The notes under the pieces are model-generated. The model saw only the letters and a program-made list of their open reading frames with translations, had not been told where the DNA came from and made no database searches. The translations under genes were made by a program, and so were the position numbers. From Enterococcus wangshanyuanii (GTDB lineage: Bacteria > Bacillota > Bacilli > Lactobacillales > Enterococcaceae), in the NCBI RefSeq assembly GCF_002197645.1, contig NZ_CP021874.1:372001-436000 (forward strand): 64,000 bases of DNA. The letters run 5' to 3'. Below are positions 1 to 64,000 of the stretch, one piece after another. The stretch's first letter is position 1. The number at the start of each line of letters is the position of its first letter.

Positions 1-1
1 C

Positions 2-436
2 TTTTACTTATGGAATATAATGATATATTTCATCGGTTTGAATAAAGTTGAAAAAAGATCTTTTAGAGAACAATTATCTGTTGCAACACAAACCTCATAT
101 ATTTTTCAAAATTCACTTGAAGAAAATGCCTTTTTAAGTGATGGAAATAATAATATATATATGAAAATGAAGCAAATTTTAAGTATTGATGATAAGTTAA
201 CTCAAAAAAATGTTAGAGTTTTATCTGGAGGTGAAAGACAAAAAATAAATTTAATGATAGCTTTTGTTAGAGATAAGAAAATAATGATTCTAGATGAACC
301 ATTCTCAGGATTGGATCAACAGTCAACTGAAAACTTACTTGAATATTTAGCCGCTACAAAAAACAATAAAATTTATTTTGTCGTGACTCATGATAATTAT
401 TTTGATCAATTGGCAAATAAAATAATTCAACTTTAG
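2..436 (+). CDS. ABC transporter ATP-binding domain, C-terminal part (5' end outside window)
   Basis: The frame is open from base 2, so the gene begins upstream of the window and only about 144 C-terminal residues are visible. They carry the Q-loop region (IFQNSLEENA), the signature LSGGERQ, Walker B with catalytic Glu (IMILDEP), the D-loop (GLDQQ) and an H-loop His (VVTHD). Walker A lies outside. The FQ-N-S-L-x-E-N pattern after the Q-loop is usual in exporter-type nucleotide-binding domains, so a fused membrane domain upstream is possible but not visible. The next gene, a small membrane protein, follows after about 18 bases and may be co-transcribed. The substrate cannot be told. Confidence 0.85.
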   Translation, partial: FYLWNIMIYFIGLNKVEKRSFREQLSVATQTSYIFQNSLEENAFLSDGNNNIYMKMKQILSIDDKLTQKNVRVLSGGERQKINLMIAFVRDKKIMILDEPFSGLDQQSTENLLEYLAATKNNKIYFVVTHDNYFDQLANKIIQL

Positions 437-454
437 AGATCGAAGGAGGTGGTA

Positions 455-766
455 GTGTTGTTCATGTTAGTTGTTATTGGGCTTTTATTAGTAATCGTTG
501 GTATTCAACTTAGAAGAGGCAAATGGTATGGAATAGTTGCTGGGAATACTTTTAAAGATAAGCCGATTGAAGTTCAAAAAAAAGGTGCAATAGGAGCTTC
601 ATCTATTGCTTTTCTTGTAGGTGGCTTTTTAATAATCGTTTATATTTTAATGTTTTTTGGTATTCAAACGAGATTTTTAATCATTCCAGTAGTTGTAATA
701 GTGATAGTATATTCTATGTTTGCAATATACAAATATCTTAAACACTTCATTAAATATGGGAAATAA
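455..766 (+). CDS. Small membrane protein, DUF3784-like
   Basis: About 103 residues with an N-terminal membrane segment, a short polar stretch (RRGKWYGIVAGN) and two further hydrophobic segments, ending in a Lys-rich tail. The layout resembles DUF3784-type membrane proteins of Firmicutes; function is unknown. The ribosome binding site AAGGAGG (443-449) rules out a GTG at 449; GTG 455 or TTG 458 are the well-spaced starts and ATG 464 is possible. Close spacing behind the ABC ATPase suggests one operon. Confidence 0.6.
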   Translation: MLFMLVVIGLLLVIVGIQLRRGKWYGIVAGNTFKDKPIEVQKKGAIGASSIAFLVGGFLIIVYILMFFGIQTRFLIIPVVVIVIVYSMFAIYKYLKHFIKYGK

Positions 767-876
767 AGAAACTATTTAGTAAGAAAGAGAGTATTAAACA
801 AAGCTACTACTAAAAAGTTGTTTGTTAGCTAATGTTGGTGAAGAAAATTCAAAGAATTAAATCGATTAGTATGATT

Positions 877-910
877 CCTAGAGGAAATCCCCTCTAGGCT
901 TTTGTTTTCT
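877..910 (+). terminator. Rho-independent terminator
   Basis: CCTAGAGG (877-884) pairs with CCTCTAGG (891-898) around a 6-base loop, followed by a T-rich run. It ends the ABC/membrane-protein transcript. Confidence 0.75.
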
Positions 911-1245
911 TGAAAAAGAATGGAGTCAATGCATAAAGAAATCCTTAATTTGAAATTGTAGACGTCACTAAAACCGTAAGTATTTCAATTCAACATTTTA
1001 AATATGATTATATAAATACTCTAGTCGCCCTAGAATAAAGTACCTCTAGTACATTTTTAATTTCACTTTAGTACTTCTTAAAAATATCAATTCGATTCAT
1101 CATTTAGAACTATTTATTTGTAAAATCTTGATCAAACAATTCGATTTTTTTGTATAAACAAGTGATCAATAAAGTAATGAATTTAGATGAAGTAGCAATT
1201 GAAGAACTTTTAGTAACAAACTATATATAATTGGAGGTGAAAGTA
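911..1245. other. Intergenic region with a short coding-like remnant
   Basis: No full gene is seen. At 1162-1230 a 22-codon frame (starting VINKVMNLDEVAIEE) ends in TAA just before the next ribosome binding site. It has no ribosome binding site of its own and looks like the tail of a lost gene; its family was not recognised. The rest is AT-rich without a clear promoter. Confidence 0.35.
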
Positions 1246-2241
1246 TTGGAAAATGAGAAGAAAGAGAATGAATTTTCAGGAATTATTCTGAAAAGAGAGA
1301 AGCAGCAATTTCAGATTGAAATGTATGGACATCGTGATAAATCAAATCAGTTAGCTATTCATATTGATACAAAGTTTGGCACTGCTTCTATGGGAAAAAT
1401 ATTTGTGGCAGTGGCTATAATGAAACTTATTGAGCAAAAGAAACTGTCATTAGAAACAACCTTGAATAATTTTTATGGTACTTCTTTAAAAGAAATCGAC
1501 GGAGATATAACTATATACGAATTATTGACCCATACTTCAGGTATTCAGGACTATTTTGATGAATCGATTGAGGCGGATTACGAGCAACTTTGGCAAAAGA
1601 TACCTAATTACTCTATTCGAAAAAATAGTGATATAATGCCACTGTTTATTGATAAAAAACAAGATAGCAAAAGACGAGGAGAATTTATTTATAATAACGC
1701 AGGATATGTACTTTTAGCAGATATTATTGAAAAAATAACGAATTGTCATTTTGATCAAGTTTTGAAAGACATGGTGTTTGATAAACTTCATATGTCAAAT
1801 ACTGGATATTTTGAATTGGACAATTTACCTGCGAATACAGCAATTGGCTATATAAAAGAACAAGGTGAAAACCCTCGTAGTAATATTTATTCTATTGATT
1901 GTAAAGGAACAGGAGCAGGTGGGTGCTATACAACAGTAATGGACATTTGTAACTTTTGGGATGGACTGTTCTCCTATGAAATCTTATCTGAAAAGAGCAT
2001 TTCAGAGATGATTAAAAAACATGCAGGAAATGAAAAAGAACAATACGGACTTGGAATTTGGTTGGTGAATCCAACAAAAAAACATACGCATATTTATATT
2101 GAAGGTTGCGATCCCGGTGTTTCCTGTATTTCACTGTTCAATCCGTTGGAAAAAGATATATTCACAGTTTTTAGTAATTATGAAGACAATGTTTGGGACC
2201 TTGCTCGAAATTACTTAGCTGATAAAAAGAATAATGTATAG
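1246..2241 (+). CDS. Serine hydrolase of the beta-lactamase / penicillin-binding-protein-like family
   Basis: A 331-residue protein of the class C beta-lactamase-like family (serine hydrolases including esterases, peptidases and PBP-like proteins). Visible motifs are SMGK (SxxK, catalytic Ser48 and Lys51), HTSGI, and YNN (Tyr149-x-Asn151). The usual third motif (HxG/KTG) is not obvious; GCDPG sits in that region. There is no signal peptide, so a cytoplasmic role is likely, unlike true PBPs. The start is TTG 1246, 6 bases after GGAGGTG (1233-1239). Alone between two terminators, so monocistronic. The substrate is unknown; nothing shows beta-lactam resistance. Confidence 0.8.
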   Translation: MENEKKENEFSGIILKREKQQFQIEMYGHRDKSNQLAIHIDTKFGTASMGKIFVAVAIMKLIEQKKLSLETTLNNFYGTSLKEIDGDITIYELLTHTSGIQDYFDESIEADYEQLWQKIPNYSIRKNSDIMPLFIDKKQDSKRRGEFIYNNAGYVLLADIIEKITNCHFDQVLKDMVFDKLHMSNTGYFELDNLPANTAIGYIKEQGENPRSNIYSIDCKGTGAGGCYTTVMDICNFWDGLFSYEILSEKSISEMIKKHAGNEKEQYGLGIWLVNPTKKHTHIYIEGCDPGVSCISLFNPLEKDIFTVFSNYEDNVWDLARNYLADKKNNV

Positions 2242-2305
2242 ATGGCTGAGAAATTGTTTTAATTAGTAATGGTCTTGTAGGTATTTAATTTTATAAAATA
2301 TTGAA

Positions 2306-2348
2306 AAGTTGAGTAATGTTCTAAAGTAGAACTTACTCAGCTTTTTTT
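2306..2348 (+). terminator. Rho-independent terminator
   Basis: AAGTTGAGTAA/GTTCT pairs with AGAAC/TTACTCAGCTT, with one bulged T, followed by seven T. It ends the beta-lactamase-like gene. Confidence 0.85.
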
Positions 2349-2370
2349 AGTATATAATAGGTTTAAATAG

Positions 2371-2466
2371 TCTAACGTTGAGAATCAAGACGAACATGAA
2401 AAAAATCAACTGATTATAAATGAATTACTCCACGAAAAAGAGAGTTATAGTAGCAAAAGTATCTGA
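2371..2466 (+). pseudogene. Coding-like remnant without start
   Basis: A 31-codon open stretch (including QDEHEKNQLIINELLHEKE) lies between stops and has no start codon or ribosome binding site. The charged, coiled-coil-like composition resembles the C-termini of small proteins that travel with LXG/type VII secretion effectors (DUF3958-like), but this is only an inference from composition. It sits just upstream of the first AraC copy; a similar decayed stretch precedes the second copy. Confidence 0.3.
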
Positions 2467-2541
2467 AGTTGATAGGTAATCCCATCAGTAACCATAATAA
2501 ATTTGAGTAACTTTCTGAAAATTAAGAAAGGAGAAAACAAT

Positions 2542-3318
2542 ATGATAAAAAGCATGATGCCTGATATCATTGACTTCATAAAAACAGAAGCACTAGCTAA
2601 AAAAATGACCAGTGAAGAAATCGCCAATCATTTTGGTTATGATAAATATCATTTCAGCAGAAAATTCAAAGAAATAAATGGCTTCAGCATTGCAGAATAT
2701 ATATCAAGTTTGAAAATAGAAAAGGCAGTTACTGCGATCGATCAACCCAAAAAAATGATTGAACTGCAAGATATTTCAGAGTTTGAAAGCAGTAGCAGTT
2801 TTACGAATACATTTAAAAAATTTACAGGAAGTGCGCCTAAAAAATACAAAAACGAAATGACTGAATTATTCTCTGAGGTAAAAAGTTTCGAAAGCAGCAA
2901 TGACTATCATGCAGTGGCATACTATGAAAAGCAAGATACCTCTTATTGTAATGTAACGATCGAAGTACCCGAAAATTTTGAAAAAGGATTGTTTTTTATC
3001 GGATTATTCCGCACACCGATCCCAAATCATAAACCGATATCTGGCGTCGCTACTAAAAGAACTAAATTGAATGTGTTGAAGAACGTGCCAGATGGTGAAT
3101 ATTATTTACTGATTTGCGCTATTGATCGCTCAACCAATATTTTTTCCTACTTTAATTTGCAAAATTGTTTGAGAGGAAGAGTAATGGAAAAATTATCTTT
3201 TCCCGCATGCTCTGGGAAGCATTATACAGTAAAACTAAGACCGCCAATACCGGAAGATCCTCCCATTTTGCTAAGTGTAGCAAAGCTTTTAATATCAAGT
3301 TTGAAAAACACAATCTAG
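2542..3318 (+). CDS. AraC-family regulator with C-terminal ligand-type domain (copy A)
   Basis: 258 residues. The N-terminal ~100 residues are an AraC-type double helix-turn-helix (TSEEIANHFGYDKYHFSRKFKE, then SSSSFTNTFKKFTGSAPKKYK), placed at the N-terminus rather than the usual C-terminus. The remaining ~150 residues form a probable effector-binding domain without an assigned ligand. ATG 2542 is preceded by AAAGGAG at 8 bases; an upstream in-frame ATG (2503) has no ribosome binding site. It is about 93% identical to the protein at 11365-12138 (18 differences in 256 aligned residues). Both are followed by a VOC gene, so the regulator probably controls that partner. Confidence 0.85.
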   Translation: MIKSMMPDIIDFIKTEALAKKMTSEEIANHFGYDKYHFSRKFKEINGFSIAEYISSLKIEKAVTAIDQPKKMIELQDISEFESSSSFTNTFKKFTGSAPKKYKNEMTELFSEVKSFESSNDYHAVAYYEKQDTSYCNVTIEVPENFEKGLFFIGLFRTPIPNHKPISGVATKRTKLNVLKNVPDGEYYLLICAIDRSTNIFSYFNLQNCLRGRVMEKLSFPACSGKHYTVKLRPPIPEDPPILLSVAKLLISSLKNTI

Positions 3319-3354
3319 AACAATATTAATCGTGGATGCCATAGTAAGATATAG

Positions 3355-3401
3355 TTGAGATAGATTTGAAAGTACACTAAACTTTTAGGGTAAAATCTCA
3401 A
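3355..3401 (+). promoter_or_regulatory. Inverted repeat conserved upstream of both AraC-linked VOC genes
   Basis: TTGAGAT (3355-3361) and ATCTCAA (3395-3401) form an inverted repeat followed by an A-rich run and the ribosome binding site of the VOC gene. The same pair occurs at 12175-12223 in the second cassette although the sequence between the arms has diverged. This could be an RNA hairpin or an operator for the adjacent AraC protein. Confidence 0.4.
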
Positions 3402-3424
3402 ATAAAAAATGGAGGTAAGTCGAT

Positions 3425-3793
3425 ATGAAAAGTTTCGTATCTATATTAGAAATTCCAGTACTAGAAGTTTCAAGAGCCATTGATTTTTATCAATCGATTT
3501 TGGGTATTGAAATTGAATACTTAGAATTTCCAGAGTTGAAAATGGGGTTATTCCCAACAGAAGGACAACAGGTTGTAGTTGTATTAATGCAAGGAGAGGA
3601 CTATACACCTTCATCAAATGGTGTGACAAACTATCTTGATGGTGGAGATGATCTTCAGGTTATACTGGATAAAATCGAGAAGAGCGGTGGCACGATCGTG
3701 GTTCCAAAAACGCCTCATGCTGATGAAATTGGTTATTTTGCATTGTTTATTGATACTGAAGGGAACAAACTAGGGTTACATTCGCCGAATTGA
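3425..3793 (+). CDS. VOC-family (glyoxalase/bleomycin-resistance fold) protein (copy A)
   Basis: 122 residues with the beta-alpha-beta-beta-beta VOC fold: N-terminal ISRA/VSRAIDFYQSILG pattern and C-terminal GYFALFIDTEGNKLGLHS. Family members bind a metal or sequester small electrophiles and drugs; the substrate here is unknown. ATG 3425 follows GGAGG at normal spacing. Lies 106 bases behind the AraC gene in the same orientation. It is about 78% identical to the protein at 12247-12615, so it has diverged faster than its regulator. Confidence 0.8.
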   Translation: MKSFVSILEIPVLEVSRAIDFYQSILGIEIEYLEFPELKMGLFPTEGQQVVVVLMQGEDYTPSSNGVTNYLDGGDDLQVILDKIEKSGGTIVVPKTPHADEIGYFALFIDTEGNKLGLHSPN

Positions 3794-4083
3794 TTTAATT
3801 TAGTTGAGATCGAGCAGGTAATAAGATCATAAAAATTGCTCTCTTTTTGAACACTTGAAGGATATAAGTAAACTATCATGTTAATGAAAAAAGATTGCTC
3901 AATGCTAGGCGATGATAGAAAAATAATTTGGCACAGAACAGCACAAGATCAATTAGACATTTTGAGTTCTGTAATTTACTGAATTGGACGATAGATCTAC
4001 TATTTAAGAGAAATGATAGCTAGTCAACGTTGCATCGTTACAAAAAATACCTAGCAAAATGCAAATAATTAAATTCTAGCTAT
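3794..4083. other. Intergenic region with a 32-codon frame
   Basis: A possible small frame at 3884-3982 (starting MKKDCSMLGDDRK) lacks a good ribosome binding site and is probably a remnant. A weak GAGCA/TTGCTC pair followed by CTTTTTG near 3813-3847 may be the terminator of the VOC gene. Nothing else recognised. Confidence 0.3.
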
Positions 4084-4087
4084 TTGA

Positions 4088-4116
4088 TTGACCGCTCGTT
4101 ATAATCATACTATACA
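4088..4116 (+). promoter_or_regulatory. Probable promoter of the RpiR regulator gene
   Basis: TTGACC (4088-4093), 17 bases, TATACA (4111-4116), 23 bases upstream of the regulator's start codon. Confidence 0.55.
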
Positions 4117-4139
4117 GATCTTGAAGGGGAGGGGTGTTC

Positions 4140-4859
4140 ATGGAGTTTCAGCAAAGAGTGATCAATCAAGAGTATCGTTTGACTGATTTAGAAGACGAGC
4201 TTGTAGCCTATATCGCTAAAAATAAAGCGAGTGTTTCCAAAATGAAGATCATAGAGCTTGCCTCTCTTTTTTTCACTGTTCCAAATACGATCACTAGGTT
4301 GTGCCATAAGCTCGGTTACTCTGGGTATTCTGAGTTGAAAAATGAGCTAAAACGAGAAAGTGAACAGCCTTCAGATAACTCATTCAAGCAGAAAGAACTG
4401 TTAGTTAAAAATTTTGAACTCATTGATTTTGAGCGGGAAAAGCTCGTCGTGCAATTATTCAAAGCTGCAAAACGGATCAATTTTTTTGCGATCGGTCAAA
4501 CCGCCTATGCAGCAAAGATCGTCGTTGATAATTTTTATGCAATAGATGATAAGGCGTTTTTTTATACATATGCGAATGAGTTAAGGCACAAAATCCAGCA
4601 TGCAACAGAGGAAGTTTTTTTCTTTATTAGTCTTTCAGGAGAGAAGGAGCAAATATTAGAATTAGCGAAATTGGCGCATGAGCATCAACATAAGGTGGTT
4701 TCTCTGACAGGTTTAAGCAGCAATTCTTTAGCGAGATTAGCGGACATCAGTTTATTTTGTTATTCGCCTGAAGTGATCAGGAATCATTACAATATCACAG
4801 ACAAAACGCCGCTGTTGGTCATTATGAACAGTCTTTTTGAAACCTATATCGATTCGTGA
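4140..4859 (+). CDS. MurR/RpiR-family transcriptional regulator of the mannosylglycerate operon
   Basis: 239 residues: N-terminal RpiR helix-turn-helix (ASVSKMKIIELASLFFTVPN, TITRLCHKLGYSGYSELK) and a C-terminal SIS phosphosugar-binding domain (INFFAIGQTAYAAK, FFFISLSGEKEQ). ATG 4140 is 7 bases after AAGGGGAGG; GTG 4134 is too close. It precedes the PTS-mannosidase-kinase genes in the same direction, so it most likely senses a phosphosugar of that pathway such as phospho-mannosylglycerate. E. coli uses a GntR protein (MngR) for the same pathway, so the regulator family differs here. The ligand is inferred. Confidence 0.85.
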   Translation: MEFQQRVINQEYRLTDLEDELVAYIAKNKASVSKMKIIELASLFFTVPNTITRLCHKLGYSGYSELKNELKRESEQPSDNSFKQKELLVKNFELIDFEREKLVVQLFKAAKRINFFAIGQTAYAAKIVVDNFYAIDDKAFFYTYANELRHKIQHATEEVFFFISLSGEKEQILELAKLAHEHQHKVVSLTGLSSNSLARLADISLFCYSPEVIRNHYNITDKTPLLVIMNSLFETYIDS

Positions 4860-4886
4860 GATCAATGGACGTGTAAAATTACACAT

Positions 4887-4924
4887 AAACCTCTTTCAAA
4901 AGAATGAAAGGGGTTTATTTTTCT
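4887..4924 (+). terminator. Rho-independent terminator
   Basis: AAACCTCTTTC (4887-4897) pairs with GAAAGGGGTTT (4906-4916) with one G-U pair, then a T-rich run. It separates the regulator from the PTS operon, or may attenuate read-through. Confidence 0.7.
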
Positions 4925-4953
4925 TAAAAATCAAAGTTCTGAGCCTAAATAGT

Positions 4954-4966
4954 GCTAAAGTTTAGC
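4954..4966 (+). promoter_or_regulatory. Candidate RpiR operator
   Basis: The palindrome GCTAAA-G-TTTAGC lies immediately upstream of the ribosome binding site of the PTS gene. A closely similar palindrome (ACTAA-GT-TTAGT, 55159-55170) lies at the promoter of the other RpiR gene in the window. Confidence 0.4.
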
Positions 4967-4986
4967 CATAAGGAGGAGGAAAGAAT

Positions 4987-6897
4987 ATGAATCTAGCACA
5001 CGCAACGTCAGAAGCACTTATTTTTTTAGAAGCATCCTTTAAAACACGTGAAGAAGTTTTTGAATTTATGACGCAAAAACTCTATGAACAAGGGAAGGTA
5101 TCAGATTCTAAGCAATTTTTAGCAGCAGTTCAAGCTAGAGAAGCATTGTCGGTGACGGGGTTTGAAAATGGGCTGGCGACTCCACATGGAAAATCTTCAG
5201 CAGTCAAGGAAGCGTCGTTTGCGATACTGAGATTGAAGGAGCCATTAGCAGATTATCCTAGTTTAGATCCTACGAATCAAGTATCGTTGATTTTTATGTT
5301 GGCAATTCCGGAGGCAGAAGCAGGCAGCACTCATTTAGATATTCTTGCAAAACTAGCAGGTCGACTTTCTGATCATGATTATTTAGAACGATTCAAGCAT
5401 GCAGAAACTGCTTCTGAGATGTTGACTTTACTGGATGAATCAGACGAAGTTACAACGGTTTCTCAAGGGGACAAAGGATTGATCTTAGGAATCACAGCTT
5501 GTGCTGCAGGCATCGCACATACTTATATGGCTGCTGAGGCGATCACCAAAGCAGCGAACCGACTTGGCTATCAGGCTAGGGTCGAGAAGCAAGGTGCGAA
5601 AGGAATGGAAGACAGGATCACGGCAAAAGAAGTCAATGAGGCAGTGGGAATTATTTTGGCTCATGACGTGTCTCTTAAAGGAATGGAGCGCTTTGCGAAG
5701 CTTCCTAAAGTCGATACCACAGTGGCAGAGCCGATCAAACATCCTGATGAAGTCGTTCAGCGACTATTGGATAAGGTAGAGAATTATGTACCTAGTGGAG
5801 ATGATGTGGCAGATTTTGACGATACTGATGAACAAGAGAAATCGATCGGTCAGCAGATAAAAGATGCAATTTTAACAGGAATTTCCTATATTATTCCGAT
5901 CATCATTGCAGGCGGAATGATTTCAACGGTTGCAGTGTTGATCACTCAATTATTTGGGTTGCAGGAGATCGCTGCAACTGAAGGCAGTTGGTTATTTTTG
6001 CTAAAAGGGCTCGGCGGCGGATTATTAGGAAGCTTGATGATTCCTGTGTTGGCAGGATATATGGCGTATTCGATTGCGGATAAACCAGGCTTGACCCCAG
6101 GTTTCGCTGGTGGTTTAGCTGCGATGACGATCAATAGTGGATTTCTTGGCGGGATGTTGGCCGGTTTACTTGCTGGTTTCTTGATGAACTGGATGAAGAA
6201 AAATATTCAGGCTAAAGGTGTTTTTTCAGGCTTTGTGACCTTTTGGGTTTATCCGGTGATCGGTTCACTGGTTGTTGGTGTGGTCATGCTTTTTCTGATT
6301 GGCAAACCCGTTGCAGCAATCAATAATGGATTGATCGGCTGGTTAGATACTTTACAAGGAACAAATGCGTTATTGCTGGGCGCTGTATTAGGAGCGATGG
6401 TGTCATTCGATTTGGGTGGACCTGTCAATAAAGCTGCCTATGCATTTTGTATTGCGGCGATGTCAAATGGTAATTTTATTCCTTATTGTACATTTGCTTC
6501 GGTTAAAATGGTTTCTGCATTTTCTTTATCCGCAGCGTGCTTATTGAAGAAAAATTTATTTACTGAACAAGAAAGAGAAATCGGCAATCAAACGTGGTTA
6601 TTAGGCTTAGCAGGAATTACTGAAGGAGCGATCCCATTTGCGATGGGCGATCCGATTCGAGTGATTGGTTCATTTATTGGAGGCTCTATCATCACTGGAG
6701 CGATCGTTGCTTATACGGGACTTGGCTTGAATGTTCCAGGAGCCGGAATTTTCTCGATGTTTTTACTAGAAGGTGACTATAGCGGTGTAATGGGCGCGTT
6801 CATTTGGTTAGGCGCAGCAATTTTAGGTGCGGCGGTTTCTACTATTTTATTGATTGTAACAAGACAACATAAATTGCGAAAACAAGCAAATAGATAA
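4987..6897 (+). CDS. mngA: PTS fructose-family IIABC, predicted mannosylglycerate transporter
   Basis: 636 residues with three PTS domains in one chain: IIA of the fructose type (1-150, phospho-accepting His67 in ATPHGKS), IIB (about 163-265, Cys172 in ITACAAGIAHTY) and a IIC membrane domain (about 285-630, many hydrophobic segments). It imports and phosphorylates its sugar at the membrane. The domain order and the two downstream genes (GH38 mannosidase, glycerate kinase) match MngA for 2-O-alpha-mannosyl-D-glycerate. ATG 4987 follows AAGGAGGAGG. The next gene starts 14 bases after the stop. The substrate is inferred from context; another mannoside is possible. Confidence 0.88.
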   Translation: MNLAHATSEALIFLEASFKTREEVFEFMTQKLYEQGKVSDSKQFLAAVQAREALSVTGFENGLATPHGKSSAVKEASFAILRLKEPLADYPSLDPTNQVSLIFMLAIPEAEAGSTHLDILAKLAGRLSDHDYLERFKHAETASEMLTLLDESDEVTTVSQGDKGLILGITACAAGIAHTYMAAEAITKAANRLGYQARVEKQGAKGMEDRITAKEVNEAVGIILAHDVSLKGMERFAKLPKVDTTVAEPIKHPDEVVQRLLDKVENYVPSGDDVADFDDTDEQEKSIGQQIKDAILTGISYIIPIIIAGGMISTVAVLITQLFGLQEIAATEGSWLFLLKGLGGGLLGSLMIPVLAGYMAYSIADKPGLTPGFAGGLAAMTINSGFLGGMLAGLLAGFLMNWMKKNIQAKGVFSGFVTFWVYPVIGSLVVGVVMLFLIGKPVAAINNGLIGWLDTLQGTNALLLGAVLGAMVSFDLGGPVNKAAYAFCIAAMSNGNFIPYCTFASVKMVSAFSLSAACLLKKNLFTEQEREIGNQTWLLGLAGITEGAIPFAMGDPIRVIGSFIGGSIITGAIVAYTGLGLNVPGAGIFSMFLLEGDYSGVMGAFIWLGAAILGAAVSTILLIVTRQHKLRKQANR

Positions 6898-6910
6898 GGT
6901 GAGAGAATTT

Positions 6911-9502
6911 ATGAAGAATGTACACATTGTGCCCCATATGCATTGGGATCGAGAATGGTATTTTTCAACAGAGGAATCTAGAATTTTATTAGTGAATAAT
7001 ATGGCGGAAATTTTAGAGATGTTAGAAAATGATCCAGAGTATCCCTATTTCGTATTAGACGGACAAACAGCTGTTTTAGAAGACTATTTTGCGGTCTGTC
7101 CAGATCAGAAAGAACGGGTCAAAAAGCTTGTTCAGGCTGGAAAACTGATTGTTGGTCCGTGGTATAGCCAAACAGATGAGCTAGTTGTAGGCGGAGAATC
7201 GATCGTCAGGAATTTACTTTATGGTATCAAGGACAGTAAAGAATTGGGTGATCCAATGATGATCGGCTATTTACCGGATTCCTTTGGTCAAAGCGGACAG
7301 ATGCCACAAATTTTAAATGGGTTCAATATTCAACGAGCGATTTTTTGGCGGGGGATTTCTGAACGTCATGGCACAGACAAAACGGAATTTTATTGGGAAG
7401 GAAACGATGGGTCTGAAGTTCTGACTCAACTATTTCCATTAGGATATGCCATTGGAAAGTATCTTCCGGAAGATAAAAATGTTCTGAAAGAACGAATGGA
7501 CAAGTATTTTAACGTTCTTGATCATGGGGCAACAAGTAATGAAGAAATTATTCCAAATGGTCACGATCAAATGCCGATACAAAAGAATATTTTTCAAGTG
7601 ATTCAAACGCTTGAAGAATTATATCCCGAAAGAAAATTTTTCCTTAGTCGCTATGAGAATGTGTTTGATATTTTAGAGAAGAAGACGGACTTACCAACGG
7701 TCAAAGGGGAATTTATTGATGGGAAATATAGTCGTGTTCATCGTAGCATTTTTTCGACAAGAATGGATATCAAGGCAGCGAATGCGCGTATTGAAAATAA
7801 GCTTACGAACAGTTTAGAACCTCTAGCAGCGATTGCTTATTCACTAGGGCACGTATATCATCATGGATTGATCGAAGGGATCTGGAAAGAAATCATGAAA
7901 AATCATGCACATGATAGTATCGGCTGCTGTTGTTCGGATAAAGTGCACTTTGAAATCATGGCGCGTTTTATCAATGCTGAAGAACGTACGGATCGTCTGA
8001 TCGAATTTTATCAACGAAAAATTTCAGAGAGTACGCCTGATAAAGAGGACTCAGAAAAACTGGTATTGTTTAATCTATTGCCTTATGAAAGAACTGAAGT
8101 CGTAACAACGGAGATTATTTCCAAACGCTCAGCTCTTCATTTAGTGAATGATCGAGGGGAAAATCTTCCTTTTGAGATCATTCAGCAAGAAATAATCGAT
8201 CCAGGATTGATCGACCGACAGATCGTACATTACGGGAACTATGAACCATTTATTAAATATACGATTCGCTTTGAAAAACAATTACCAGCAATGGGCTATG
8301 AAGTAGTGTATATAGAAACAGCAGAAAGTCTTCCAAAATCGGCGTTGATTGAAAAAGAATTTATAGATACGGAGTATTTCGAGATTTTCGGTAATCCTAA
8401 TGGTACAATAACAGTTCTTGATAAACGAAATAATCAGGAGTATAAAGATATTCTTGCAGTGGAAGATGTAGCGGATGATGGTGATGAGTATGATTTTTCA
8501 CCCTTAGAAAATGATCGACCTCGTCTATCAAAAGATGAAGTCACAGCAAATATCTCTTATGAGCATAGTTTATTTGCAAGCTCGATGCATATTTCTTATG
8601 AGTGGTCATTAGCGAAAAATCTTGCAGAACGTAAAAGTGGAAAGGCGACAGGGAAAATCGGGCTGGTGCTTACCATTCAAGCGTTAGAAAATCAGCCAAT
8701 CCTCCAACTGTCTGTTCAAGTAAATAATCAATGTGAAGATCATCGGATGCGCTTATTATTGCCGACAGAAATTGCTTCGAGCTTTTCTATCGCAGATAAT
8801 CAATTTGGGACAGTTGAACGTCCGGTGATCGATGAAGCGATGGCATTTTGGCAAAAAGAAGAGTGGGATGAACGTCCGGATGCAATCTATCCATTTTTAA
8901 CGAACATTTCATTAACAAATAGTGAGCGGACGGTCTCCGTTTTAACAAATAGCTCAAGAGAGTATGAAGTCATCGGTGAACACTATGATTGTTTGGCGAT
9001 CACATTGTTTAGAAGCGTTGGTGTATTGGGGAAAGAAAATTTAGTGCGTCGTCCAGGAAGACCTTCAGGAATAAAACTGGCGACTCCTGATTCGCAAATG
9101 TTGAAAACAATTAAGTTAGACTTTGCGCTTTTATTTTCGAATGAATCGATCGAAATAGCGAATCCAGCAAAATACGCTAAAGAATACCTAACACCAGTTT
9201 TAGCCTATAATCAGATGGGGTATAATGCAATGAAACTGAACCCTTCGACGTTACAGGCACCAACAAGATATTCGCTGTTCCGTCAAGAAAATGATACACT
9301 TATTTTAAGTGTAGTCAAAAAAGCAGAAGAGGGCTCGCACCTTTTAGCGAGATTTTTCAATCCAGCTAAAGATGATCAAAGCTTAAGGCTAAAAGAGGTT
9401 CAAGCACCAGATCATTATCAACTAAACGAAGAGCTCATCTTGGAAAATGATTCTGAACAAATCGGTGCAAATAAAATAGTGACAGTCAGCATCAAAAAAT
9501 AA
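6911..9502 (+). CDS. mngB: GH38 alpha-mannosidase, predicted mannosylglycerate hydrolase
   Basis: 863 residues of glycoside hydrolase family 38. The N-terminal PHMHWDREWYF motif holds the zinc ligands His11 and Asp13; YSQTDELVVGGES carries the conserved catalytic Asp region, and NHAHDSIGCCCSD is the third conserved block. No signal peptide, so it acts in the cytoplasm. It would split 6-phospho-mannosylglycerate into mannose 6-phosphate and glycerate. ATG 6911 is chosen because the ribosome binding site lies at 6896-6904; GTG 6899 overlaps it. It matches MngB of E. coli in length and N-terminal sequence. Confidence 0.9.
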   Translation: MKNVHIVPHMHWDREWYFSTEESRILLVNNMAEILEMLENDPEYPYFVLDGQTAVLEDYFAVCPDQKERVKKLVQAGKLIVGPWYSQTDELVVGGESIVRNLLYGIKDSKELGDPMMIGYLPDSFGQSGQMPQILNGFNIQRAIFWRGISERHGTDKTEFYWEGNDGSEVLTQLFPLGYAIGKYLPEDKNVLKERMDKYFNVLDHGATSNEEIIPNGHDQMPIQKNIFQVIQTLEELYPERKFFLSRYENVFDILEKKTDLPTVKGEFIDGKYSRVHRSIFSTRMDIKAANARIENKLTNSLEPLAAIAYSLGHVYHHGLIEGIWKEIMKNHAHDSIGCCCSDKVHFEIMARFINAEERTDRLIEFYQRKISESTPDKEDSEKLVLFNLLPYERTEVVTTEIISKRSALHLVNDRGENLPFEIIQQEIIDPGLIDRQIVHYGNYEPFIKYTIRFEKQLPAMGYEVVYIETAESLPKSALIEKEFIDTEYFEIFGNPNGTITVLDKRNNQEYKDILAVEDVADDGDEYDFSPLENDRPRLSKDEVTANISYEHSLFASSMHISYEWSLAKNLAERKSGKATGKIGLVLTIQALENQPILQLSVQVNNQCEDHRMRLLLPTEIASSFSIADNQFGTVERPVIDEAMAFWQKEEWDERPDAIYPFLTNISLTNSERTVSVLTNSSREYEVIGEHYDCLAITLFRSVGVLGKENLVRRPGRPSGIKLATPDSQMLKTIKLDFALLFSNESIEIANPAKYAKEYLTPVLAYNQMGYNAMKLNPSTLQAPTRYSLFRQENDTLILSVVKKAEEGSHLLARFFNPAKDDQSLRLKEVQAPDHYQLNEELILENDSEQIGANKIVTVSIKK

Positions 9503-9510
9503 ATGAGTAT

Positions 9511-9541
9511 CTGGACAGCTAGTCTAGCTGTTCAGTTTCTT
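9511..9541 (+). terminator. Intercistronic hairpin
   Basis: CTGGACAGCTA (9511-9521) pairs with TAGCTGTTCAG (9525-9535), then TTTCTTT. The weak U-tract and the downstream gene's position suggest partial termination that lowers glycerate kinase expression. Confidence 0.55.
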
Positions 9542-9560
9542 TGCAGAAAAGGGTGAAAAA

Positions 9561-10679
9561 ATGAAAATTGTGACGGCGATCGATTCAATGAAAGGATCCT
9601 TAACGAGCAAGCAAGCGAATCAAATTGTGGCAGATGTTTTTAGAGATGAAAAAGTAGACGTCACGCAAGTTGCGATTGCTGATGGCGGGGAAGGAACGGT
9701 AGAGGCTTTTGTAACGAATGCTGATGGTGAAGTGATATCAGCCAAGTGTCATAATTTATTAGGCGATGAAATAACGGCTGATTATGGTTGGTTGGAGGAA
9801 GAAAAAACAGCAGTGATCGAATCTGCGGCAACTTGTGGGATTCAGTTTTTAAAAGGAATACCTGAAACACATCCCCAAAATACCAATTCTTATGGCTTAG
9901 GGGAACAAATTCTCTCAGCAGCACAAAAAGGAGCCAAGCGAATCATTATTGGTTTGGGCGGAACAGGAACGATCGATGGCGGAATTGGTTTATTAGCCTG
10001 TCTTGGTGTTGAATTTTTCGACAACCAAAATCAATTAGTTTCACCGATTCCTCGTAATTTTAAAAAGATCACTCGAGTAGATACCAAAAAGATGCCAATT
10101 AATCTAAATGAGATTGAATTCATTGCTGCCGCAGATGTAAAAAGCGTGATCACAGGCAGAAAAGGAGCAGTCTATTTATTTGGTGAGCAAAAAGGGTTGC
10201 AAGTCAATGAGCTAGCTGCTTTTGAAGAGGCGATGAAACATTATAGTCAATTACTGCTGGCAGAAACTGACTCGCAAGAAGGGGATGGAGCGGCTGGTGG
10301 AATTGGTTTGGCTCTTCGAACAATCCTGCATGCAAAAGTAGTCTCTGGCTTAGACTTGATTGCTGAACTGTCCCATTTACCAGAAATAATTCAAAATGCT
10401 GATCTTGTTATTACTGGCGAAGGAAAAATCGACAGCCAAAGTTTGCAGGGCAAGGTTCCTGTAGGCATCGGCGCAATAGCGCAAAAGTACCAGATTCCTG
10501 TTATCGTGTTTGTTGGTGCGATGCAAGGGACATCTGATGAATTTGAAAAAGCTGGATTATCAGTGATTATTCCGATTGTAAATGAGGTTTCGACTTTGAA
10601 CGAAGCTCTGAAAAATGCTGAGTCAAATTTGCGCTTGGCAGCAGAGAGAACAAAAAAGCTGCTTTTTCTGTTAACGTAG
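9561..10679 (+). CDS. Glycerate kinase (GarK/GlxK family)
   Basis: 372 residues of the type I glycerate kinase family: N-terminal MKIVTAIDSMKGSLTS, the glycine-rich IIGLGGTGTIDGG segment, GAAGGIG, and ITGEGKID near the C-terminus. It phosphorylates D-glycerate with ATP, in most relatives giving 2-phosphoglycerate for glycolysis. As the last gene of the mannosylglycerate operon it disposes of the glycerate released by the mannosidase. This makes the pathway complete, apart from mannose 6-phosphate isomerase, which is present at 34771. ATG 9561 follows AAAGGGTG. Confidence 0.92.
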   Translation: MKIVTAIDSMKGSLTSKQANQIVADVFRDEKVDVTQVAIADGGEGTVEAFVTNADGEVISAKCHNLLGDEITADYGWLEEEKTAVIESAATCGIQFLKGIPETHPQNTNSYGLGEQILSAAQKGAKRIIIGLGGTGTIDGGIGLLACLGVEFFDNQNQLVSPIPRNFKKITRVDTKKMPINLNEIEFIAAADVKSVITGRKGAVYLFGEQKGLQVNELAAFEEAMKHYSQLLLAETDSQEGDGAAGGIGLALRTILHAKVVSGLDLIAELSHLPEIIQNADLVITGEGKIDSQSLQGKVPVGIGAIAQKYQIPVIVFVGAMQGTSDEFEKAGLSVIIPIVNEVSTLNEALKNAESNLRLAAERTKKLLFLLT

Positions 10680-10814
10680 TATAAATATGAATAGTAGAAC
10701 GAACAGATCACTATCTGAAAGCTTCAAAACTATTTGTGCAAGAAGAGAAGAAATAGATGTGAAATCAAGCGTTTTTAAAGAGTACGAATAAAATTAAAAA
10801 TCAGTTTGGATGTC

Positions 10815-10860
10815 TCCCCAAGGTTGTACGTAAAAATACAATTTTGGGGGATTATTTTTT
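10815..10860 (+). terminator. Rho-independent terminator of the mannosylglycerate operon
   Basis: TCCCCAA..GGTTGTA pairs with TACAATTTTGGGGGA across a short AT loop, then ATTATTTTTT. Lies about 140 bases after the glycerate kinase stop. Confidence 0.8.
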
Positions 10861-10869
10861 ATGAAAAAT

Positions 10870-11269
10870 TTTTCCGAGATGAACAAAGAATCGAAGAAAA
10901 TGATCAAGAACTTCTCTTTCTTGGGAATCAGCGTATGGATTGTTTAGATTATTTTATTAGGGAAGATAGGGAAGAAACAGAAGAGCTGTAGCGGCAAAAT
11001 AAGTATAAACACAAGCGGTTCTTTAACTTCATCCCTTCTCATCTACACTTTTTACAGGAATCACGAGTTTACAAAATGCCGTCAATCAAGGTTTAGCATA
11101 AGTCTCACGAGTCAAAGGTTTCGATTCAAAGACGAGTACGTTTTCTCAAAAGAACTTGAAAGATACCAGTTGGATGACTAAAATAGGAAATGCACAGAAC
11201 AAGCGACAGAAAGAAATTGCTGAGATCGATCGAAAAGTCAGAAGCAATCTTGAGACAGTCCTTTTGTAA
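10870..11269 (+). pseudogene. Decayed gene remnants, possibly type VII secretion cargo genes
   Basis: Two coding-like stretches are joined by frame changes. The first (to ~10991) reads FFRDEQRIEENDQELLF and later LDYFIREDREETEEL, then a stop, like DUF3958 proteins. The second (11113-11269, stop TAA) reads VKGFDSKTSTFSQKN, then MTKIGNAQNKRQKEIAEID in one clean frame; a neighbouring frame just upstream reads FTGITSLQNAVNQGLA before a stop, so a frameshift near 11095-11110 is likely. No start or ribosome binding site serves them. The type VII assignment is inferred from composition and remembered neighbourhood patterns only. Confidence 0.4.
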
Positions 11270-11364
11270 AGGGCAGATACAGTATTTGATTCGATAAGTG
11301 CCCCTTGATGAAGGGGATAAATCGAAATGATTTTCTTAGACTTTTGAGGGGAGGAAATAAGAGG

Positions 11365-12138
11365 TTGAAAAGTATGATGCCTGACATTATTGACTTTATA
11401 AAAAAAGAAGCACTAGCTAAAAAAATGACAAGTGAAGAAATCGCCAATCATTTTGGTTATGATAAATATTATTTCAGCAGAAAATTTAAAGAAATAAACG
11501 GATTCAGTATTGTAGAATATGTATCAAGTTTGAAAATAGAAAAGGCAATTACTGCGATCGATCAACCAAAAAAAATGATTGAACTACAAGATATTTCAGA
11601 TTTTGAAAGTAGCAGCAGTTTTACGAATACGTTTAAAAAATTCACAGGAAGCGCTCCGAAAAAGTACAAAAATGAAATGAATGGATTATTCTCTGAAGTA
11701 AAAAGTTTCGAAAACAGCAATGACTATCATGCAGTGGAATATTATGAAAAACAAGATACATCCTATTGTAATGTAACGATCGAAGTTCCCGAAAACGTTG
11801 AAAAAGGATTATTCTTTATCGGATTATTCCGCACACCGATCCCAAATCATAAACCGATATCCGGAATAGCTACTAAAAAAACAAAATTGAACGTATTGAA
11901 GAACGTACCAAATGGGGAATATTACCTACTAGTTTGTGCGATTGATCGTTCAACCACTCTTTTTTCCTACTTTAACTTGCAGAACTGTTTAAGAGGAAGG
12001 GTAATGGAAAAATTATCTTTTCCCGCATGCTCCGGAAAGCATTATACAGTAAATCTAAGACCGCCTATACCGGAAGATCCTCCCATTTTGCTAAGTGTAG
12101 CGAAACTCTTAATATCGAGTCTGAAAAACACAATCTAG
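11365..12138 (+). CDS. AraC-family regulator (copy B)
   Basis: 257 residues with the same layout as the protein at 2542: N-terminal AraC double helix-turn-helix and a C-terminal putative effector domain. About 93% identical over 256 residues. The start is TTG 11365, 10 bases after GGGGAGG; it aligns with the first residues of copy A (KSMMPD), and the upstream in-frame extension from 11305 has no counterpart there. Differences are spread through both domains. It is followed by its own VOC gene, as in copy A. Upstream flanks of the two cassettes are unrelated, so the duplication starts close to the start codon. Confidence 0.85.
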   Translation: MKSMMPDIIDFIKKEALAKKMTSEEIANHFGYDKYYFSRKFKEINGFSIVEYVSSLKIEKAITAIDQPKKMIELQDISDFESSSSFTNTFKKFTGSAPKKYKNEMNGLFSEVKSFENSNDYHAVEYYEKQDTSYCNVTIEVPENVEKGLFFIGLFRTPIPNHKPISGIATKKTKLNVLKNVPNGEYYLLVCAIDRSTTLFSYFNLQNCLRGRVMEKLSFPACSGKHYTVNLRPPIPEDPPILLSVAKLLISSLKNTI

Positions 12139-12174
12139 AACAATATTAATCATTGATTCCATAGTAAAATATGT

Positions 12175-12223
12175 TTGAGATGATTTGAAGGAACATGAAA
12201 CTCTTTCAGACAAAAGATCTCAA
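12175..12223 (+). promoter_or_regulatory. Inverted repeat upstream of VOC copy B
   Basis: TTGAGAT (12175-12181) and ATCTCAA (12217-12223), followed by an A-rich run and GGAGG; counterpart of the element at 3355-3401. Confidence 0.4.
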
Positions 12224-12246
12224 ATAAAAAATGGAGGTAAATCAAT

Positions 12247-12615
12247 ATGAAAAGCTATGCATCTATCATAGAAATTCCAGCAATAGACATTTCTAGAGCC
12301 GTTGATTTTTATCAATCAATTTTGGCTATCACCATTGAAAAAATGGAGTTTCCAGAAATGAAACTAGGATTATTTCCAACGGAAGAGCAAACGGTTGTGG
12401 CGGTATTAATGGAAGGAGAGGGCTATACACCTTCATCTAATGGTGTAACGATCTATCTTGATGGCGGTGATGATCTTCAGAATATTCTAGATAAAATCGA
12501 GAAAAATGGTGGAACAATTATTGCTCAAAAAACGCCCCATGCTGATGAAAGTGGCTATTTTGCATTGTTTATGGATACAGAGGGAAATAAATTAGGCTTG
12601 CATTCTCCAAATTAA
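12247..12615 (+). CDS. VOC-family protein (copy B)
   Basis: 122 residues with the VOC fold, starting MKSYASIIEIPAIDISRA and ending GYFALFMDTEGNKLGLHS. It differs from copy A at 27 of 122 positions, several in the stretch IEKMEFPEMK that would line the substrate cavity. ATG 12247 follows GGAGG. Probably regulated by the AraC gene directly upstream. Substrate unknown; divergence between copies is compatible with different ligands. Confidence 0.8.
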   Translation: MKSYASIIEIPAIDISRAVDFYQSILAITIEKMEFPEMKLGLFPTEEQTVVAVLMEGEGYTPSSNGVTIYLDGGDDLQNILDKIEKNGGTIIAQKTPHADESGYFALFMDTEGNKLGLHSPN

Positions 12616-12695
12616 TGAAGTTACTTGAGGTAGAATGAACAACAGGAATTTTATGTCTAATATTTGAATGACAAAAAGAGTGTTGAACAGGAAAA

Positions 12696-12875
12696 ATGGA
12701 TGCAATCAGTATTTGGCCTAAAACAGATGGTGAATGGGCAATCATTCATCGTTGCAGAAACTGCGGAACCTTAAAGTCAAATCGAATCGCAGCAGACGAT
12801 GATCAAAATCGCTTAGTTGATTTAGCAAATAAAGCAATACAACAGCCGCCTTTTAAAATAGAACATACAAAATAG
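12696..12875 (+). pseudogene. RNHCP-domain protein, 5'-truncated
   Basis: 59 codons match the C-terminal half of RNHCP zinc-ribbon proteins: WPKTDGEWAIIHRCRNCGT, SNRIAADDD, and QQPPFKIEH. The N-terminal half with the name-giving RNHCPxC zinc-binding block is missing, and no ribosome binding site precedes the first ATG. Deletion of the 5' end best explains this; only the second zinc-binding half (CRNC) remains. Confidence 0.7.
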
Positions 12876-12905
12876 CTTTATAGTAATAAGAGAGAAGGAG
12901 ACGTT

Positions 12906-13331
12906 ATGACTTACAATATCCATCATATACAAATCAAAGTAAATGACGTAAAAAAGGCCGAGCCGTTTTATGATCAGCTATTTGGACTTTTAGGTTTCGA
13001 TATCCAGAAGAAGTACTCCGGTTATTTAGAGCATGCAGATATGGAAGTAATCGAATATTTAAGTGATACATTTGATTTCGGCATTTCTTCGCCCAAAAGA
13101 ACATTTGCTAAAGAAAAAGTTGATGCAAGAAAGCCTGGTTCTCTTCAGCATATTGCGTTTAAAGCAGGCAGCAAAGAAGAGGTCGATGAAATTTTCCCAA
13201 AAATTCAAGCGTTGGGTGTAAAAATTCTTCATGGCAAGCCTAAGGAATACAAAGAGCGGATCGCACCAGGGTATTACGCATTATTTTTTGAGAGTCCAGA
13301 TGGTATTCGTTTTGAAATTTTCCATTATTGA
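12906..13331 (+). CDS. VOC-family (glyoxalase-like) protein
   Basis: 141 residues with two VOC half-modules: IHHIQIKVNDVKKAEPFYDQLF and, later, SLQHIAFKAGSKEEVDEIF with C-terminal YYALFFESPDGIRFEIFH. His and Glu positions typical of metal-binding members are present (HHIQ, QHIAF, FEIF). ATG 12906 follows AGAAGGAG. It is unlike the two AraC-linked VOC proteins. Function unknown beyond the fold. Confidence 0.8.
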   Translation: MTYNIHHIQIKVNDVKKAEPFYDQLFGLLGFDIQKKYSGYLEHADMEVIEYLSDTFDFGISSPKRTFAKEKVDARKPGSLQHIAFKAGSKEEVDEIFPKIQALGVKILHGKPKEYKERIAPGYYALFFESPDGIRFEIFHY

Positions 13332-13349
13332 AAACCCTCCACTAGACCA

Positions 13350-13397
13350 CCTTCCAATCATTTTCAGCTAGAATCAATCTAGAAAATGATTGGAGGG
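13350..13397 (+). promoter_or_regulatory. Long hairpin covering the ribosome binding site of the ABC operon
   Basis: CCTTCCAATCATTTTC (13350-13365) pairs with GAAAATGATTGGAGGG (13382-13397) over 16 bp with one G-U pair, with an inner CTAGA/TCTAG stem. The right arm contains the GGAGGG that serves ATG 13403. It could act as terminator of the VOC gene (few T follow) or hide the ribosome binding site from ribosomes. CCCTCC at 13335-13340 could compete for the same GGAGGG. Confidence 0.55.
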
Positions 13398-13402
13398 AAA
13401 AG

Positions 13403-14131
13403 ATGATCGATCAAAAAAACAAAGCAATTGAAGTGAAAGATCTAGTAAAAACATTTGGAGAAAAACGTGCAGTTGACAAATTGAGTTTTACTGTAGAGAA
13501 AGGAACGATATTTGGACTACTCGGTCATAATGGAGCGGGAAAATCAACCACGATCGATTGCCTCTTAGGTACGCAAAAATATGATTCCGCAAGTATCACT
13601 TTGTTAGGCAAAGACCCAAGAAAAGAGCGAAAGAAGCTCTTTCAATATGTGGGTGTTCAATTTCAAGAAGCGGCTTTTCAAAATCAGTTGAAGGTCAAAG
13701 AAATCTGTGAAATTACTCATTCCTTGTATGAAAATCCGATTGATTGGATGAAAACACTGGATGAATTTGGTCTTTCAGCAAAATTGAATTCGTTTTTGGC
13801 CACATTATCAGGCGGAGAAAAACAAAAGCTATGTATCGTATTAGCGATCATGGGAAATCCGGAGATCATGTTTTTGGACGAGTTGACAACTGGCCTTGAT
13901 CCCAAAGCAAGGAGAGACGTTTGGCGATATTTGCTGATGCTTAAAGAAAAAGGCGTGACTATTTTTTTGACTTCACATTATATGGATGAAGTAGAAACCT
14001 TATGTGATCGTATTTTAGTCCTAAAAGAGGGCAAAGAAGTGGCGAGCGGTACAGTAGCAGAAATCGTATTAGAAAGTAAAAAAGACTCACTTGAAGAAGC
14101 CTTTCTAACACTTATTGGGGAGGAATATTGA
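13403..14131 (+). CDS. ABC transporter ATP-binding protein
   Basis: 242 residues: Walker A GHNGAGKST, Q-loop VQFQEAAF, signature LSGGEKQKL, Walker B IMFLDEL with catalytic Glu, D-loop TTGLD, and H-loop TSHYMDE. The class is the DrrA/CcmA-like group that pairs with a separate ABC-2 permease. The permease gene starts one base after this stop codon, so the two are translationally linked. Likely exports a drug or lipid-like substrate; substrate not visible. Expression may be limited by the hairpin over its ribosome binding site. Confidence 0.9.
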   Translation: MIDQKNKAIEVKDLVKTFGEKRAVDKLSFTVEKGTIFGLLGHNGAGKSTTIDCLLGTQKYDSASITLLGKDPRKERKKLFQYVGVQFQEAAFQNQLKVKEICEITHSLYENPIDWMKTLDEFGLSAKLNSFLATLSGGEKQKLCIVLAIMGNPEIMFLDELTTGLDPKARRDVWRYLLMLKEKGVTIFLTSHYMDEVETLCDRILVLKEGKEVASGTVAEIVLESKKDSLEEAFLTLIGEEY

Positions 14132-14132
14132 G

Positions 14133-14849
14133 ATGAAGACATTTTGGTTACTCTATAAATCAGAAGCAAAATTATCGATAAGAGAAATGTCTTCCATTAT
14201 TTTTGGCATTTTTGTTCCGCTTGGTATTGTTTGTCTTATGGGGGTTATGGATTCTAGTAATGAGTCGTTGAATACGGCTTTTGTACCAGTTTCCACTGTG
14301 GGGATTTGTTCAGCAGGTGTGATGGGTCTGCCTCTTGCATTATCTTCTTATCGAGAACGAAAAATATTGAAAAGATATCAAGTAACACCGATCAGTCCGA
14401 TCCAATTACTTTTGGCTCATTTACTTTTTTGCTTTACGATCAGCCTTGTATCGATGCTTCTATTATTAGGCGTGCTAGTCGTTTTCTTTCAATTTTCTTA
14501 TATTGGTAACTGGTTGCAATTTATCCCAGCTTATCTTTTAGTGATGATTTCCATTCATGCTATTGGGTTGATCGTAGCTAGCTTGTCTCCTAGCGAGAAG
14601 GCAACAGGTGCTATAAATTCAGCAATCTTTTTTCCCATGTTCTTTTTATCAGGAGCAACAGTTCCTTATGAAATCATGCCGAAAGGATTGCAAAAAGCGG
14701 CGGATATCATGCCGTTGACGCAAGGAATCAAATTGTTGAAGGCCGTCACATTTCGAGAAGAAGGCGGGATACTTTACATGATTCTACTGTTAACAGCTAT
14801 TTCTATTATTGGCATTTTTATCGCTGTGCGTTATTTTAGATGGGAATAA
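14133..14849 (+). CDS. ABC-2 type transporter permease
   Basis: 238 residues with six predicted membrane segments and the ABC-2 permease hallmark near the C-terminus (NSAIFFPMFFLSGATVPYEIMP). ATG 14133 lies 9 bases after GGGGAGG inside the end of the ATPase gene. Forms the membrane part of the transporter with the preceding ATPase. Substrate unknown. Confidence 0.88.
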   Translation: MKTFWLLYKSEAKLSIREMSSIIFGIFVPLGIVCLMGVMDSSNESLNTAFVPVSTVGICSAGVMGLPLALSSYRERKILKRYQVTPISPIQLLLAHLLFCFTISLVSMLLLLGVLVVFFQFSYIGNWLQFIPAYLLVMISIHAIGLIVASLSPSEKATGAINSAIFFPMFFLSGATVPYEIMPKGLQKAADIMPLTQGIKLLKAVTFREEGGILYMILLLTAISIIGIFIAVRYFRWE

Positions 14850-14920
14850 AGATAGTTGTATATAGCTAGTGATTCATACGGTAAAGAAATAGAGTGGATA
14901 AACTTTATCCGAAGGAACGA

Positions 14921-14949
14921 TTGAAATAGCAATTCTTTTTTGCTATACT
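14921..14949 (+). promoter_or_regulatory. Promoter of a candidate structured RNA
   Basis: TTGAAA (14921-14926), 17 bases, TATACT (14944-14949): a near-consensus sigma-A promoter with no coding frame directly downstream. Confidence 0.7.
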
Positions 14950-14955
14950 TAACTC

Positions 14956-15137
14956 GAAAATAATCGAACCATCTAAAAATGAATGGAGCATGTCTGGTGA
15001 GTGTCACAGGTATCTAATCAATAAGCTGAATAACAAATAAACGAAGGTTTATTTGTTGTGCTTGGAGAAGTGATATCTGTCGGATCATAGGATTTTTTGT
15101 AATCTTAGACGATAGTATAGAACTATCGTCTTTTTTG
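14956..15137 (+). ncRNA. Candidate small RNA or cis-acting leader
   Basis: From the predicted start near 14956 about 180 bases run to a strong terminator (GACGATAG/CTATCGTC then T6, 15108-15137) without a convincing coding frame. Two nested stems are visible: ACAGGTATC (15007-15015) with GATATCTGT (15071-15079), enclosing AACAAATAAA with TTTATTTGTT around a CGAAGG loop. It does not match the T-box, SAM, purine, FMN, TPP, lysine or glycine elements that I can recognise. It could be a free-standing RNA or a leader controlling the GNAT gene at 15215. Confidence 0.5.
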
Positions 15138-15214
15138 TACTTATTTAGATGGTTGAATTATTTAGACAGGTATCTCTTTGTAAAAATGAAAATGACATTA
15201 CTAGGAGGAACATA

Positions 15215-15862
15215 ATGACTATTACGATTAGACATGAAGAAGAAAAAGATCATAGAATCGTGGAAGAAATCACACGAGATGCATTTTGGAATTTATATTT
15301 CCCAGGAGCAGTTGAACATTTCATTGTTCACAATATTAGAAAGCATCCTGACTTTATCCCTGAATTGTCCTTTGTTATTGAATTAGACAATCAAATCATC
15401 GGCAGTATTTTCTATACAAAAGCGAAAGTGATCGATAAGGATGGGCGTGAACATCCAATCATTACTTTTGGTCCAGTTAGTATTTCGCCAGAGTATCATC
15501 GACAAGGGTTCGGTCGAATGTTGATTGAGCACTCACTTGCTGAAGCAAAAAGACTTGGTTTTAATGCGATCATTCTTGGCGGCTTCACGTATCATTACCA
15601 TCCATATGGATTTGTAGGGACAAAGAAATACAATATATCCATGCCTGATGGTAAATTTTATACTGGCGTAATGGCATTACCCTTATTTGAAGGCGCATTA
15701 GATGGCATAAGCGGGAGCGTTCATTTTTCAGAAGCAATGTATCCAGATGAATCCGTTTTAGATGATTTTGACAAAACCTTCCCAGTGAAAGAAAAGAAAA
15801 TTTTAGCACATCAGCTAGATTTTGAAAAAGCAGTCAGTGAAATCGACGATCAGGATTATTGA
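15215..15862 (+). CDS. GNAT-family N-acetyltransferase (YhbS-like)
   Basis: 215 residues. The acetyl-CoA binding site is visible as GPVSISPEYHRQGFGRMLIEHSLAEAK (R-Q-G-F-G P-loop) and is followed by ILGGFTYHYHPYGF. Layout resembles YhbS-type N-acetyltransferases. ATG 15215 is 6 bases after AGGAGG; the upstream extension from 15149 runs through the terminator-proximal region and has no ribosome binding site. Substrate unknown. Lies behind the candidate leader RNA, whose terminator would block read-through. Confidence 0.85.
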   Translation: MTITIRHEEEKDHRIVEEITRDAFWNLYFPGAVEHFIVHNIRKHPDFIPELSFVIELDNQIIGSIFYTKAKVIDKDGREHPIITFGPVSISPEYHRQGFGRMLIEHSLAEAKRLGFNAIILGGFTYHYHPYGFVGTKKYNISMPDGKFYTGVMALPLFEGALDGISGSVHFSEAMYPDESVLDDFDKTFPVKEKKILAHQLDFEKAVSEIDDQDY

Positions 15863-15912
15863 TTGAACGAAAGACAATAAACAAATTATTTTGAGTGAAA
15901 AGTAACAGAAAA

Positions 15913-15945
15913 AGGGTTTTGCTTATTTTAGATAGGCAAAACCCT
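15913..15945. terminator. Hairpin between GNAT and helicase genes
   Basis: AGGGTTTTGC and GCAAAACCCT form a stem of about 14 bp. On the plus strand no T-run follows; on the minus strand the stem is followed by five T. It may stop antisense transcription or act as a weak plus-strand terminator. Confidence 0.45.
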
Positions 15946-16003
15946 ACACTATACCACCAATGTACCCTTTTTTGATAAGATCAATGAGAAAGGGGCGTTT
16001 CAT

Positions 16004-18019
16004 ATGTCAATCACTAAAGAAAATACTTATCTAACAGAAGTTACTGAAAAAATTAAAGCAAAAATGAAACAAATCGACGGAACTGTCGATGCGAACGAGC
16101 AAGCGTATAAGAATCTAAAAAAATATACAGTTGATTATAAAAATGAGTTGGATAAGTATGAGGTCTATAATCACCAACAAAACCTAAGTTTTATCGATAA
16201 TCGTAATAGCTTTGAAACGAGCATCAGAAAAAAACTAGCTTATTTGAAGGAAACACCATACTTTTCAAGGATCGATTTTCAGTTCGATAATGAAGATGAG
16301 ATAGAAAAATTTTATATTGGCAGATATGGATTTGCGGATGATCTAGGACAGCAGCTGATCTATGATTGGCGCGCCCCAATTTCTTCTCTATACTATGATT
16401 TTAGCTTAGGTGATGCTTATTACGAATCACTAGGCATGAAATTCCACGGGTATGTAAAAGGCAAACGGCAGTTTGAAATTGAAAAGGGAAAGCTCAAATT
16501 TGTTGTCGATACAGATGATACTGTGAACGATGACTTCTTGATGAATGAGTTGAGTAAAAATACGTCTAATGAAATGAAGACCATTATTCACACGATTCAA
16601 AAAGAACAGAATGAAGCTATCCGAGATGTGAAAACCAAAAACTTGATCATACAAGGGGTTGCTGGTTCTGGAAAAACCTCTATCGCTCTCCATCGAATCG
16701 CTTATTTACTCTATCAAAAAAGAGACGAGCTGCAGGCTTCAGATATTTTGATTCTATCACCTAATGATGTTTTCTCCAGTTACATTTCGACTGTTTTGCC
16801 TGAATTGGGAGAAGATGAGCTAAATCAGCTTGAAATCACGCAGCTTGTCCAACCAATGATTGACGAAAAGCTAACAGTAACTGACAGACAAGATGAAATA
16901 AATCGAATTGTAGAAAAGCCAAAGTCAAAAGAGGCTCAAACCTATTTGTATAAACGATCAGAGATATTCTTTTTGTCCTTGAAAAACCATATCCAACAGC
17001 TAAGCAATAGACTGTTTTTTGAAGATATTGTAGTTGATCATCAGTACACATTTTCAAAAAAAGACTTGGAAAAAGCAAATAATACTCTTACAGAAAGTGC
17101 ACTGTTCCCTAAAACTAAGCAATTAGCTCGGCAATTAAGCAAAAATGTATCTGAAATTGAGCAGAGCCATGTAAGAGAAGCAATAGAAAAAGAATTACGA
17201 GACCGGCTTCAAGTCACAACTAGCTGGACTGAATACGTGAACTTCCTGACGGCAGAAAGGATCTCCTTTAATCAGCACAAAAATAAGATTGATTATGCAG
17301 ATCTATTTCCATACCTCTATCTCAAAATGAACATCGAGGGAATTCTTCCAAATCATCAAATCAAGCATCTTGTTATTGACGAAATGCAGGACTACTCCCC
17401 GTTGCACTTTTATGTGTTGGATCGTTTGTTTCCTTGCCAAAAAACAATTTGTGGCGATGTCAATCATGATTTACTGACAACGGAAATAAATTTTTTAGAG
17501 CAGCTGCAAACAGTAATTCCAAACAACCGTGTGATCAAATTCAATACCAGTTATCGTTCCAGCTATGAAATAATTGAATTTGCTAAACGATTTACGACAA
17601 ATAAGGCACTGACTCCGATTGAACGTCACAATAAAGAAGTTCAGCTGATCTATGTTGATCATCTAAGGGAAAAACAAGAACAACTAACCAAAATAGTAGA
17701 AAGTTTTGAAACGTCAGCTCATAGAACTTGCGGCATCATTTGCCAAACGTGGGATGAAGTTGCTAAAATTGAAAAAAGCCTCTCTTCTTATGAGGTCACT
17801 CGCTTTGGGAAGCAGTCCACAGCTATGACAGAAGGGATCATTATCACGACGTCTCAATTTGCTAAAGGTTTGGAATTCGACCAAGTGATTCTGACAGATA
17901 TTAGGAAGGAACAATTAGAAGCAAAAAGTAATCTTCTGTACACGAGCTGTTCCAGAGCACTTCATGAATTAACGCTTTTTATCTCAAATGATGGAGGAAA
18001 AACAGATGGAAACATATAA
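16004..18019 (+). CDS. HelD-like UvrD-family helicase / RNA polymerase-associated ATPase
   Basis: 671 residues. An N-terminal coiled coil (to ~60) and the block FYIGRYGFADD...YDWRAPISSLYYDF are typical of HelD proteins, which release stalled RNA polymerase from DNA. The superfamily 1 ATPase carries Walker A GVAGSGKTS (~219-227), Walker B VIDEMQDYSP (~456) and motif IV-VI segments (NTSYRSS, TTSQFAKGLEFD, YTSCSRA). Slightly shorter than B. subtilis HelD. ATG 16004 follows AAAGGGG. The MerR-type gene starts inside its last codons, so both are coexpressed. Relatives of this family contribute to rifamycin tolerance in actinobacteria; no such role is shown here. Confidence 0.85.
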   Translation: MSITKENTYLTEVTEKIKAKMKQIDGTVDANEQAYKNLKKYTVDYKNELDKYEVYNHQQNLSFIDNRNSFETSIRKKLAYLKETPYFSRIDFQFDNEDEIEKFYIGRYGFADDLGQQLIYDWRAPISSLYYDFSLGDAYYESLGMKFHGYVKGKRQFEIEKGKLKFVVDTDDTVNDDFLMNELSKNTSNEMKTIIHTIQKEQNEAIRDVKTKNLIIQGVAGSGKTSIALHRIAYLLYQKRDELQASDILILSPNDVFSSYISTVLPELGEDELNQLEITQLVQPMIDEKLTVTDRQDEINRIVEKPKSKEAQTYLYKRSEIFFLSLKNHIQQLSNRLFFEDIVVDHQYTFSKKDLEKANNTLTESALFPKTKQLARQLSKNVSEIEQSHVREAIEKELRDRLQVTTSWTEYVNFLTAERISFNQHKNKIDYADLFPYLYLKMNIEGILPNHQIKHLVIDEMQDYSPLHFYVLDRLFPCQKTICGDVNHDLLTTEINFLEQLQTVIPNNRVIKFNTSYRSSYEIIEFAKRFTTNKALTPIERHNKEVQLIYVDHLREKQEQLTKIVESFETSAHRTCGIICQTWDEVAKIEKSLSSYEVTRFGKQSTAMTEGIIITTSQFAKGLEFDQVILTDIRKEQLEAKSNLLYTSCSRALHELTLFISNDGGKTDGNI

Positions 18020-18761
18020 GACGTCTGAGGTAGCAAAAATAGTTGGTTTTCATCCTAACACGATTCGACGCTATGAGGAGTGGGAACTGATTCCTAAGCC
18101 ACAAAGAGCTAAAAATGGCTATAGAATATACAATGAGTATCATGTTGAATTGATTAAAACAGCAAAAATTGCTTTCCAGGTCGAGGTGCTCCAATCTGGA
18201 TTAAGAGCAATGATGAGAGAGCTGATCAAAGCTTTGGCAAAATATGAATTTACTGCTGCAACAACATTGCTCGACGATTATGTATTGGCGATCGATCAAG
18301 AGATCGATGAGGCGGATGAAGCGATTCATATCGTTGAAGATATGATCAATGGAACGATCGAAGAGGAAGACATTTCTTTAAAGCGGAGTGAAGCAGCGGA
18401 TTACTTAGGCGTAACAACAGATGCCTTAAGAAACTGGGAGCTGAATGGCTTGTTATCGTTAAAGCGAAGTGAAAATGGCTATCGTATTTATTCAGGAGAT
18501 GATTTGAAGCGACTAAAAATCATTCGTATATTGCGTTCAGCAAAATATTCATTAGAGTCCATTCTTCGCTTACTTCATTCCATTGATCGTAAAGAAGAAC
18601 ATGATGTAAGAGCCATTTTGAACACCCCTGAACCGACAGAGGATATCATTTCTGTCTGTGATAAACTGATCCTTTCTTTAGAAATGGCTAAAATGAATAC
18701 AGTCGAATTAGCCGAACGTATCGATACATTAAAAAAAATTGCTACAACACTGGATGTGTAA
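18006..18761 (+). CDS. Regulator with two MerR-type helix-turn-helix domains
   Basis: 251 residues. The first MerR domain (YKTSEVAKIVGFHPNTIRRYEEW, GYRIYNEYHVELI) is followed by a helical linker rich in Asp/Glu and a second MerR-like domain from about 122 (LKRSEAADYLGVTTDALRNWE, NGYRIYSGDDLKRLK). No Cys cluster of metal-sensing MerR proteins is present. ATG 18006 is 8 bases after GGAGG; it overlaps the helD-like gene by 14 bases. Two MerR domains in one chain are unusual, since MerR proteins normally dimerise; this chain may bind an operator as a pseudo-dimer. Target probably includes its own operon. Confidence 0.85.
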   Translation: METYKTSEVAKIVGFHPNTIRRYEEWELIPKPQRAKNGYRIYNEYHVELIKTAKIAFQVEVLQSGLRAMMRELIKALAKYEFTAATTLLDDYVLAIDQEIDEADEAIHIVEDMINGTIEEEDISLKRSEAADYLGVTTDALRNWELNGLLSLKRSENGYRIYSGDDLKRLKIIRILRSAKYSLESILRLLHSIDRKEEHDVRAILNTPEPTEDIISVCDKLILSLEMAKMNTVELAERIDTLKKIATTLDV

Positions 18762-18987
18762 ACTGTTATATAAAAACGCAAGAGTTTTAAAGAAAGAAGA
18801 TAAAAAGCAGGAAGCGACAACTTGGACTTGGGGAAACAATAGTAGTTGTCCCTTACTACATGAAGTTGGAAAAAATTCAATGAAAGAAAAAGGGGAATTT
18901 CAAGAAATTGTAAGCTTGTCAATTTACAAATGAATTTAAATTAAGATTTTTGCTAGTGAAAATGGAAGAAGGGAGTTTTGTTGGAAA

Positions 18988-19464
18988 ATGTCGACTAATC
19001 TGGAAATTCACACAAAGCGGTGTATGATACGCCGGTTTAAAGAAAGTGATATTGATAGTTTTATGGAATATAGAAATGATATGGATTGGATGCGACATCA
19101 AGGTTTAAAAGGACTGACGAAGCAAAAATATGCAGATATACTTTTAGGTGAAAAATCTTTAAAGAGTGGTGTACAACTAGCTATCGTAAGCAAGAAAAAT
19201 GGCGATTTAATTGGTGATATTTATCTTAAACAAGAGAAGGACAGTTGTTGGATAGGTTATTCAGTACGTCAATCGGAAGCTCGACAAGGATATGCTTATG
19301 AATCAGTTAACGCTACTATCAATTATCTAAAAGAAAATGGGATTAAATCTATTGAAGCAGAAGTAGAAAATAGTAATTATTCTTCAATTAAATTTCTTAA
19401 TAAATTAAAATTTAATTGTGTTCACTCAGATCAAGACAGGAAAATATTTGTGTTACATCTTTAG
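18988..19464 (+). CDS. GNAT-family N-acetyltransferase
   Basis: 158 residues of the RimJ/RimL-like acetyltransferase type: LEIHTKRCMIRRFKESDIDSF at the N-terminus, WIGYSVRQSEARQGYAYESV carrying the acetyl-CoA loop, and VENSNYSSIKFLNKLKF near the end. The ribosome binding site (GAAGGGAG) lies 15 bases from ATG 18988, longer than usual, so the true start may differ slightly. Monocistronic by appearance. Substrate unknown. Confidence 0.8.
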   Translation: MSTNLEIHTKRCMIRRFKESDIDSFMEYRNDMDWMRHQGLKGLTKQKYADILLGEKSLKSGVQLAIVSKKNGDLIGDIYLKQEKDSCWIGYSVRQSEARQGYAYESVNATINYLKENGIKSIEAEVENSNYSSIKFLNKLKFNCVHSDQDRKIFVLHL

Positions 19465-19623
19465 TAAAATATTTTCTATTAACCATATTCAACGAAACTT
19501 TCAATAGAACAAATAAGTGTCTGTCCTAAAAATCATGATTCTCTTTGTTGAAAATACTATTAAGTTTAATGAAAGTGAAAAGATAAACAGAAAAGTGTAG
19601 TCTGAAAGTTATTGATTTACAGA

Positions 19624-19672
19624 AGAGAGATAGTTCACTATTAATAGACTGAATGAATAGTGAGCTCTTTGT
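19624..19672 (+). terminator. Probable Rho-independent terminator
   Basis: AGTTCACTATT pairs with AATAGTGAGCT, extended by AGAG/CTCTT, followed by TTTGTTT. About 160 bases after the acetyltransferase stop. Confidence 0.5.
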
Positions 19673-19736
19673 TTACAAGAGACCTTAAAGTTAAATAAGT
19701 TAAAACAAAGATAGTCAAAAATAAAAGTGGAAAGTA

Positions 19737-19838
19737 GATGATAAAGTGATCAAAAAAATTTAAGATAGAAGAACGATTAGGAAGTTTAAAGATGATAAGT
19801 TATCTAAAGTGGATATCGAAGAAATTTTAAATAGTTGA
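19737..19838 (+). pseudogene. Nitroreductase-family N-terminal remnant
   Basis: The frame reads DDKVIKKI, a stop, then DRRTIRKFKDD and KLSKVDIEEIL, then a stop. This matches the first ~35 residues of nitroreductases (the E-R-R-S-I-R-K-F block) and then loses similarity. The internal stop and lost remainder mark it as a fragment. The rest of the 450-base gap (19465-19920) holds only a terminator-like hairpin and the ribosome binding site of the next gene. Confidence 0.6.
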
Positions 19839-19920
19839 ACAAGAACTCATTTCTCAAAAAATATAAGCCTATCTATTCTAAAAAAATGGATTGAAAAGAT
19901 CTCTTTAAAAGGAGGTGCAA

Positions 19921-20622
19921 ATGATGAACGAAGACCTGAATCAATCGATTATTATAGAATTTCCACTTAGAGGTGAATGGCAAGCACCTACGACACCCGC
20001 AAAGAGAATTCCTAGTCATGGTACAGATCGAATGGGATTAAGGTTTGCATTTGATTTTGTGCAAGTGGATTGGGAAAATAAAAGAAAGCCGTTTTACAGC
20101 ACTAGCTTCACTAGGTATTTTTTCTTTGGCGTACCGTTAGATAAATGCTATTGCTGGGGAGAACCGATTTTTGCGCCTTGTGATGGTGAAATCGTAACGG
20201 TTAGAGATGGTATTCCAGAACGTGCTGTTGTGCACTGGGTAGTAGATTCAGCAATCGCTATAAAAAATGCTCACTCATTTAATGAATATAAAGATGATTT
20301 CAGTCAAATTGCCGGAAACTATCTTGTTATGAAGTGTCAAAATAATGTCTATATGGCATTTGTTCATTTACAAACGAATTCGATCAAAGGTGCTGTTGGG
20401 GATCGAGTCAGAAAAGGGGAACAGCTAGGAAATGTTGGACATTCAGGGAATTCTACATCTCCTCATTTACATTTTCAATTGATGGATAGCTCGGATATTG
20501 CCAAATCAAATGGTCTCCCTTTTTTATTTGAAGAATATGAAGTGTATCGAAATGGTGTCTGGGAATCAGTTTATGATCAGATACCAGCAGATACAGATCG
20601 AATTCGATTTTATAAAAGTTGA
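19921..20622 (+). CDS. M23-family metallopeptidase domain protein without signal peptide
   Basis: 233 residues. Peptidase M23 (LytM-like) features: His in IPSHGTDRMGLRFAFDF with Asp as zinc ligands, the beta-sheet core EPIFAPCDGEIVTV, VHLQTNSIKGAVGDRVRKGEQLGNVGHSGNSTSPHLHFQ with the catalytic HLH. No signal peptide or membrane segment is present, so the usual peptidoglycan role is unclear; it may be released by lysis or act on another substrate. ATG 19921 or 19924 both lie behind AAAGGAGG; GTG 19915 overlaps it. Substrate is not known. Confidence 0.82.
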   Translation: MMNEDLNQSIIIEFPLRGEWQAPTTPAKRIPSHGTDRMGLRFAFDFVQVDWENKRKPFYSTSFTRYFFFGVPLDKCYCWGEPIFAPCDGEIVTVRDGIPERAVVHWVVDSAIAIKNAHSFNEYKDDFSQIAGNYLVMKCQNNVYMAFVHLQTNSIKGAVGDRVRKGEQLGNVGHSGNSTSPHLHFQLMDSSDIAKSNGLPFLFEEYEVYRNGVWESVYDQIPADTDRIRFYKS

Positions 20623-20733
20623 TTTTCTTATAAGATGACCTGTAGATTGAAGGAAAGAATGGTAGTCAGCAATTGCTTGATCAATCGATCACAAAAACAT
20701 GTTCATGACAGAAGAAAGAGGAGGGATTAGACC

Positions 20734-21261
20734 ATGGGCAATAAAATAATTGTTTATACTACACGGCATGGAGCAAGTGAAAGTGTTGCTTTACGCATTT
20801 CACGAGAGACGAACTATACGATAGTTTCTGAAAAAGAATTCAATGGTTCTTCTGATGATGCGGAAGTCTTATTTGTAGCACCGATTTATATGGGAGCGGT
20901 TTTTGGTTTAGATTCACTTGTTAAGAAGCTGAATAAGAGTAACAAAGTAAAGCTAACGATCGTTACAATTGGACTTTATGATCCTAATCGTGAAAGTAAT
21001 GTCGAGAATATCAGAAATCACGTAGAATCATCATTGGCTGATTCTACGATTGTATTATTGAATCTATTTAGTATACGTGGAAAGCTTGATATGAAGAAAT
21101 TATCTTTTACGCAAAAAATGTTGATCAAAGCCTTATATAATAAGGCAAAAAAAGCGGATGTAAAGAATAGGACTGAAAATGAGCAAGATATAATCAAGGC
21201 TGTTGAGGAAAATGATGCATTGTATTTTCCGCAGTTGGATGAAATCATCCAAAGTATTTGA
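20734..21261 (+). CDS. Flavodoxin-domain protein
   Basis: 175 residues starting KIIVYTTRHGASESVALRIS, a flavodoxin FMN-phosphate loop (T-T-R-H-G-A-S), then VLFVAPIYMGAVFGLDSLVKKL and VTIGLYDP. It resembles the HemG/flavodoxin_5 domain group, which bind FMN and transfer electrons. Ends Lys/Glu-rich. ATG 20734 sits behind AGAGGAGGG. Could be a menaquinone-dependent oxidase or a simple flavodoxin; there is no evidence for heme synthesis here. Confidence 0.75.
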   Translation: MGNKIIVYTTRHGASESVALRISRETNYTIVSEKEFNGSSDDAEVLFVAPIYMGAVFGLDSLVKKLNKSNKVKLTIVTIGLYDPNRESNVENIRNHVESSLADSTIVLLNLFSIRGKLDMKKLSFTQKMLIKALYNKAKKADVKNRTENEQDIIKAVEENDALYFPQLDEIIQSI

Positions 21262-21321
21262 ATCAACGAGTATCGGTAAAGTTGATATTTTTCATTAACT
21301 AAATTTTGGAGGGAAAAAGGA

Positions 21322-21525
21322 ATGAGCAAATATAATAAGTTATGGGAAGCATTGCAAGAGGACGGAAGAGAAACATTTTCTTTTAGTTATCAAGAGATAG
21401 AAGCTATTCTAGGTTTTCCGATCGATCATTCTTTCTTGAATTATAAGAAAGAAGCGAAGGCTTACGGGTATGAAGTGGGAAAAATTTCAATGAAAAATAA
21501 GTTAGTGAACTTTAAAAAAATATGA
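21322..21525 (+). CDS. Small DUF7662-like protein
   Basis: 67 residues: YNKLWEALQEDGRETFSF, SYQEIEAILGFPIDHSFL, then a basic tail. The pattern Y-x-x-L-W then I-E-x-I-L-G-F matches a small domain found beside restriction or DNA-related genes. It sits just upstream of a broken Mrr-type endonuclease. ATG 21322 follows GGAGGG. Function not established. Confidence 0.6.
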   Translation: MSKYNKLWEALQEDGRETFSFSYQEIEAILGFPIDHSFLNYKKEAKAYGYEVGKISMKNKLVNFKKI

Positions 21526-21557
21526 GTTGCGCTATCTTAAAAAAGTTAGGGCTCCTC

Positions 21558-21665
21558 TCAGTCTGCTGAATAGCTACAACGTTAACGGACAAATAGAAAA
21601 TTTAGTCATAGAGCGACCGCCTCACATGTTATTTGTCCAATTTAACTTGTTAGGCAGTCGTTTTT
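21558..21665. repeat. Imperfect inverted repeat at the break point of the Mrr pseudogene
   Basis: GGACAAATA (~21588-21596) and TATTTGTCC (~21630-21638) form an inverted repeat, extended imperfectly by GTTAA on both sides and by CAGTCTGC/GGCAGTC further out. About 108 bp in all, GC-richer than the flanks, and placed exactly where the endonuclease frame starts. It could be a miniature element or just a hairpin. Confidence 0.3.
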
Positions 21666-21959
21666 ACACAATATCAAGGAGACCAAGGAATCGATGTTTT
21701 AGCTCGGAGCGATCATCGAAAATTAGATTATCAGTGTAAACGATATAAAAAGAAAGTCGGGAATAAAGCAGTTCAGGAGGCACATGCGGGGAAAAGTTAT
21801 TATGGATTAGATGATGTCTATGTTGTGACTAATAGTTACTTTACCAAACCAGCTAAAGAGTTGGCAATCAAAACGGGTGTTCATCTGATAGATAGAGATG
21901 GATTATATAACATGCTAAAAAAATGTCAAGATACGCAACAGCCGATCAAGAATGAGTAA
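21654..21959 (+). pseudogene. Mrr-like restriction endonuclease, 5'-truncated
   Basis: 101 codons of the Mrr catalytic domain without a start: YQGDQGIDVLARSD, LDYQCKRYKKKVGNKAVQE, VYVVTNSYFTKPAKELA, THL-type end GVHLIDRDGLYNML. The catalytic residues (Asp in GIDV, Gln/Lys in QCK) are intact. A TAG directly precedes the frame and the N-terminal DNA-binding part is gone. Type IV enzymes of this family cut modified DNA; this copy cannot be translated normally. Loss may coincide with the inverted repeat at 21558. Confidence 0.75.
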
Positions 21960-21964
21960 ATAAA

Positions 21965-22017
21965 AGAACCGATCTGTTCCTTTTCTCCGTGAAAAAAAAC
22001 AGATCGGTTCTTTTATT
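21965..22017. terminator. Bidirectional terminator
   Basis: AGAACCGATCTGTT (21965-21978) pairs with AACAGATCGGTTCT (21998-22011), flanked by T and A runs; serves the plus-strand remnant and the minus-strand esterase. Confidence 0.85.
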
Positions 22018-22027
22018 ATTTAAAAAA

Positions 22028-22621
22028 TCATAGAGCCTCTAACCATTTTTTAGCTGCGGCAATCTCATCATACGTCAATTGGTGACTTACCGTCCAGATA
22101 TGTGCAACACTGCCATGATTCTCAGCAAATAGATTTAATACTTTTTTGCTTTCCTCAACGGATACGATCGGATCGTGCTGACCAAAGCTCATAAATGTGT
22201 GTGTATCTTTTAGATGTTGCGGAGTTGCAACTTCAATTGGGTACATCGGATGTAGCAAAACAGCTTTTTTGAAGCTAGCATCTCTCAACATCAAGTTGAT
22301 AGCGATATTTGCACCATTGGAATAACCGATCAAAACGACTTGATCTAGTGAAAAGTTGTGTTTCTCTGCTAAAGTATAGATAAAATCAGCTAACTCTTTT
22401 CCTCGCAGCTCCAAATCTTGCTCATCGTAAAGACCTTCAGCTAATCTTCTGAAGTAACGATTCATGCCGCTTTCTTGAACTGTCCCGCGAATCCCGATCA
22501 GCGTAGCATTTGCATTCAGCTCTTTGCCAATTGGAAGTAGGGAATGCTCATCTCCGCCTGTTCCATGAAGGGTGATGAAAACAGGTGCATTTGTTTTCCC
22601 TGGTTCGATTATATAGTTCAT
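22028..22621 (-). CDS. mhqD: Alpha/beta hydrolase, MhqD-like carboxylesterase
   Basis: 197 residues, alpha/beta hydrolase: oxyanion region LHGTGGDEHSL, nucleophile elbow GYSNGA, Asp in FGQHDPIV and His near VSHQLTYDE. It matches the phospholipase/carboxylesterase type (YodD/MhqD). Last gene of a minus-strand operon behind two ring-cleaving-dioxygenase-type VOC genes and a MarR regulator, the same gene set as the B. subtilis MhqR regulon, which deals with quinones. ATG is preceded by AGGAGG. Symbol from family and context, not from a search. Confidence 0.8.
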   Translation of the reverse strand: MNYIIEPGKTNAPVFITLHGTGGDEHSLLPIGKELNANATLIGIRGTVQESGMNRYFRRLAEGLYDEQDLELRGKELADFIYTLAEKHNFSLDQVVLIGYSNGANIAINLMLRDASFKKAVLLHPMYPIEVATPQHLKDTHTFMSFGQHDPIVSVEESKKVLNLFAENHGSVAHIWTVSHQLTYDEIAAAKKWLEAL

Positions 22622-22650
22622 TTGCGTGAACCTCCTTAAGTTCTTATCTT

Positions 22651-23544
22651 TTAAACGTCTAATTTTGGTAAATGAGCAATGATTTGATCCCGCCGTGCTT
22701 CGAATTGAGGCGGCAGCATCAATTGTTTACCTAAGTTTTCAAAGGATTCATCAATCGTAAAACCAGGGACTTCCGTTGCAATTTCAAAGATGATACTTCC
22801 ATGTTCTTGGAAATAGATGGCTTTAAAATAGTTACGGTCTTTGATTTCTGTTACGCCGTATTGATGAGTGTATAAATAATCCTGCCATTGTGCTTGTGAC
22901 TCGTAAGTGGGAACAGACCAAGCAATATGGTGTACGGTACCAACTCCCCAGCGACCAAATTTCATAGCGATTTTTGGTAGGATGATTTGATGTCTTTGAA
23001 CACCATGGGTATAAAAAGTATAATTTTCCTCTGTTGACTTACCAGTTTCCAAGCCTAAATCTTGAACTAAAGTCTGACTTGTCGCATCAGGGTCAGCAGA
23101 AAGCAATACAGCTCCGTGAAAACCAAGAATATCAGGTGAGTCTGCCGATTCCTCTCCTTCAACAAGTGCTAAAGATAAATCATGAGAGTCTTGTAACTCT
23201 AATGTTAGTTGATTAAATAGCTCAGATTCTTTTACAGAAACCTGATGTTTTGCTAAATGCTCTTTCCAATAAGCAGCAGTGCCTTTTGGAATACGAAAAG
23301 CAATAGTTCCTACTTGTCCACTGCCCACACGTCCTTTATGCGCATTATTCCAAGGGAAAAAGGTAATGATCGTTCCGTTATCGACAGATTGATTACTATA
23401 ATATAGGTGATACGTATGTTCATCATCAAAATTGACGGTCTGTTTCACAAGCCGCAAACCTAATACATTACGATAAAAGTGCAGGTTTTCTTGCGGATCG
23501 CCAACAATAGCGGAAATATGATGGATTTTATCGATTGGATTCAT
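22651..23544 (-). CDS. Ring-cleaving dioxygenase-type VOC protein (MhqE/MhqO-like)
   Basis: 297 residues made of two VOC modules, beginning IDKIHHISAIVGDPQENLHFYRNVLGL and with a second module at GTVHHIAWSVPTYESQ, ending in IIFEIATEVPGF. His (HHIS, HHIA) and Glu (FEIA) are the metal ligands of the extradiol-type family. In B. subtilis related proteins help remove hydroquinone and quinone compounds. 12 bases from its neighbour, so clearly the same operon. Confidence 0.85.
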   Translation of the reverse strand: MNPIDKIHHISAIVGDPQENLHFYRNVLGLRLVKQTVNFDDEHTYHLYYSNQSVDNGTIITFFPWNNAHKGRVGSGQVGTIAFRIPKGTAAYWKEHLAKHQVSVKESELFNQLTLELQDSHDLSLALVEGEESADSPDILGFHGAVLLSADPDATSQTLVQDLGLETGKSTEENYTFYTHGVQRHQIILPKIAMKFGRWGVGTVHHIAWSVPTYESQAQWQDYLYTHQYGVTEIKDRNYFKAIYFQEHGSIIFEIATEVPGFTIDESFENLGKQLMLPPQFEARRDQIIAHLPKLDV

Positions 23545-23556
23545 GGGTACTCCTCC

Positions 23557-24519
23557 TTAAGCGCGTTTAGTGTTGAAAGGTTTAATAACACTTTCAATAT
23601 ATTCACGACGATTTTCTAAAAATGGTGCGAGTGATAATTTTTCTCCAAGCGTTTCATACGGTTCATCCCCCATGAAACCAGGTTCGTCTGTTGCCAGTTC
23701 TACTAGAATATGACCAACACGAACATATAAAGATTCAAAGTAGTAGCGATCGACATAGCCGGAATTCGATAAGCCTAGATTATCAAAAATTTCCTGCCAC
23801 ACTGCTAGTGATTGACGATCTGCTAAACGGAAGGCAACGTGATGGACTTCGCCAAAGCCTTGTTGGGATTGCGGACTGGTCGTATCGTCAACTAATACTA
23901 CTTGGGCCCCATTGCCGCCTTCGCCAACTTCCATCAAATAGCGGTTGTCTTCTTGCTTAACGGTTTTAAAGTTGAAAATATTTTCTAATAAACCTTTGAA
24001 ATCAGCAGCATAAGAAACAGAAATCTCAACGGGGCCTAAACCGTAAATCGCAAATTCTTCTGGGACAGGTCCCTTTTTCCATGGAATTCCTGCTTTGACG
24101 CCAGTATTTGTTTCATCGGAGATCAATTGATAGGCTTGATCATCGAAATCCCAGAAACGTAACACTTTTTTACCAAACTCAGTTGAAATCGCTTCGTGTT
24201 TTACATTGAATTCGTCAAAGCGTTGTTCATAGTAGGTTAAGGCAGCATCGTTTGGTACGCGAAATCCAGTTCTACTGATTGAATTTGTACCTTTGGTTCC
24301 TTTTGGATTGTTGGGAAAATCGAAAAAGGTCATCGTTGTGCCGGGAGAGCCTAAGTCGTCTGCAAAATAAGTATGATAGGTATAGATATCATCTTGATTG
24401 ACTGTTTTTTTTACTAAACGCATACCTAGAATATCTGTGAAAAACGTATAATTCTTTTCGACATCGCTAGTCATTGCTGTGACATGGTGTACACCTAATA
24501 ATTGATCTTCTTTTCTCAT
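23557..24519 (-). CDS. Ring-cleaving dioxygenase-type VOC protein (MhqA/MhqO-like)
   Basis: 320 residues, also two VOC modules: LLGVHHVTAMTSDVEKNYTF and FGEVHHVAFRLADRQSL, ending HILVELATDEPGF. Metal-ligand His/Glu residues are kept. It is the first structural gene after the MarR regulator (15-base gap) and a paralogue of the downstream gene. Two such paralogues side by side, as in the B. subtilis mhq genes, suggest overlapping substrates among quinones and catechols. Confidence 0.85.
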   Translation of the reverse strand: MRKEDQLLGVHHVTAMTSDVEKNYTFFTDILGMRLVKKTVNQDDIYTYHTYFADDLGSPGTTMTFFDFPNNPKGTKGTNSISRTGFRVPNDAALTYYEQRFDEFNVKHEAISTEFGKKVLRFWDFDDQAYQLISDETNTGVKAGIPWKKGPVPEEFAIYGLGPVEISVSYAADFKGLLENIFNFKTVKQEDNRYLMEVGEGGNGAQVVLVDDTTSPQSQQGFGEVHHVAFRLADRQSLAVWQEIFDNLGLSNSGYVDRYYFESLYVRVGHILVELATDEPGFMGDEPYETLGEKLSLAPFLENRREYIESVIKPFNTKRA

Positions 24520-24534
24520 GTTAATTGCCTCACT

Positions 24535-24954
24535 TTAATAGTTTATTTTTTTTAGTATGTGTTGTAATGATTGTAATTCTTCGATAGTGATATCAGAAAA
24601 GCTGGCAGCGATCTGCTGTGCATGAGTGGGGAAAATTTCCTCCATCAGCTTTTTTCCCGCTGAGGTGATATCGACATAGATGATTCGACGATCACTTTCG
24701 TTTGTTTGACGCGTGACATAGCCTTTTTTCATCAACTGATCGACGACATACGTCGTACTGCTGCTGGCAATCAGAATCTTTTCCTTAATAGTTTGAGTTG
24801 TTTGCCTTCCTTTATGAAAAAGTAATTCCAGAACAGAAAATTCAGTAATGTTCAAGCCGTAACAGGTAACATCTTTTTTGGCTAATTGCTCCAGCTGGCT
24901 AGCAGTGCGTAAAAGACCGATATATGTTTTTAATGATTCTTCTTGATGATTCAT
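24535..24954 (-). CDS. mhqR: MarR-family regulator, MhqR-like
   Basis: 139 residues with a MarR winged helix: ITEFSVLELLFHKGRQTTQTIKEK, SSSTTYVVDQLMKKGYVTRQ, and wing SDRRIIYVDITSAGKK. One Cys near residue 30 (KDVTCYGLN) could sense quinones or oxidants. ATG 24952-24954 follows AGAGGTGA at normal spacing; an upstream extension from 25038 would run through the promoter. First gene of the operon and next to a perfect palindrome, so it most likely represses its own operon. Confidence 0.85.
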   Translation of the reverse strand: MNHQEESLKTYIGLLRTASQLEQLAKKDVTCYGLNITEFSVLELLFHKGRQTTQTIKEKILIASSSTTYVVDQLMKKGYVTRQTNESDRRIIYVDITSAGKKLMEEIFPTHAQQIAASFSDITIEELQSLQHILKKINY

Positions 24955-24967
24955 GATTTCACCTCTT

Positions 24968-25016
24968 TTTATTTCGAATTCGAAATAAATATAACTTACT
25001 TTTAATAAGTATGCAA
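24968..25016 (-). promoter_or_regulatory. mhqR promoter with palindromic operator
   Basis: On the minus strand, -35 TTGCAT (plus 25011-25016), 17 bases, -10 TATATT (24988-24993), followed directly by a 22-bp perfect palindrome (24968-24989) with core ATTTCGAATTCGAAAT. The operator covers the transcription start. It resembles the B. subtilis MhqR box (ATCTCGAATTCGAGAT), supporting autoregulation. Confidence 0.8.
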
Positions 25017-25125
25017 GCTTTTTGTTTCGATTATTCAAAATAATTGTTTAAAAGCAGAGTCAGTTGTACTCTTAAATGAGAAAGGAAGGGGTTGAACTTC
25101 TCCCCAGAGCCAGAAAGCTTTATCG

Positions 25126-25154
25126 TTTACAAATGTAGTCGTCTTTGATATGCT
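25126..25154 (+). promoter_or_regulatory. copB promoter with cop box
   Basis: TTTACA (25126-25131), 17 bases, TATGCT (25149-25154). The CopY-type operator TACAAATGTA (25128-25137, consensus TACAnnTGTA) overlaps the -35 element. The repressor gene is not in this window. Confidence 0.75.
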
Positions 25155-25225
25155 TGTTTTGTAGTAATCATTTAGATGAGTAGCAAAAGTGATTGAAGTG
25201 AAATAAATGAAAGTAGGGATAAGCA

Positions 25226-27367
25226 ATGAGTAAGAAGAGTACAGGCATGAATGAAAAAGATCATTCAATGCATACAGGTCATGAAATGAAAGGGATGAAT
25301 CATACAGAACACGATAAGAGCAGTATGGAACATTCAATGCACGAAGGGCACGATAGCAGCAACATGGATCACTCCATGCATGAAGGACATGATATGGGCG
25401 GGATGGATCATAGCATGCACATGGGGAATTTTAAACAAAAATTCTGGTTGTCATTGATCCTTGCGATCCCAATCATTGTTTTATCTCCGATGATGGGAAT
25501 GGAACTACCGTTTCAATTTTCTTTTCCGGGATCTAACTGGGTCGTATTAGTATTAGCTATTATTTTATTTGTGTACGGGGGTCAGCCGTTTTTAAGCGGG
25601 GCAAAAATGGAATTGAAAATGAAAAGCCCAGCAATGATGACGTTGATCGCGATGGGGATTTCAGTTGCTTTCTTCTATAGTTTATACTCGTTTATTGCGA
25701 ATACCTTTTTCCATGCACATGTCATGGATTTCTTCTGGGAGCTTGCTACACTGATCGTAATTATGTTATTGGGTCACTGGATCGAGATGAATGCGGTGAT
25801 GAATGCCAGTGATGCGTTGCAAAAATTGGCTGAATTGCTGCCGGATGAGGTGACACGAGTTAAGGCTGATGGGACTGAAGAAAAAGTTTCTCTACAAGCG
25901 GTTCACGAAAACGATCATCTGATCGTTCGTGCCGGTGATAAGATGCCGACAGATGGACTTATTGAAAAAGGGACTTCGATCGTGGATGAGTCTGCTGTTA
26001 CAGGTGAGTCTCGTGGTGTAGTCAAAAAAGTAGGTGATCGTGTGATCGGCGGTTCCGTCAATGGTGAGGGGACAATGACAATTCTTGTTACAGGAACGGG
26101 TGAGAGCGGTTATCTTGCACAAGTAATGGACATGGTCCGTAAAGCCCAAGCGGACAAATCAAAATTAGAAGCATTATCTGATAAAGTAGCAAAATGGTTA
26201 TTCTATGTTGCTTTATTTGCCGGAATTTTAGCTTTTGTTGCCTGGTTATTTGTTAGTGATCTGCCATCTGCTTTAGAACGAATGGTGACTGTTTTTATCA
26301 TTGCCTGTCCACACGCTTTAGGCTTGGCGATTCCTTTAGTAGTCGCGCGTTCAACTTCTATTGCTGCAAAAAATGGCTTATTATTAAAGAATCGAAATGC
26401 ATTGGAAAACGCGCACGACTTAGATATGGTTCTATTAGATAAAACAGGCACATTAACGCAAGGAAGCTTTGCTGTTACTGGCGTCGAAACTTTTGTAACA
26501 GCTTTAGACAAAAAGACTGTTCTGCAATATATTGGTGCTTTAGAGAACAGTGCAAATCATCCTATTGCAACAGGTATTATGAATTATATGAAGGAGCAAA
26601 AGATCACACCTTTTAAAGCTGAGAACGAAAAAAATATTGCCGGTGTTGGTTTAAAAGGACAAGTTGAAGGACAAGAGGTAAAAATTGTTAATGCTAAAGC
26701 GTTGAAAGATCTAGGGATCGAAGTTGATCAGGCCTCAATTGCTCATTATCAGGAGCAAGGAAATACAATTAGTTATTTGTTGATCAAAGATCAACTGGTG
26801 GGCTTGATCGCGTTGGGTGACCAAATCAAAGCAGAAGCAAAAGAATTTATAACCGCACTGACTGCACGGGGGATTGAACCTGTCATGTTGACGGGGGACA
26901 ACGAAGAAGCTGCTGCTAATGTTGCTGCCTATCTAGGGATCAAGCAATATTATGCCAGTCTGATGCCTGATGACAAGGAGAAAATTGTGGCGCAATTAGT
27001 GAATAAAGGAAAACGTGTTGCAATGGTCGGCGATGGAATCAATGATGCACCGAGTCTCGCGCGTGCAACGATCGGAATTGCGATTGGCGCTGGAACAGAT
27101 GTGGCAATCGATTCTGCTGATGTTGTGCTGACAAATAGCAATCCATTAGATATATTACACTTCATTGATTTAGCGAAACAAACACGAATCAAAATGGTTC
27201 AAAATCTATGGTGGGGAGCTGGTTATAATATCGTTGCGATTCCTTTAGCAGCTGGTGTTTTAGCACCATGGGGGATAATTCTGAATCCAGCAGTTGGCGC
27301 TGCCTTGATGTCATTAAGTACAATCATTGTTGCGTTAAACGCAATGACATTGAAGATTAAAAAATAA
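25226..27367 (+). CDS. copB: Copper-exporting P1B-type ATPase, CopB type
   Basis: 713 residues. The first ~65 residues are a His/Met-rich metal-binding tail with repeats of DHSMHEGHD type. Then come the P-type ATPase parts: TGES actuator motif, the ion motif CPH in ACPHALGLAIP, DKTGTLT phosphorylation site, HP-lock SANHPIATG, GDGINDAPSLA hinge, and about eight membrane segments. The CPH motif with a His-rich tail marks the CopB branch (copper/silver export) rather than CopA (CPC). Controlled from a promoter with a cop box. Start ATG 25226 has a weak ribosome binding site (GTAGGGA). Apparently monocistronic. Confidence 0.93.
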   Translation: MSKKSTGMNEKDHSMHTGHEMKGMNHTEHDKSSMEHSMHEGHDSSNMDHSMHEGHDMGGMDHSMHMGNFKQKFWLSLILAIPIIVLSPMMGMELPFQFSFPGSNWVVLVLAIILFVYGGQPFLSGAKMELKMKSPAMMTLIAMGISVAFFYSLYSFIANTFFHAHVMDFFWELATLIVIMLLGHWIEMNAVMNASDALQKLAELLPDEVTRVKADGTEEKVSLQAVHENDHLIVRAGDKMPTDGLIEKGTSIVDESAVTGESRGVVKKVGDRVIGGSVNGEGTMTILVTGTGESGYLAQVMDMVRKAQADKSKLEALSDKVAKWLFYVALFAGILAFVAWLFVSDLPSALERMVTVFIIACPHALGLAIPLVVARSTSIAAKNGLLLKNRNALENAHDLDMVLLDKTGTLTQGSFAVTGVETFVTALDKKTVLQYIGALENSANHPIATGIMNYMKEQKITPFKAENEKNIAGVGLKGQVEGQEVKIVNAKALKDLGIEVDQASIAHYQEQGNTISYLLIKDQLVGLIALGDQIKAEAKEFITALTARGIEPVMLTGDNEEAAANVAAYLGIKQYYASLMPDDKEKIVAQLVNKGKRVAMVGDGINDAPSLARATIGIAIGAGTDVAIDSADVVLTNSNPLDILHFIDLAKQTRIKMVQNLWWGAGYNIVAIPLAAGVLAPWGIILNPAVGAALMSLSTIIVALNAMTLKIKK

Positions 27368-27390
27368 ATAGTTTATGTATCGCTTATGTT

Positions 27391-27433
27391 ACTCCTATTC
27401 TCATCCTTGATAGTTGAGAACAGGAGTTTTTTG
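27391..27433 (+). terminator. Rho-independent terminator of copB
   Basis: ACTCCTATTCTCA pairs with TGAGAACAGGAGT, then TTTTTT. Confidence 0.85.
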
Positions 27434-27653
27434 TGCATCTTTTTGCTATGAATGAAATGATCAATGAGACAAAAAAATAGAAAGAATAGAAAAAGTTGTC
27501 ATGATATAGTTCGTTTAACAAATATAATTTAGATAGAAGCTACGAATGATTCCGGCAGGTATCCATTAAATAAATAGTCGGTTTTCGGGATGAGATATGA
27601 CCCGTTTATGTTCTTTTATTTGAGTATGCAAAGGTATAGGAGGTGAAATTATT

Positions 27654-28031
27654 ATGACAAACGATGAGGTAGAACGATTTCTAAAGCGTTATATGGATCA
27701 TTATGAAAGGAAATTTGATCAAATATGGCTTAAACAAAGGTACAAAAAAATGTATGATTATTCTCAAGCGTTGTTGGAAAGTTTAGCCAATTATCAGCAA
27801 TTAGCGACATCTGATCAGTTTTGGTTGGATTTTGTTCAAGTAATAAAAATTGATGCGAAATTACATTTATTAGCCTTCGTTGTAGAAAGTGCTGAACATT
27901 CTGTAGTTGAAATCAGTGAAGAAGAAATGATAGCAATGATAGAAAAAGACCATGCCACCTATTATTCGGAAAATATGGGCTTTAAGCTGAATGAACGCTC
28001 ATCATCATCCTTACTATTTTTAATAGAATAG
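27654..28031 (+). CDS. Hypothetical protein
   Basis: 125 residues, not recognised. It is soluble, helical and charged: an N-terminal part rich in Arg/Lys/Tyr (LKRYMDHYERKFD, WLKQRYKKMYDY) and a mid part predicted as strand and helix ending in an acidic segment (VEISEEEMIAMIEKD). ATG 27654 follows ATAGGAGGTG, a strong ribosome binding site, which supports translation. An Mga-like regulator follows in the same direction after 67 bases; they may be co-transcribed. Confidence 0.6.
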   Translation: MTNDEVERFLKRYMDHYERKFDQIWLKQRYKKMYDYSQALLESLANYQQLATSDQFWLDFVQVIKIDAKLHLLAFVVESAEHSVVEISEEEMIAMIEKDHATYYSENMGFKLNERSSSSLLFLIE

Positions 28032-28098
28032 TTATAAGGCTTTCAAATTGAATAAATAGAAAGAGGACGGTATAATGCGGGAAAAAGGAGGATGAAAA

Positions 28099-29580
28099 AT
28101 GTATCAATTTCTTTTGAGTACGATTGATCAAGAAGTCTACGAGTTTTTTTCATTTTTATTAGATAATCGTTTGAAAAAGATCGATCTTACTACTTGCGCA
28201 AAACAACTGAAACATTCGAAAAATAGAATGCTGATGATCTGTGATCGAGCAAAAGAATTTAGACAAAACTATCCGTATTTCACGTTGGAAATTGCCGATG
28301 ATTTGACGATTTATTGTCATTTTTCTTCTAACTTTTTATTATCCAAATTATACGCATTGATGCTTGAAGACACGATTCCTTTTCGAATATTGGACCGTTT
28401 GTTTAGCCAAAAATATATTTCTTTGGAAAAAACCGCGCAGCAATACTTTGTTAGTGATCGAACGGTTCAGCGGAAATTGAAGGAATTAGATCGCATCCTA
28501 TCAAATTATAATATAGGTTTAGATTTGAAAAGTAAATCGTTATTTAAAGGAGCCGAATATCGCATTCGCTATTTTTTTCACACGATGTACTGGCAGGTTT
28601 TTGACGAGAATAGAATCAAGAACTTTGATCTAAAAAAGAGCAGTCTGGTACAGTTGAGACAGCGATTAACGTCTCTGCCGACACATTATCGTAATATTGA
28701 TATCGACAAGTTTATTCAAATCATAGCTATTAGTGTGTACCGAATGAAAAGAGGCTATTTCATCCATGAAATCCCGCAAGAAATGACTGAAATCAATCAT
28801 TTGTACATTTCATTCGATACGTTTAAAGAGGAAATCATGACTCCGTTATTCGAAGAAAATTATTTACACATGAATATACCAAAGAAAGAATATTATTTTT
28901 TATACTATATGTTTACTGTTATTACCACGTATCTGCCAGAAGAAGTTCCTGAACAGCTGAAAAAAGATCAACAAACTAAAGGAGCTCCAGAGATGGCTTG
29001 GCTATTTGCTCGGACTGCACAGTCATTTTTTAAGTTGCCATTAAGCAAAGTTATTTTAAATTATTTAGTGATGAATGTACTAACAATACATTCTACTTCC
29101 ATTGTATTTGCATCGGAAAACAAGATGGATGCATTTGGAAAATCAACAACCGAAGCGGATTATCTACGGGTTTTTCCGAAAATATACCCGAGAGTAAAAG
29201 AAATGTATGCCCTCTTAAGTGAACAATCTCCTTTTTTTGCTGAAATGTATACTGCAAATAATCGACTGCTTTTTCAATACAGCATGCTTCTTTCTCTAGT
29301 GGTACAACCGTCGGCTCAGCCAATTAGGTTATTTCATGAATCGAAGTTTGGGAAAATTCAGGAGGCGAAACAAAAAAGACGAATTCGCCAGTTACTGAAT
29401 GATGCAGTTGTTTTCGTTGATGAAGCGCCGGAAATCGTTTTAACAGATTATCCTGTCGATCGTGAAAAATTCAAAAAGCAAAATCCTGATGTTCACTTTT
29501 TTAAATGGCATAGCTTTCAAACGACGGAAAAATGGGTGGAATTGGTTGAATATATTGAACAGCAACAAGAAAATGTATAA
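28099..29580 (+). CDS. Mga/AtxA-like transcriptional regulator
   Basis: 493 residues. Two N-terminal helix-turn-helix regions (TTCAKQLKHSKNRMLMICDRAKEF and LEKTAQQYFVSDRTVQRKLKELD) are followed by a PRD-like helical centre and a IIB-like C-terminal part (VVFVDEAPEIVLTDYPVD), the layout of Mga-family virulence regulators. In streptococci and Bacillus such proteins are phosphorylated on PRD His residues by the PTS. ATG 28099 follows AAAGGAGG. Targets unknown; no surface-protein gene is adjacent. Confidence 0.82.
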   Translation: MYQFLLSTIDQEVYEFFSFLLDNRLKKIDLTTCAKQLKHSKNRMLMICDRAKEFRQNYPYFTLEIADDLTIYCHFSSNFLLSKLYALMLEDTIPFRILDRLFSQKYISLEKTAQQYFVSDRTVQRKLKELDRILSNYNIGLDLKSKSLFKGAEYRIRYFFHTMYWQVFDENRIKNFDLKKSSLVQLRQRLTSLPTHYRNIDIDKFIQIIAISVYRMKRGYFIHEIPQEMTEINHLYISFDTFKEEIMTPLFEENYLHMNIPKKEYYFLYYMFTVITTYLPEEVPEQLKKDQQTKGAPEMAWLFARTAQSFFKLPLSKVILNYLVMNVLTIHSTSIVFASENKMDAFGKSTTEADYLRVFPKIYPRVKEMYALLSEQSPFFAEMYTANNRLLFQYSMLLSLVVQPSAQPIRLFHESKFGKIQEAKQKRRIRQLLNDAVVFVDEAPEIVLTDYPVDREKFKKQNPDVHFFKWHSFQTTEKWVELVEYIEQQQENV

Positions 29581-29612
29581 TTGTTTTAGTAAAAAATGAA
29601 GGAGCGAAAAAT

Positions 29613-29664
29613 AAAACACCTGCCAAAAGACAGAGTAATACTCTGCTTTTTGGCAGGTGTTTTA
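29613..29664. terminator. Bidirectional terminator
   Basis: AAACACCTGCCAAAA pairs with TTTTTGGCAGGTGTTT, with an inner CAGAGTA/TACTCTG stem; it ends the Mga-like gene and the minus-strand ArsR gene. Confidence 0.88.
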
Positions 29665-29675
29665 AAATGACTAGG

Positions 29676-30005
29676 TCATTTTTTATTTTTGAGGATAGTT
29701 GTCACATGCTCTAAAAGCTTTTTCAATTTATCGATTTCGCTTGTATCATGAGAGAGGTAGTAATAATTTTTTGTTCCCTCACTTCGGTAATCAATTAATT
29801 TCGCCTGCTTTAAAAGCTTCAAATGGTGAGAGATAGCAGGCCGCGAGAGCTGAGTAGCTTCTGTTAAATCGGTCACTCTTAATCCGCTGCACGCTTTATC
29901 TTCCAGTAAAGCAACAATGATTGCCTGTCTTTTAGGGTCGCCAAGAGCGAACAGAAACTCGCCCGATTCAAAGAATTCTGTTTTTAATTGTTGTAAGTCA
30001 TCCAT
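29676..30005 (-). CDS. ArsR-family transcriptional regulator
   Basis: 109 residues, ArsR winged helix: GDPKRQAIIVALLEDKACSG, LTEATQLSRPAISHHLKLLKQAKLIDYRSEGTKNYYYLS. It lacks the paired Cys residues of metal sensors (one Cys only, in DKACSG), so a redox or organic signal is more likely than a metal. Divergent to the oxidoreductase gene at 30176 over a 170-base region with two promoters and a palindrome. ATG is preceded by AAAGGTGA. Confidence 0.88.
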   Translation of the reverse strand: MDDLQQLKTEFFESGEFLFALGDPKRQAIIVALLEDKACSGLRVTDLTEATQLSRPAISHHLKLLKQAKLIDYRSEGTKNYYYLSHDTSEIDKLKKLLEHVTTILKNKK

Positions 30006-30037
30006 GTTCAGTCACCTTTGGTCTATCATTTTCCCTC

Positions 30038-30066
30038 ATTTAATCATGGACACAATTATTTGTCAA
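30038..30066 (-). promoter_or_regulatory. Promoter of the ArsR gene
   Basis: On the minus strand TTGACA (plus 30061-30066), 17 bases, TTAAAT (plus 30038-30043). Confidence 0.65.
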
Positions 30067-30087
30067 TCACCTAAAAATCGTTCATTC

Positions 30088-30147
30088 TTGACGTTAAAAA
30101 GAAAATAGGCTAATATACGTACTATCGATGGTTTAAAAATTTAAACC
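30088..30147 (+). promoter_or_regulatory. Promoter and operator of the oxidoreductase gene
   Basis: TTGACG (30088-30093), 17 bases, TAATAT (30111-30116). Downstream of the start site lies GGTTTAAA-aa-TTTAAACC (30130-30147), a likely ArsR operator that would block elongation or initiation. Confidence 0.7.
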
Positions 30148-30175
30148 AAAAAATATTGAATGAGGTATAGTACAA

Positions 30176-31207
30176 ATGACAGTAAAAATGAATTCGGCAT
30201 TGATCCGAAAGTATGGACAGGAAACTCTTGAAATTGCGAAAGTCCCAATGCCGGAGATAAGTGAAAATGATGTGCTTGTAAAAATAGTTGCAGCAAGCAT
30301 TAATCCTATCGATCTAAAAACGCAGGCTGGTAAGATGAAGATGCTTTTGAAATACCAGATGCCGTTGATTTTAGGCAGTGATTTTTCGGGAGTCATTGTA
30401 GAAGTGGGATCAAATATATCAGATTTTCAAAAGGGAGATAAAGTATACAGCAGAGTGCAGAAGGATCGTATCGGAACATTTGCTGAATATATTGCTGTAG
30501 ATCAAACAGATATTGCACGTAAACCAACCAATCTCACGTTTGAAGAAGCAGCGTCTATTCCGCTTGTAGGATTGACCAGTTATCAAGCGTTATACGATAT
30601 CATGCAGCTGACAGCTCAAGATAAAGTTCTGATCCAAGCTGGTTCCGGCGGGATTGGAACAATCGCGATTCAATTAGCAAAATTAACTGGTGCGTATGTT
30701 GCTACGACCACAAGTACTAAAAATGTAGAATTCGTGAAGCAGCTTGGTGCAGATAAAGTCATTGATTATAAAAAACAAAAATTTGAAGAGGAACTGCAGG
30801 CCTATGATTACATTTTTGACACAATGGGCGGCGATATTTTAAAGAATGCTTTTAAAATCGTTAAACCTGGAGGAAAAGTAGTAACCATTTCCGGTATTCC
30901 AAACGAAGTGTTCGCAAAAGAATATGGATTGCCTTTATGGAAACAATTCCTTCTAAAAGTTGCCTCGTGGAATATCCGAAAATTGGAAAAGGCAACGGAA
31001 AGCCAGTACATCTTTTTGTTTATGAAACCGAGTGGCGCACAACTTGCTCTATTGACCGATTGGTTCGAACAAGATAAAATTCATCCAGTCATCGATCAAA
31101 TCGTTTCTTTAGAAGAAATTCAAAAGGGCATCGATCGTTCCCGTTCTGGCAGAGCGAAAGGCAAAATTATAGTACGAGTAGATCAACAAACAGTCAATGA
31201 AAAATAG
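30176..31207 (+). CDS. NADP-dependent quinone oxidoreductase-like protein (MDR superfamily)
   Basis: 343 residues of the medium-chain dehydrogenase/reductase superfamily without catalytic-zinc ligands: IVAASINPIDLKTQ, GSDFSGVIVEVGSN, GLTSYQALYD, and the nucleotide-binding loop QAGSGGIGTIAIQLAKLTGA. Members such as QorA reduce quinones or enoyl compounds with NADPH. Adjacent ArsR regulator with shared operator region suggests induction by an electrophile or oxidant. ATG 30176 has a modest ribosome binding site (GAGGTA). Substrate not known. Confidence 0.87.
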   Translation: MTVKMNSALIRKYGQETLEIAKVPMPEISENDVLVKIVAASINPIDLKTQAGKMKMLLKYQMPLILGSDFSGVIVEVGSNISDFQKGDKVYSRVQKDRIGTFAEYIAVDQTDIARKPTNLTFEEAASIPLVGLTSYQALYDIMQLTAQDKVLIQAGSGGIGTIAIQLAKLTGAYVATTTSTKNVEFVKQLGADKVIDYKKQKFEEELQAYDYIFDTMGGDILKNAFKIVKPGGKVVTISGIPNEVFAKEYGLPLWKQFLLKVASWNIRKLEKATESQYIFLFMKPSGAQLALLTDWFEQDKIHPVIDQIVSLEEIQKGIDRSRSGRAKGKIIVRVDQQTVNEK

Positions 31208-31252
31208 AAAAAACAGCCGCGCGATTATATTTAGTCGTCACGGCTGTTTTTT
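31207..31252. terminator. Bidirectional terminator
   Basis: AAAAACAGCCG (31209-31219) pairs with CGGCTGTTTTT (31241-31251) between convergent genes. Confidence 0.85.
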
Positions 31253-31266
31253 GTCATCAAGTGTTG

Positions 31267-31977
31267 TTAAATCGTAATCGTCTCTTTAGCAGTTTCAGCT
31301 AATTCTTTCTTCAATTCGCCAATAATTTCTATTCCTGCGCTAGTTCCAATTCTTTCCGCACCACAGGCGATCATCTTTTTGAAGGTTTCGGCATCACGAA
31401 TTCCGCCGGCGGCTTTGACCTTCACTTTATCACCCACATGTTTTTTCATCAATTTAACATCATCAAAAGTTGCTCCTGTCGGCGCGAATCCTGTCGATGT
31501 TTTGATGAAATCCGGCTCAACTTTTTTAGCTATTTCACTAAGCTTGATTTTTTCTTCATCAGTCAGGTAAGCATTTTCAAAAATAACTTTGGAAATCACG
31601 TAGTTTTTACGGCAAATCGCAACGATACCTTCCATCTCTTCTTCGATATATAGCCAATTTTGAGCTTTGACCTCAGTCAAGTTGATAACATAATCGATTT
31701 CAGTAGCACCGATCATGATTGCATTCTCTGTTTCGAAAAACTTTGCTTCTTTAGATGTTTGCCCTAAAGGAAAGCTAATGGCTGCGCCAATATTGATATC
31801 GGTCTCTGCTAATAATTCAGCGCACAACTTCGATTGGACTTGATTGATTGCAACCATTTTGAAATGATAGTCTTTCGCTTCTTGGCAAAGCTTGCTCATA
31901 TCAGCGGTGGTAGCATCAGCCTTCAGGTTGGTGTGATCGATAAAACGTGCTAACTCATCAATAGTATAATTCGACAT
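31267..31977 (-). CDS. deoC: Deoxyribose-phosphate aldolase family protein
   Basis: 236 residues of the DeoC family: [16 protein letters not shown] at the N-terminus, [25 protein letters not shown] and VKAAGGIRD with the Schiff-base Lys. The classical enzyme splits 2-deoxyribose 5-phosphate to acetaldehyde and glyceraldehyde 3-phosphate. It is divergent to a mannose-family PTS operon and shares its operator sequence, so the physiological substrate may be the PTS product or a derivative. ATG is preceded by AGGAGGG. True deoxyribose activity is likely but the context is unusual. Confidence 0.85.
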
Positions 31978-31991
31978 GTAAATCCCTCCTA

Positions 31992-32037
31992 TATGTAATT
32001 ACATAATGAGTGTAAAACGAATAAACTTTTCTGTCAA
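31992..32037 (-). promoter_or_regulatory. deoC promoter and GntR operator
   Basis: On the minus strand TTGACA (plus 32032-32037), 17 bases, TACACT (plus 32009-32014). TATGTAATTACATA (31992-32005) lies over the start site. The same core is repeated at 32110. Confidence 0.75.
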
Positions 32038-32061
32038 GAGAAAAAATATTCAAATAAGTTA

Positions 32062-32121
32062 TTGACATATTAATTGTAAGGGGTTACTATTTGGGTGTGG
32101 TAAGAATTAATGTAATTACAT
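32062..32121 (+). promoter_or_regulatory. PTS-1 promoter and GntR operator
   Basis: TTGACA (32062-32067), 17 bases, TACTAT (32085-32090); operator ATGTAATTACAT (32110-32121) immediately downstream of the start site and identical to the core at 31993-32004. Probably bound by the GntR protein encoded at 35723. Confidence 0.78.
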
Positions 32122-32137
32122 AAATGGGGGTTATAGG

Positions 32138-32554
32138 ATGAAGCTATTACTTGTCTCGCATGGAACCTTTGCAACTGGCTTATTTGAAAGCTATGTCATG
32201 ATTGCTGGAGTAAACAGTGATATTTCTGCGATTTGTTTAACAGATGAAGGGGTTGGAGATTTTTCTAAACGTTTGCAGGACTTTGTAAAAATGCATGTTA
32301 ATGACGGTCTTTTGATTCTGTGTGATATTAAAGGAGGAACGCCATTCAATGAAGCGTATCGGGAATTTTTAGCAAATCCGCAGCAAGTAAAAGTGGTGAC
32401 AGGGATGAATTTACCAATGTTGATTGAAACAGGCGTTGCCTTGCAAAATGGCGGAAAGTTTGAAGAATTGGTTGAACTAGCAGTCAATACTGGAAGAACT
32501 TCTATTGAAGGGACTGAAGTATTAGAGGAACAAGAGGATGAAATCGACTTTTAA
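32138..32554 (+). CDS. PTS mannose-family IIA component (system 1)
   Basis: 138 residues, MKLLLVSHGTFATGLFES with the phospho-accepting His8, then the EIIA-Man fold (DGLLILCDIKGGTPFNEAY; VKVVTGMNLPMLIE). It passes phosphate from HPr to IIB. First gene of the operon IIA-IIB-IIC-IID-ManA-GntR under a promoter with a palindromic operator. ATG 32138 follows GGGGG, 8 bases away. Confidence 0.92.
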   Translation: MKLLLVSHGTFATGLFESYVMIAGVNSDISAICLTDEGVGDFSKRLQDFVKMHVNDGLLILCDIKGGTPFNEAYREFLANPQQVKVVTGMNLPMLIETGVALQNGGKFEELVELAVNTGRTSIEGTEVLEEQEDEIDF

Positions 32555-32568
32555 AGGAGGAAAACAAC

Positions 32569-33060
32569 ATGACCATTACATTAGCAAGAATCGATGACCG
32601 AGTGATTCATGGACAAACAACGACGCGATGGACAAAAGCAAGACCTGTCCAAGGAATCTTGGTTGTAGGAGATGATATCGCTCAGGATGACTTAAGAAAA
32701 AAAGTACTGAAGGCAGCGGCTGGAAACTTGAAATTAGGAATTTATACCGTAGAGCAAGCAGTTGAAAGCGTTCCGAAGGGGAAAAACTCCCAAAAGGATT
32801 TCTTTCTTATCAGCAATTCGCCGCAAACGTTTGCGAAATTAGTAAAGCTTGGGGTAGATTTTGGTAAAAAACTCAATGTTGGACCGATGAATACTCGTGC
32901 TGGAGCAAAAGTGTTAGGACGAACAGTGGCCATCGATGAAAAAGATTATGAAGCTTTTGAATATATGGATCAGCAAGGAATCGAAATCGGATTTCAATTG
33001 TTGCCGGATGATGAAATCAAACCTTGGAAACAATTAAAAGCCAAATATGATGGGATGTAA
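32569..33060 (+). CDS. PTS mannose/fructose/sorbose IIB component (system 1)
   Basis: 163 residues, IIB-sorbose family: LARIDDRVIHGQ with phospho-His14, then NVGPMNTRAGAKVLGRTVAI and LPDDEIKPW. Receives phosphate from IIA and phosphorylates the incoming sugar. 14 bases after IIA with its own AGGAGG. Confidence 0.92.
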   Translation: MTITLARIDDRVIHGQTTTRWTKARPVQGILVVGDDIAQDDLRKKVLKAAAGNLKLGIYTVEQAVESVPKGKNSQKDFFLISNSPQTFAKLVKLGVDFGKKLNVGPMNTRAGAKVLGRTVAIDEKDYEAFEYMDQQGIEIGFQLLPDDEIKPWKQLKAKYDGM

Positions 33061-33087
33061 GGGGAAAAACAGATAGGGGGAACCAAA

Positions 33088-33921
33088 ATGGATACAGGAT
33101 TATTATTGCCAGCATTATTGACCGGAATTTTTTGTTACTTAGGTGTGATCGAAACCCCATGGCTTTTTGGTATGACCGGTGGGTTTTACATTGTTGGTCG
33201 ACCATTGGTTGCAGGATTGTTGGTAGGGATCGCTTTTGGTGATGTGCAGGCGGGGATTCTTTGCGGACTAGCTGTTCAAGCCGTATTTATTGCCAATTTA
33301 ACGACAGGCGGAGCAACGAACAGTGAGATCACGTATGCGGCTTATGGCGGCATTGGTTTGGCTTTAGCAACAACGAAAGATCCTGCTGTTGCAGTTACCT
33401 TGGCGATTTTGATCGGACAAACATTTGGACTTATTTTTTACAATTCTAGAATGGCAGCGTATTCTTTTTGGAATACACGGGCGCAAACCGCTGCAGAGAA
33501 AAATGATGATCGAGGAATCGTTTTGAATCATGTTGTTTATCCTCAGATCACGACCTTCCTGTTGCGGGCAGTACCAGTATTTTTGGCAATATTCTTAGGA
33601 AAAGGTTTAGTGAATTGGCTTCTTTCAAACGTTCCTCAGGTCGTAACGGATATTATTTCTGTTTTAGGCGGTGTCTTGCCAGCATTAGGAATCGCTATGC
33701 TAATGAGCATCGTAGTCAAAGAAAAGGCGCACTTGATTTTCTTTTTTGCAGGTTTTGTTTTAATGGCATTTGCCGGATTGAATATGATCGCTTTAGTATT
33801 TATCGCAGCACTTGTCGCTTATATCGTCTTTTTAGCAACAGGCAATGCGTCTAATGCTCAACCTAAAACAGCAAATCAATCGGCTGATTCTACTGTATTT
33901 GAAGATGATGATCTATTCTAG
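33088..33921 (+). CDS. PTS mannose-family IIC component (system 1)
   Basis: 277 residues, IIC of the sorbose/mannose type with several membrane segments (GIFCYLGVIETPWLFGMTGGFY, RPLVAGLLVGIAFGDVQAGI). Translocates the sugar together with IID. C-terminus acidic (DDDLF), like its paralogue at 37932. Sequence differs enough from system 2 to suggest a different sugar. Confidence 0.92.
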   Translation: MDTGLLLPALLTGIFCYLGVIETPWLFGMTGGFYIVGRPLVAGLLVGIAFGDVQAGILCGLAVQAVFIANLTTGGATNSEITYAAYGGIGLALATTKDPAVAVTLAILIGQTFGLIFYNSRMAAYSFWNTRAQTAAEKNDDRGIVLNHVVYPQITTFLLRAVPVFLAIFLGKGLVNWLLSNVPQVVTDIISVLGGVLPALGIAMLMSIVVKEKAHLIFFFAGFVLMAFAGLNMIALVFIAALVAYIVFLATGNASNAQPKTANQSADSTVFEDDDLF

Positions 33922-33936
33922 AAAGGATGAACTGAC

Positions 33937-34755
33937 ATGGAACAATCAACGAAGCGTTTATCAAAAAAAGAGTTACGTCAAATCTGGAAACGTTGGGGTT
34001 TCACCCATCTTTCTTCGATGAGCTATGAAAAATTACAAGCGCATGCCTGGGCGTATTCCTATCTGCCATTTGCTGAAAAATACTATAAGAATGATCCAGA
34101 AAAAAAGAAACGTTTATTGATGCGTCATTCAATGTTCTATAATACTGAACCACAAACGGGACAGCTGATCAACGGGATCGTAGCCTCTTTAGAAGAAGAG
34201 ATTGCTATCGGCGGCGATGTGCCGGAGGAAATGCCGATCAATATCAAAACAACGCTGATGGGACCATTAGCAGGAATTGGAGATTCGATCATTCAGGGCA
34301 TCATCGTACCGATTTTATTATCGATCGGAATGGGCTTGGCTTCTGGCGGGAATGCTTTAGGACCGATTTTTTATATCTTATCGTATGGAGTAGTTGGGGT
34401 ATTGATTTCCTACCTTGCGTTTATGAATGGGTATAAGTTAGGCGTGAACGCCATCGATGTGATCATTGGCGAAAATGCGAAACGAATCACAGATGCCTTC
34501 AATATTTTAGGGGTGATGGTTGTCGGTGGCTTAGCTGCTTCGAATATTGCGCTCGTAACAAAATTAAAAATTCCAATGGGGGAAGAAGTCCAAGCCTTAC
34601 AAGAGGTATTGGATGGCATCTTTCCTAAGGTACTACCGTTGGCGATGGTATTATTAGCTTGGTACTTATTGACATCTAAGCAATTGACAGCAACAAAAGT
34701 TATTTTAGTATTGACTGTTATTTCTGCGATCGGTGTTGTCGTTGGCGTTTTTTAG
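33937..34755 (+). CDS. PTS mannose-family IID component (system 1)
   Basis: 272 residues, IID: FYNTEPQTGQLINGIVASLEEE, TTLMGPLAGIGDSIIQGIIVPILLSIGMG and C-terminal membrane helix. Works with IIC as the sugar channel. ATG 33937 lies 15 bases after the IIC stop. Confidence 0.92.
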   Translation: MEQSTKRLSKKELRQIWKRWGFTHLSSMSYEKLQAHAWAYSYLPFAEKYYKNDPEKKKRLLMRHSMFYNTEPQTGQLINGIVASLEEEIAIGGDVPEEMPINIKTTLMGPLAGIGDSIIQGIIVPILLSIGMGLASGGNALGPIFYILSYGVVGVLISYLAFMNGYKLGVNAIDVIIGENAKRITDAFNILGVMVVGGLAASNIALVTKLKIPMGEEVQALQEVLDGIFPKVLPLAMVLLAWYLLTSKQLTATKVILVLTVISAIGVVVGVF

Positions 34756-34770
34756 GAGTGGTGAAAAAGT

Positions 34771-35682
34771 ATGTTTATATTAAAATCGATTCCCAAAAAA
34801 AGAATTTGGGGAACGCCTCGTTTACAAGCCTATTCAACTGAAATCTGTGAAGGAAAAATCGGTTCTGTGTATTCAGCATCAGCAACCAAAGAAATCGATA
34901 GTCCTGTTGTTTCGAAACAGCAGACACTACGTGAGTTGGTACAAGCAAACCCACAGTCCTTTGGTTTGCTTGAAGGAGAAGAATATCCTTTGATTATTTC
35001 GATGACTGGCGCAGATGAGGATTTGAGCATTCAAGTGCATCCTACTGATGACTATGCTAAAAAAACTGCCAATAAGTCGTATGGAAAAAGTGAAGCGTGG
35101 TTCTTTTTGACACCGCCCAAAAGTGGATCGATCATCGCGGGGCAAATTGCAGATTCTAAACAAACTTTTACAACGGCGATCCAAGAGAACAAGTATGAAA
35201 CGATTTTAGGAAAAACGACAGTGGCGAAAGAATCGATCGTGTATATTCCTTCTGGGACCATTCACGCATTGACCAAAGGCGCATTAGTCTATGAAATTCA
35301 GCAGTCTACAGATATCACATATCGTTTTTATGATTATGATCGTTCCGATGATTCTGGCATCAAAAGAGAACTGCATACAAAACAAGCGACTGAAACACTA
35401 GAATTACAACAAACTGTTCTAAAAGCACATTTTGACTTAGAACAAACCCTTGATATGAAAGAATTTACTGTCAGAAGAGCACTTTTAGAAAAAAACTACC
35501 GAAATCAAGAATCCTTAGCACAAGTAATCACTGTTTTGGCGGGAACAACTAAAATCGCTGAACAAGAAATCCAGCAAGGCCAGAGTATAATCGTTTTGCC
35601 AAATGAACAATTAGTGATCGATACACCATTTGAATGTATGATCGCCACACCAAAAGCATATTGGCGCGAGACTTCTGTCTAA
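34771..35682 (+). CDS. manA: Class I mannose-6-phosphate isomerase
   Basis: 303 residues, type I phosphomannose isomerase: start IPKKRIWGTPRL, LSIQVHPTDDYAK with zinc ligands Gln/His, GKSEAWFFL and IPSGTIHALTKGALVYEIQQ with further Glu/His ligands. Converts mannose 6-phosphate to fructose 6-phosphate. Placed inside the PTS-1 operon, so an aldose entering by this PTS, possibly mannose, is isomerised to a glycolytic intermediate. It could also take the mannose 6-phosphate from the mannosylglycerate operon. Confidence 0.9.
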   Translation: MFILKSIPKKRIWGTPRLQAYSTEICEGKIGSVYSASATKEIDSPVVSKQQTLRELVQANPQSFGLLEGEEYPLIISMTGADEDLSIQVHPTDDYAKKTANKSYGKSEAWFFLTPPKSGSIIAGQIADSKQTFTTAIQENKYETILGKTTVAKESIVYIPSGTIHALTKGALVYEIQQSTDITYRFYDYDRSDDSGIKRELHTKQATETLELQQTVLKAHFDLEQTLDMKEFTVRRALLEKNYRNQESLAQVITVLAGTTKIAEQEIQQGQSIIVLPNEQLVIDTPFECMIATPKAYWRETSV

Positions 35683-35722
35683 TTTATTGTATAATGAAGA
35701 TACATGAGCGAGGAGGTAGTTT

Positions 35723-36439
35723 ATGAATTTGCCTTTATACAAAAAAATCGAGCAGGATCTATTAGATAAGATCGAAGACGGAACCTATGCTGAAAATGAA
35801 CTGATCCCAACAGAATTAGAATTAGCTGAAGAATATCAAGTAAGCAGACCGACAGTAAGACAGGCGGTCCAAACATTAGTGGATGCTGGCTATTTAGAGA
35901 AGAGAAAAAAAAGAGGAACGATCGTTAAACGCCCAAAAATCGAGCAGGAATTTACCAAAGTAATCGAAAGTTTCGATTCTGAGATGAGCCGAAAAGGCTT
36001 GGTGCCAAAGACGAAAGTCATTGCTTTTAGAAAAGACGCTGCCAATGAAGAAGTGGCTGGAAACCTAGAAATAGTAGAAGGTGATGACGTCTATAAGCTG
36101 ATTCGTTTACGATATGCTGGAGAACAACCGACAGTTTTAGTAACTACCTACATCCCGGCATTTCTATTTAAGGAACTTGATGACGTCGATTTTTCTACAA
36201 ATTTACTTTACAGTATTTTTAAAGAAAAAGGCTATCCGATCAAGACAGTCTCACGTCGTTTAGATGTGATTCAAGCGGATGACACAGTGAGTGATTTGTT
36301 GGATGTTGAGGTAGGCGCACCGTTGTTTTATTTCCATACACGAGGATTTACAGACGGGAAATTACCGATCGAGTATTCGATTTCAAAATATCGAGGAGAT
36401 ATAAATTCCTTTGTGTTTGAGATCACTGAAAATGGCTAG
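35723..36439 (+). CDS. GntR-family regulator with UTRA domain (system 1)
   Basis: 238 residues: N-terminal GntR winged helix (PLYKKIEQDLLDKIEDGTYAEN, LAEEYQVSRPTVRQAVQTLVDAGYLEKRKKRGT) and a UTRA ligand-binding domain (DDVYKLIRLRYAG, LPIEYSISKYRGD). Last gene of PTS operon 1. It most likely binds ATGTAATTACAT sites at 31993 and 32110 and responds to a sugar phosphate. ATG 35723 follows GAGGAGG. Confidence 0.9.
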   Translation: MNLPLYKKIEQDLLDKIEDGTYAENELIPTELELAEEYQVSRPTVRQAVQTLVDAGYLEKRKKRGTIVKRPKIEQEFTKVIESFDSEMSRKGLVPKTKVIAFRKDAANEEVAGNLEIVEGDDVYKLIRLRYAGEQPTVLVTTYIPAFLFKELDDVDFSTNLLYSIFKEKGYPIKTVSRRLDVIQADDTVSDLLDVEVGAPLFYFHTRGFTDGKLPIEYSISKYRGDINSFVFEITENG

Positions 36440-36459
36440 CCGCTTTGGCGACTTTTAAG

Positions 36460-36512
36460 AAACATGCATAGGATATGACGACTGTTGTATCTTGTGCATG
36501 TTTTGTTTTTTT
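36460..36512 (+). terminator. Rho-independent terminator of PTS operon 1
   Basis: AAACATGCA pairs with TGCATGTTT, with an inner GGATA/TATC helix, then TTGTTTTTTT. Confidence 0.78.
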
Positions 36513-36542
36513 GTAGAATACTTGTGGCTATTAAAAAAACGC

Positions 36543-36580
36543 TTGCATAAAAAATATTCATGTGCTATTGTTATGACAAT
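36543..36580 (+). promoter_or_regulatory. Promoter and operator of the second GntR gene
   Basis: TTGCAT (36543-36548), 17 bases, TATTGT (36566-36571). ATTGT-TATG-ACAAT (36567-36580) overlaps the -10; a close relative, ATTGTAATGACATT, lies at 37393-37406 before the PTS-2 genes. Confidence 0.6.
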
Positions 36581-36615
36581 GAGATGTAGAAAGTATGACA
36601 ATGAGATGTAGAAAG
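36572..36615 (+). repeat. Perfect 22-bp tandem duplication in the 5' leader
   Basis: Two perfect 22-base copies (36572-36593 and 36594-36615), each starting TATGACAATGAG, lie head to tail just before the ribosome binding site of the GntR gene. The second copy adds another ATGACAAT half-site. Confidence 0.85.
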
Positions 36616-36626
36616 AAGGAGGAAAA

Positions 36627-37340
36627 ATGAACGATAATCGATTACCGTTATATATACAGATTGCTAGTGATCTAAAGTTTAAGATCAATACTGGCGAGTG
36701 GCAAGTTGAAGATCAGATTCCTACTGAATTTGATTTATGTGCGATTTACGATGTCAGTCGAATCACGATCCGAAAAGCGATCGATCAGCTAGTCAATGAA
36801 GGATTGTTATACCGTAAACGGGCAGTAGGTACTTTTGTACAAGCAAAAGAAGCAGAGACAAAAGAGACAATTGTTAAGAGCTTCACTCAGGAAATGAATA
36901 ATCTAGGTAGAAAAGTGCATACGCTAAAAGCGGAGATCACAACAGTGAAAGCAACAGCTAAAATCGCTAATTTTTTGAATATCAAAGAAGGAGATCTTGT
37001 ACTAAACTTGCAGCGGGTCTTTGGGACTGAAGAACTAGCTTTTGCATTTTTCGATACGTATTTCACTTATGAATCGTTCTTTTCAACAAACAGTAAAGAC
37101 TATTATGGTTCTTTTTATGAATATTTGAAAACATTTGATATCGTCGTAGATTCCATTAAAGAATATGTCGAAGCTGTAGAACCCAATGAACAGTTAGTAA
37201 AAGCTCTTAAAATCAGTGAACATACGCCTATTTTGAAGAGAGTTCGAATCACCGAACAATTAGGGAAAGTGTTTCACGAGTATTCAGAGTGTTTTTATAT
37301 CGGCAGTGAGTATCGCTACTACGTCAATGATTTTACCTAA
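36627..37340 (+). CDS. GntR-family regulator with UTRA domain (system 2)
   Basis: 237 residues: GntR winged helix (LPLYIQIASDLKFKINTGEWQ, LCAIYDVSRITIRKAIDQLVNEGLLYRKRAVGTF) and UTRA domain with ISEHTPILKRVRI and YYVNDF end. It stands alone upstream of PTS operon 2, with its own promoter, and probably controls that operon and itself through the TTGTnATGACA-type sites. ATG 36627 follows AAGGAGG. The effector is probably a sugar phosphate made by PTS-2. Confidence 0.9.
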   Translation: MNDNRLPLYIQIASDLKFKINTGEWQVEDQIPTEFDLCAIYDVSRITIRKAIDQLVNEGLLYRKRAVGTFVQAKEAETKETIVKSFTQEMNNLGRKVHTLKAEITTVKATAKIANFLNIKEGDLVLNLQRVFGTEELAFAFFDTYFTYESFFSTNSKDYYGSFYEYLKTFDIVVDSIKEYVEAVEPNEQLVKALKISEHTPILKRVRITEQLGKVFHEYSECFYIGSEYRYYVNDFT

Positions 37341-37392
37341 AAGTGACAAAAAATATATTTCTAGATTTAGAAGTATATTTTTATTATATCTT

Positions 37393-37406
37393 ATTGTAAT
37401 GACATT
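37393..37406 (+). promoter_or_regulatory. Candidate GntR operator before PTS-2
   Basis: ATTGTAATGACATT shares the TTGTnATGACAnT core with the site at 36567-36580, which supports a common repressor. No confident -35/-10 pair was found for this operon start. Confidence 0.5.
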
Positions 37407-37429
37407 ATACCAAATGAGGGGGAGAAAAA

Positions 37430-37930
37430 ATGGCAATTTCATTTATTAGGATCGATGACCGAATTATTCATGGTCAAGTGGTTACGCGATGGATGAGCGA
37501 ACGAAAATGTGACGGAGTTGTGGCAGTCGATGATCCATCAGCGACAAATCCAGTATTAGCCAAAATGCTAAAATCAGCAGTACCATTGCCGCTAAAAGGT
37601 TTTGTAATGACAGAAGAGGAGATCATCAAAAAGTGGCCCAAAATTGTTGAGAGTAAACGACACTATTTCTTGATTGCTCGTTCACCTGAAACGTTGGTTC
37701 GAATTTTTGAAAGCGGTGTCGATTTTATTTCTGAGCGAAATGACCTGAATGTAGGACCAATGAGTGTTCGAGACGGCGCAAAAAAATATGGTAAAAATCT
37801 AAGCATTTTGCCGACAGAGGAAGCTGCTTTTGACACATTGGAACAAAATGGCATGAATGTTTCTTTTCAACTAGTACCAGATTCTAAAAAGAAAACATGG
37901 ACTGAGTTAAAGATAGAAGGAGGAGAGTAG
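37430..37930 (+). CDS. PTS mannose/fructose/sorbose IIB component (system 2)
   Basis: 166 residues, IRIDDRIIHGQ with phospho-His14, NVGPMSVRDGAKKYGKNLSI and LVPDSKKKTW. Unlike system 1 this operon starts with IIB and places IIA last. The IIC gene follows almost directly. Confidence 0.92.
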   Translation: MAISFIRIDDRIIHGQVVTRWMSERKCDGVVAVDDPSATNPVLAKMLKSAVPLPLKGFVMTEEEIIKKWPKIVESKRHYFLIARSPETLVRIFESGVDFISERNDLNVGPMSVRDGAKKYGKNLSILPTEEAAFDTLEQNGMNVSFQLVPDSKKKTWTELKIEGGE

Positions 37931-37931
37931 T

Positions 37932-38747
37932 GTGGACATAACACTATTGTTTCAGGCAATTGCGATCTCGATTTTTTGTTACTTAGGTGCTTTATCGACG
38001 CCGTGGCTGCTGGGGCTGACCGGCGGCTGGTATACGATTACACGTCCGTTAGTTTCAGGAATGATCGTTGGATTGATTTTAGGAGATATGAAGCAAGGGA
38101 TCATTATGGGGGTGGCGATCCAAACGGTGTATATTGCCATGGTCACACCTGGCGGACAGATGCCTGCAGATTTGAACTTTGTTGCATTTCCTGCAATTGC
38201 CCTTGCGATGCTTTCGAATACGAGCACGGAAGTTGCAGTAACATTAGCGACAACGATCGGGATTCTTGGGACGATCGTTTTCAATATGTATCAAGTAGTC
38301 AATTCATTTTGGAATCATCGGGCAGTTGCTGCTATTCATGAAGGGGATTATAAAAAATTTCGTATGAATGCGATCGTAGGCCCTCAATTGATCAACTTTG
38401 TTTCACGATTTGTGCCATCATTTTTAGTGATTTTCTTTGGTTCTAGTTTTGCAAAAACGTTATTGGATTCTATGCCTCAATATTTGATCGATGTAATGAG
38501 TTATTTAGGCGGAGTGCTTCCGGCAATCGGGATTGCCATGTTATTGACAGCAGTTGTCAAAGAGAATTCATTGTTTCTATTTTTCTTACTAGGTTTTGTT
38601 TGTATTGTTTTTCTTAATTTGAACATGATCGCCTTGACGATCGTTGCAGCTGTCATTGCCTATCTTTATTTCAATGGTTCGAATAAATCGGGAGCAGTTA
38701 GTTCAGCTGGCGTCATTCTTGAAGAAGACGAAGAGGAGGAATTTTAA
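37932..38747 (+). CDS. PTS mannose-family IIC component (system 2)
   Basis: 271 residues with IIC membrane helices (ISIFCYLGALSTPWLLGLTGGWY; RPLVSGMIVGLILGDMKQGI). GTG start at 37932, one base after the IIB stop codon, with AAGGAGGAG upstream. The C-terminus ends in an unusual Glu-rich tail (EEDEEEEF). Forms the transport channel with IID. Confidence 0.9.
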   Translation: MDITLLFQAIAISIFCYLGALSTPWLLGLTGGWYTITRPLVSGMIVGLILGDMKQGIIMGVAIQTVYIAMVTPGGQMPADLNFVAFPAIALAMLSNTSTEVAVTLATTIGILGTIVFNMYQVVNSFWNHRAVAAIHEGDYKKFRMNAIVGPQLINFVSRFVPSFLVIFFGSSFAKTLLDSMPQYLIDVMSYLGGVLPAIGIAMLLTAVVKENSLFLFFLLGFVCIVFLNLNMIALTIVAAVIAYLYFNGSNKSGAVSSAGVILEEDEEEEF

Positions 38748-38749
38748 CG

Positions 38750-39568
38750 ATGGATAACAAACTTTTAGACAAAAAGACGTTAACAAAATCATATCATCGC
38801 TGGATGATGTACAACTTAGTTGCGATGAGTTTTGAATTTTTAGAAGCGATGGGTTTTGCCCTTTCTATGGAGCCGGTAGCAGATAAGCTATATAAAGATC
38901 AACCTGAAAAGAAAAAAGAAATGCTTGAGCGTCATACAGCTTTTTATAATACAGAACCCCAGGTAGGTGCGTTGATCAATGGAATCGCGGTTGGTCTTGA
39001 AGAGCAAAAAGCATTAGGCAATGCTGGAATCACAGGTGAACTGATCAATAGTTTGAAAATTGGTTTGATGGGTCCTTTAGCTGGGATTGGTGATTCTATG
39101 GTCCCTGGAATGTTGATTCCGATCTTACTTTCGATTGGGATGGGTCTTTCAGCAAATGGCAGTATTTTAGGTGTTTTATTTTATATCGTTGCTTTTAACA
39201 GTATTGTTTATTTAGGTTCGCGTTATCTATTTTTTAAAGGATATGAATTAGGGGCAGAATCAGTCGATGTTTTTACGGGTGAAAAAGCACAGCAAATCAC
39301 AAAAGCAATTACAGTTCTTGGTATGACAGTGATCGGTGGTGTTGCTGCTTCTTATGTAAATCTTGAGATTCCAGCGAAGTTTGCTTTGACAGGAACCGAA
39401 ATCGATGTTCAAGCGATACTAGATGGAATTTTTCCTAAGTTGGCTCCGTTAGTAGTGATCTTTGCCTCATGGTATTTAATGGCAAAAAGAAAAGTATCTC
39501 CAGTTAAATTGATTTTTATCTATTTTATTGTTGCATTCGCAGCAGTTGGATGGGCGTACTTATTTTAA
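38750..39568 (+). CDS. PTS mannose-family IID component (system 2)
   Basis: 272 residues, IID: FYNTEPQVGALINGIAVGLEEQ, GLMGPLAGIGDSMVPGMLIPILLSIGMG. Two bases after the IIC stop. Paralogue of the system 1 IID but clearly diverged. Confidence 0.92.
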   Translation: MDNKLLDKKTLTKSYHRWMMYNLVAMSFEFLEAMGFALSMEPVADKLYKDQPEKKKEMLERHTAFYNTEPQVGALINGIAVGLEEQKALGNAGITGELINSLKIGLMGPLAGIGDSMVPGMLIPILLSIGMGLSANGSILGVLFYIVAFNSIVYLGSRYLFFKGYELGAESVDVFTGEKAQQITKAITVLGMTVIGGVAASYVNLEIPAKFALTGTEIDVQAILDGIFPKLAPLVVIFASWYLMAKRKVSPVKLIFIYFIVAFAAVGWAYLF

Positions 39569-39586
39569 ACAGAGGAGGATATATTA

Positions 39587-40003
39587 GTGGAAAATCGTGT
39601 TATTCTAGTGAGTCATCTCGGTTTGGCTTCAGGAATGAAACAGGCGTTGGAGTTTATCGTAGGTCCGCAAGATGAACTGTATGCTGTTGAATTGGATGAA
39701 AAAGGGATCGAAATGTTTAGGCAGAAATTAGCTATTTTTGTAAAAAGTCCTTTTGAAGGAACAACGATTATTGTGAGTGATATTCCAGCTGGCTCACCTG
39801 GAGCGACAGCGTACAGTTTACTGAGCGGTCATGGTGATGTGCGTTTGATCAGTGGAATGAATCTACCGTTGATTCTTGATTTAGTCCTTTCAAGTACAGT
39901 AAAAGAGATCGGAAAATTGATTCCAGAGGCAATTGCTTCAGCAAAAGAAACGCTTCAAGAGTATTCAATCCTTTCGGAGGAAGAGTTAGATGATGAATTT
40001 TAG
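39587..40003 (+). CDS. PTS mannose-family IIA component (system 2)
   Basis: 138 residues: ENRVILVSHLGLASGMKQALE with His10 as phospho-acceptor; VSDIPAGSPGATAYSLL and LISGMNLPLILDL are typical of the fold. GTG start 39587 behind AGAGGAGG. Gene overlaps the next one by 14 bases, which links IIA to the isomerase genes translationally. Confidence 0.88.
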   Translation: MENRVILVSHLGLASGMKQALEFIVGPQDELYAVELDEKGIEMFRQKLAIFVKSPFEGTTIIVSDIPAGSPGATAYSLLSGHGDVRLISGMNLPLILDLVLSSTVKEIGKLIPEAIASAKETLQEYSILSEEELDDEF

Positions 40004-40769
40004 TCAGAACTTACCCGTTTGTTTAAATGAATCAGAATTAAGTTTGACATTTGGCAAGGATCTTTTTCACCCAGCTGATTTAGAAAGAAGATACTTAAAT
40101 GATATTCGCAGCAGTTTACTCGATCCACAGGCAAAAGGGCCCGAGGTCTTATATACGATCGCAATGGATGTTGGGAAAATCAAGGATCGGGACGATTTAC
40201 AAAAGCGCAATTTGCTTTATGGAATGGTGGCATACAATGATGGGTTGATTGGCAATGAGCTGGTCCGAAGTCAAGGACATATTCATGCTGTTTCTGCCTC
40301 GTGCGGCTCATCTACTCCAGAAGTTTATGAAATTTGGCAAGGAAAAGCGTATATCTATATGCAGGAATTTGTTTCAGAGAATGCTGGTCGTTGTTTTGCT
40401 ATCATTGCTGAACCAGGAGATATTGTCATCGTTCCGCCGAATTGGGCTCATTACACAGTTAATGCAAGTCAGTCTGAAAAAATGCTATTTGGTGCTTGGT
40501 GTATTCGTGATTATTCCTTTGACTACCAAGAAATCAGGGCAAAGCAAGGCTTGGCTTTTTATCCAGTGATGGAAGGGAAACAGGTGATTTGGAAGAGAAA
40601 TCCTCAGTATGATCAGTCTGAGCTAACCATAAAACTGGCACGAGCTTATCCTGAATTTTTCTTATCTAAGAATCATTTATATGAGCAGTATGAAGAAAAT
40701 AATTCTTGCTTTGATTTTGTCACTGATCCCTTAGCATATAAAGCGTTATGGGAACATTTCCAACCATAA
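39990..40769 (+). CDS. Cupin-type phosphoglucose isomerase homologue, copy 1
   Basis: 259 residues of the cupin phosphoglucose isomerase family (archaeal-type GPI). The metal site is visible in the pattern RSQGHIHAVS (two His), PEVYEIWQGKA (Glu) and VPPNWAHYTVN (His). The C-terminal ~90 residues go beyond the core cupin. Starts inside the end of the IIA gene (ATG 39990, GGAGG upstream). The next gene is a shorter member of the same family, so the pair may form a heteromer or act in sequence. Probable role: aldose-ketose isomerisation of the sugar phosphate delivered by PTS-2. Confidence 0.78.
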   Translation: MMNFSQNLPVCLNESELSLTFGKDLFHPADLERRYLNDIRSSLLDPQAKGPEVLYTIAMDVGKIKDRDDLQKRNLLYGMVAYNDGLIGNELVRSQGHIHAVSASCGSSTPEVYEIWQGKAYIYMQEFVSENAGRCFAIIAEPGDIVIVPPNWAHYTVNASQSEKMLFGAWCIRDYSFDYQEIRAKQGLAFYPVMEGKQVIWKRNPQYDQSELTIKLARAYPEFFLSKNHLYEQYEENNSCFDFVTDPLAYKALWEHFQP

Positions 40770-40782
40770 AAGGAGTGGGAAC

Positions 40783-41337
40783 ATGATTTATTTTAATAAA
40801 GAACTTGTTTGCCTAGAAGGAAAAGAAATCAAGCGAAATCAGACCAAATTGCGCAGCTATATTGAGTATTATCAGGAGCACAAACACATTGAAAATCTGG
40901 ATCAAGTGATTTATGAAGTTGAATACCACGATAATGGTTTGAATGAGGGAGATCAAGGTGGTCTATTTTGGGGAATCTCCCACGTAATGCCAGGCACGAT
41001 CGGGAACGAATATCACATGACTAAAGGACATCTTCATAAAAAAGCAGAGACGGGTGAGTATTATTGGGGATTGAAAGGGATCGGACTACTCTTACTTGTA
41101 TTTGAAGATGACAGCTATGAGCTGCAGAAAGTCCGTGAAGGTTCTGTCCACTATATTCCAGGAAATACAAGTCATCGTTTAATCAATTGTGGAGTTGAAA
41201 CATTATCTGTCGGTGCCTGCTGGTTTACAGAATCCGGACATGACTATTCAAATTGTCATTTTCCAATTAGAGTTGTAAAGAATGGAGAGAATAAGGTTGA
41301 AATCATCAATAGTACGTCCAAAAATCAAAATAAATAG
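40783..41337 (+). CDS. Cupin-type phosphoglucose isomerase homologue, copy 2
   Basis: 184 residues, same GPI cupin family as the preceding gene: HVMPGTIGNEYHMTKGHLHKKAETGEYYWGLKG holds the His and Glu ligands, and HYIPGNTSHRLINCG the last His. It is closer to the canonical length of archaeal enzymes. ATG 40783 follows AAAGGAGTG. The downstream isomerase gene starts 41 bases before this stop. Substrate probably glucose-type or related hexose phosphate. Confidence 0.82.
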   Translation: MIYFNKELVCLEGKEIKRNQTKLRSYIEYYQEHKHIENLDQVIYEVEYHDNGLNEGDQGGLFWGISHVMPGTIGNEYHMTKGHLHKKAETGEYYWGLKGIGLLLLVFEDDSYELQKVREGSVHYIPGNTSHRLINCGVETLSVGACWFTESGHDYSNCHFPIRVVKNGENKVEIINSTSKNQNK

Positions 41338-43033
41338 CACTGCGACAGTCGTGACTTCATATGATAAGATTGTCCAGTTTATACAAGCAAAACAAACAAA
41401 AAAGTCGTTTAGATTAGCGATTGAATGCTATCCGGTAACGAATGAAGCACTTTTATTGGATCAATTGATTCAGCCGTTAAACCCTGAGCTAGTCTTGTCG
41501 GCAGATGATCTATTTATGGAACCAGTAAAAGTCAAAGAAAAAATTCAGGACAATCTAACAGAGGATCGCATTTTTGGTTTGATGAGTCATCATAAACTGA
41601 CTGACTTTATCGATGAAGGAAAATATAAGCAATCTTCTGAACGTTTAGCTGAACAGACTACGAAAGGCGGTCTATCGATCATTTATGGTATGGGTGCTGC
41701 TCTTGTTGAAAATGTGGATATGATCATTTATGTCGACCTAGCTAGATGGGAAATCCAAAAAAGATATCGTTCCGGTAATTACAGTAACTGGCTTGGAGAG
41801 AATGCTGGAGAAGATCCACTAAAAATGATCAAACGCGGCTACTTCTTCGAGTGGCCGCTGGCAGATCGCTACAAAAAGGAGCTTGTGGACAAAATCGACT
41901 TTCTACTGGATATCCATGAGGAAGAAGAGCCTAAACTTTTGAGCTATCAAGACTATTTGAAAGGCTTAGAAGCTGTTGCTCATCAGCCGTTTTCGCTCGT
42001 TCCCTTTTTTGATCCTGGTGTTTGGGGCGGTACTTGGATGCAAAAACAATTTCAAGTTGGTTTAAATGAACAAAATCTAGCTTGGAGTTTCAACGGTGTG
42101 CCAGAAGAAAACAGTTTACTACTAGATTTTTCAGACATTAGTATAGAAACACCGGCAAATAATCTCCTTTTTTATCAAGCAGAAAAACTGCTGGGTGCTC
42201 GGGCTTTTGGACGTTTTGGTCATGAGTTTCCGATTCGTTTCAATTTTCTTGATACGATGGATGGACAAAATCTTAGCTTACAGGTTCATCCAAAAGTAGA
42301 CTATGCTCAAGAACAATTTGGGATTACTTACACGCAGGATGAAAGCTACTATGTGTTAGAGGCAAAAAATGAGGCTGTTGTCTATCTTGGCGTTAAGCAA
42401 GGGGTAGAAAAAGCGGAACTGATCAACGCACTAAAAGCAGCAGAAAAAGGGGCCGGTTTTGATGATGGAAAATATATTTATCGCCATAAAATGAAAAAAC
42501 ATGATCATTATTCGATTCCTTCTGGAACGATCCATTCAAGCGGAAAAGATTCAGTCATTTTAGAAATCAGTGCTACCCCAAATCGATTTACGTTCAAATT
42601 ATGGGATTGGGATCGTGTGGATTTCGATGGATTGCCTCGTCCGGTCAATATTGAACATGGGGAGAAAAATATCGAGATATACAAAGATGCCGAATGGGTA
42701 GAACGAGAATTGATCAATCCATTTGTAATCGTAGCCCAAGCGGAAGGATGGATCGAAGAAAAAACAGGACTGCACGAAACTGAATTTATTGAAACAAGAC
42801 GACATACGTTTAGTAAAAAAGTGACGCATGAAAATCATGGCAGCGTCAATGTGTTGAATCTTGTTGAGGGAGAATGTGCACTCGTTACTAGTCCTTCAGG
42901 AGAGTTTGAACCGTTTGAAGTTCAATATGCCCAAACGTTTATCATACCGGCGACGATTGCTCATTATCAGATAGAACCATATGGCGCGAGCAAAGGTAAA
43001 ACAGTCAAAACGATCAAGGCGTATGTACGCTAA
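41297..43033 (+). CDS. Fusion of a kinase-like domain to class I mannose-6-phosphate isomerase
   Basis: 578 residues. The first ~210 resemble a nucleoside/uridine-kinase-type domain (AIECYPVTNEALLLDQLIQ, VLSADDLFMEPVKVKE, MIIYVDLARWEIQKRYR) but without a clear GxxGxGK P-loop. The rest is a type I phosphomannose isomerase (FDPGVWGGTWMQKQF, LSLQVHPKVDYAQ, SYYVLEAK, IPSGTIHSSGKDS) with zinc ligands kept. The chosen start is TTG 41297, 7 bases after TGGAGAG; ATG 41282 has no ribosome binding site. Last gene of PTS operon 2. It likely isomerises the product of the PTS or of the cupin enzymes; the N-terminal domain may be regulatory. Confidence 0.8.
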   Translation: MKSSIVRPKIKINSTATVVTSYDKIVQFIQAKQTKKSFRLAIECYPVTNEALLLDQLIQPLNPELVLSADDLFMEPVKVKEKIQDNLTEDRIFGLMSHHKLTDFIDEGKYKQSSERLAEQTTKGGLSIIYGMGAALVENVDMIIYVDLARWEIQKRYRSGNYSNWLGENAGEDPLKMIKRGYFFEWPLADRYKKELVDKIDFLLDIHEEEEPKLLSYQDYLKGLEAVAHQPFSLVPFFDPGVWGGTWMQKQFQVGLNEQNLAWSFNGVPEENSLLLDFSDISIETPANNLLFYQAEKLLGARAFGRFGHEFPIRFNFLDTMDGQNLSLQVHPKVDYAQEQFGITYTQDESYYVLEAKNEAVVYLGVKQGVEKAELINALKAAEKGAGFDDGKYIYRHKMKKHDHYSIPSGTIHSSGKDSVILEISATPNRFTFKLWDWDRVDFDGLPRPVNIEHGEKNIEIYKDAEWVERELINPFVIVAQAEGWIEEKTGLHETEFIETRRHTFSKKVTHENHGSVNVLNLVEGECALVTSPSGEFEPFEVQYAQTFIIPATIAHYQIEPYGASKGKTVKTIKAYVR

Positions 43034-43049
43034 AAAATAAACATGTTAA

Positions 43050-43087
43050 GCAGTACTGCAGAAGATACTCTGTGGTGCTGTTTTTTT
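43050..43087 (+). terminator. Rho-independent terminator of PTS operon 2
   Basis: GCAGTACTGCAGA pairs imperfectly with TCTGTGGTGCTG, then seven T. Confidence 0.8.
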
Positions 43088-43204
43088 ATCCAAAATGGGC
43101 GATCTAATGGATTAATAATGAAAGGTATGGTAAATTTCGTATGAAAATGAATAAAAGAAATATTTTATTATTTATTTATAGTTGGAAAGGCGGGTGTATT
43201 TACG

Positions 43205-44026
43205 ATGGAAGTGAAGAAACATGAAATCGTCGAACAGCTCTACAACCTTATTTTAAATCCTGGAACACGTGATTGGGAACGAGGGCAGTTAATAGAAGTG
43301 AAAAATAAAATAGAAACCGGTGAGAATTTCAAAGATCAGCTAGCTAAACTTGAAGCTGCCTTGCGCCCTCTGAATACGAGAAACAATCTAACTCCTGATG
43401 TAGCTGATTTTTATTCAAAAATCACAAACGACCTAATTGGAGAAAGGGTGTATGACTTTTCAAAACATATTGTTTTAGATGCCGACCATCAAGAACGTGC
43501 TATTTTTGCTGGAGGCTGTTTTTGGTGTATGGTCGAGCCTTTTGAAACACGTTCTGGGATCGTTTCTGTTTTGTCTGGATACACTGGAGGATCGGTTGAA
43601 CATCCGACTTATGATCAAGTAATCAGTGGATCGACAGGTCATGTGGAAGCGGTTGAGATCATTTTTGATACACGCATGATCAGCTATAGAGAATTAGTGG
43701 AACTATACTGGGGAATTTCTGACCCAACGGATGCATTTGGTCAGTTTCAGGATCGCGGAAATCAATACAGACCAATCATTTTTGTTCAGAATGCACAACA
43801 AAGACAGATTGCTGAACAATCGAAAGAGTCACTTAAAGATTCTGGAAAATACAAAGAGCCGATCGTGACAGAAATTCAGGCAGCAACGAAATTTTGGCCT
43901 GCAGAAAATTATCATCAAGAATTTTATAACAAACAACCCAAGCGATATAAAAAAATGAAGCATGCTCGTCAAAATCTTTTGAAGTATCAACAACTTAAAA
44001 ATAAAATTAAACGTAAAAAAAGATAG
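43205..44026 (+). CDS. msrA: Peptide-methionine (S)-S-oxide reductase with N-terminal extension
   Basis: 273 residues. The MsrA core begins near residue 98 with [14 protein letters not shown] (catalytic Cys105) and shows [23 protein letters not shown] and DRGNQYRP. The N-terminal ~95 residues are an extra helical domain that relatives usually lack, and the C-terminus is very basic. Repairs methionine sulfoxide in proteins using thioredoxin. ATG 43205 follows AAAGGCGGG. Monocistronic. Confidence 0.92.
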
Positions 44027-44206
44027 AAGACGCATATGAACATGTCGATATTTTCCTAGAATTAAAATGAAAACGTATTTATTTTTTTGTTTCTTGCAAG
44101 ACTATTGACATTAAAACCTATATGCGTTAATATCGAACAGTATTAATTACTAACACTGTTAGCTATTAATGGTGAAAGTGATTATTTTTAAAGAAGGAGG
44201 AGTCAT

Positions 44207-44653
44207 ATGTCATTCGCAGAAGAAGCTGAACAAGAGCTTATTCGTTTGATGGTGGAAAACCGCAATAGTGCCTTCAGCAAGTTTGAAAAGAGTAATCAAG
44301 GTGAGAATATCGTCATCAAATTTCTCTATAAGCACGGTGAACCCACTAGTCCAAAGCATTTAGCGGAATCACTGAATTTATCCAGTGCCCGAATTGCTGT
44401 TGTTTTAGGAAGTTTAGAAAAAAAGGGACTGATCGAGCGTAATATGGACCCAAATGACCGTAGAAGAATCAATGTTACTTTGACGGAGTGCGGCAAGAAA
44501 GCGGCCAAACAAGAGAAAAAACAAATGCGTGATAAAGTCGTTCAAATTTTCAAAATGATGGGCGAAGACGATACAGTACTGTTCATTGAACTCGTTGCGA
44601 AATTTGTTGACTGCGCCCAAAAATTATCTCTGAAAGAGGAAGGTGACCAATAG
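44207..44653 (+). CDS. MarR-family regulator of the ABC exporter
   Basis: 148 residues: MarR winged helix (GENIVIKFLYKHGEPTSPKHLAESLNLSSARIAVVLGSLEKKGLIER, wing DPNDRRRINVTLTE). ATG 44207 follows GAAGGAGGAG. Its stop overlaps the start of the next gene by one base, so it is the first gene of a three-gene operon and probably represses it until a drug binds. Ligand unknown. Confidence 0.9.
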   Translation: MSFAEEAEQELIRLMVENRNSAFSKFEKSNQGENIVIKFLYKHGEPTSPKHLAESLNLSSARIAVVLGSLEKKGLIERNMDPNDRRRINVTLTECGKKAAKQEKKQMRDKVVQIFKMMGEDDTVLFIELVAKFVDCAQKLSLKEEGDQ

Positions 44654-47034
44654 TGAAGATTTTTAAATATCTAGGCAAATACTGGTATGCGGTCATCGCA
44701 GTTCTTGTGCTTTTAGTCGTACAAGCCAATAGTGATCTAAGCTTACCAAACTTAACATCCGACATTGTTGATATCGGTATTCAACAAGGAGGGCTTGAAA
44801 ACTCTACGCCTGAAAAAATCAGAAAATCAACTCTTCAGGGAATTGAAATGTTCATGACTGAAGACGAAAAGAAAACCATTGAAGACAACTATAAAGAAGC
44901 AACTCAAAAAATCGATGGTGAAAAAGTAGACATTTATAAACTAGATCTGCAAGAAGGAATGACAAAAGAAAAGCTTGCTAAGATTTTTGACTTGCCGATG
45001 ATGATGTTAGCTTCCTCTCAAGCAAAAGATTCAAAAGGTGCAAGTGAAGCCAAAACAATCATCAATGACTATAAAACAATCGGAACCGATGCTGAAAAGG
45101 CCCAAAAATTAGGTGCTGAAGCAAAAGCCTTGGGCGAACAAGCACAAGCGGCTGGCGAAGCTGCAGCAAGTGCGACAGATGTTGCTACAGCAGCAGCGAA
45201 AGCTAGTGAAGCACAAAGTTTAGCGGCACAAGCACAAGAAAAGGGTGCTGAAGCTCAAACACTTGCTGATTCTCTACAAGCAAGAACAGACGCAATGCCG
45301 GCAAAAGTTGAAGCTGCCAGAAAGAAGACCGAAGATAATTTAGGGGATCTTGGAGCAAATTCACTTAGAACCGTGGGCATCCAATTAACGTTAGCTGAAT
45401 ATAAAGCGTTGAATATGGACACACAACAAATTCAAACGGACTATATCATTAAAACGGGTTCTAAAATGATTCTATTGACATTGATTTCTGCTGTTGCTGC
45501 AATTATTGTCGGTTTGATCGCTTCGATCGTCGCAGCATCTGTTGGACGAAATTTACGTGTGGGACAATATGAAAAAACATTGCAATTCTCCAATACAGAA
45601 ATGGAAAAGTTCTCACCAGCGTCATTGATCACGCGTAATACGAATGATATCCAACAAATGCAGATGGGGATCGTTATGATCATGCGTATCGTATTATATG
45701 CACCGATCCTTGGTATCGGTGGGATCTACCAAGTCTATCGAACAGGTACAGGTATGGGCTGGATCGTTGGTGTAGCCGTTGGGGCAGTGTTAATTTTAGT
45801 TCTAACCTTATTGGCAACAACGATGCCTAAGTTTAAAGCCTTGCAAAACCTAGTGGATAGAGTCAATTTAGTCTCTCGTGAAATCATCACTGGATTACCA
45901 GTTATTCGTGCCTTTTCTCGTGAAAAATTCGAAGAAAAACGTTTTGACCGTGCGAACTCAGATTTGATGAAAACTCAATTATTCGTTAACCGTGCCATGT
46001 CGATCATGATGCCGGTCATGATGTTATTGATGAATGGGATCTCTGTTTTGATCGTCTGGGTCGGTGGTCACAATATGGATACGGGACAATTACAAGTTGG
46101 AGATATGATGGCATTCATCACCTATACAATGCAAATCGTTATGGCTTTCATGATGTTGTCTATGGTTTCAATTATCCTTCCTCGTGCCAATGTTGCGGCA
46201 GGACGTGTGGAAGAAGTACTTGAAACGGTACCAACGATCGAAGATCCAAAACAACCGAAAGACGATAAACAATTTAACGGTGAAGTAAAATTCGAAGCTG
46301 TTCAATTCAGATATGGTGATGCCGATGAGGATGTCTTGCATCATATCAATTTTGTGGCGAAACCTGGACAAACAACCGCCTTGATCGGATCAACCGGATC
46401 AGGTAAATCAACCATTATCAATTTGATTCCCCGTTTATTCGATGTTACAGGTGGTCGAATTACAATTGATGGTGTCGATGTTCGTGAAATGTCCTTGCAT
46501 AAACTGCATGAAATCATCGGATTTGTACCGCAAAAAGGAGTGCTCTTCTCAGGAGATATTGCTTCAAACATCAAGTTTGGAGATGCAGATATTTCAGATG
46601 AACAAATGAAAAAAGCAGCACAAATTGCACAAGCAGAGGAATTTATCGATTCAAATGAAAAAGGCTATAGTCGCGAAATTTCTCAAGGCGGTACCAACGT
46701 TTCAGGTGGTCAAAAACAACGCCTATCGATTGCTCGTGCTTTAGCTAAAAATCCTAAAATCTTGATTTTCGATGACTCTTTTTCAGCTCTTGATAACAAA
46801 ACAGATGTAGCATTACGTAAAGCTTTATCTGAAAATATCAAAGATGTGACACAAATCATCGTTGCTCAAAAAATTTCAACGATCCTGCATGCAGATAACA
46901 TTATCGTATTGAATGAAGGACGTATCGTTGATCAAGGAACGCACGAAGAATTGATGGAATCATCACAAGTGTATCAAGAAATTGCCCAGTCACAATTAAG
47001 CAATGCTGAATTAGGCATAGAAGAAGCGGAGTAA
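44653..47034 (+). CDS. Heterodimeric ABC exporter subunit with large extracellular insertion
   Basis: 793 residues, ABC exporter half (LmrC/EfrA-like) with GTG start 44653. Between membrane segment 1 (~14-32) and segment 2 (~270-290) lies about 220 residues of Ala/Glu/Lys-rich coiled coil (KASEAQSLAAQAQEKGAEA). The nucleotide-binding domain has GSTGSGKST and signature VSGGQKQRL. Walker B is followed by Asp instead of the catalytic Glu (FDDSFS) and the H-loop His is Gln (VAQKIST), marking the degenerate ATP site. Its partner is the next gene. Probably exports drugs or lipids. Confidence 0.9.
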   Translation: MKIFKYLGKYWYAVIAVLVLLVVQANSDLSLPNLTSDIVDIGIQQGGLENSTPEKIRKSTLQGIEMFMTEDEKKTIEDNYKEATQKIDGEKVDIYKLDLQEGMTKEKLAKIFDLPMMMLASSQAKDSKGASEAKTIINDYKTIGTDAEKAQKLGAEAKALGEQAQAAGEAAASATDVATAAAKASEAQSLAAQAQEKGAEAQTLADSLQARTDAMPAKVEAARKKTEDNLGDLGANSLRTVGIQLTLAEYKALNMDTQQIQTDYIIKTGSKMILLTLISAVAAIIVGLIASIVAASVGRNLRVGQYEKTLQFSNTEMEKFSPASLITRNTNDIQQMQMGIVMIMRIVLYAPILGIGGIYQVYRTGTGMGWIVGVAVGAVLILVLTLLATTMPKFKALQNLVDRVNLVSREIITGLPVIRAFSREKFEEKRFDRANSDLMKTQLFVNRAMSIMMPVMMLLMNGISVLIVWVGGHNMDTGQLQVGDMMAFITYTMQIVMAFMMLSMVSIILPRANVAAGRVEEVLETVPTIEDPKQPKDDKQFNGEVKFEAVQFRYGDADEDVLHHINFVAKPGQTTALIGSTGSGKSTIINLIPRLFDVTGGRITIDGVDVREMSLHKLHEIIGFVPQKGVLFSGDIASNIKFGDADISDEQMKKAAQIAQAEEFIDSNEKGYSREISQGGTNVSGGQKQRLSIARALAKNPKILIFDDSFSALDNKTDVALRKALSENIKDVTQIIVAQKISTILHADNIIVLNEGRIVDQGTHEELMESSQVYQEIAQSQLSNAELGIEEAE

Positions 47035-47047
47035 GGAGGAGCAAGAA

Positions 47048-48895
47048 ATGGCAGAAGAAAAACAAAAAAGCCCTCGTCGCGGCGGTGGCCCTGGACAGAT
47101 TGCTCCAGTAGAAAAAGCAAAAGATTTCAAAGGAACGATCAAAAAATTAGTGTCGTACATCGGCGCCTATAAAATTCCTGTATTCTTTGTGATGATCTTT
47201 GCGATCGCCTCAACCGTATTCAATATTTGGGGACCAAAAATCTTATCTAAAGCAATCACAGAATTATTTAATGGTTTAATCAAGAAATATCAGGGAACCG
47301 GTGGGATCGATTTTGAGAAAATCGGTGGTATCCTATTATTCATGCTAGGTTTATACCTTGTTGCATCTTTATTCGGGATCATCCAAGGCTGGATCATGTC
47401 GACGATTTCGCAAAAAATCACGTATCGTATGAGAAAAGAAATTTCAGAAAAAATCAATCGTATGCCGATGAATTATTTTGAAAGTCGGACAACAGGTGAA
47501 GTTTTATCACGTATCACAAATGATGTGGACACGTTAGGTCAATCACTGAACCAATCAATTACTCAATTGATTACATCTGTCTTCACTATCATCGGAGTTA
47601 TCGTGATGATGCTTTCGATCTCAGTTAAAATGACGGGAATTGCGATTTTGATCGTACCGATTTCCTTTATTTTGATCATGATCGTCGTGAAAAACTCACA
47701 AAAATACTTTAAAACACAACAAGAATATCTTGGTGTGATCAATGGTAAAGTGGAAGAAACAATTGGCGGCTATAACATCGTTCGTTTATTCAATGATGAA
47801 GAAAACTCATTGAATGAATTTAAAGAACAAAATGATGTCCTATTCAAATCAGCCTGGAAATCACAATTTCTGTCAGGTTTGATGCAGCCGATCATGAACT
47901 TTGTCGGAAACTTAGGGTATGTCGCTGTTGCGATCGTCGGCGGGATCATGGCGTATAATGGTTCGATCACAGTTGGGGATATTCAAGCGTTTATCCAATA
48001 TGTGCGTAACTTAACACAGCCGATCGCTCAATTAGCGCAAGTGTCTAATATGCTTCAATCAATGGCGGCAGCTGCTGAACGTGTCTTCGAATTTCTTGGT
48101 GAGGAAGAAGAAGATCAAACGGTACCAAATCCAGTTAAAATCGATAAAGCAAAAGGGATGGTCGACTTTGACCATGTACAATTTGGTTATACACCAGATA
48201 AAATCGTTATCCATGATTTCAGTTCCCATGTGGAACCAGGACAGACTGTTGCAATCGTTGGTCCAACGGGCGCAGGGAAAACAACAATGGTCAAATTACT
48301 GATGCGTTTTTACGATGTCAATTCCGGTGCAATCAAAATTGATGGCCACAATATCAAAGAGTTCAATCGTGCCGACCTACGTAAGAATATCGGAATGGTT
48401 TTACAAGATACTTGGTTATTCAAAGGAACCATCATGGAAAATCTTCGGTATGGTCGTCTTGAAGCAACGGATGAAGAAGTCTATGCTGCTGCGAAAGCGG
48501 CACACGTTCATCATTTTATCCAAACATTGCCTGGCGGCTACAATATGGAATTGAATGAAGAATCTTCTAATATATCTCAAGGTCAAAAACAATTATTGAC
48601 GATCGCCCGTGCTATTTTAGCCGACAAACCGATCTTGATCCTAGACGAAGCAACTTCTTCTGTTGATACACGAACAGAAGGATTGATCCAGGAAGCGATG
48701 AATAACTTAATGGCTGGACGTACGTCATTTGTTATCGCTCACCGTTTATCTACGATCAAAGATGCAGATAAGATTCTTTATATGCAAGATGGAGACATCA
48801 AAGAACAAGGAACACACGATGAATTACTTGCTGAAGGTGGCTACTATGCATCGCTTTACAATTCTCAGTTTGAGGATTTAGCAGACGAAGCTTAA
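47048..48895 (+). CDS. Heterodimeric ABC exporter subunit, canonical partner
   Basis: 615 residues with six membrane helices and an N-terminal basic tail (SPRRGGGPGQIAPVEK). The nucleotide-binding domain has GPTGAGKTT, Walker B LILDEATSSVD with catalytic Glu, and H-loop IAHRLST. Its signature is altered (ISQGQKQLL). Together with the preceding subunit this gives one complete and one degenerate ATP site, as in LmrCD and EfrAB. 13 bases after its partner. Confidence 0.92.
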   Translation: MAEEKQKSPRRGGGPGQIAPVEKAKDFKGTIKKLVSYIGAYKIPVFFVMIFAIASTVFNIWGPKILSKAITELFNGLIKKYQGTGGIDFEKIGGILLFMLGLYLVASLFGIIQGWIMSTISQKITYRMRKEISEKINRMPMNYFESRTTGEVLSRITNDVDTLGQSLNQSITQLITSVFTIIGVIVMMLSISVKMTGIAILIVPISFILIMIVVKNSQKYFKTQQEYLGVINGKVEETIGGYNIVRLFNDEENSLNEFKEQNDVLFKSAWKSQFLSGLMQPIMNFVGNLGYVAVAIVGGIMAYNGSITVGDIQAFIQYVRNLTQPIAQLAQVSNMLQSMAAAAERVFEFLGEEEEDQTVPNPVKIDKAKGMVDFDHVQFGYTPDKIVIHDFSSHVEPGQTVAIVGPTGAGKTTMVKLLMRFYDVNSGAIKIDGHNIKEFNRADLRKNIGMVLQDTWLFKGTIMENLRYGRLEATDEEVYAAAKAAHVHHFIQTLPGGYNMELNEESSNISQGQKQLLTIARAILADKPILILDEATSSVDTRTEGLIQEAMNNLMAGRTSFVIAHRLSTIKDADKILYMQDGDIKEQGTHDELLAEGGYYASLYNSQFEDLADEA

Positions 48896-48911
48896 AAAGT
48901 TAAAACCGATT

Positions 48912-48953
48912 AAAGCTAGAAATGACAAGGAAGAAGTCATTTCTAGCTTTTTT
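48912..48953 (+). terminator. Rho-independent terminator
   Basis: AGCTAGAAATGAC pairs with GTCATTTCTAGCT, then TTTTTT. Confidence 0.9.
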
Positions 48954-49025
48954 CTAAACCCCCAAAATGATTGTTGCGGTTTTTTATATAAAGAAACAAA
49001 ATGCCGCAAAATTTTTTTTGAGTCA

Positions 49026-49055
49026 TTGTCAGGGAAACTGTTCTTTTGTTATAAT
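49026..49055 (+). promoter_or_regulatory. Promoter of ddh
   Basis: TTGTCA (49026-49031), 18 bases, TATAAT (49050-49055). A TTGCGG/CCGCAA inverted repeat with a wide loop lies just upstream. Confidence 0.7.
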
Positions 49056-49085
49056 CAAATTCAAGAGAAGTGGAGGAATGTAAGT

Positions 49086-50057
49086 ATGATCAAAGTAGCA
49101 ATTATTGGGTACGGGAACCTAGGACGCGGCGTCGAACGCTCGATCAAACAAAATAAAGATATGGAGTTAGTCGGTGTATTCACTAGAAGAGCACCGGAAT
49201 CTGTTCAAACCGAAGGGGCAAAAGCGTATAGGATGGATGAACTAAACGGGAAAAAAGAGGACATCGATGTTTGTATTTTATGCGGTGGATCAGCGACAGA
49301 TCTGCCAACACAAACACCAGAGTGGACAAAACTATTTAATACCATTGACAGTTTTGATACTCATGCGAAAATTCCGGAGCATTTTGCGGCAGTCGATAAG
49401 GCAGCAAAAGAAGGACAAACGACATCGATTATCTCTACGGGATGGGACCCAGGTTTGTTCAGTTTAAATCGTTTGTACGCACAAAGTATTTTACCAGTTG
49501 GCGAAACGAACACATTTTGGGGCAAAGGAGTCAGTCAAGGACATTCAGATGCGCTCAGAAGAATCGAAGGTGTTAGTGATGCGGTTCAGTATACGATCCC
49601 AAATAGTGAAGTGATCGCTAAGTTTAAAGCAGGCGAAACATTGAATTTGACAACAAGAGATAAACACTTTAGAGAATGTTTTGTTGTGTTGGAAGAAGGC
49701 AGTGATGCAGAAAAAATCCGGGAAGAAATTATTTCAATGCCGAATTATTTTGCAGATTATGACACGGAAGTGCATTTTATTACCCAAACTGAATTGGATC
49801 AAGAGCATAAAGCAATGCCGCATGGAGGTACTGTGTTGCACACTGGAACAACGCATGAAGATACGAAGCAAGTCATTGAATACAATATTCAATTAGAAAG
49901 CAACCCAGAATTTACTGCAAGTGTGTTGGTTGCCTATGCAAGAGCTTGTGTTCGTTTGGCTAAAGAGAAACAGTTTGGCGCATTCACTGTATTAGATATT
50001 CCACCGAAATATTTATCACCAAAAACGGATGAAGAATTAAGAAAAGAATTACTATAA
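49086..50057 (+). CDS. ddh: meso-Diaminopimelate D-dehydrogenase
   Basis: 323 residues: N-terminal Rossmann loop IIGYGNLGRGVERSI, TRRAPE, CILCGGSATDLPTQTPEW, STGWDPGLFSLNRLY, GKGVSQGHSDALRRIEGV and MPHGGTVLHTG. These match Ddh, which makes meso-diaminopimelate from tetrahydrodipicolinate with NADPH. ATG 49086 follows GTGGAGGA; the upstream frame from 49026 runs over the promoter. The role is presumably lysine supply, since enterococci have L-Lys peptidoglycan. Monocistronic. Confidence 0.93.
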   Translation: MIKVAIIGYGNLGRGVERSIKQNKDMELVGVFTRRAPESVQTEGAKAYRMDELNGKKEDIDVCILCGGSATDLPTQTPEWTKLFNTIDSFDTHAKIPEHFAAVDKAAKEGQTTSIISTGWDPGLFSLNRLYAQSILPVGETNTFWGKGVSQGHSDALRRIEGVSDAVQYTIPNSEVIAKFKAGETLNLTTRDKHFRECFVVLEEGSDAEKIREEIISMPNYFADYDTEVHFITQTELDQEHKAMPHGGTVLHTGTTHEDTKQVIEYNIQLESNPEFTASVLVAYARACVRLAKEKQFGAFTVLDIPPKYLSPKTDEELRKELL

Positions 50058-50059
50058 TA

Positions 50060-50109
50060 AACAAAAGGCTTACGTTTCAATCGGCAAAATGAAACGTAAG
50101 CCTTTTGTT
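50060..50109. terminator. Bidirectional terminator
   Basis: A perfect 20-bp stem (50060-50079 with 50090-50109; inner sequence CTTACGTTTCA) flanked by A and T runs, between convergent genes. Confidence 0.92.
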
Positions 50110-50116
50110 AGTCTAT

Positions 50117-50554
50117 CTAATCTTTAGCTGTATCAACTAAAATACGATAGACACGTTCGATATCTTCCTGTGTTCCACGTAATTCATAATCGGCTAGAAA
50201 AGGAAACCCGAATTTTTCTGCATATTGTTTGGCAGTCAAACAGTATTGATGATTGAAATTTTTGTTTCCACTGCCAACTACACCTAGACAATAACGATAA
50301 TTCCCATGATAATCTAAATATTCCCGCATGGTTTCGGTCAAAATTTCGGTATCGCCATTGTCTACACCATTTCCACCATCCAAATAGGTAGGAACAAATG
50401 TGAAAAATGGCTCTGTTTCATCTTCAAATGACGAATTTTCATGGATTTCCTGAACTTCGATTTGAACATCATACTGGGTATCGGCATAGTCAACTAGACG
50501 TTTTACAAAGGAACGGGTATTTCCCGAGATAGATATATACAAGATCTTCATCAT
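50117..50554 (-). CDS. nrdI: NrdI-family flavodoxin, ribonucleotide reductase activator
   Basis: 145 residues: ILYISISGNTRSFVKRL (FMN phosphate loop GNTRSF), FVPTYLDGGNGVDNGDTE and VGSGNKNFNHQYCLTAKQYA, all typical of NrdI, which supplies oxidant for the dimanganese site of class Ib ribonucleotide reductase. Here it is not next to nrdEF, as in some enterococci. Two ATG codons in tandem are possible starts, both behind GGAGGG. Confidence 0.88.
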   Translation of the reverse strand: MMKILYISISGNTRSFVKRLVDYADTQYDVQIEVQEIHENSSFEDETEPFFTFVPTYLDGGNGVDNGDTEILTETMREYLDYHGNYRYCLGVVGSGNKNFNHQYCLTAKQYAEKFGFPFLADYELRGTQEDIERVYRILVDTAKD

Positions 50555-50711
50555 TTAGACCCTCCGCTTGTTAAATGTTTTACAAATCTACTATAGTGAA
50601 AGGATAGCGAAATTACAATACTTTTCTATTAATAATTGTCAGTTCTAATAGTTGTAAAGAATTGATCGTCTTCATATAATAAGCATATAAAACTAGAAAA
50701 GAGGAACCTTC

Positions 50712-51173
50712 ATGTCTTATAAAGTAGATTTTAAAAATGTATCGACAGTTGGCTTTGAAAGCTCACCAGCAGCAGAAGCAATGGCTGGTTTACGAGCAAA
50801 TGAAGCGCGTTATTATTGGAATAAATACAAGCATGAATTTGTAACTGTACCTGCAAGTGAAGATCCAGAAACGCTAGCTTGGATCGAAAAAATTTTGGCA
50901 GAACGTGATTTGACATTTCCGTATAAACCACTAGAAGTTTCAAGCTTTGAAGTTGATGGAATCAAAATGGCTTATGTGTTTTACGAGAATGGTTTATCTG
51001 TCAACGTGATGTATACGTTAGAAGAAGGTGGAAAACGAGCTGTTGGCTTCAAATTATCTGATGGTATCGAGATTCCTGCTGAATTTGAAGGGAAATTCAA
51101 ATTTGCTCGACAAAAATCAAAGCTTGCGGGGACGATCCGTGGCTCGTTTTTTGTAATCAAAGGAGAATATTAA
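50712..51173 (+). CDS. Hypothetical protein
   Basis: 153 residues, not recognised. Soluble, mixed alpha/beta: N-terminal helix (SSPAAEAMAGLRANEARYYWNK), a strand-rich middle (VSSFEVDGIKMAYVFYENGLSVNVMYTLEEGGK) and a basic end. ATG 50712 follows AGAGGAAC. Flanked by nrdI (divergent) and the TPP riboswitch. No signal peptide. Confidence 0.6.
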   Translation: MSYKVDFKNVSTVGFESSPAAEAMAGLRANEARYYWNKYKHEFVTVPASEDPETLAWIEKILAERDLTFPYKPLEVSSFEVDGIKMAYVFYENGLSVNVMYTLEEGGKRAVGFKLSDGIEIPAEFEGKFKFARQKSKLAGTIRGSFFVIKGEY

Positions 51174-51342
51174 ATAATTGAGGATAAGTATTTATAAAAA
51201 TGTCTGTAGTTAGTTTCCGTACGCTTTTTGTGTATCTGGTAGCCAGACAAATTAAGACGAAATGGAAAGCTTTACATTTTTCGCTAGACATGATAGGCTT
51301 ATCATAGTACCAAATAGATACAAACTAAAAATTAAATAGAAC

Positions 51343-51432
51343 CCATCACAAAGGGGAGCCTTGGCTGAGATTGAGTACCTACTCTAAACCCTTCGAACCT
51401 GTTCGTTAATACGAGCGTAGGAATTGTGATGG
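51343..51432 (+). promoter_or_regulatory. TPP riboswitch (THI element)
   Basis: The conserved parts are all present: GGGGAGCC, GGCTGAGATTGAG, ACCCTTCGAACCTGTT, and TACGAGCGTAGG, closed by P1 CCATCACAA (51343-51351) with TTGTGATGG (51424-51432). It senses thiamine pyrophosphate and lies directly before thiT. Confidence 0.95.
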
Positions 51433-51450
51433 AGTAAATATATGCATTTT

Positions 51451-51494
51451 ACTCCTCCTTTGTGAATTGGTCGTTCTAAAGGAGGAGTTTTTTT
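51451..51494 (+). terminator. Riboswitch expression platform terminator carrying the thiT ribosome binding site
   Basis: ACTCCTCCTTT (51451-51461) pairs with AAAGGAGGAGT (51478-51488), then seven T and ATG 51495. The right arm is also the ribosome binding site. GGAGTAAA (51431-51438) can instead pair with TTTTACTCC (51447-51455) as antiterminator. Confidence 0.85.
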
Positions 51495-52088
51495 ATGCAA
51501 CGAAAAAAAGAATTACAGGTGTGGATCGAAGGAACGATCGTTGCGGCGATCGCCATGATTTTATCCTTTATTCCAACGAATATTGGCAGCAGTTTTTCCA
51601 TCTCTTTAGGGATGATTCCTGTGACTCTGTTTGCTTTAAGAAGAGGGGCGAAGGCTGGTTTTTTCTCAGCGTTTATTTGGGGATTACTTCATTTTCCGTT
51701 AGCCCAAGTATATTATTTGACCCCAGTTCAAGTGGTGATCGAATACATTTTGGCCTTTGGTTTCGCGGGATTTTCTGGTCTTTTTAGTGAAAAATTGCAG
51801 CAGACGATAAAAAATGGTACGTTTAAAAAGAGTGTGTTGATTATTTGTTACGCAACGTTTTTAGGAACATTGATGCGTTATTTCTGGCATTTTATTGCCG
51901 GTGTGATTTTTTGGGGAAGCTTTGCTTTGTGGGGAATGAACCCGTGGCTATTTTCATTTGTAATGAATGGCATCAGTGGTTTAGCAACAGCTGTTGTTAC
52001 AGCTTTATTCTTGATTGCTTTACTTAAAATCAATCCTAATTTATTTTTTCCTGGAAAAGTAGTGAATGCCCTTCAGCAAAAAAAATAA
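51495..52088 (+). CDS. thiT: Thiamine ECF transporter substrate-binding (S) component ThiT
   Basis: 197 residues, six membrane segments: IVAAIAMILSFIPTNIGSSFSISLGMIPVTLFALRRG, GLLHFPLAQVYYLTPVQVVIEYILAF, and FWHFIAGVIFWGSFALWGMNPWLFSFVMNG. The last carries the thiamine-binding W/H residues of the ThiT family. Works with the general ECF ATPase and T component encoded elsewhere. Controlled by the TPP riboswitch upstream. Confidence 0.93.
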   Translation: MQRKKELQVWIEGTIVAAIAMILSFIPTNIGSSFSISLGMIPVTLFALRRGAKAGFFSAFIWGLLHFPLAQVYYLTPVQVVIEYILAFGFAGFSGLFSEKLQQTIKNGTFKKSVLIICYATFLGTLMRYFWHFIAGVIFWGSFALWGMNPWLFSFVMNGISGLATAVVTALFLIALLKINPNLFFPGKVVNALQQKK

Positions 52089-52209
52089 AAAGGACTTGAT
52101 CGATGTTTTTAGAGAATGATTTATGCTAACAGATCCACTCGTATTCTTTATTCTAGAGTAAATCCTGTTCAGGAAAAAAAGAAAGAGTTGCTTGAATAAT
52201 ATAAACAAT

Positions 52210-52251
52210 GAGGCTGTCATATAACTAGTAATTTAGCTATATTACAGCCTC
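52210..52251. terminator. Hairpin downstream of thiT
   Basis: GAGGCTGT (52210-52217) pairs with ACAGCCTC; only a short A/T tail follows. A likely but weak terminator. Confidence 0.45.
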
Positions 52252-52341
52252 TAAAATATACGACGATAAAAAGACGCAGTAATGTTTATTTTAAGGGTCA
52301 CGTACTTTTTGAGTCATCGTTTTTCATCTTATTTTATTCGT

Positions 52342-52740
52342 TTACATTTGCATCCAAGTTGGTTCTAATGTATTGCCATCTAAGTCCTGGACTTCAAGAC
52401 CATACATCTGATCTTCTGGTATGCCCATATCAACTTTATAAAAATCTCCGCCGTTTGCTTTGGCTGTTTCACCAAATTTTTTCACAGCTTCCGCACTTTC
52501 CATACTGAATGATACTAAAACACCGCTTGTCGTTCTGGCATCTGCAATTGTTTTTTCTTTGATAAATTTACTGTAGAAATCATGATTCAATAGCATGATC
52601 CAGAAATTATCATCCCAAACCATTGAACTTGTTTCCTCGTTAGAAAAATCTTCATTCTTTTTAAACCCTAATTTTTCATAAAACTCTGTCGCTCGTTTAA
52701 CATCACTTACTGGAAAATTGACAAATACCATTGTAGCCAT
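52342..52740 (-). CDS. VOC-family glyoxalase-like protein
   Basis: 132 residues, starting MVFVNFPVSDVKRATEFYEKLGFKKN and ending MYGLEVQDLDGNTLEPTW, a typical single-domain VOC/PhnB-like protein. His ligands are replaced in part (VNFPV). ATG is preceded by AGAGAGG. Function unknown. Confidence 0.8.
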   Translation of the reverse strand: MATMVFVNFPVSDVKRATEFYEKLGFKKNEDFSNEETSSMVWDDNFWIMLLNHDFYSKFIKEKTIADARTTSGVLVSFSMESAEAVKKFGETAKANGGDFYKVDMGIPEDQMYGLEVQDLDGNTLEPTWMQM

Positions 52741-53015
52741 AGAAAATCAACCTCTCTTTTTTTATTTTTATACGACTAGAGCATCTCATGGGGCTACTTT
52801 TTTGTCAAAATAAACGTTTGGGGTTGAAAAAAAGTTCTGTGACTGGCACTCCAATGGTAGAAACTGTTAAAATGAGGGGAGTGAATACTTAGATTGTCAC
52901 CCAGATCTTTCATCGCAAAAGGTAGCATAGAATTTTAAAGGAATGGGTGATATCAGTATGAAGTAAATAAACAGCATCAAAGCAATGAGCTGCTTTTAAA
53001 TTAGGAGGAACGACT

Positions 53016-54209
53016 ATCAATCAAAAAAGAACATTTATCACTGCGATTTTACTCTTATTACTTATTTTTTTTCTCAGCTTAGGAGTGATTTTAGTCATGA
53101 ATCAAAAAGAAACACAGGAAACAAGTCAACAATCAGAAACAACTCTGACGAGCAGCACAACAACTTCATCAACACAAGAAAGTACTTCAGCTAAAACGCA
53201 GGATGAAGCGATCAAGAACCTAATGGCCTCCATGAGCTTGGAAGAAAAAGTCGGTCAGTTATTTTTAGCTCGTGTGCCGATTGAAGGACAGATCGAGAGT
53301 ATTCAACTGAATCATCTAGGCGGTTATTTACTCTTTGGCCGCGATGTAGAAATGGAGACACCAGAGTCACTAAAAGAAAAAATCGCTTCTTATCAAGAAG
53401 CAAGTAAGATTCCTTTACTGATTGCCTCTGATGAGGAAGGAGGAACTGTTTCTCGTTTAAGTCGGGGGACTGACTTAGTTGCAGAAGCGTTTCAGTCACC
53501 TCAAGAAATTTATCAAACATCTGGTTTAGCGGGAATTCGCAAGGATATTCAGCAAAAAGCCACTGTTTTACACTCTTACGGCATTCAAACGGGTCTTTTT
53601 CCTGACGCAGATGTTGCTACTGATCCTCAAGCATTTATTTACGATCGGACATTAGGATTGGATGCGGAGAAAACAAGTGAGTATATAAAAGCAAGCGTAG
53701 AAGAGCTGAAAAAGCAAAAGCTTATATCAACGTTGAAGCATTTTCCAGGTTATGGGAATAATCGTGATTCTCATGTCGAAATCGTTTATGATACGAGAAC
53801 TTTAGCTGAATTACGAGCTAGTGACTTTTTACCTTTCAAAGCAGGGATCGCAGCTGGAGCAGATAGTGTTTTAGTGTCTCACAATATTGTAACAAGTATT
53901 GATGAAACAATGCCGGCATCTATTTCAAAACCAGTTCATGATTTATTGCGGAATGAGTTAGGATTCCAAGGTGTGATCATGACAGATGATATGGATATGG
54001 CGGGACTAGCCGGCTTTATTTCACAGGAAGAAGCAGGGCTGGCCGCGCTAGAAGCAGGGAATGACTTGATTTTATCCTCTTCATTTCAAGAGCAAATTCC
54101 TTATGTGCTGCAAGGAATCGAACAAGGAGTCTATACGAAAGAGGCGTTAGATCGATCTGTGTATCGCGTATTAAAAATGAAAATGGATACAGGGTCGATA
54201 GATTGGTAG
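53016..54209 (+). CDS. Secreted or membrane-anchored GH3 beta-N-acetylhexosaminidase-like enzyme with an AUC start
   Basis: 397 residues if begun at ATC 53016, which lies 7 bases after AGGAGG and gives NQKRTFITAILLLLLIFFLS, a signal anchor. GTG 53085 or ATG 53097, the only ordinary starts nearby, lack a ribosome binding site and would cut off this segment. A Ser/Thr-rich linker (SSTTTSSTQESTSAK) follows. The GH3 domain shows KHFPGYGNNRDSH (~241), SVLVSHNIV and VIMTDDMDMAGL with nucleophile Asp. Family members hydrolyse terminal GlcNAc of peptidoglycan. AUC initiation is rare; a mutated start codon is the alternative. Confidence 0.8.
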   Translation: MNQKRTFITAILLLLLIFFLSLGVILVMNQKETQETSQQSETTLTSSTTTSSTQESTSAKTQDEAIKNLMASMSLEEKVGQLFLARVPIEGQIESIQLNHLGGYLLFGRDVEMETPESLKEKIASYQEASKIPLLIASDEEGGTVSRLSRGTDLVAEAFQSPQEIYQTSGLAGIRKDIQQKATVLHSYGIQTGLFPDADVATDPQAFIYDRTLGLDAEKTSEYIKASVEELKKQKLISTLKHFPGYGNNRDSHVEIVYDTRTLAELRASDFLPFKAGIAAGADSVLVSHNIVTSIDETMPASISKPVHDLLRNELGFQGVIMTDDMDMAGLAGFISQEEAGLAALEAGNDLILSSSFQEQIPYVLQGIEQGVYTKEALDRSVYRVLKMKMDTGSIDW

Positions 54210-54230
54210 AAGAATAGTTTTTAACATTTA

Positions 54231-54275
54231 AAAACAGCCAGCTGATAGAGTGAATTTTCAGCTGGCTGTTTCTTT
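54231..54275. terminator. Bidirectional terminator
   Basis: AACAGCCAGCTGA (54233-54245) pairs with TCAGCTGGCTGTT (54258-54270), flanked by A and T runs, between convergent genes. Confidence 0.88.
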
Positions 54276-55126
54276 TATAACAAGTTAGGATTCATTTTTT
54301 GATAGTTGGCTAATTTATAAGCAAGATTTCTCTCATAATCTTGATTGAAAAAACCAAGATAGAGGCAATCGAAAATATACATCAATGACATTCGAGTTGA
54401 AAAAGAAGAAATTTTGTTATAATGATTTTCCAACGATGAAAAGAGAAATAACCCATCAACCTTTGTTGTAAGTAAAGGACTATTTTTTGAGGTGATCAAC
54501 AATACCTTGCTTTCATTCTTTTTTAAGGTAGCTAAGATTTTTTTGACACTGGAACCTCGACCTTCGTAAGAAACAACAATTGCCAGATGATCTGGCGTAC
54601 TATTTGCTGCAGTTAGGTTTTGTGTATAATCATCAATTGGGACATGGATTCGTTTCCCGATTTCCTGCATTTGAAATTGAAAATTTTGAGCAAAATAAAT
54701 ATTTGCGGAAGAAGCATAGACATCGATATATTTTGCATTTCTTAATAGTTTACTGTTGGCAGCCATTTGGTCAAAATTATTTGTATCGCTAGTGGATTGT
54801 ACTGTCTGCTCATAAACCGTTTTTAATTTAGTTGTCATGGCATAGAGATTGTCTTCGGCGGATATAGGATAGTCTATATCAATGATCGGCGTGGTCCGAT
54901 GTTCGTTTAAATCATTGACCAAAGCAAGTTTAAGATCATTCAAACCATCAAACTCAAGCTTATTGATCAGACGATAGATCGTTGAAATCGAAACATAAGA
55001 ATGTTCTGCCAACTCTTGTGGTGAAAAATGGATCACTTCATCTGGTGTTTCTAGAATATAATCTACGAGTGTTTGTTCACTAGCAGTTAAGGAATCTAAG
55101 CTTCTTAATTTTAAAAATAGGCTCAT
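54275..55126 (-). CDS. MurR/RpiR-family transcriptional regulator
   Basis: 283 residues: RpiR helix-turn-helix (FSPQELAEHSYVSISTIYRLINKLEFDGLNDLK) and SIS domain (YIDVYASSANIYFAQNFQFQMQEIG; LAIVVSYEGRGSSVKKILATLKK). It faces the secreted GH3 gene, so it may react to amino-sugar phosphates, but nothing else links them. ATG follows AAAGGTAACTG. Promoter on the minus strand with a palindrome over the -10. Confidence 0.85.
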   Translation of the reverse strand: MSLFLKLRSLDSLTASEQTLVDYILETPDEVIHFSPQELAEHSYVSISTIYRLINKLEFDGLNDLKLALVNDLNEHRTTPIIDIDYPISAEDNLYAMTTKLKTVYEQTVQSTSDTNNFDQMAANSKLLRNAKYIDVYASSANIYFAQNFQFQMQEIGKRIHVPIDDYTQNLTAANSTPDHLAIVVSYEGRGSSVKKILATLKKNESKVLLITSKNSPLLTTKVDGLFLFSSLENHYNKISSFSTRMSLMYIFDCLYLGFFNQDYERNLAYKLANYQKMNPNLL

Positions 55127-55158
55127 TATATCAGTTACCTTTCAATGATGTTCATTTT

Positions 55159-55197
55159 ACTAAGTTTAGTATACCTGATAATGAACGTTTATGTAAA
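55159..55197 (-). promoter_or_regulatory. Promoter and candidate operator of the RpiR gene
   Basis: Minus-strand TTTACA (plus 55192-55197), 18 bases, TATACT (plus 55168-55173). ACTAA-GT-TTAGT (55159-55170) overlaps the -10. GTTCATT and AATGAAC arms flank it at a distance. Confidence 0.6.
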
Positions 55198-55204
55198 AAA
55201 AGAA

Positions 55205-55240
55205 TGTAGAACAAAAAGTTATTTCTACTTTTGCTCTACA
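55205..55240 (-). terminator. Terminator of the HAD phosphatase operon
   Basis: TGTAGAACAAAAG pairs with CTTTTGCTCTACA; on the minus strand seven T follow shortly after. Confidence 0.75.
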
Positions 55241-55277
55241 CTCAAAATGGGAACAAATGGCAACAGCAGCGATTGTT

Positions 55278-56117
55278 TTAAAGTAAATCTGCCAATGCTT
55301 TTGCAATTCCGTCTTCGTTATTGGTCGCTGTGATTTTGTTTGCTGCCTTTTTTAACTCGTCCACTGCATTGCCCATTGCAACACCAATTCCGGCATAATT
55401 GATGATCGACAAATCATTGTGTCCGTCACCAAAAGAGACGATATGTTCCTGATGGATACCTAATGGTTTTAAGGCTTGTTCAAGCGCATGAGCCTTGTCA
55501 ATACCTTGATCGGTAAACTCAAAATACATCGGAGCAGAGAAAACACCACTCACTATATCTTTAAACGGAGCCAAAATTTTTTCAGCATGTTCCTGCAAAT
55601 ATTCTGGTTGAGCAGCGACTAAAATTTTGTGTAATGGAAATTCAACAAAATCAGCTAAATCTGCTTTTTCACATAATTGGAAGTTCCCGCCGCGAGATTC
55701 GTACTCGATGATATTGAATTGTTTGCCCATCGCTCCAAGGTCAAGAATCCCATCGAAAACATTGTTCACATACATATAGTCGCCATGAGCGATCATCGGT
55801 TTAACATCAAACTGCTTCAGGTGTTCCAAAATGGCTTTTGCTGTTTCAATGGAGAGTGGTTGACTGAATAGCTCTTTTTGAGCACAAACATCGAAAACAT
55901 GAGCCCCATTATATGAAACAAGCATTCCATTATACTGGTCTAAATTCAATTCCTCAACATATTTCAGCATACCGGGAGTGGGTCTGCCTGAAGCTAATAC
56001 GACCTTGACCCCTTTTTTCTGTGCATCGATCAGAGCTTCTCTCGTTTGCTTCGAAATTTCTTTTTCATCATTTAATAATGTTCCATCAATATCTAATACG
56101 ATTGCTTTAATAGTCAT
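55278..56117 (-). CDS. Cof-type HAD phosphatase (YidA-like)
   Basis: 279 residues of HAD subfamily IIB: motif I VLDIDGTLLND, motif II VLASGR, Lys region, motif III FGDGHNDLSIINYAGIGVAMGNA. Cap domain in between. Members dephosphorylate sugar phosphates and FMN-type compounds. ATG is preceded by AGAGGAG. The VOC gene upstream ends 16 bases before, so both share one transcript. Confidence 0.92.
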   Translation of the reverse strand: MTIKAIVLDIDGTLLNDEKEISKQTREALIDAQKKGVKVVLASGRPTPGMLKYVEELNLDQYNGMLVSYNGAHVFDVCAQKELFSQPLSIETAKAILEHLKQFDVKPMIAHGDYMYVNNVFDGILDLGAMGKQFNIIEYESRGGNFQLCEKADLADFVEFPLHKILVAAQPEYLQEHAEKILAPFKDIVSGVFSAPMYFEFTDQGIDKAHALEQALKPLGIHQEHIVSFGDGHNDLSIINYAGIGVAMGNAVDELKKAANKITATNNEDGIAKALADLL

Positions 56118-56133
56118 CTTGATTTCTCCTCTT

Positions 56134-56517
56134 TTATATGGTTAATTCTAATCGATTTCCTTCTGGATCAGCAATCACAGATTCATAATAGCCATCACCA
56201 GTGGTTCGGCACGGACTTAATAATTCATAGCCTTCCAATACTAAAACATTCGTCAGCGTATCAACCTTTTGCTTACTTCCTAAAGAAATCGCTAAGTGGG
56301 CAAATCCTAAGGTTTCATTAGCTTCAGTTCTGTGTGCAACATCCTCGCGCTGCATGATTTCTAGTCTAGCGCCATCTGCGAATGTTAAAAAATAGGACTG
56401 AAAACTTGTCTTAGTATTATGATAAAGCTCTGATGACTGTACATTGAAATACGTTTGATAAAATGTTCGCATGGCTTCCAAATCATGAACCCATAGCCCG
56501 ATATGTTCTATTTTCAA
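56134..56517 (-). CDS. VOC-family protein
   Basis: 127 residues: IEHIGLWVHDLEAMRTFYQTYF, FLTFADGARLEIM, GFAHLAISLGSKQKVDTL, YYESVIADPEGNRLEL. All four VOC metal-ligand positions (His, Glu, His, Glu) are kept, so it is probably a real metalloenzyme. TTG start, 6 bases after GGAGGG. First gene of the transcript with the HAD phosphatase. Confidence 0.85.
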   Translation of the reverse strand: MKIEHIGLWVHDLEAMRTFYQTYFNVQSSELYHNTKTSFQSYFLTFADGARLEIMQREDVAHRTEANETLGFAHLAISLGSKQKVDTLTNVLVLEGYELLSPCRTTGDGYYESVIADPEGNRLELTI

Positions 56518-56692
56518 AATAATCCCTCCGTTTGTCAGTTATTACACCTTCAGTATAAAACAAAATCATCACATAAAGGGTGAGACTGGAAAGATTGATA
56601 GAATCTTTTCAAACGTAGAATAAAAGGAAGGATATTTCTGAAAAAAAATTATCAGAGCTACTTATTTTTATCTATGCGGAAAAAGTCAGTTC

Positions 56693-56722
56693 TTGACAAG
56701 TAATATTTTTCCATGCTATATT
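56693..56722 (+). promoter_or_regulatory. Promoter of the lsa-like gene
   Basis: TTGACA (56693-56698), 18 bases, TATATT (56717-56722), followed by a 230-base leader. Confidence 0.8.
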
Positions 56723-56728
56723 GAAGAC

Positions 56729-56959
56729 AATAAAAAACGAAGTGAGGGATCCGTGCATTGAAAAATTAAGTCAATTTGTTGAAGCTGCATTCAGACTGTA
56801 ACTTGAAGTATCTCAAGGGAGCAGTGTGCAGATTTTCAGAATTGGCGATAATTTTTCAGTGTACGGGTCTTTTTGTGTACAGAAAATGGACCATGCCAGT
56901 TCTGAAAAGCATCGAAGGCGCTTTAAGTAGCCTTCTGCTTTTTTTAATGAGGTGATAGT
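56729..56959 (+). promoter_or_regulatory. Leader with attenuator of the lsa-like gene
   Basis: The leader holds competing stems. TTTTCAGAATTGG (56833-56845) pairs with CCAGTTCTGAAAA (56896-56908), enclosing a smaller GTACA-type stem. A terminator (AGCA..GAAGGC with GCCTTC..TGCT, then seven T, 56907-56946) follows and shares its first bases with the larger stem. Very short upstream frames are possible, such as TTG-AAA-AAT-TAA at 56759 behind AGTGAGGG. The design fits ribosome-stalling attenuation known for lsa/vga genes. Confidence 0.7.
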
Positions 56960-58459
56960 ATGTCAAAAATTGAAATCAAACAGTTAACTTTTGGATATGA
57001 CAATCAAGGAACACTTTTATTTGACCAAGCAAATCTAAATTTCGATACTAGCTGGAAATTAGGTTTAATTGGAAGAAATGGTCGGGGAAAAACGACACTC
57101 TTAAATATTTTACAGAACAAACTAAGCTATAGTGGGCAAATCACCCATCAATTAGAATTTTTATACTTCCCGCAACCGATCAAGGATAAACAGCAATTGA
57201 CTTTTTATGTATTACAGGAAATCAGTGATTTTGAACAATGGGAAATCGAACGTGAGTTGAATCTTTTGAATGTTGATCCGCAAATTTTATGGCGTGAGTT
57301 TGAAACATTATCTGGTGGGGAGCAGACGAAAGTACTGCTAGCTTTATTATTCATTGATGATCAGTATTTTCCACTGATCGATGAACCGACTAATCATTTA
57401 GATATCGCAGGTCGCAAGCAAGTAGCAGAATATTTGAAAAAGAAACGTCAGGGATTTATCGTTGTTAGTCATGATCGATCTTTTGTAGACGACGTCGTTG
57501 ATCATGTATTATCGATCGAGAAGAGTCAGCTAGAATTATATCAAGGAAATTTTTCGGTTTACGAGGAACAAAAGAAAATGAAAGATGAGTTTGAATTAGC
57601 TCAAAATGAAAAGCTGAAAAAAGAAGTTACGCGTCTTCGGAAGACTGCCGCTGAAAAAGCAGAATGGTCGCGTTCCAAAGAGCAGGATAAATATGGTAAA
57701 GCTTCTGAAAAGGGTAGCGGCGCAATTTACGATACAGGTTTTATTGGAGCTCGGGCAGCGCGCACGATGAAACGTTCAAAATCTATCGAAAGCAGGATGG
57801 AGACACAGTTGGCAGAAAAAGAGAGCTTACTGAAAGATATCGAATATATCGACCCGTTGACTATGAATTATCAACCAGGTCATAATAAACGGTTACTAAC
57901 GGTGGAGCAATTGATTTTGAGCTATCAAGGAAATCCTTTGTTTCAACCAGTTTCATTTGTTTTGGGACAAGGAGATCGAATTGCGCTGACCGGTGCAAAC
58001 GGCTCAGGCAAATCATCGATCATTCGTTTATTACTAAATCAGTTCGACGGAGAAAGCTCAGGAGAAATCAATCGTCCAGAAAAGTTGAAAATCAGCTATG
58101 TTCGCCAAAATTATGAGGATAATCAGGGGACTTTGACGGAATTTTCAGAAGCGCAAGGGCTGAATCATCAAGAATTTCTCAATAATTTGCACAAACTCGG
58201 CATGGAAAGAGATGTTTTTCATAATCGGATCGAGCAAATGAGCATGGGACAGCGTAAAAAAGTTGAATTGGCGAAATCCTTGGCTATGCCAGCAGAATTT
58301 TATATTTGGGATGAGCCTTTAAACTATCTGGATGTTTTCAATCAAGAGCAACTGGAACAGCTGATCTTGTCAGTCAAACCAACGATGCTTTTAGTTGAAC
58401 ACGATCAAGCTTTTTTAGAGAAAATCGCGACACAGATCGTACCGTTAGTTAAAGCATAA
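56960..58459 (+). CDS. lsa: ABC-F ribosomal protection protein, Lsa type
   Basis: 499 residues, two ABC domains without membrane segments. Domain 1: GRNGRGKTT, LSGGEQTKV, LIDEPTNHLD. Domain 2: GANGSGKSS, MSMGQRKKV, WDEPLNYLD. The long linker (RTMKRSKSIESRMETQLAEKE) is the antibiotic-resistance-domain type. Length and sequence pattern follow Lsa(A) of E. faecalis, which gives intrinsic resistance to lincosamides, pleuromutilins and streptogramin A by acting on the ribosome. The exact spectrum is not deducible. ATG 56960 follows GAGGTGA. Confidence 0.93.
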   Translation: MSKIEIKQLTFGYDNQGTLLFDQANLNFDTSWKLGLIGRNGRGKTTLLNILQNKLSYSGQITHQLEFLYFPQPIKDKQQLTFYVLQEISDFEQWEIERELNLLNVDPQILWREFETLSGGEQTKVLLALLFIDDQYFPLIDEPTNHLDIAGRKQVAEYLKKKRQGFIVVSHDRSFVDDVVDHVLSIEKSQLELYQGNFSVYEEQKKMKDEFELAQNEKLKKEVTRLRKTAAEKAEWSRSKEQDKYGKASEKGSGAIYDTGFIGARAARTMKRSKSIESRMETQLAEKESLLKDIEYIDPLTMNYQPGHNKRLLTVEQLILSYQGNPLFQPVSFVLGQGDRIALTGANGSGKSSIIRLLLNQFDGESSGEINRPEKLKISYVRQNYEDNQGTLTEFSEAQGLNHQEFLNNLHKLGMERDVFHNRIEQMSMGQRKKVELAKSLAMPAEFYIWDEPLNYLDVFNQEQLEQLILSVKPTMLLVEHDQAFLEKIATQIVPLVKA

Positions 58460-58484
58460 AGTAGGCTAATATTGACCGAAATAT

Positions 58485-58531
58485 GGAGCGTGAAATAAAA
58501 GAGGCTTTTCTTTTGTTTCATGCTCTATTTT
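58485..58531 (+). terminator. Rho-independent terminator of the lsa-like gene
   Basis: GAGCGTGAAATAAAAG pairs with CTTTTGTTTCATGCTC, then TATTTTTC. Confidence 0.85.
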
Positions 58532-58605
58532 TCATATTGTCTTTACCTGCAAGTTTTGACATAATGAATTAGAGTATTTAGTGAATGAGAAAGTGAGTTG
58601 GCATA

Positions 58606-59247
58606 ATGAAAGTATTGGTAACTGGATTCGATCCATTCGGTGGAGAATCAAGAAATCCTTCATATGAAGCTGTAAAGCTTTTGCCAGATAGAATTGCCGG
58701 GGCGACGATCATCAAAGCTGAAATACCCACTGAATTTGAAAAAAGTAGGATCATTTTGCAGATGCTTCTTGAAGAAACGACGCCCGATATCGTCATTTGT
58801 GTTGGGCAAGCTGGTGGGCGTAGTGCTATTTCTTTTGAGCGTGTAGCGATCAATCTAGCCGAAGCAAGAATTCCAGATAATAAAGGGAATCAGCCGATAG
58901 GTGATAAACTAGAGTCAGATGGGGAGACTGCTTATTTTTCGAACTTACCAATCAAGGCAATGAGAAAAAATGTATTAGCTCATGAATTGCCTGCAGACAT
59001 TTCCTATACGGCAGGTACTTTTGTCTGTAATGCAGTGATGTATCGATTGTTATACTTGATCGATCGAGTATATCCTAACGTACGAGGTGGGTTTATTCAT
59101 GTTCCTTTTGAACCAAGGCAGGTATTAAATCGAGCAGAGACGGCTTGTTTGCCGCTTCAAACCATTTGTGATGGTCTTTACTATGCCATTGAAGCATGTG
59201 TGACGAATGCTGTTGATAGTGAAGAAAATGCTGGAACGCTCCAATGA
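58606..59247 (+). CDS. pcp: Pyrrolidone-carboxylate peptidase
   Basis: 213 residues, peptidase family C15: VTGFDPFGGESRNPSYEAV, IVICVGQAGGRSAISFERVAINL (Glu), AGTFVCNAVMYRLLY (catalytic Cys) and GGFIHVPFEP (His). Removes N-terminal pyroglutamate from peptides in the cytoplasm. ATG 58606 has a poor ribosome binding site (GAGTTGG). Likely monocistronic. Confidence 0.95.
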   Translation: MKVLVTGFDPFGGESRNPSYEAVKLLPDRIAGATIIKAEIPTEFEKSRIILQMLLEETTPDIVICVGQAGGRSAISFERVAINLAEARIPDNKGNQPIGDKLESDGETAYFSNLPIKAMRKNVLAHELPADISYTAGTFVCNAVMYRLLYLIDRVYPNVRGGFIHVPFEPRQVLNRAETACLPLQTICDGLYYAIEACVTNAVDSEENAGTLQ

Positions 59248-59322
59248 GCAAGAACTAATTTTAGTGGGATAGATGTACTAAGATAGGTTTTATTCATTGT
59301 AAAAAAGTGATCATCAACTTAC

Positions 59323-59360
59323 TGATAATGATTCTCATTATCATGTGCTTATGTTATACT
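59323..59360 (+). promoter_or_regulatory. Fur box over the promoter of the ECF operon
   Basis: TGATAATGA-TTC-TCATTATCA (59323-59343), a 9-3-9 palindrome matching the classical Fur box core. It overlaps a weak -35 (TTCTCA, 59332-59337), 17 bases before -10 TATACT (59355-59360). Confidence 0.88.
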
Positions 59361-59386
59361 AACTCAATAAAGAAAGGAGTGATCCA

Positions 59387-60532
59387 ATGAAAAAAGTTCA
59401 AATCGGGCCTTTTACAGTTCGATATGAGGTTGTTCAAACTGAACAATGTCCTTTGAAAATAACAGAAAATATTTATATTGAGCAAGATCAACGCTCAAAC
59501 TATTTGCTTGGCGAAACTACCATGAGCGTTTATGAATTTTACTTGTCTGTAAATCCTGATTTATCGGAAAAAGAGTATCAGCTGTCAGAAAATTTTCAGC
59601 GGATCATCAAGCGATTTCCTGTAACCAATCAGCAGAAGATTTTCTTAGACCAAAAAGGCAGCTATAGTATAAGGAAGGTTCCTGTCTACATCACCATTCA
59701 AGATTATATACTAGCTGCAACAGAGCCAGAAACTCATTCCGAGTTTTTACGAAAAGTTGAAAACATTCATTTCTTTCCAATACAGGAGTCTGAGGGAATA
59801 AGCTACAAGCGTTTAAGACTAGATGGACGATATGCTTCTAGAGAGAAGTTAGATGAGAAGAAAGCTGATGTAAAAATAATTCAAGATCAGCTGGAGCTTA
59901 CAAATGAAATGTATTATTTTGGCCCTTATAATTATGCAGGTGTGATCCAGTTTTTACCAGAGTATGGGATTTCCACCTATGATCAATTTCATGAAGCATA
60001 CGGAAAGCATGTATACAGCTTTACAATCAGCAAAGCTGGACAAACAATCCCATTGCTATGGCCGGATTATTTATATCATAGGCCTGAAAATCATTTAGAA
60101 TTTGGTCTTTTAGCCCAAACGAATGAGGGAAGATATGCTGCTTTTGAGCATTGGGAAGCTGGTGAAGACATCCAAATCGACCTGTTAGCGGAAGGATTTG
60201 AAGAGGTTCATTTTACCTCACAGCTGAAAAAACCATTGGTCAATCGACCTCAATTATCACAAACGGAGTATAAAGCAGGTGAACAGCTTTCCTTGTTGAT
60301 CGATCCAGAGCTTGTTGCGGAAGTTTTAAACGAGTCAGCAAGTGTAGTGTTTGTCACTCCAGCTAAGGATTCTTTAGATGGGCTATCGATTCTTTCTGAA
60401 ACAACAGACGATCAGTTACTTTTTTCAACTGATCTATTGACCAAAGGACGCTACCAACTCAAAATAAACAGTCCTGTCTATGGACAGCTATTATTTTTAT
60501 TTACAGTAAAGCAAGAAAGGTCGGAAAAATGA
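59387..60532 (+). CDS. Unknown protein, first gene of the Fur-controlled ECF operon
   Basis: 381 residues, not recognised. No signal peptide or membrane segment; strand-rich, with N-terminal VQIGPFTVRYEVVQTEQC, two clear parts before and after ~170, and a possible ligand-binding Ig-like end (GRYQLKINSPVYGQLLFLF). His and Tyr residues are frequent (ENIHFFPIQ; WPDYLYHRPENH). The S component gene overlaps its stop by 4 bases, so they are coupled. ATG 59387 follows AAAGGAGTG. It could bind iron or heme near the transporter, but this is inference from position. Confidence 0.75.
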   Translation: MKKVQIGPFTVRYEVVQTEQCPLKITENIYIEQDQRSNYLLGETTMSVYEFYLSVNPDLSEKEYQLSENFQRIIKRFPVTNQQKIFLDQKGSYSIRKVPVYITIQDYILAATEPETHSEFLRKVENIHFFPIQESEGISYKRLRLDGRYASREKLDEKKADVKIIQDQLELTNEMYYFGPYNYAGVIQFLPEYGISTYDQFHEAYGKHVYSFTISKAGQTIPLLWPDYLYHRPENHLEFGLLAQTNEGRYAAFEHWEAGEDIQIDLLAEGFEEVHFTSQLKKPLVNRPQLSQTEYKAGEQLSLLIDPELVAEVLNESASVVFVTPAKDSLDGLSILSETTDDQLLFSTDLLTKGRYQLKINSPVYGQLLFLFTVKQERSEK

Positions 60533-61146
60533 AAAAATTAAAAATTCAAGATTTTATTTCAATTGGTATTTATACTGCTATTTATTTTTTGATTGTATCG
60601 ATCGCTTTGGCGATCCTAACATTCACGATCCCTACATTTAACAATGTATTGATTCCAAGTGCGACTGCACTATTTGCTGGAATCGTCTACTTACTAGTGA
60701 TCCATCGTATTCCGCGATTTGGTGCGATTACGATCATGGGGAGTGTGATGGGGCTATTTTTCCTGATTTCCGGACATTTTCCTTTATCCTTTTTACCAAG
60801 TGTTATTTGTGCAGTTGGTGCAGATTGGCTTCAATATAAAACGAGATTACCAGAGAAGGCTCGGACAATGATCAGTTATACGGTCTTTAGCTTTGGCTTG
60901 ATGGGTCCTGTGTTGCCATTGTGGTTTATGAAAAATGCATACATTGACGCATTGATTGCACGTGGAAAAGATTCCGTCTACATTGAAAAAGTCTTTACAC
61001 CGATCACTATGGGGATGTTTTATTTTTGTACAATTGCTGTTATTGTTTGTAGTATTTTAGGACTATTGATCGGACAAAAAATCTATGTGAAACATTTTGA
61101 TAAAACCAAAGGGAAAAATTATGAGCAAAGTATACGTAACGTTTGA
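60529..61146 (+). CDS. ECF transporter S component (MptD/Trep_Strep type)
   Basis: 205 residues with six predicted membrane segments: FISIGIYTAIYFLIVSIALAIL, NVLIPSATALFAGIVYLLVI, ITIMGSVMGLFFLISGHF, and the end FYFCTIAVIVCSILGLLIGQ. The pattern fits the MptD family of ECF substrate-capture proteins. Together with the T and ATPase genes it makes a dedicated ECF transporter. Given the Fur box and the downstream monooxygenase gene, heme is the best guess for its substrate. Confidence 0.82.
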   Translation: MKKLKIQDFISIGIYTAIYFLIVSIALAILTFTIPTFNNVLIPSATALFAGIVYLLVIHRIPRFGAITIMGSVMGLFFLISGHFPLSFLPSVICAVGADWLQYKTRLPEKARTMISYTVFSFGLMGPVLPLWFMKNAYIDALIARGKDSVYIEKVFTPITMGMFYFCTIAVIVCSILGLLIGQKIYVKHFDKTKGKNYEQSIRNV

Positions 61147-61819
61147 TCCTAGAAGTAAATTATGCACGATATTATTTGCTAGTTTCTTGTTGATGTTTCC
61201 TTTGCCGTTTGCCGCTGAAATTCTTTTTGTGAGCTTGCTATACGGATTATTTATTTTAAATGGTGCAGTCAAAAAAGGAACGATTTTCTACGCTATTTTT
61301 TGGCTGTTTATTTTAGGCGATCATTTGTTATTTCCTTACATAGAGAATGGTGTAGCGGCCTTTTTTGATTTTCTTTTGGTTGGGAATCGTCGTTTATTAC
61401 CGACGATCATGGCAGCTGCTTTTGCAATGAATCAGACAAAAATCAGTGAATGGATCGCAGCATTGAAAAAATGTCGGGTTCCCTTTGGCTTGATCGTTCC
61501 TTTGACGGTGCTCTTTCGTTTTTTTCCAACGCTTTTTCAAGATTTTAAGAGCATCCGAAATGCAATGAAGTATCGAGGGATTGCCGTTTCGACAGTAGGC
61601 TTATTTCTGCATCCTTTTCAAACGATGGAATATATCATCGTTCCCATTCTAATGTCAGCAGAAAATACGTCACTGGATTTGTCAGCAGCAGCTTTAGCCC
61701 GGGGGTTAGCTAATCCAACAGCTCATACAAGTGTTTATGAGATTCGTTTAAAAATACAGGACTATCTATTGATAGGATTTCTTATTCTAGGCATGGTGTT
61801 CGGGAGGAAGTTTGGATGA
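61121..61819 (+). CDS. ECF transporter T component
   Basis: 232 residues, EcfT-like membrane protein: FDPRSKLCTILFASFLLMFPLPFA and the typical coupling signature around AALARGLANP (Ala-Arg-Gly). ATG 61121 lies 6 bases after AAGGGA and overlaps the S gene by 26 bases; the TTG extension to 61097 has no ribosome binding site. Links the S component to the ATPase. Confidence 0.88.
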   Translation: MSKVYVTFDPRSKLCTILFASFLLMFPLPFAAEILFVSLLYGLFILNGAVKKGTIFYAIFWLFILGDHLLFPYIENGVAAFFDFLLVGNRRLLPTIMAAAFAMNQTKISEWIAALKKCRVPFGLIVPLTVLFRFFPTLFQDFKSIRNAMKYRGIAVSTVGLFLHPFQTMEYIIVPILMSAENTSLDLSAAALARGLANPTAHTSVYEIRLKIQDYLLIGFLILGMVFGRKFG

Positions 61820-63255
61820 TCGACTTAAAAAGATTGGCGTTTGCCTATGAGGATAAAGAACGTGTGATCAAGGATATTGATCTATCCGTTCAGCCAGGCG
61901 AATTTGTTGTTTTGTGTGGGAAAAGCGGCTGTGGAAAATCAACGCTGCTCAGATTGTTAAATGGCTTGATCCCTGAACTATATACGGGTGATTTGACAGG
62001 GGAAGGAACTATTTTAGGGCAAGAATTTTTAACAAAAGACTTTAACCAATATGTTCGTGAAATCGGAACCGTTTTTCAAAATCCTAAAACGCAGTTTTTT
62101 ACAAGTGATGTTTATTCTGAGTTAGCATTCGCGATGGAGAATTATGGTGTACCTAGAACTGAAATGATTGATCGAATCGATGAAATCGCCCAACTGTTTT
62201 CTTTAGCACCATTTTTAGATAGAAGTATGTTTCATCTATCTGGGGGACAAAAGCAATTGATTGCTTTTGCTTCTGCAAGTATGTTAAAGCATCGCTTATT
62301 TTTACTAGACGAGCCTTCTAGTAATTTAGATGATGAGACGGTTGAAAAGCTAAAAGATTATTTGCGGATCCTCAAAAACTTTGGGATGACGATTATCGTT
62401 TCTGAACATCGCCTATATTATTTAAAGGAACTTGTAGATCGCTATGTACTTATGGATGAAGGGAACATTGTTTCACAATATACGCGACAAGAAATGGACG
62501 AAAAATCATCTGCTGAAATACGACAGCTAGGGCTTCGTTCACTTACGCAAACCACTTTTGTAAAAAAAGAAGCTCAGGCAGATTCAGGAGAGCATACACT
62601 CGTTTGCGAAGACTTGACCTTTCACTATCGAAAGAGCCGTTCAGTTTCCGTAAGAATCCCTAATATAGAACTGACTAGTTCGTTTGTGACAGGGATCGTC
62701 GGTCATAATGGTGCAGGCAAGTCTACCTTTTCAAAACTTATATCTGGTTTGATCAAGCCGCGTTCAGGAAAAATCCTATGGGATCAAAAAGTGATGACTC
62801 CTAAAGAATTGATCAAAGAAAGTTTTGTTGTGATGCAGGATGTGAATTTGCAGTTGTTTTTTGAAACAGTAGAAAAAGAAATCTGTTTACATGTAAAAGA
62901 AAGTGAAGAAATCGATCAAATCATCAAGATGCTTCATTTAGAATCGCTGCTTTTTCGTCATCCTCAAACATTATCTGGTGGAGAAAAACAACGGGTTGCG
63001 ATTGCTAGTGCAGTTCTATCTGGAAAAAAGATCATTATTTTTGATGAGCCTACGAGCGGACTTGATTTGCAGCATATGGAGGAAGTTGCGGCAACGATCC
63101 GTTGGCTGAAAGAGCGAAGTATTTTGGTTTTGATCATTTCACATGATAAAGAATTTCTTAGTCAGACATGCCAACGGATCGTGCATTTTGATCAAGGAGA
63201 AATCATTGATGACTATTTTGTTGAGAATACAGAGATCGAAAATGGAGGAGAATAA
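61816..63255 (+). CDS. ECF transporter ATPase with two fused ABC domains
   Basis: 479 residues. Domain 1 (1-230): GKSGCGKST, LSGGQKQLI, LLDEPSSNLD, SEHRLYYL. Domain 2 (~260-470): GHNGAGKST, LSGGEKQRV, IFDEPTSGLD, ISHDKEF. Both ATP sites look complete. It fuses the two ATPase subunits that most ECF systems encode separately. Overlaps the T gene by 4 bases and abuts the next gene, so all are in one operon. Confidence 0.9.
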   Translation: MIDLKRLAFAYEDKERVIKDIDLSVQPGEFVVLCGKSGCGKSTLLRLLNGLIPELYTGDLTGEGTILGQEFLTKDFNQYVREIGTVFQNPKTQFFTSDVYSELAFAMENYGVPRTEMIDRIDEIAQLFSLAPFLDRSMFHLSGGQKQLIAFASASMLKHRLFLLDEPSSNLDDETVEKLKDYLRILKNFGMTIIVSEHRLYYLKELVDRYVLMDEGNIVSQYTRQEMDEKSSAEIRQLGLRSLTQTTFVKKEAQADSGEHTLVCEDLTFHYRKSRSVSVRIPNIELTSSFVTGIVGHNGAGKSTFSKLISGLIKPRSGKILWDQKVMTPKELIKESFVVMQDVNLQLFFETVEKEICLHVKESEEIDQIIKMLHLESLLFRHPQTLSGGEKQRVAIASAVLSGKKIIIFDEPTSGLDLQHMEEVAATIRWLKERSILVLIISHDKEFLSQTCQRIVHFDQGEIIDDYFVENTEIENGGE

Positions 63256-63591
63256 ATGTATATTGTAACGAATACGATCCAAGTAGAAACAGAGCACTCC
63301 CAGAAGATTATTCAGCAGTTTACTGCAGGGCATACGAAGGAGAGTATGGAAGCTGTTGAAGGCTTTTTAAACTTCCAATTGATGTATCGCTCATTGCCGG
63401 ATAATCCAGAAGTCACAGAATTAGTTGTACTAAGTCGTTGGGTATCAAAAGAACACCAAAAAAATTGGGTGAACAGCCAGTCCTTTAAACAAATGCATCA
63501 AAGAAATACAGAAAATAAACAGTCAACTGAAAAGCCAAAACGCTCTGGAATCATTTCTAGTACGATCGCTGAATATGAAGTGTTGACATAA
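63256..63591 (+). CDS. Antibiotic-biosynthesis-monooxygenase fold protein, heme-monooxygenase-like
   Basis: 111 residues: IVTNTIQVETEHSQKIIQQF, then LVVLSRWVSKEHQKNW and SQSFKQMHQ. The Asn near the N-terminus, the Trp and the His in the last helix match the N-W-H triad of IsdG/HmoA heme-degrading enzymes. Placed right behind the ECF ATPase (no gap) under the Fur box, it probably opens heme to free iron. The C-terminal 20 residues are Lys/Thr-rich. Heme activity is inferred. Confidence 0.8.
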   Translation: MYIVTNTIQVETEHSQKIIQQFTAGHTKESMEAVEGFLNFQLMYRSLPDNPEVTELVVLSRWVSKEHQKNWVNSQSFKQMHQRNTENKQSTEKPKRSGIISSTIAEYEVLT

Positions 63592-63656
63592 GAAAAAGAA
63601 ATATAATATAGTTAAAGAGATCAACGACGAATAATCAAGTGGAAAAGACGTTTTTT

Positions 63657-63816
63657 TGCTATACTTTTCCAAACAAAAATCGGGACAAAGTAGATGCATA
63701 GATGAAGCAACGTTAATGCCCCACCCAATGCACTCGTGGAGGGGTTCGTGGGCGAATAAAATGGATTACGAAATACCATTAGATACGTTAAAAATAGGTA
63801 AATAGGAGACGGTTAG
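63657..63816 (+). promoter_or_regulatory. Promoter and structured leader before the GH1 gene
   Basis: An extended -10 (TTTGCTATACT, TATACT at 63660-63665) suggests a start near 63672. The following 145 bases contain a GC-rich imperfect hairpin (GCCCCACCC with GGGGTTCGTGGGC, 63719-63756) and AATGG/CCATT. No antiterminator (RAT) sequence or known riboswitch was recognised. Could regulate the GH1 gene or be a small RNA. Confidence 0.4.
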
Positions 63817-64000
63817 ATGAAAAAATTTCCAAACTCTTTTTTGTGGGGCGCAGCAACCTCAGCTCCGCAGTCCGAAGGACATAGTTCATTAAACGGAAAA
63901 AGTCCATCAACATGGGATAAATGGTATGAATTAGCGCCAGAAAAATTCCAAAAAGACCAAGGCCCTGAACATACAACAAATATGTACGAGTTTTATAAAG
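63817..64000 (+). CDS. GH1 beta-glucosidase / 6-phospho-beta-glucosidase, N-terminal part
   Basis: 61 codons before the window ends: KKFPNSFLWGAATSAPQSEG, STWDKWYE. The F-x-W-G-x-A-T-S-x-x-Q-x-E-G start is the glycoside hydrolase family 1 signature, with Gln as the substrate-binding residue. Most members in this order hydrolyse phosphorylated beta-glucosides imported by PTS. ATG 63817 follows AGGAG. Cut at the 3' end. Confidence 0.88.
   Translation, partial: MKKFPNSFLWGAATSAPQSEGHSSLNGKSPSTWDKWYELAPEKFQKDQGPEHTTNMYEFYK

Follow-up and report, generated by a model that had tools for sequence, protein, structure and literature searches.

A mannose-family PTS operon of Enterococcus wangshanyuanii with two GPI-family cupins and a phosphomannose isomerase fusion: a candidate accessory route for hexose 6-phosphates

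The genes for two GPI-family cupins (CUP1 and CUP2) and a phosphomannose isomerase (PMI) form a conserved core, in front of which the transporter, kinase or glycosidase is swapped among lineages. As judged from its residues, the active site of the CUP1 subgroup differs from those of the known enzymes of the GPI cupin family. In Enterococcus wangshanyuanii the core lies in one compact unit with a GntR regulator and a complete mannose-family PTS, and the PMI is fused to a kinase-like domain (MANA). Three results, namely the role of MANA, a regulator and operator held in common with other loci, and the residues of CUP1, point to an accessory route into the mannose-6-phosphate/fructose-6-phosphate pool, and on balance we favour the view that this operon serves sugar catabolism as an accessory unit, in the way described below.

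Gene content of the operon

Coordinates refer to the window, i.e. the whole stretch of 64,000 nt that was analysed (NZ_CP021874.1 of assembly GCF_002197645.1, positions 372,001 to 436,000, forward strand). The features identified were as follows.

36567..36580, strand not applicable: palindrome ATTGTTATGACAAT, probable GntR operator; the pattern recurs in related loci
36627..37340 (+): GntR/UTRA (HutC-type) regulator, from Pfam domains
37430..37930 (+): PTS IIB, mannose family (PF03830, 129.2 bits)
37932..38747 (+): PTS IIC, mannose family (PF03609, 219.8 bits)
38750..39568 (+): PTS IID, mannose family (PF03613, 283.6 bits)
39587..40003 (+): PTS IIA, mannose family (PF03610, 42.1 bits)
39990..40769 (+): CUP1, GPI-family cupin of 259 aa; metal site intact, proton-transfer residues changed
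40783..41337 (+): CUP2, GPI-family cupin of 184 aa; His158 as in PGI
41297..41971 (+): MANA N-terminal domain, pantothenate/uridine-kinase-like fold, no P-loop
41972..43033 (+): MANA C-terminal domain, class I phosphomannose isomerase
43048..43083 (+): terminator-like stem 3′ of MANA, a consensus match only, such sites being no commoner in the region than in shuffles

This gene content confirms an earlier sequence-only reading of the region as a PTS operon with two cupin GPI homologues and a kinase-like/ManA fusion. That reading had also argued that three isomerase-type genes exceed the needs of glucose or mannose uptake. The point stands, because the genome has its own Pgi plus other PMI-like genes, and the set is conserved behind sugar-entry modules. 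No hydrolase gene was found within the window operon.

All four PTS subunits were above the Pfam cut-offs, and each was below every NCBIfam cut-off. The best NCBIfam model for IIC was AgaW, with a score far below the cut-off of that model, and therefore nothing was concluded on substrate from the PTS type. A tree of IIC sequences groups most of the cupin-linked IICs; it was given little weight because its rows are the cupin-selected loci and only eight others, with long branches. The best of the plasmid-borne relatives of the window PTS was 43% identical, and no cupin was annotated in the one such record inspected.

Active sites of the two cupins

Both cupins belong to PF06560 (CUP1, 84.1 bits against a cut-off of 20.7; CUP2, 66.9 bits, also over the cut-off), and the CUP1 model matched structure 1x7n with a Foldseek value of 1.1e-13 and 26% identity. 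Residues are numbered as in the Pyrococcus phosphoglucose isomerase, in which proton-transfer roles are assigned to His158 and Tyr152 (PMC6627849). Residue counts were made on clusters of ORFs (74 for CUP1 and 51 for CUP2, the window being in both).

The metal ligands of CUP1 (His88, His90, Glu97 and His136) were intact in 74/74 sequences, window included, and both proton-transfer residues were gone, with Phe at 158 and Cys at 152 in all 74. Ser takes the place of Thr85; Gln86 and Trp151 are invariant, and Arg154 is nearly so. CUP2 has its metal ligands in 51/51 and His158 in 50/51; position 152 is Trp in 50/51, including the window, and Tyr in one. Position 71 is occupied by Thr or Ser, and Thr85 is kept. 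Many diagnostic columns differ between the two cupins, which rules out a recent duplication. The proposition that both are ordinary glucose-6-phosphate isomerases, named earlier as a possible refutation, thus fails for CUP1 by sequence and possibly holds for CUP2. Loss of His158 and Tyr152 need not mean a new reaction, because a solitary third GPI clade also lacks both, in 30/30.

These residues bear on a self-contained upper pathway for gluco-mannosides, sugars that would supply glucose as well as mannose units, in which CUP1 and CUP2 would both be ordinary glucose-6-phosphate isomerases and MANA would take the mannose units. The retention of His158, Thr/Ser71 and Thr85 in CUP2 would suit such a pathway, as would the mannose context of MANA, the beta-acting glycosidase families of some loci and the activity of PfPGI, a PF06560 member described in PMC6627849 as a glucose-6-phosphate/fructose-6-phosphate isomerase. 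It is nevertheless fairly unlikely: the CUP1 substitutions are uniform, the window operon is devoid of a hydrolase, Pgi is already present in the genome, and a pair of PGIs within a single operon would be hard to explain.

The cassette across genomes and the MANA fusion

The locus set comprised the best 80 of 202 confirmed CUP1 matches, and is biased to close relatives. None was dropped, although L029/L034 and L043/L058 are near-duplicates; L108, L110, L111 and L112 repeat L008, L062, L024 and L020. Locus counts were taken from tblastn because the ORF caller missed genes in some high-GC loci, and the 55 of these 80 loci that are flanked by 5 kb at either end made up the full-flank subset. Lac-type IIC, Gat-type PTS, MngB-like GH38, glycerate-kinase-like and some ROK genes were assigned by reading of the N-terminus only.

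On the same strand and within 8 kb of CUP1, a PMI gene was found in 65, CUP2 in 58 and a mannose-PTS IIC in 24 of the best 80 of 202. No such PMI was present in 15/80, where some contigs end early, and five full-flank loci (L018, L026, L037, L047 and L053) had neither PMI nor CUP2. The cassette loci are spread over several phyla. Among 295 Lactobacillales genomes a strong CUP1 match was seen in seven, and the fusion adjoins CUP1 in all seven. The other possible refutation named earlier, a gene order that is not conserved in relatives, is not borne out: the set persists, although the window's own arrangement occurs in 4/80 loci, the others being permuted. The entry modules also differ: besides the mannose-family PTS, there are loci with a ROK kinase, with a Lac-type PTS and a GH1 glycosidase, or with another PTS and a mannitol-dehydrogenase-like gene. 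No account of the cassette itself was found in the literature searched, which was largely open-access.

The frequent pairing of CUP1 and CUP2 (58/80 of the best 80 of 202) would be expected if they formed one isomerase with an active site in common. There is precedent in LacA and LacB, distant paralogues of 17% identity that, according to PMC3755991, are inactive apart and have a single active site at their interface. Each cupin, however, has a complete metal site, CUP1 occurs with PMI and without CUP2 in 9/55 full-flank loci, and CUP2-like genes occur in 10/348 genomes without a strong CUP1 match. Co-dependence of the two is therefore unsupported, the heterodimer suggested from the sequence alone is weakened, and we consider a hetero-oligomer improbable.

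MANA residues 231-457 align to the PMI structure 1qwr (2.1e-16), and Q334, H336 and E354 (56/56) and H418 (55/56), which we take to be the zinc ligands, are conserved. The score against the curated manA model TIGR00218 was 32.3 bits, below the cut-off of 116.2. The N-terminal domain has the kinase fold and is strongly conserved; kinase activity was rejected, the Walker A motif GxxxxGK[ST] being present in 0/72 homologues.

The fusion also occurs apart from the cupins: 28 genomes have it but no strong CUP1 match, and 20 cupin-free loci were taken from 19 of them. A GH38-type alpha-mannosidase gene was present in 17 of these 20 (12 by tblastn and five MngB-like by N-terminus reading, of which Pfam confirms one), and two GH38 probes gave no tblastn match in the 80 cupin loci (best 80 of 202). 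In annotated records of Parabacteroides and Hymenobacter, MANA occurs with GH92, and in Parabacteroides also with GH38 and ROK. A MANA tree of 72 rows (ORFs outside 540-620 aa dropped; 52 cupin rows kept, window included) interleaves cupin and cupin-free rows, the supported branches forcing eight changes. Because of this tree and the GH38-type genes, MANA looks like a mannose-6-phosphate isomerase, a strong inference from context. No version of MANA special to cupin loci was found: a column in which the two groups differ, each with its own residue at >=80%, does not occur.

Six cupin loci (L057, L065, L074, L077, L078 and L082) have a plain PMI of 316 aa instead of the fusion, probably as one event since the neighbourhood is common to all six. 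The kinase-like domain is thus not specific to the window operon, and the earlier suggestion that it senses the sugar of this operon is unsupported, since the fusion serves alpha-mannosidase loci and a plain PMI substitutes for it. A broader form of that idea, in which the cupins or the kinase-like domain would act as sensors or moonlight in some other role and take no part in the route as enzymes, would account for a domain so well conserved yet devoid of a P-loop; with metal ligands invariant in both cupins and a plain PMI able to stand in for the fusion, it is very improbable.

Regulation, proposed pathway and related systems

The GntR protein scored 62.8 bits with PF00392 and 84 bits with PF07702 (UTRA). 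It is 48-55% identical to the regulators in eight of the 10 cupin-free loci with a GntR match, and only 28% identical to the neighbouring GntR at 35723. The operator pattern recurs in cupin loci and in a part of the alpha-mannosidase loci, where it precedes GntR, IIB or MANA; 36 sites in 1.89 Mb cover both kinds of locus, against none in one shuffle. The operator is not universal: of 20 cupin loci listed, 10 had a site (<=3 mismatches) upstream of the GntR match and 10, mostly clostridial, did not; the cupin-free loci L092 and L106 had no site. Because regulator and palindromic operator recur in some alpha-mannosidase loci, mannose-6-phosphate is probably an intermediate common to both kinds of locus, and it or a close relative is probably the inducer.

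The 14-bp palindrome has a single exact match in its own genome and one-mismatch sites elsewhere are at control level, so that a regulon beyond the operon was rejected; no sugar isomerase or glycosidase genes were seen, by reading, in the 3-kb loci beside one-mismatch sites. A PTS-like frame was noted at one such locus, L176.

In the pathway that we favour, the mannose-family PTS would bring in a hexose as its 6-phosphate, which CUP1, presumably a metal-dependent isomerase or epimerase working without the usual PGI proton-transfer residues, would convert. CUP2, the more PGI-like, may assist CUP1 in most loci, and the fusion would, as its context strongly suggests, turn mannose-6-phosphate into fructose-6-phosphate, with mannose-6-phosphate or a close relative probably releasing GntR control. 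A rare hexose is a possible substrate. Were all three enzymes to shift the carbonyl only between C1 and C2, their joint action would not lead beyond glucose-, mannose- and fructose-6-phosphate, and CUP1 would duplicate the genome's own Pgi.

One way out of that redundancy would be a route from a rare C3 epimer. The PTS or a ROK kinase would supply allose-6-phosphate or altrose-6-phosphate, CUP2 and PMI would yield allulose-6-phosphate, and CUP1, as a C3-epimerase acting through a 2,3-enediol, would give fructose-6-phosphate. Three non-redundant roles would result (1,2-isomerases alone cannot leave the glucose/mannose/fructose set), and the epimerase would be the member with both proton-transfer residues changed. 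Most of the glycosidases seen fall into beta-acting families (GH1 in 7/80 and cellulase-like in 5/80 of the best 80 of 202, GH42-like in L049, GH2 in L059 and L114), as would suit plant beta-allosides, but the Priestia locus L013 has an alpha-amylase-family enzyme and L084 has GH66-like and rhamnosidase-like genes. At L113 a GPI-family cupin adjoins a ribulose-phosphate/allulose-6-phosphate 3-epimerase-like gene; that cupin is only a distant homologue, however, and we know of no epimerase chemistry in the GPI cupin family. Alpha-mannosidase loci also have MANA and, in some cases, the same regulator and operator, and no MANA column separates cupin from cupin-free loci; this argues for mannose-6-phosphate rather than altrose-6-phosphate. 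This route is accordingly judged unlikely. A more general proposal, offered tentatively, is that CUP1 may represent a catalytically new branch among the GPI cupins, acting a carbon farther down the chain (C2-C3 ketol isomerization or C3 epimerization of a hexose-6-phosphate), and may form with CUP2 and PMI a portable three-isomerase hexose cassette, attached across phyla to whichever transporter, kinase or glycosidase is available and governed by a mannose-6-phosphate-type regulator.

The CUP1 subgroup, named in databases as 'glucose-6-phosphate isomerase family protein', lacks the proton-transfer residues of the solved member and travels with PMI through several phyla. Finding the CUP1 substrate would allow many genes to be named correctly (687 protein clusters matched CUP1, not all of them in the subgroup) and would reveal a sugar niche used by bacteria of the gut and the environment. 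The operator offers a direct handle, as knowing what induces a single small GntR protein would identify the intermediate.

Among known systems, the mannose-family PTS operons that we take for comparison (Man, Sor and Aga) resemble the window operon in having IIA, IIB, IIC and IID; the window differs in that three isomerase genes follow the PTS genes and in that the NCBIfam cut-offs are not reached. MANA shares the conserved QVHP, E and SGTIH residues of class I PMI (ManA, PDB 1qwr), but adds the N-terminal P-loop-less kinase-like domain and falls short of the manA model. The cupin-free MANA/alpha-mannosidase loci of Lactobacillales and Bacteroidota (GH38 or GH92, ROK or PTS, GntR) have the same fusion and, in some cases, the same GntR family and operator, whereas cupins are absent and mannose is presumably freed by alpha-mannosidases. 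The galactose-6-phosphate isomerase LacAB (PMC3755991) is likewise encoded by a pair of paralogous genes that differ in length and lie in a single sugar operon; its RpiB fold is unrelated to cupins, and CUP1 is found without CUP2. The Pyrococcus furiosus PfPGI (PF06560, PDB 1x7n) shares family and metal site with both cupins and its fold with the CUP1 model. At 259 aa, CUP1 exceeds it in length, with Phe, Cys and Ser for His158, Tyr152 and Thr85, whereas CUP2, with Trp for Tyr152 in 50/51, is additionally like PfPGI in His158 and Thr85.

Organization and control of the operon

The sequence-only reading had proposed a mannose-family PTS operon with two cupin GPI homologues and a fusion of a P-loop-less kinase-like domain to a class I phosphomannose isomerase (PMI), and its domain calls proved correct. 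The host genome is 4.16 Mb; of the named organisms that the searches matched, Enterococcus species are its closest relatives. The features are as follows.

36460-36503, terminator-like stem on the GntR side (such stems are no more frequent in the region than in shuffles)
36567-36580, putative operator ATTGTTATGACAAT, upstream of GntR
Between the two stems, + strand, compact unit GntR-IIB-IIC-IID-IIA-CUP1-CUP2-MANA
39990..40769, + strand, CUP1, GPI-family cupin of 259 aa
40783..41337, + strand, CUP2, GPI-family cupin of 184 aa
41297..43033, + strand, MANA, the kinase-like/PMI fusion
43048-43083, terminator-like stem on the MANA side (same limit)

IIA overlaps CUP1 by 14 nt and CUP2 overlaps MANA by 41-56 nt; MANA has 578 residues when read from the TTG start at 41297. 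A 22-bp unit, TATGACAATGAGATGTAGAAAG, occurs in two tandem copies just upstream of GntR (36572-36615), the first overlapping the operator. The neighbouring PTS operon (32138-35682) has a 303-aa ManA. Its IIC is 80% identical to a Tetragenococcus solitarius IIC close to MANA-CUP1 (L020:4985-10783), so both PTS operons may serve one sugar system.

The exact operator site occurs once in the whole genome. Its pattern gave 36 matches in the 1.89 Mb of compared loci, five of them in loci that duplicate others (L108, L110, L111, L112), and none in one mononucleotide shuffle. For 32 of the 36, a GntR, MANA, IIB or PMI-like start is listed within 400 bp downstream; no such start is listed in that range for L010, L033, L095 and one of two L031 sites. 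Sites were found in loci with CUP1 (cupin loci) and in L090, L091, L093 and L095, which have MANA without strong CUP1 (cupin-free loci). A site within three mismatches lies upstream of GntR in 8 of 10 cupin-free loci with a GntR match (L093 and L099 being near-copies) and in 10 of 20 among the cupin loci listed, compared with 89 of 2,000 random 320-bp segments, a set that includes true sites. Against the regulators from eight of these ten cupin-free loci, the GntR of the operon shows 48-55% identity; the figures are 44% and 29% for the remaining two, and 28% for the second GntR in the window. From these site counts and identities, Bacilli and part of the Lachnospiraceae clearly share the regulator and putative operator, and no evidence of such sharing was found for most of the clostridial loci compared.

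Conservation of the gene set

Named genome contigs were scanned once with the CUP1 alignment, and from the 202 places that were confirmed the best 80 went into the comparison. Among these 80, tblastn detected the MANA N-domain in 58 and CUP2 in 58, both together in 44 and neither in 8. Counted in the same orientation and no more than 8 kb away, the neighbours of the 80 were PMI (65), CUP2 (58), GntR (37), mannose-PTS IIC (24), ROK (10), GH1 (7) and a mannitol-dehydrogenase-like gene (4), with no GH38. In the 55 loci flanked on each side by 5 kb or more of sequence, PMI was present in 45 and CUP2 in 41 (both, 36; PMI only, 9; CUP2 only, 5; neither, 5).

Loci outside the Bacillota, from Fusobacteriota, Actinomycetota and Planctomycetota, are among the 80. 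In Parabacteroides distasonis the order is AraC-CUP2-ROK-CUP1-MFS-cellulase-like-GH2-SusC-SusD, without MANA, and in Persicobacter CUP2, ROK, MANA and CUP1 are grouped together. At L109:6176-7332 the coding sequence of CUP1 is divided between two frames, and CUP2 in that genome is short, so that the cassette there looks broken.

CUP1 is rare in Lactobacillales, being found in 8 of 295 sampled genomes, one of them with a distant cupin. The fusion adjoins CUP1 in all seven strong-CUP1 genomes and is present in 35 of the 295; thus, apart from the distant cupin, no CUP1 was seen without MANA, and MANA is often found without CUP1. Across 348 Bacillota genomes no strong CUP1 turned up other than the one described here; 62 other genomes gave matches of 76-152 bits, versus 433, consistent with a third GPI-cupin clade.

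The role of MANA

Twenty cupin-free loci were collected from 19 of the 28 genomes having the fusion without strong CUP1. A GH38 gene was detected by tblastn in 12 of them, and an MngB-like GH38 was recognized by N-terminus reading in five more (L094, confirmed by Pfam, L096, L097, L104, L105); neither approach found a GH38 gene in L093, L099 and L100. In those five a PTS accompanies the MngB-like GH38, and three have a glycerate-kinase-like gene, the same combination as in mannosylglycerate use. Annotated records from Parabacteroides (MANA-ROK-GH92-MFS-GH38) and Hymenobacter (MANA with MFS and GH92) agree with this alpha-mannosidase setting of cupin-free MANA. A Deinococcus plasmid (L165) carries MANA-AGE epimerase-ROK kinase.

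In a tree of 72 fusions (52 cupin and 20 cupin-free rows) the two groups interleave, with eight label changes, all forced by supported branches, versus 17.7 for shuffled labels; the label is therefore clustered, yet has been exchanged repeatedly. The window clade has the alpha-mannosidase locus L087 as its sister, the E. avium group has L095, and no column of the 72-row alignment splits the groups. We regard MANA as a mannose-6-phosphate isomerase in cupin and cupin-free loci alike. Since a plain 316-aa PMI replaces the fusion in six cupin loci, the conserved element is the PMI step and not the kinase-like domain.

The cupins and a proposed pathway

An alignment was made of 74 CUP1, 51 CUP2 and 30 third-clade members, the last being the best 30 among the PF06560 loci in 398 sampled Bacillota genomes. 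The four metal ligands are kept in every member. In the Pyrococcus furiosus cupin-type enzyme (PfPGI), His158 and Tyr152 are described as taking part in proton transfer (PMC6627849). CUP1 has Phe and Cys at these positions, each in 74 of 74, and CUP2 has His at 158 and Trp at 152, each in 50 of 51. Thr71 is replaced by Val, Cys or Met in CUP1 and is Thr or Ser in CUP2, and at position 85 every CUP1 has Ser where every CUP2 retains Thr. Gln86 and Trp151, both invariant, and the nearly invariant Arg154 (73 of 74) are further gains of CUP1. Because the third clade likewise lacks His158 and Tyr152, their loss need not mean that isomerase activity is lost.

Third-clade proteins (about 245 aa, L116-L145) are apparently solitary in those neighbourhoods inspected. 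CUP2-like cupins occur in ten genomes without a strong CUP1 match (L146-L155), in clusters that often hold FGGY kinases, 2-hydroxyacid dehydrogenases and aldehyde-ferredoxin-oxidoreductase-like genes; in L155 the cupin adjoins 3-hexulose-6-phosphate synthase. At L113:2134-3575 a distant GPI cupin directly follows a ribulose-phosphate/allulose-6-phosphate 3-epimerase-like gene.

The gene set, its conservation, the key residues and the shared operator are established at the level of sequence. In the pathway proposed here, the PTS would import the sugar and phosphorylate it at position 6, CUP1 with CUP2 would convert the imported sugar phosphate, and MANA would convert mannose-6-phosphate to fructose-6-phosphate, with mannose-6-phosphate or a neighbour of it as the likely inducer. 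Isomerases that shift a carbonyl only between C1 and C2 are confined to the glucose-mannose-fructose set, so a cupin role upstream of mannose-6-phosphate is puzzling. Either CUP1 performs chemistry other than this shift, or the sugar that the unit handles contains glucose as well as mannose, or MANA accepts, in addition, the phosphate of a mannose-like rare hexose. As to the source sugar, the two best solved matches of a GH1 from another cupin locus are named beta-glucosidase (4b3k) and 6-phospho-beta-D-glycosidase (5foo), and other loci have a GH2 and a cellulase-like protein lacking an assigned function, and a GH42-like protein. A purely beta-linked source is opposed, however, by an alpha-amylase-family enzyme in the Priestia locus and by GH66- and rhamnosidase-like genes in L084.

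No description of the CUP1-CUP2-MANA combination, or of the CUP1 subfamily, was found in the open-access literature searched; each part of the operon is a member of a known family. The CUP1 model (pLDDT 94.5) shows a GPI cupin with extra parts at the N- and C-termini, and its best structural match is PfPGI.
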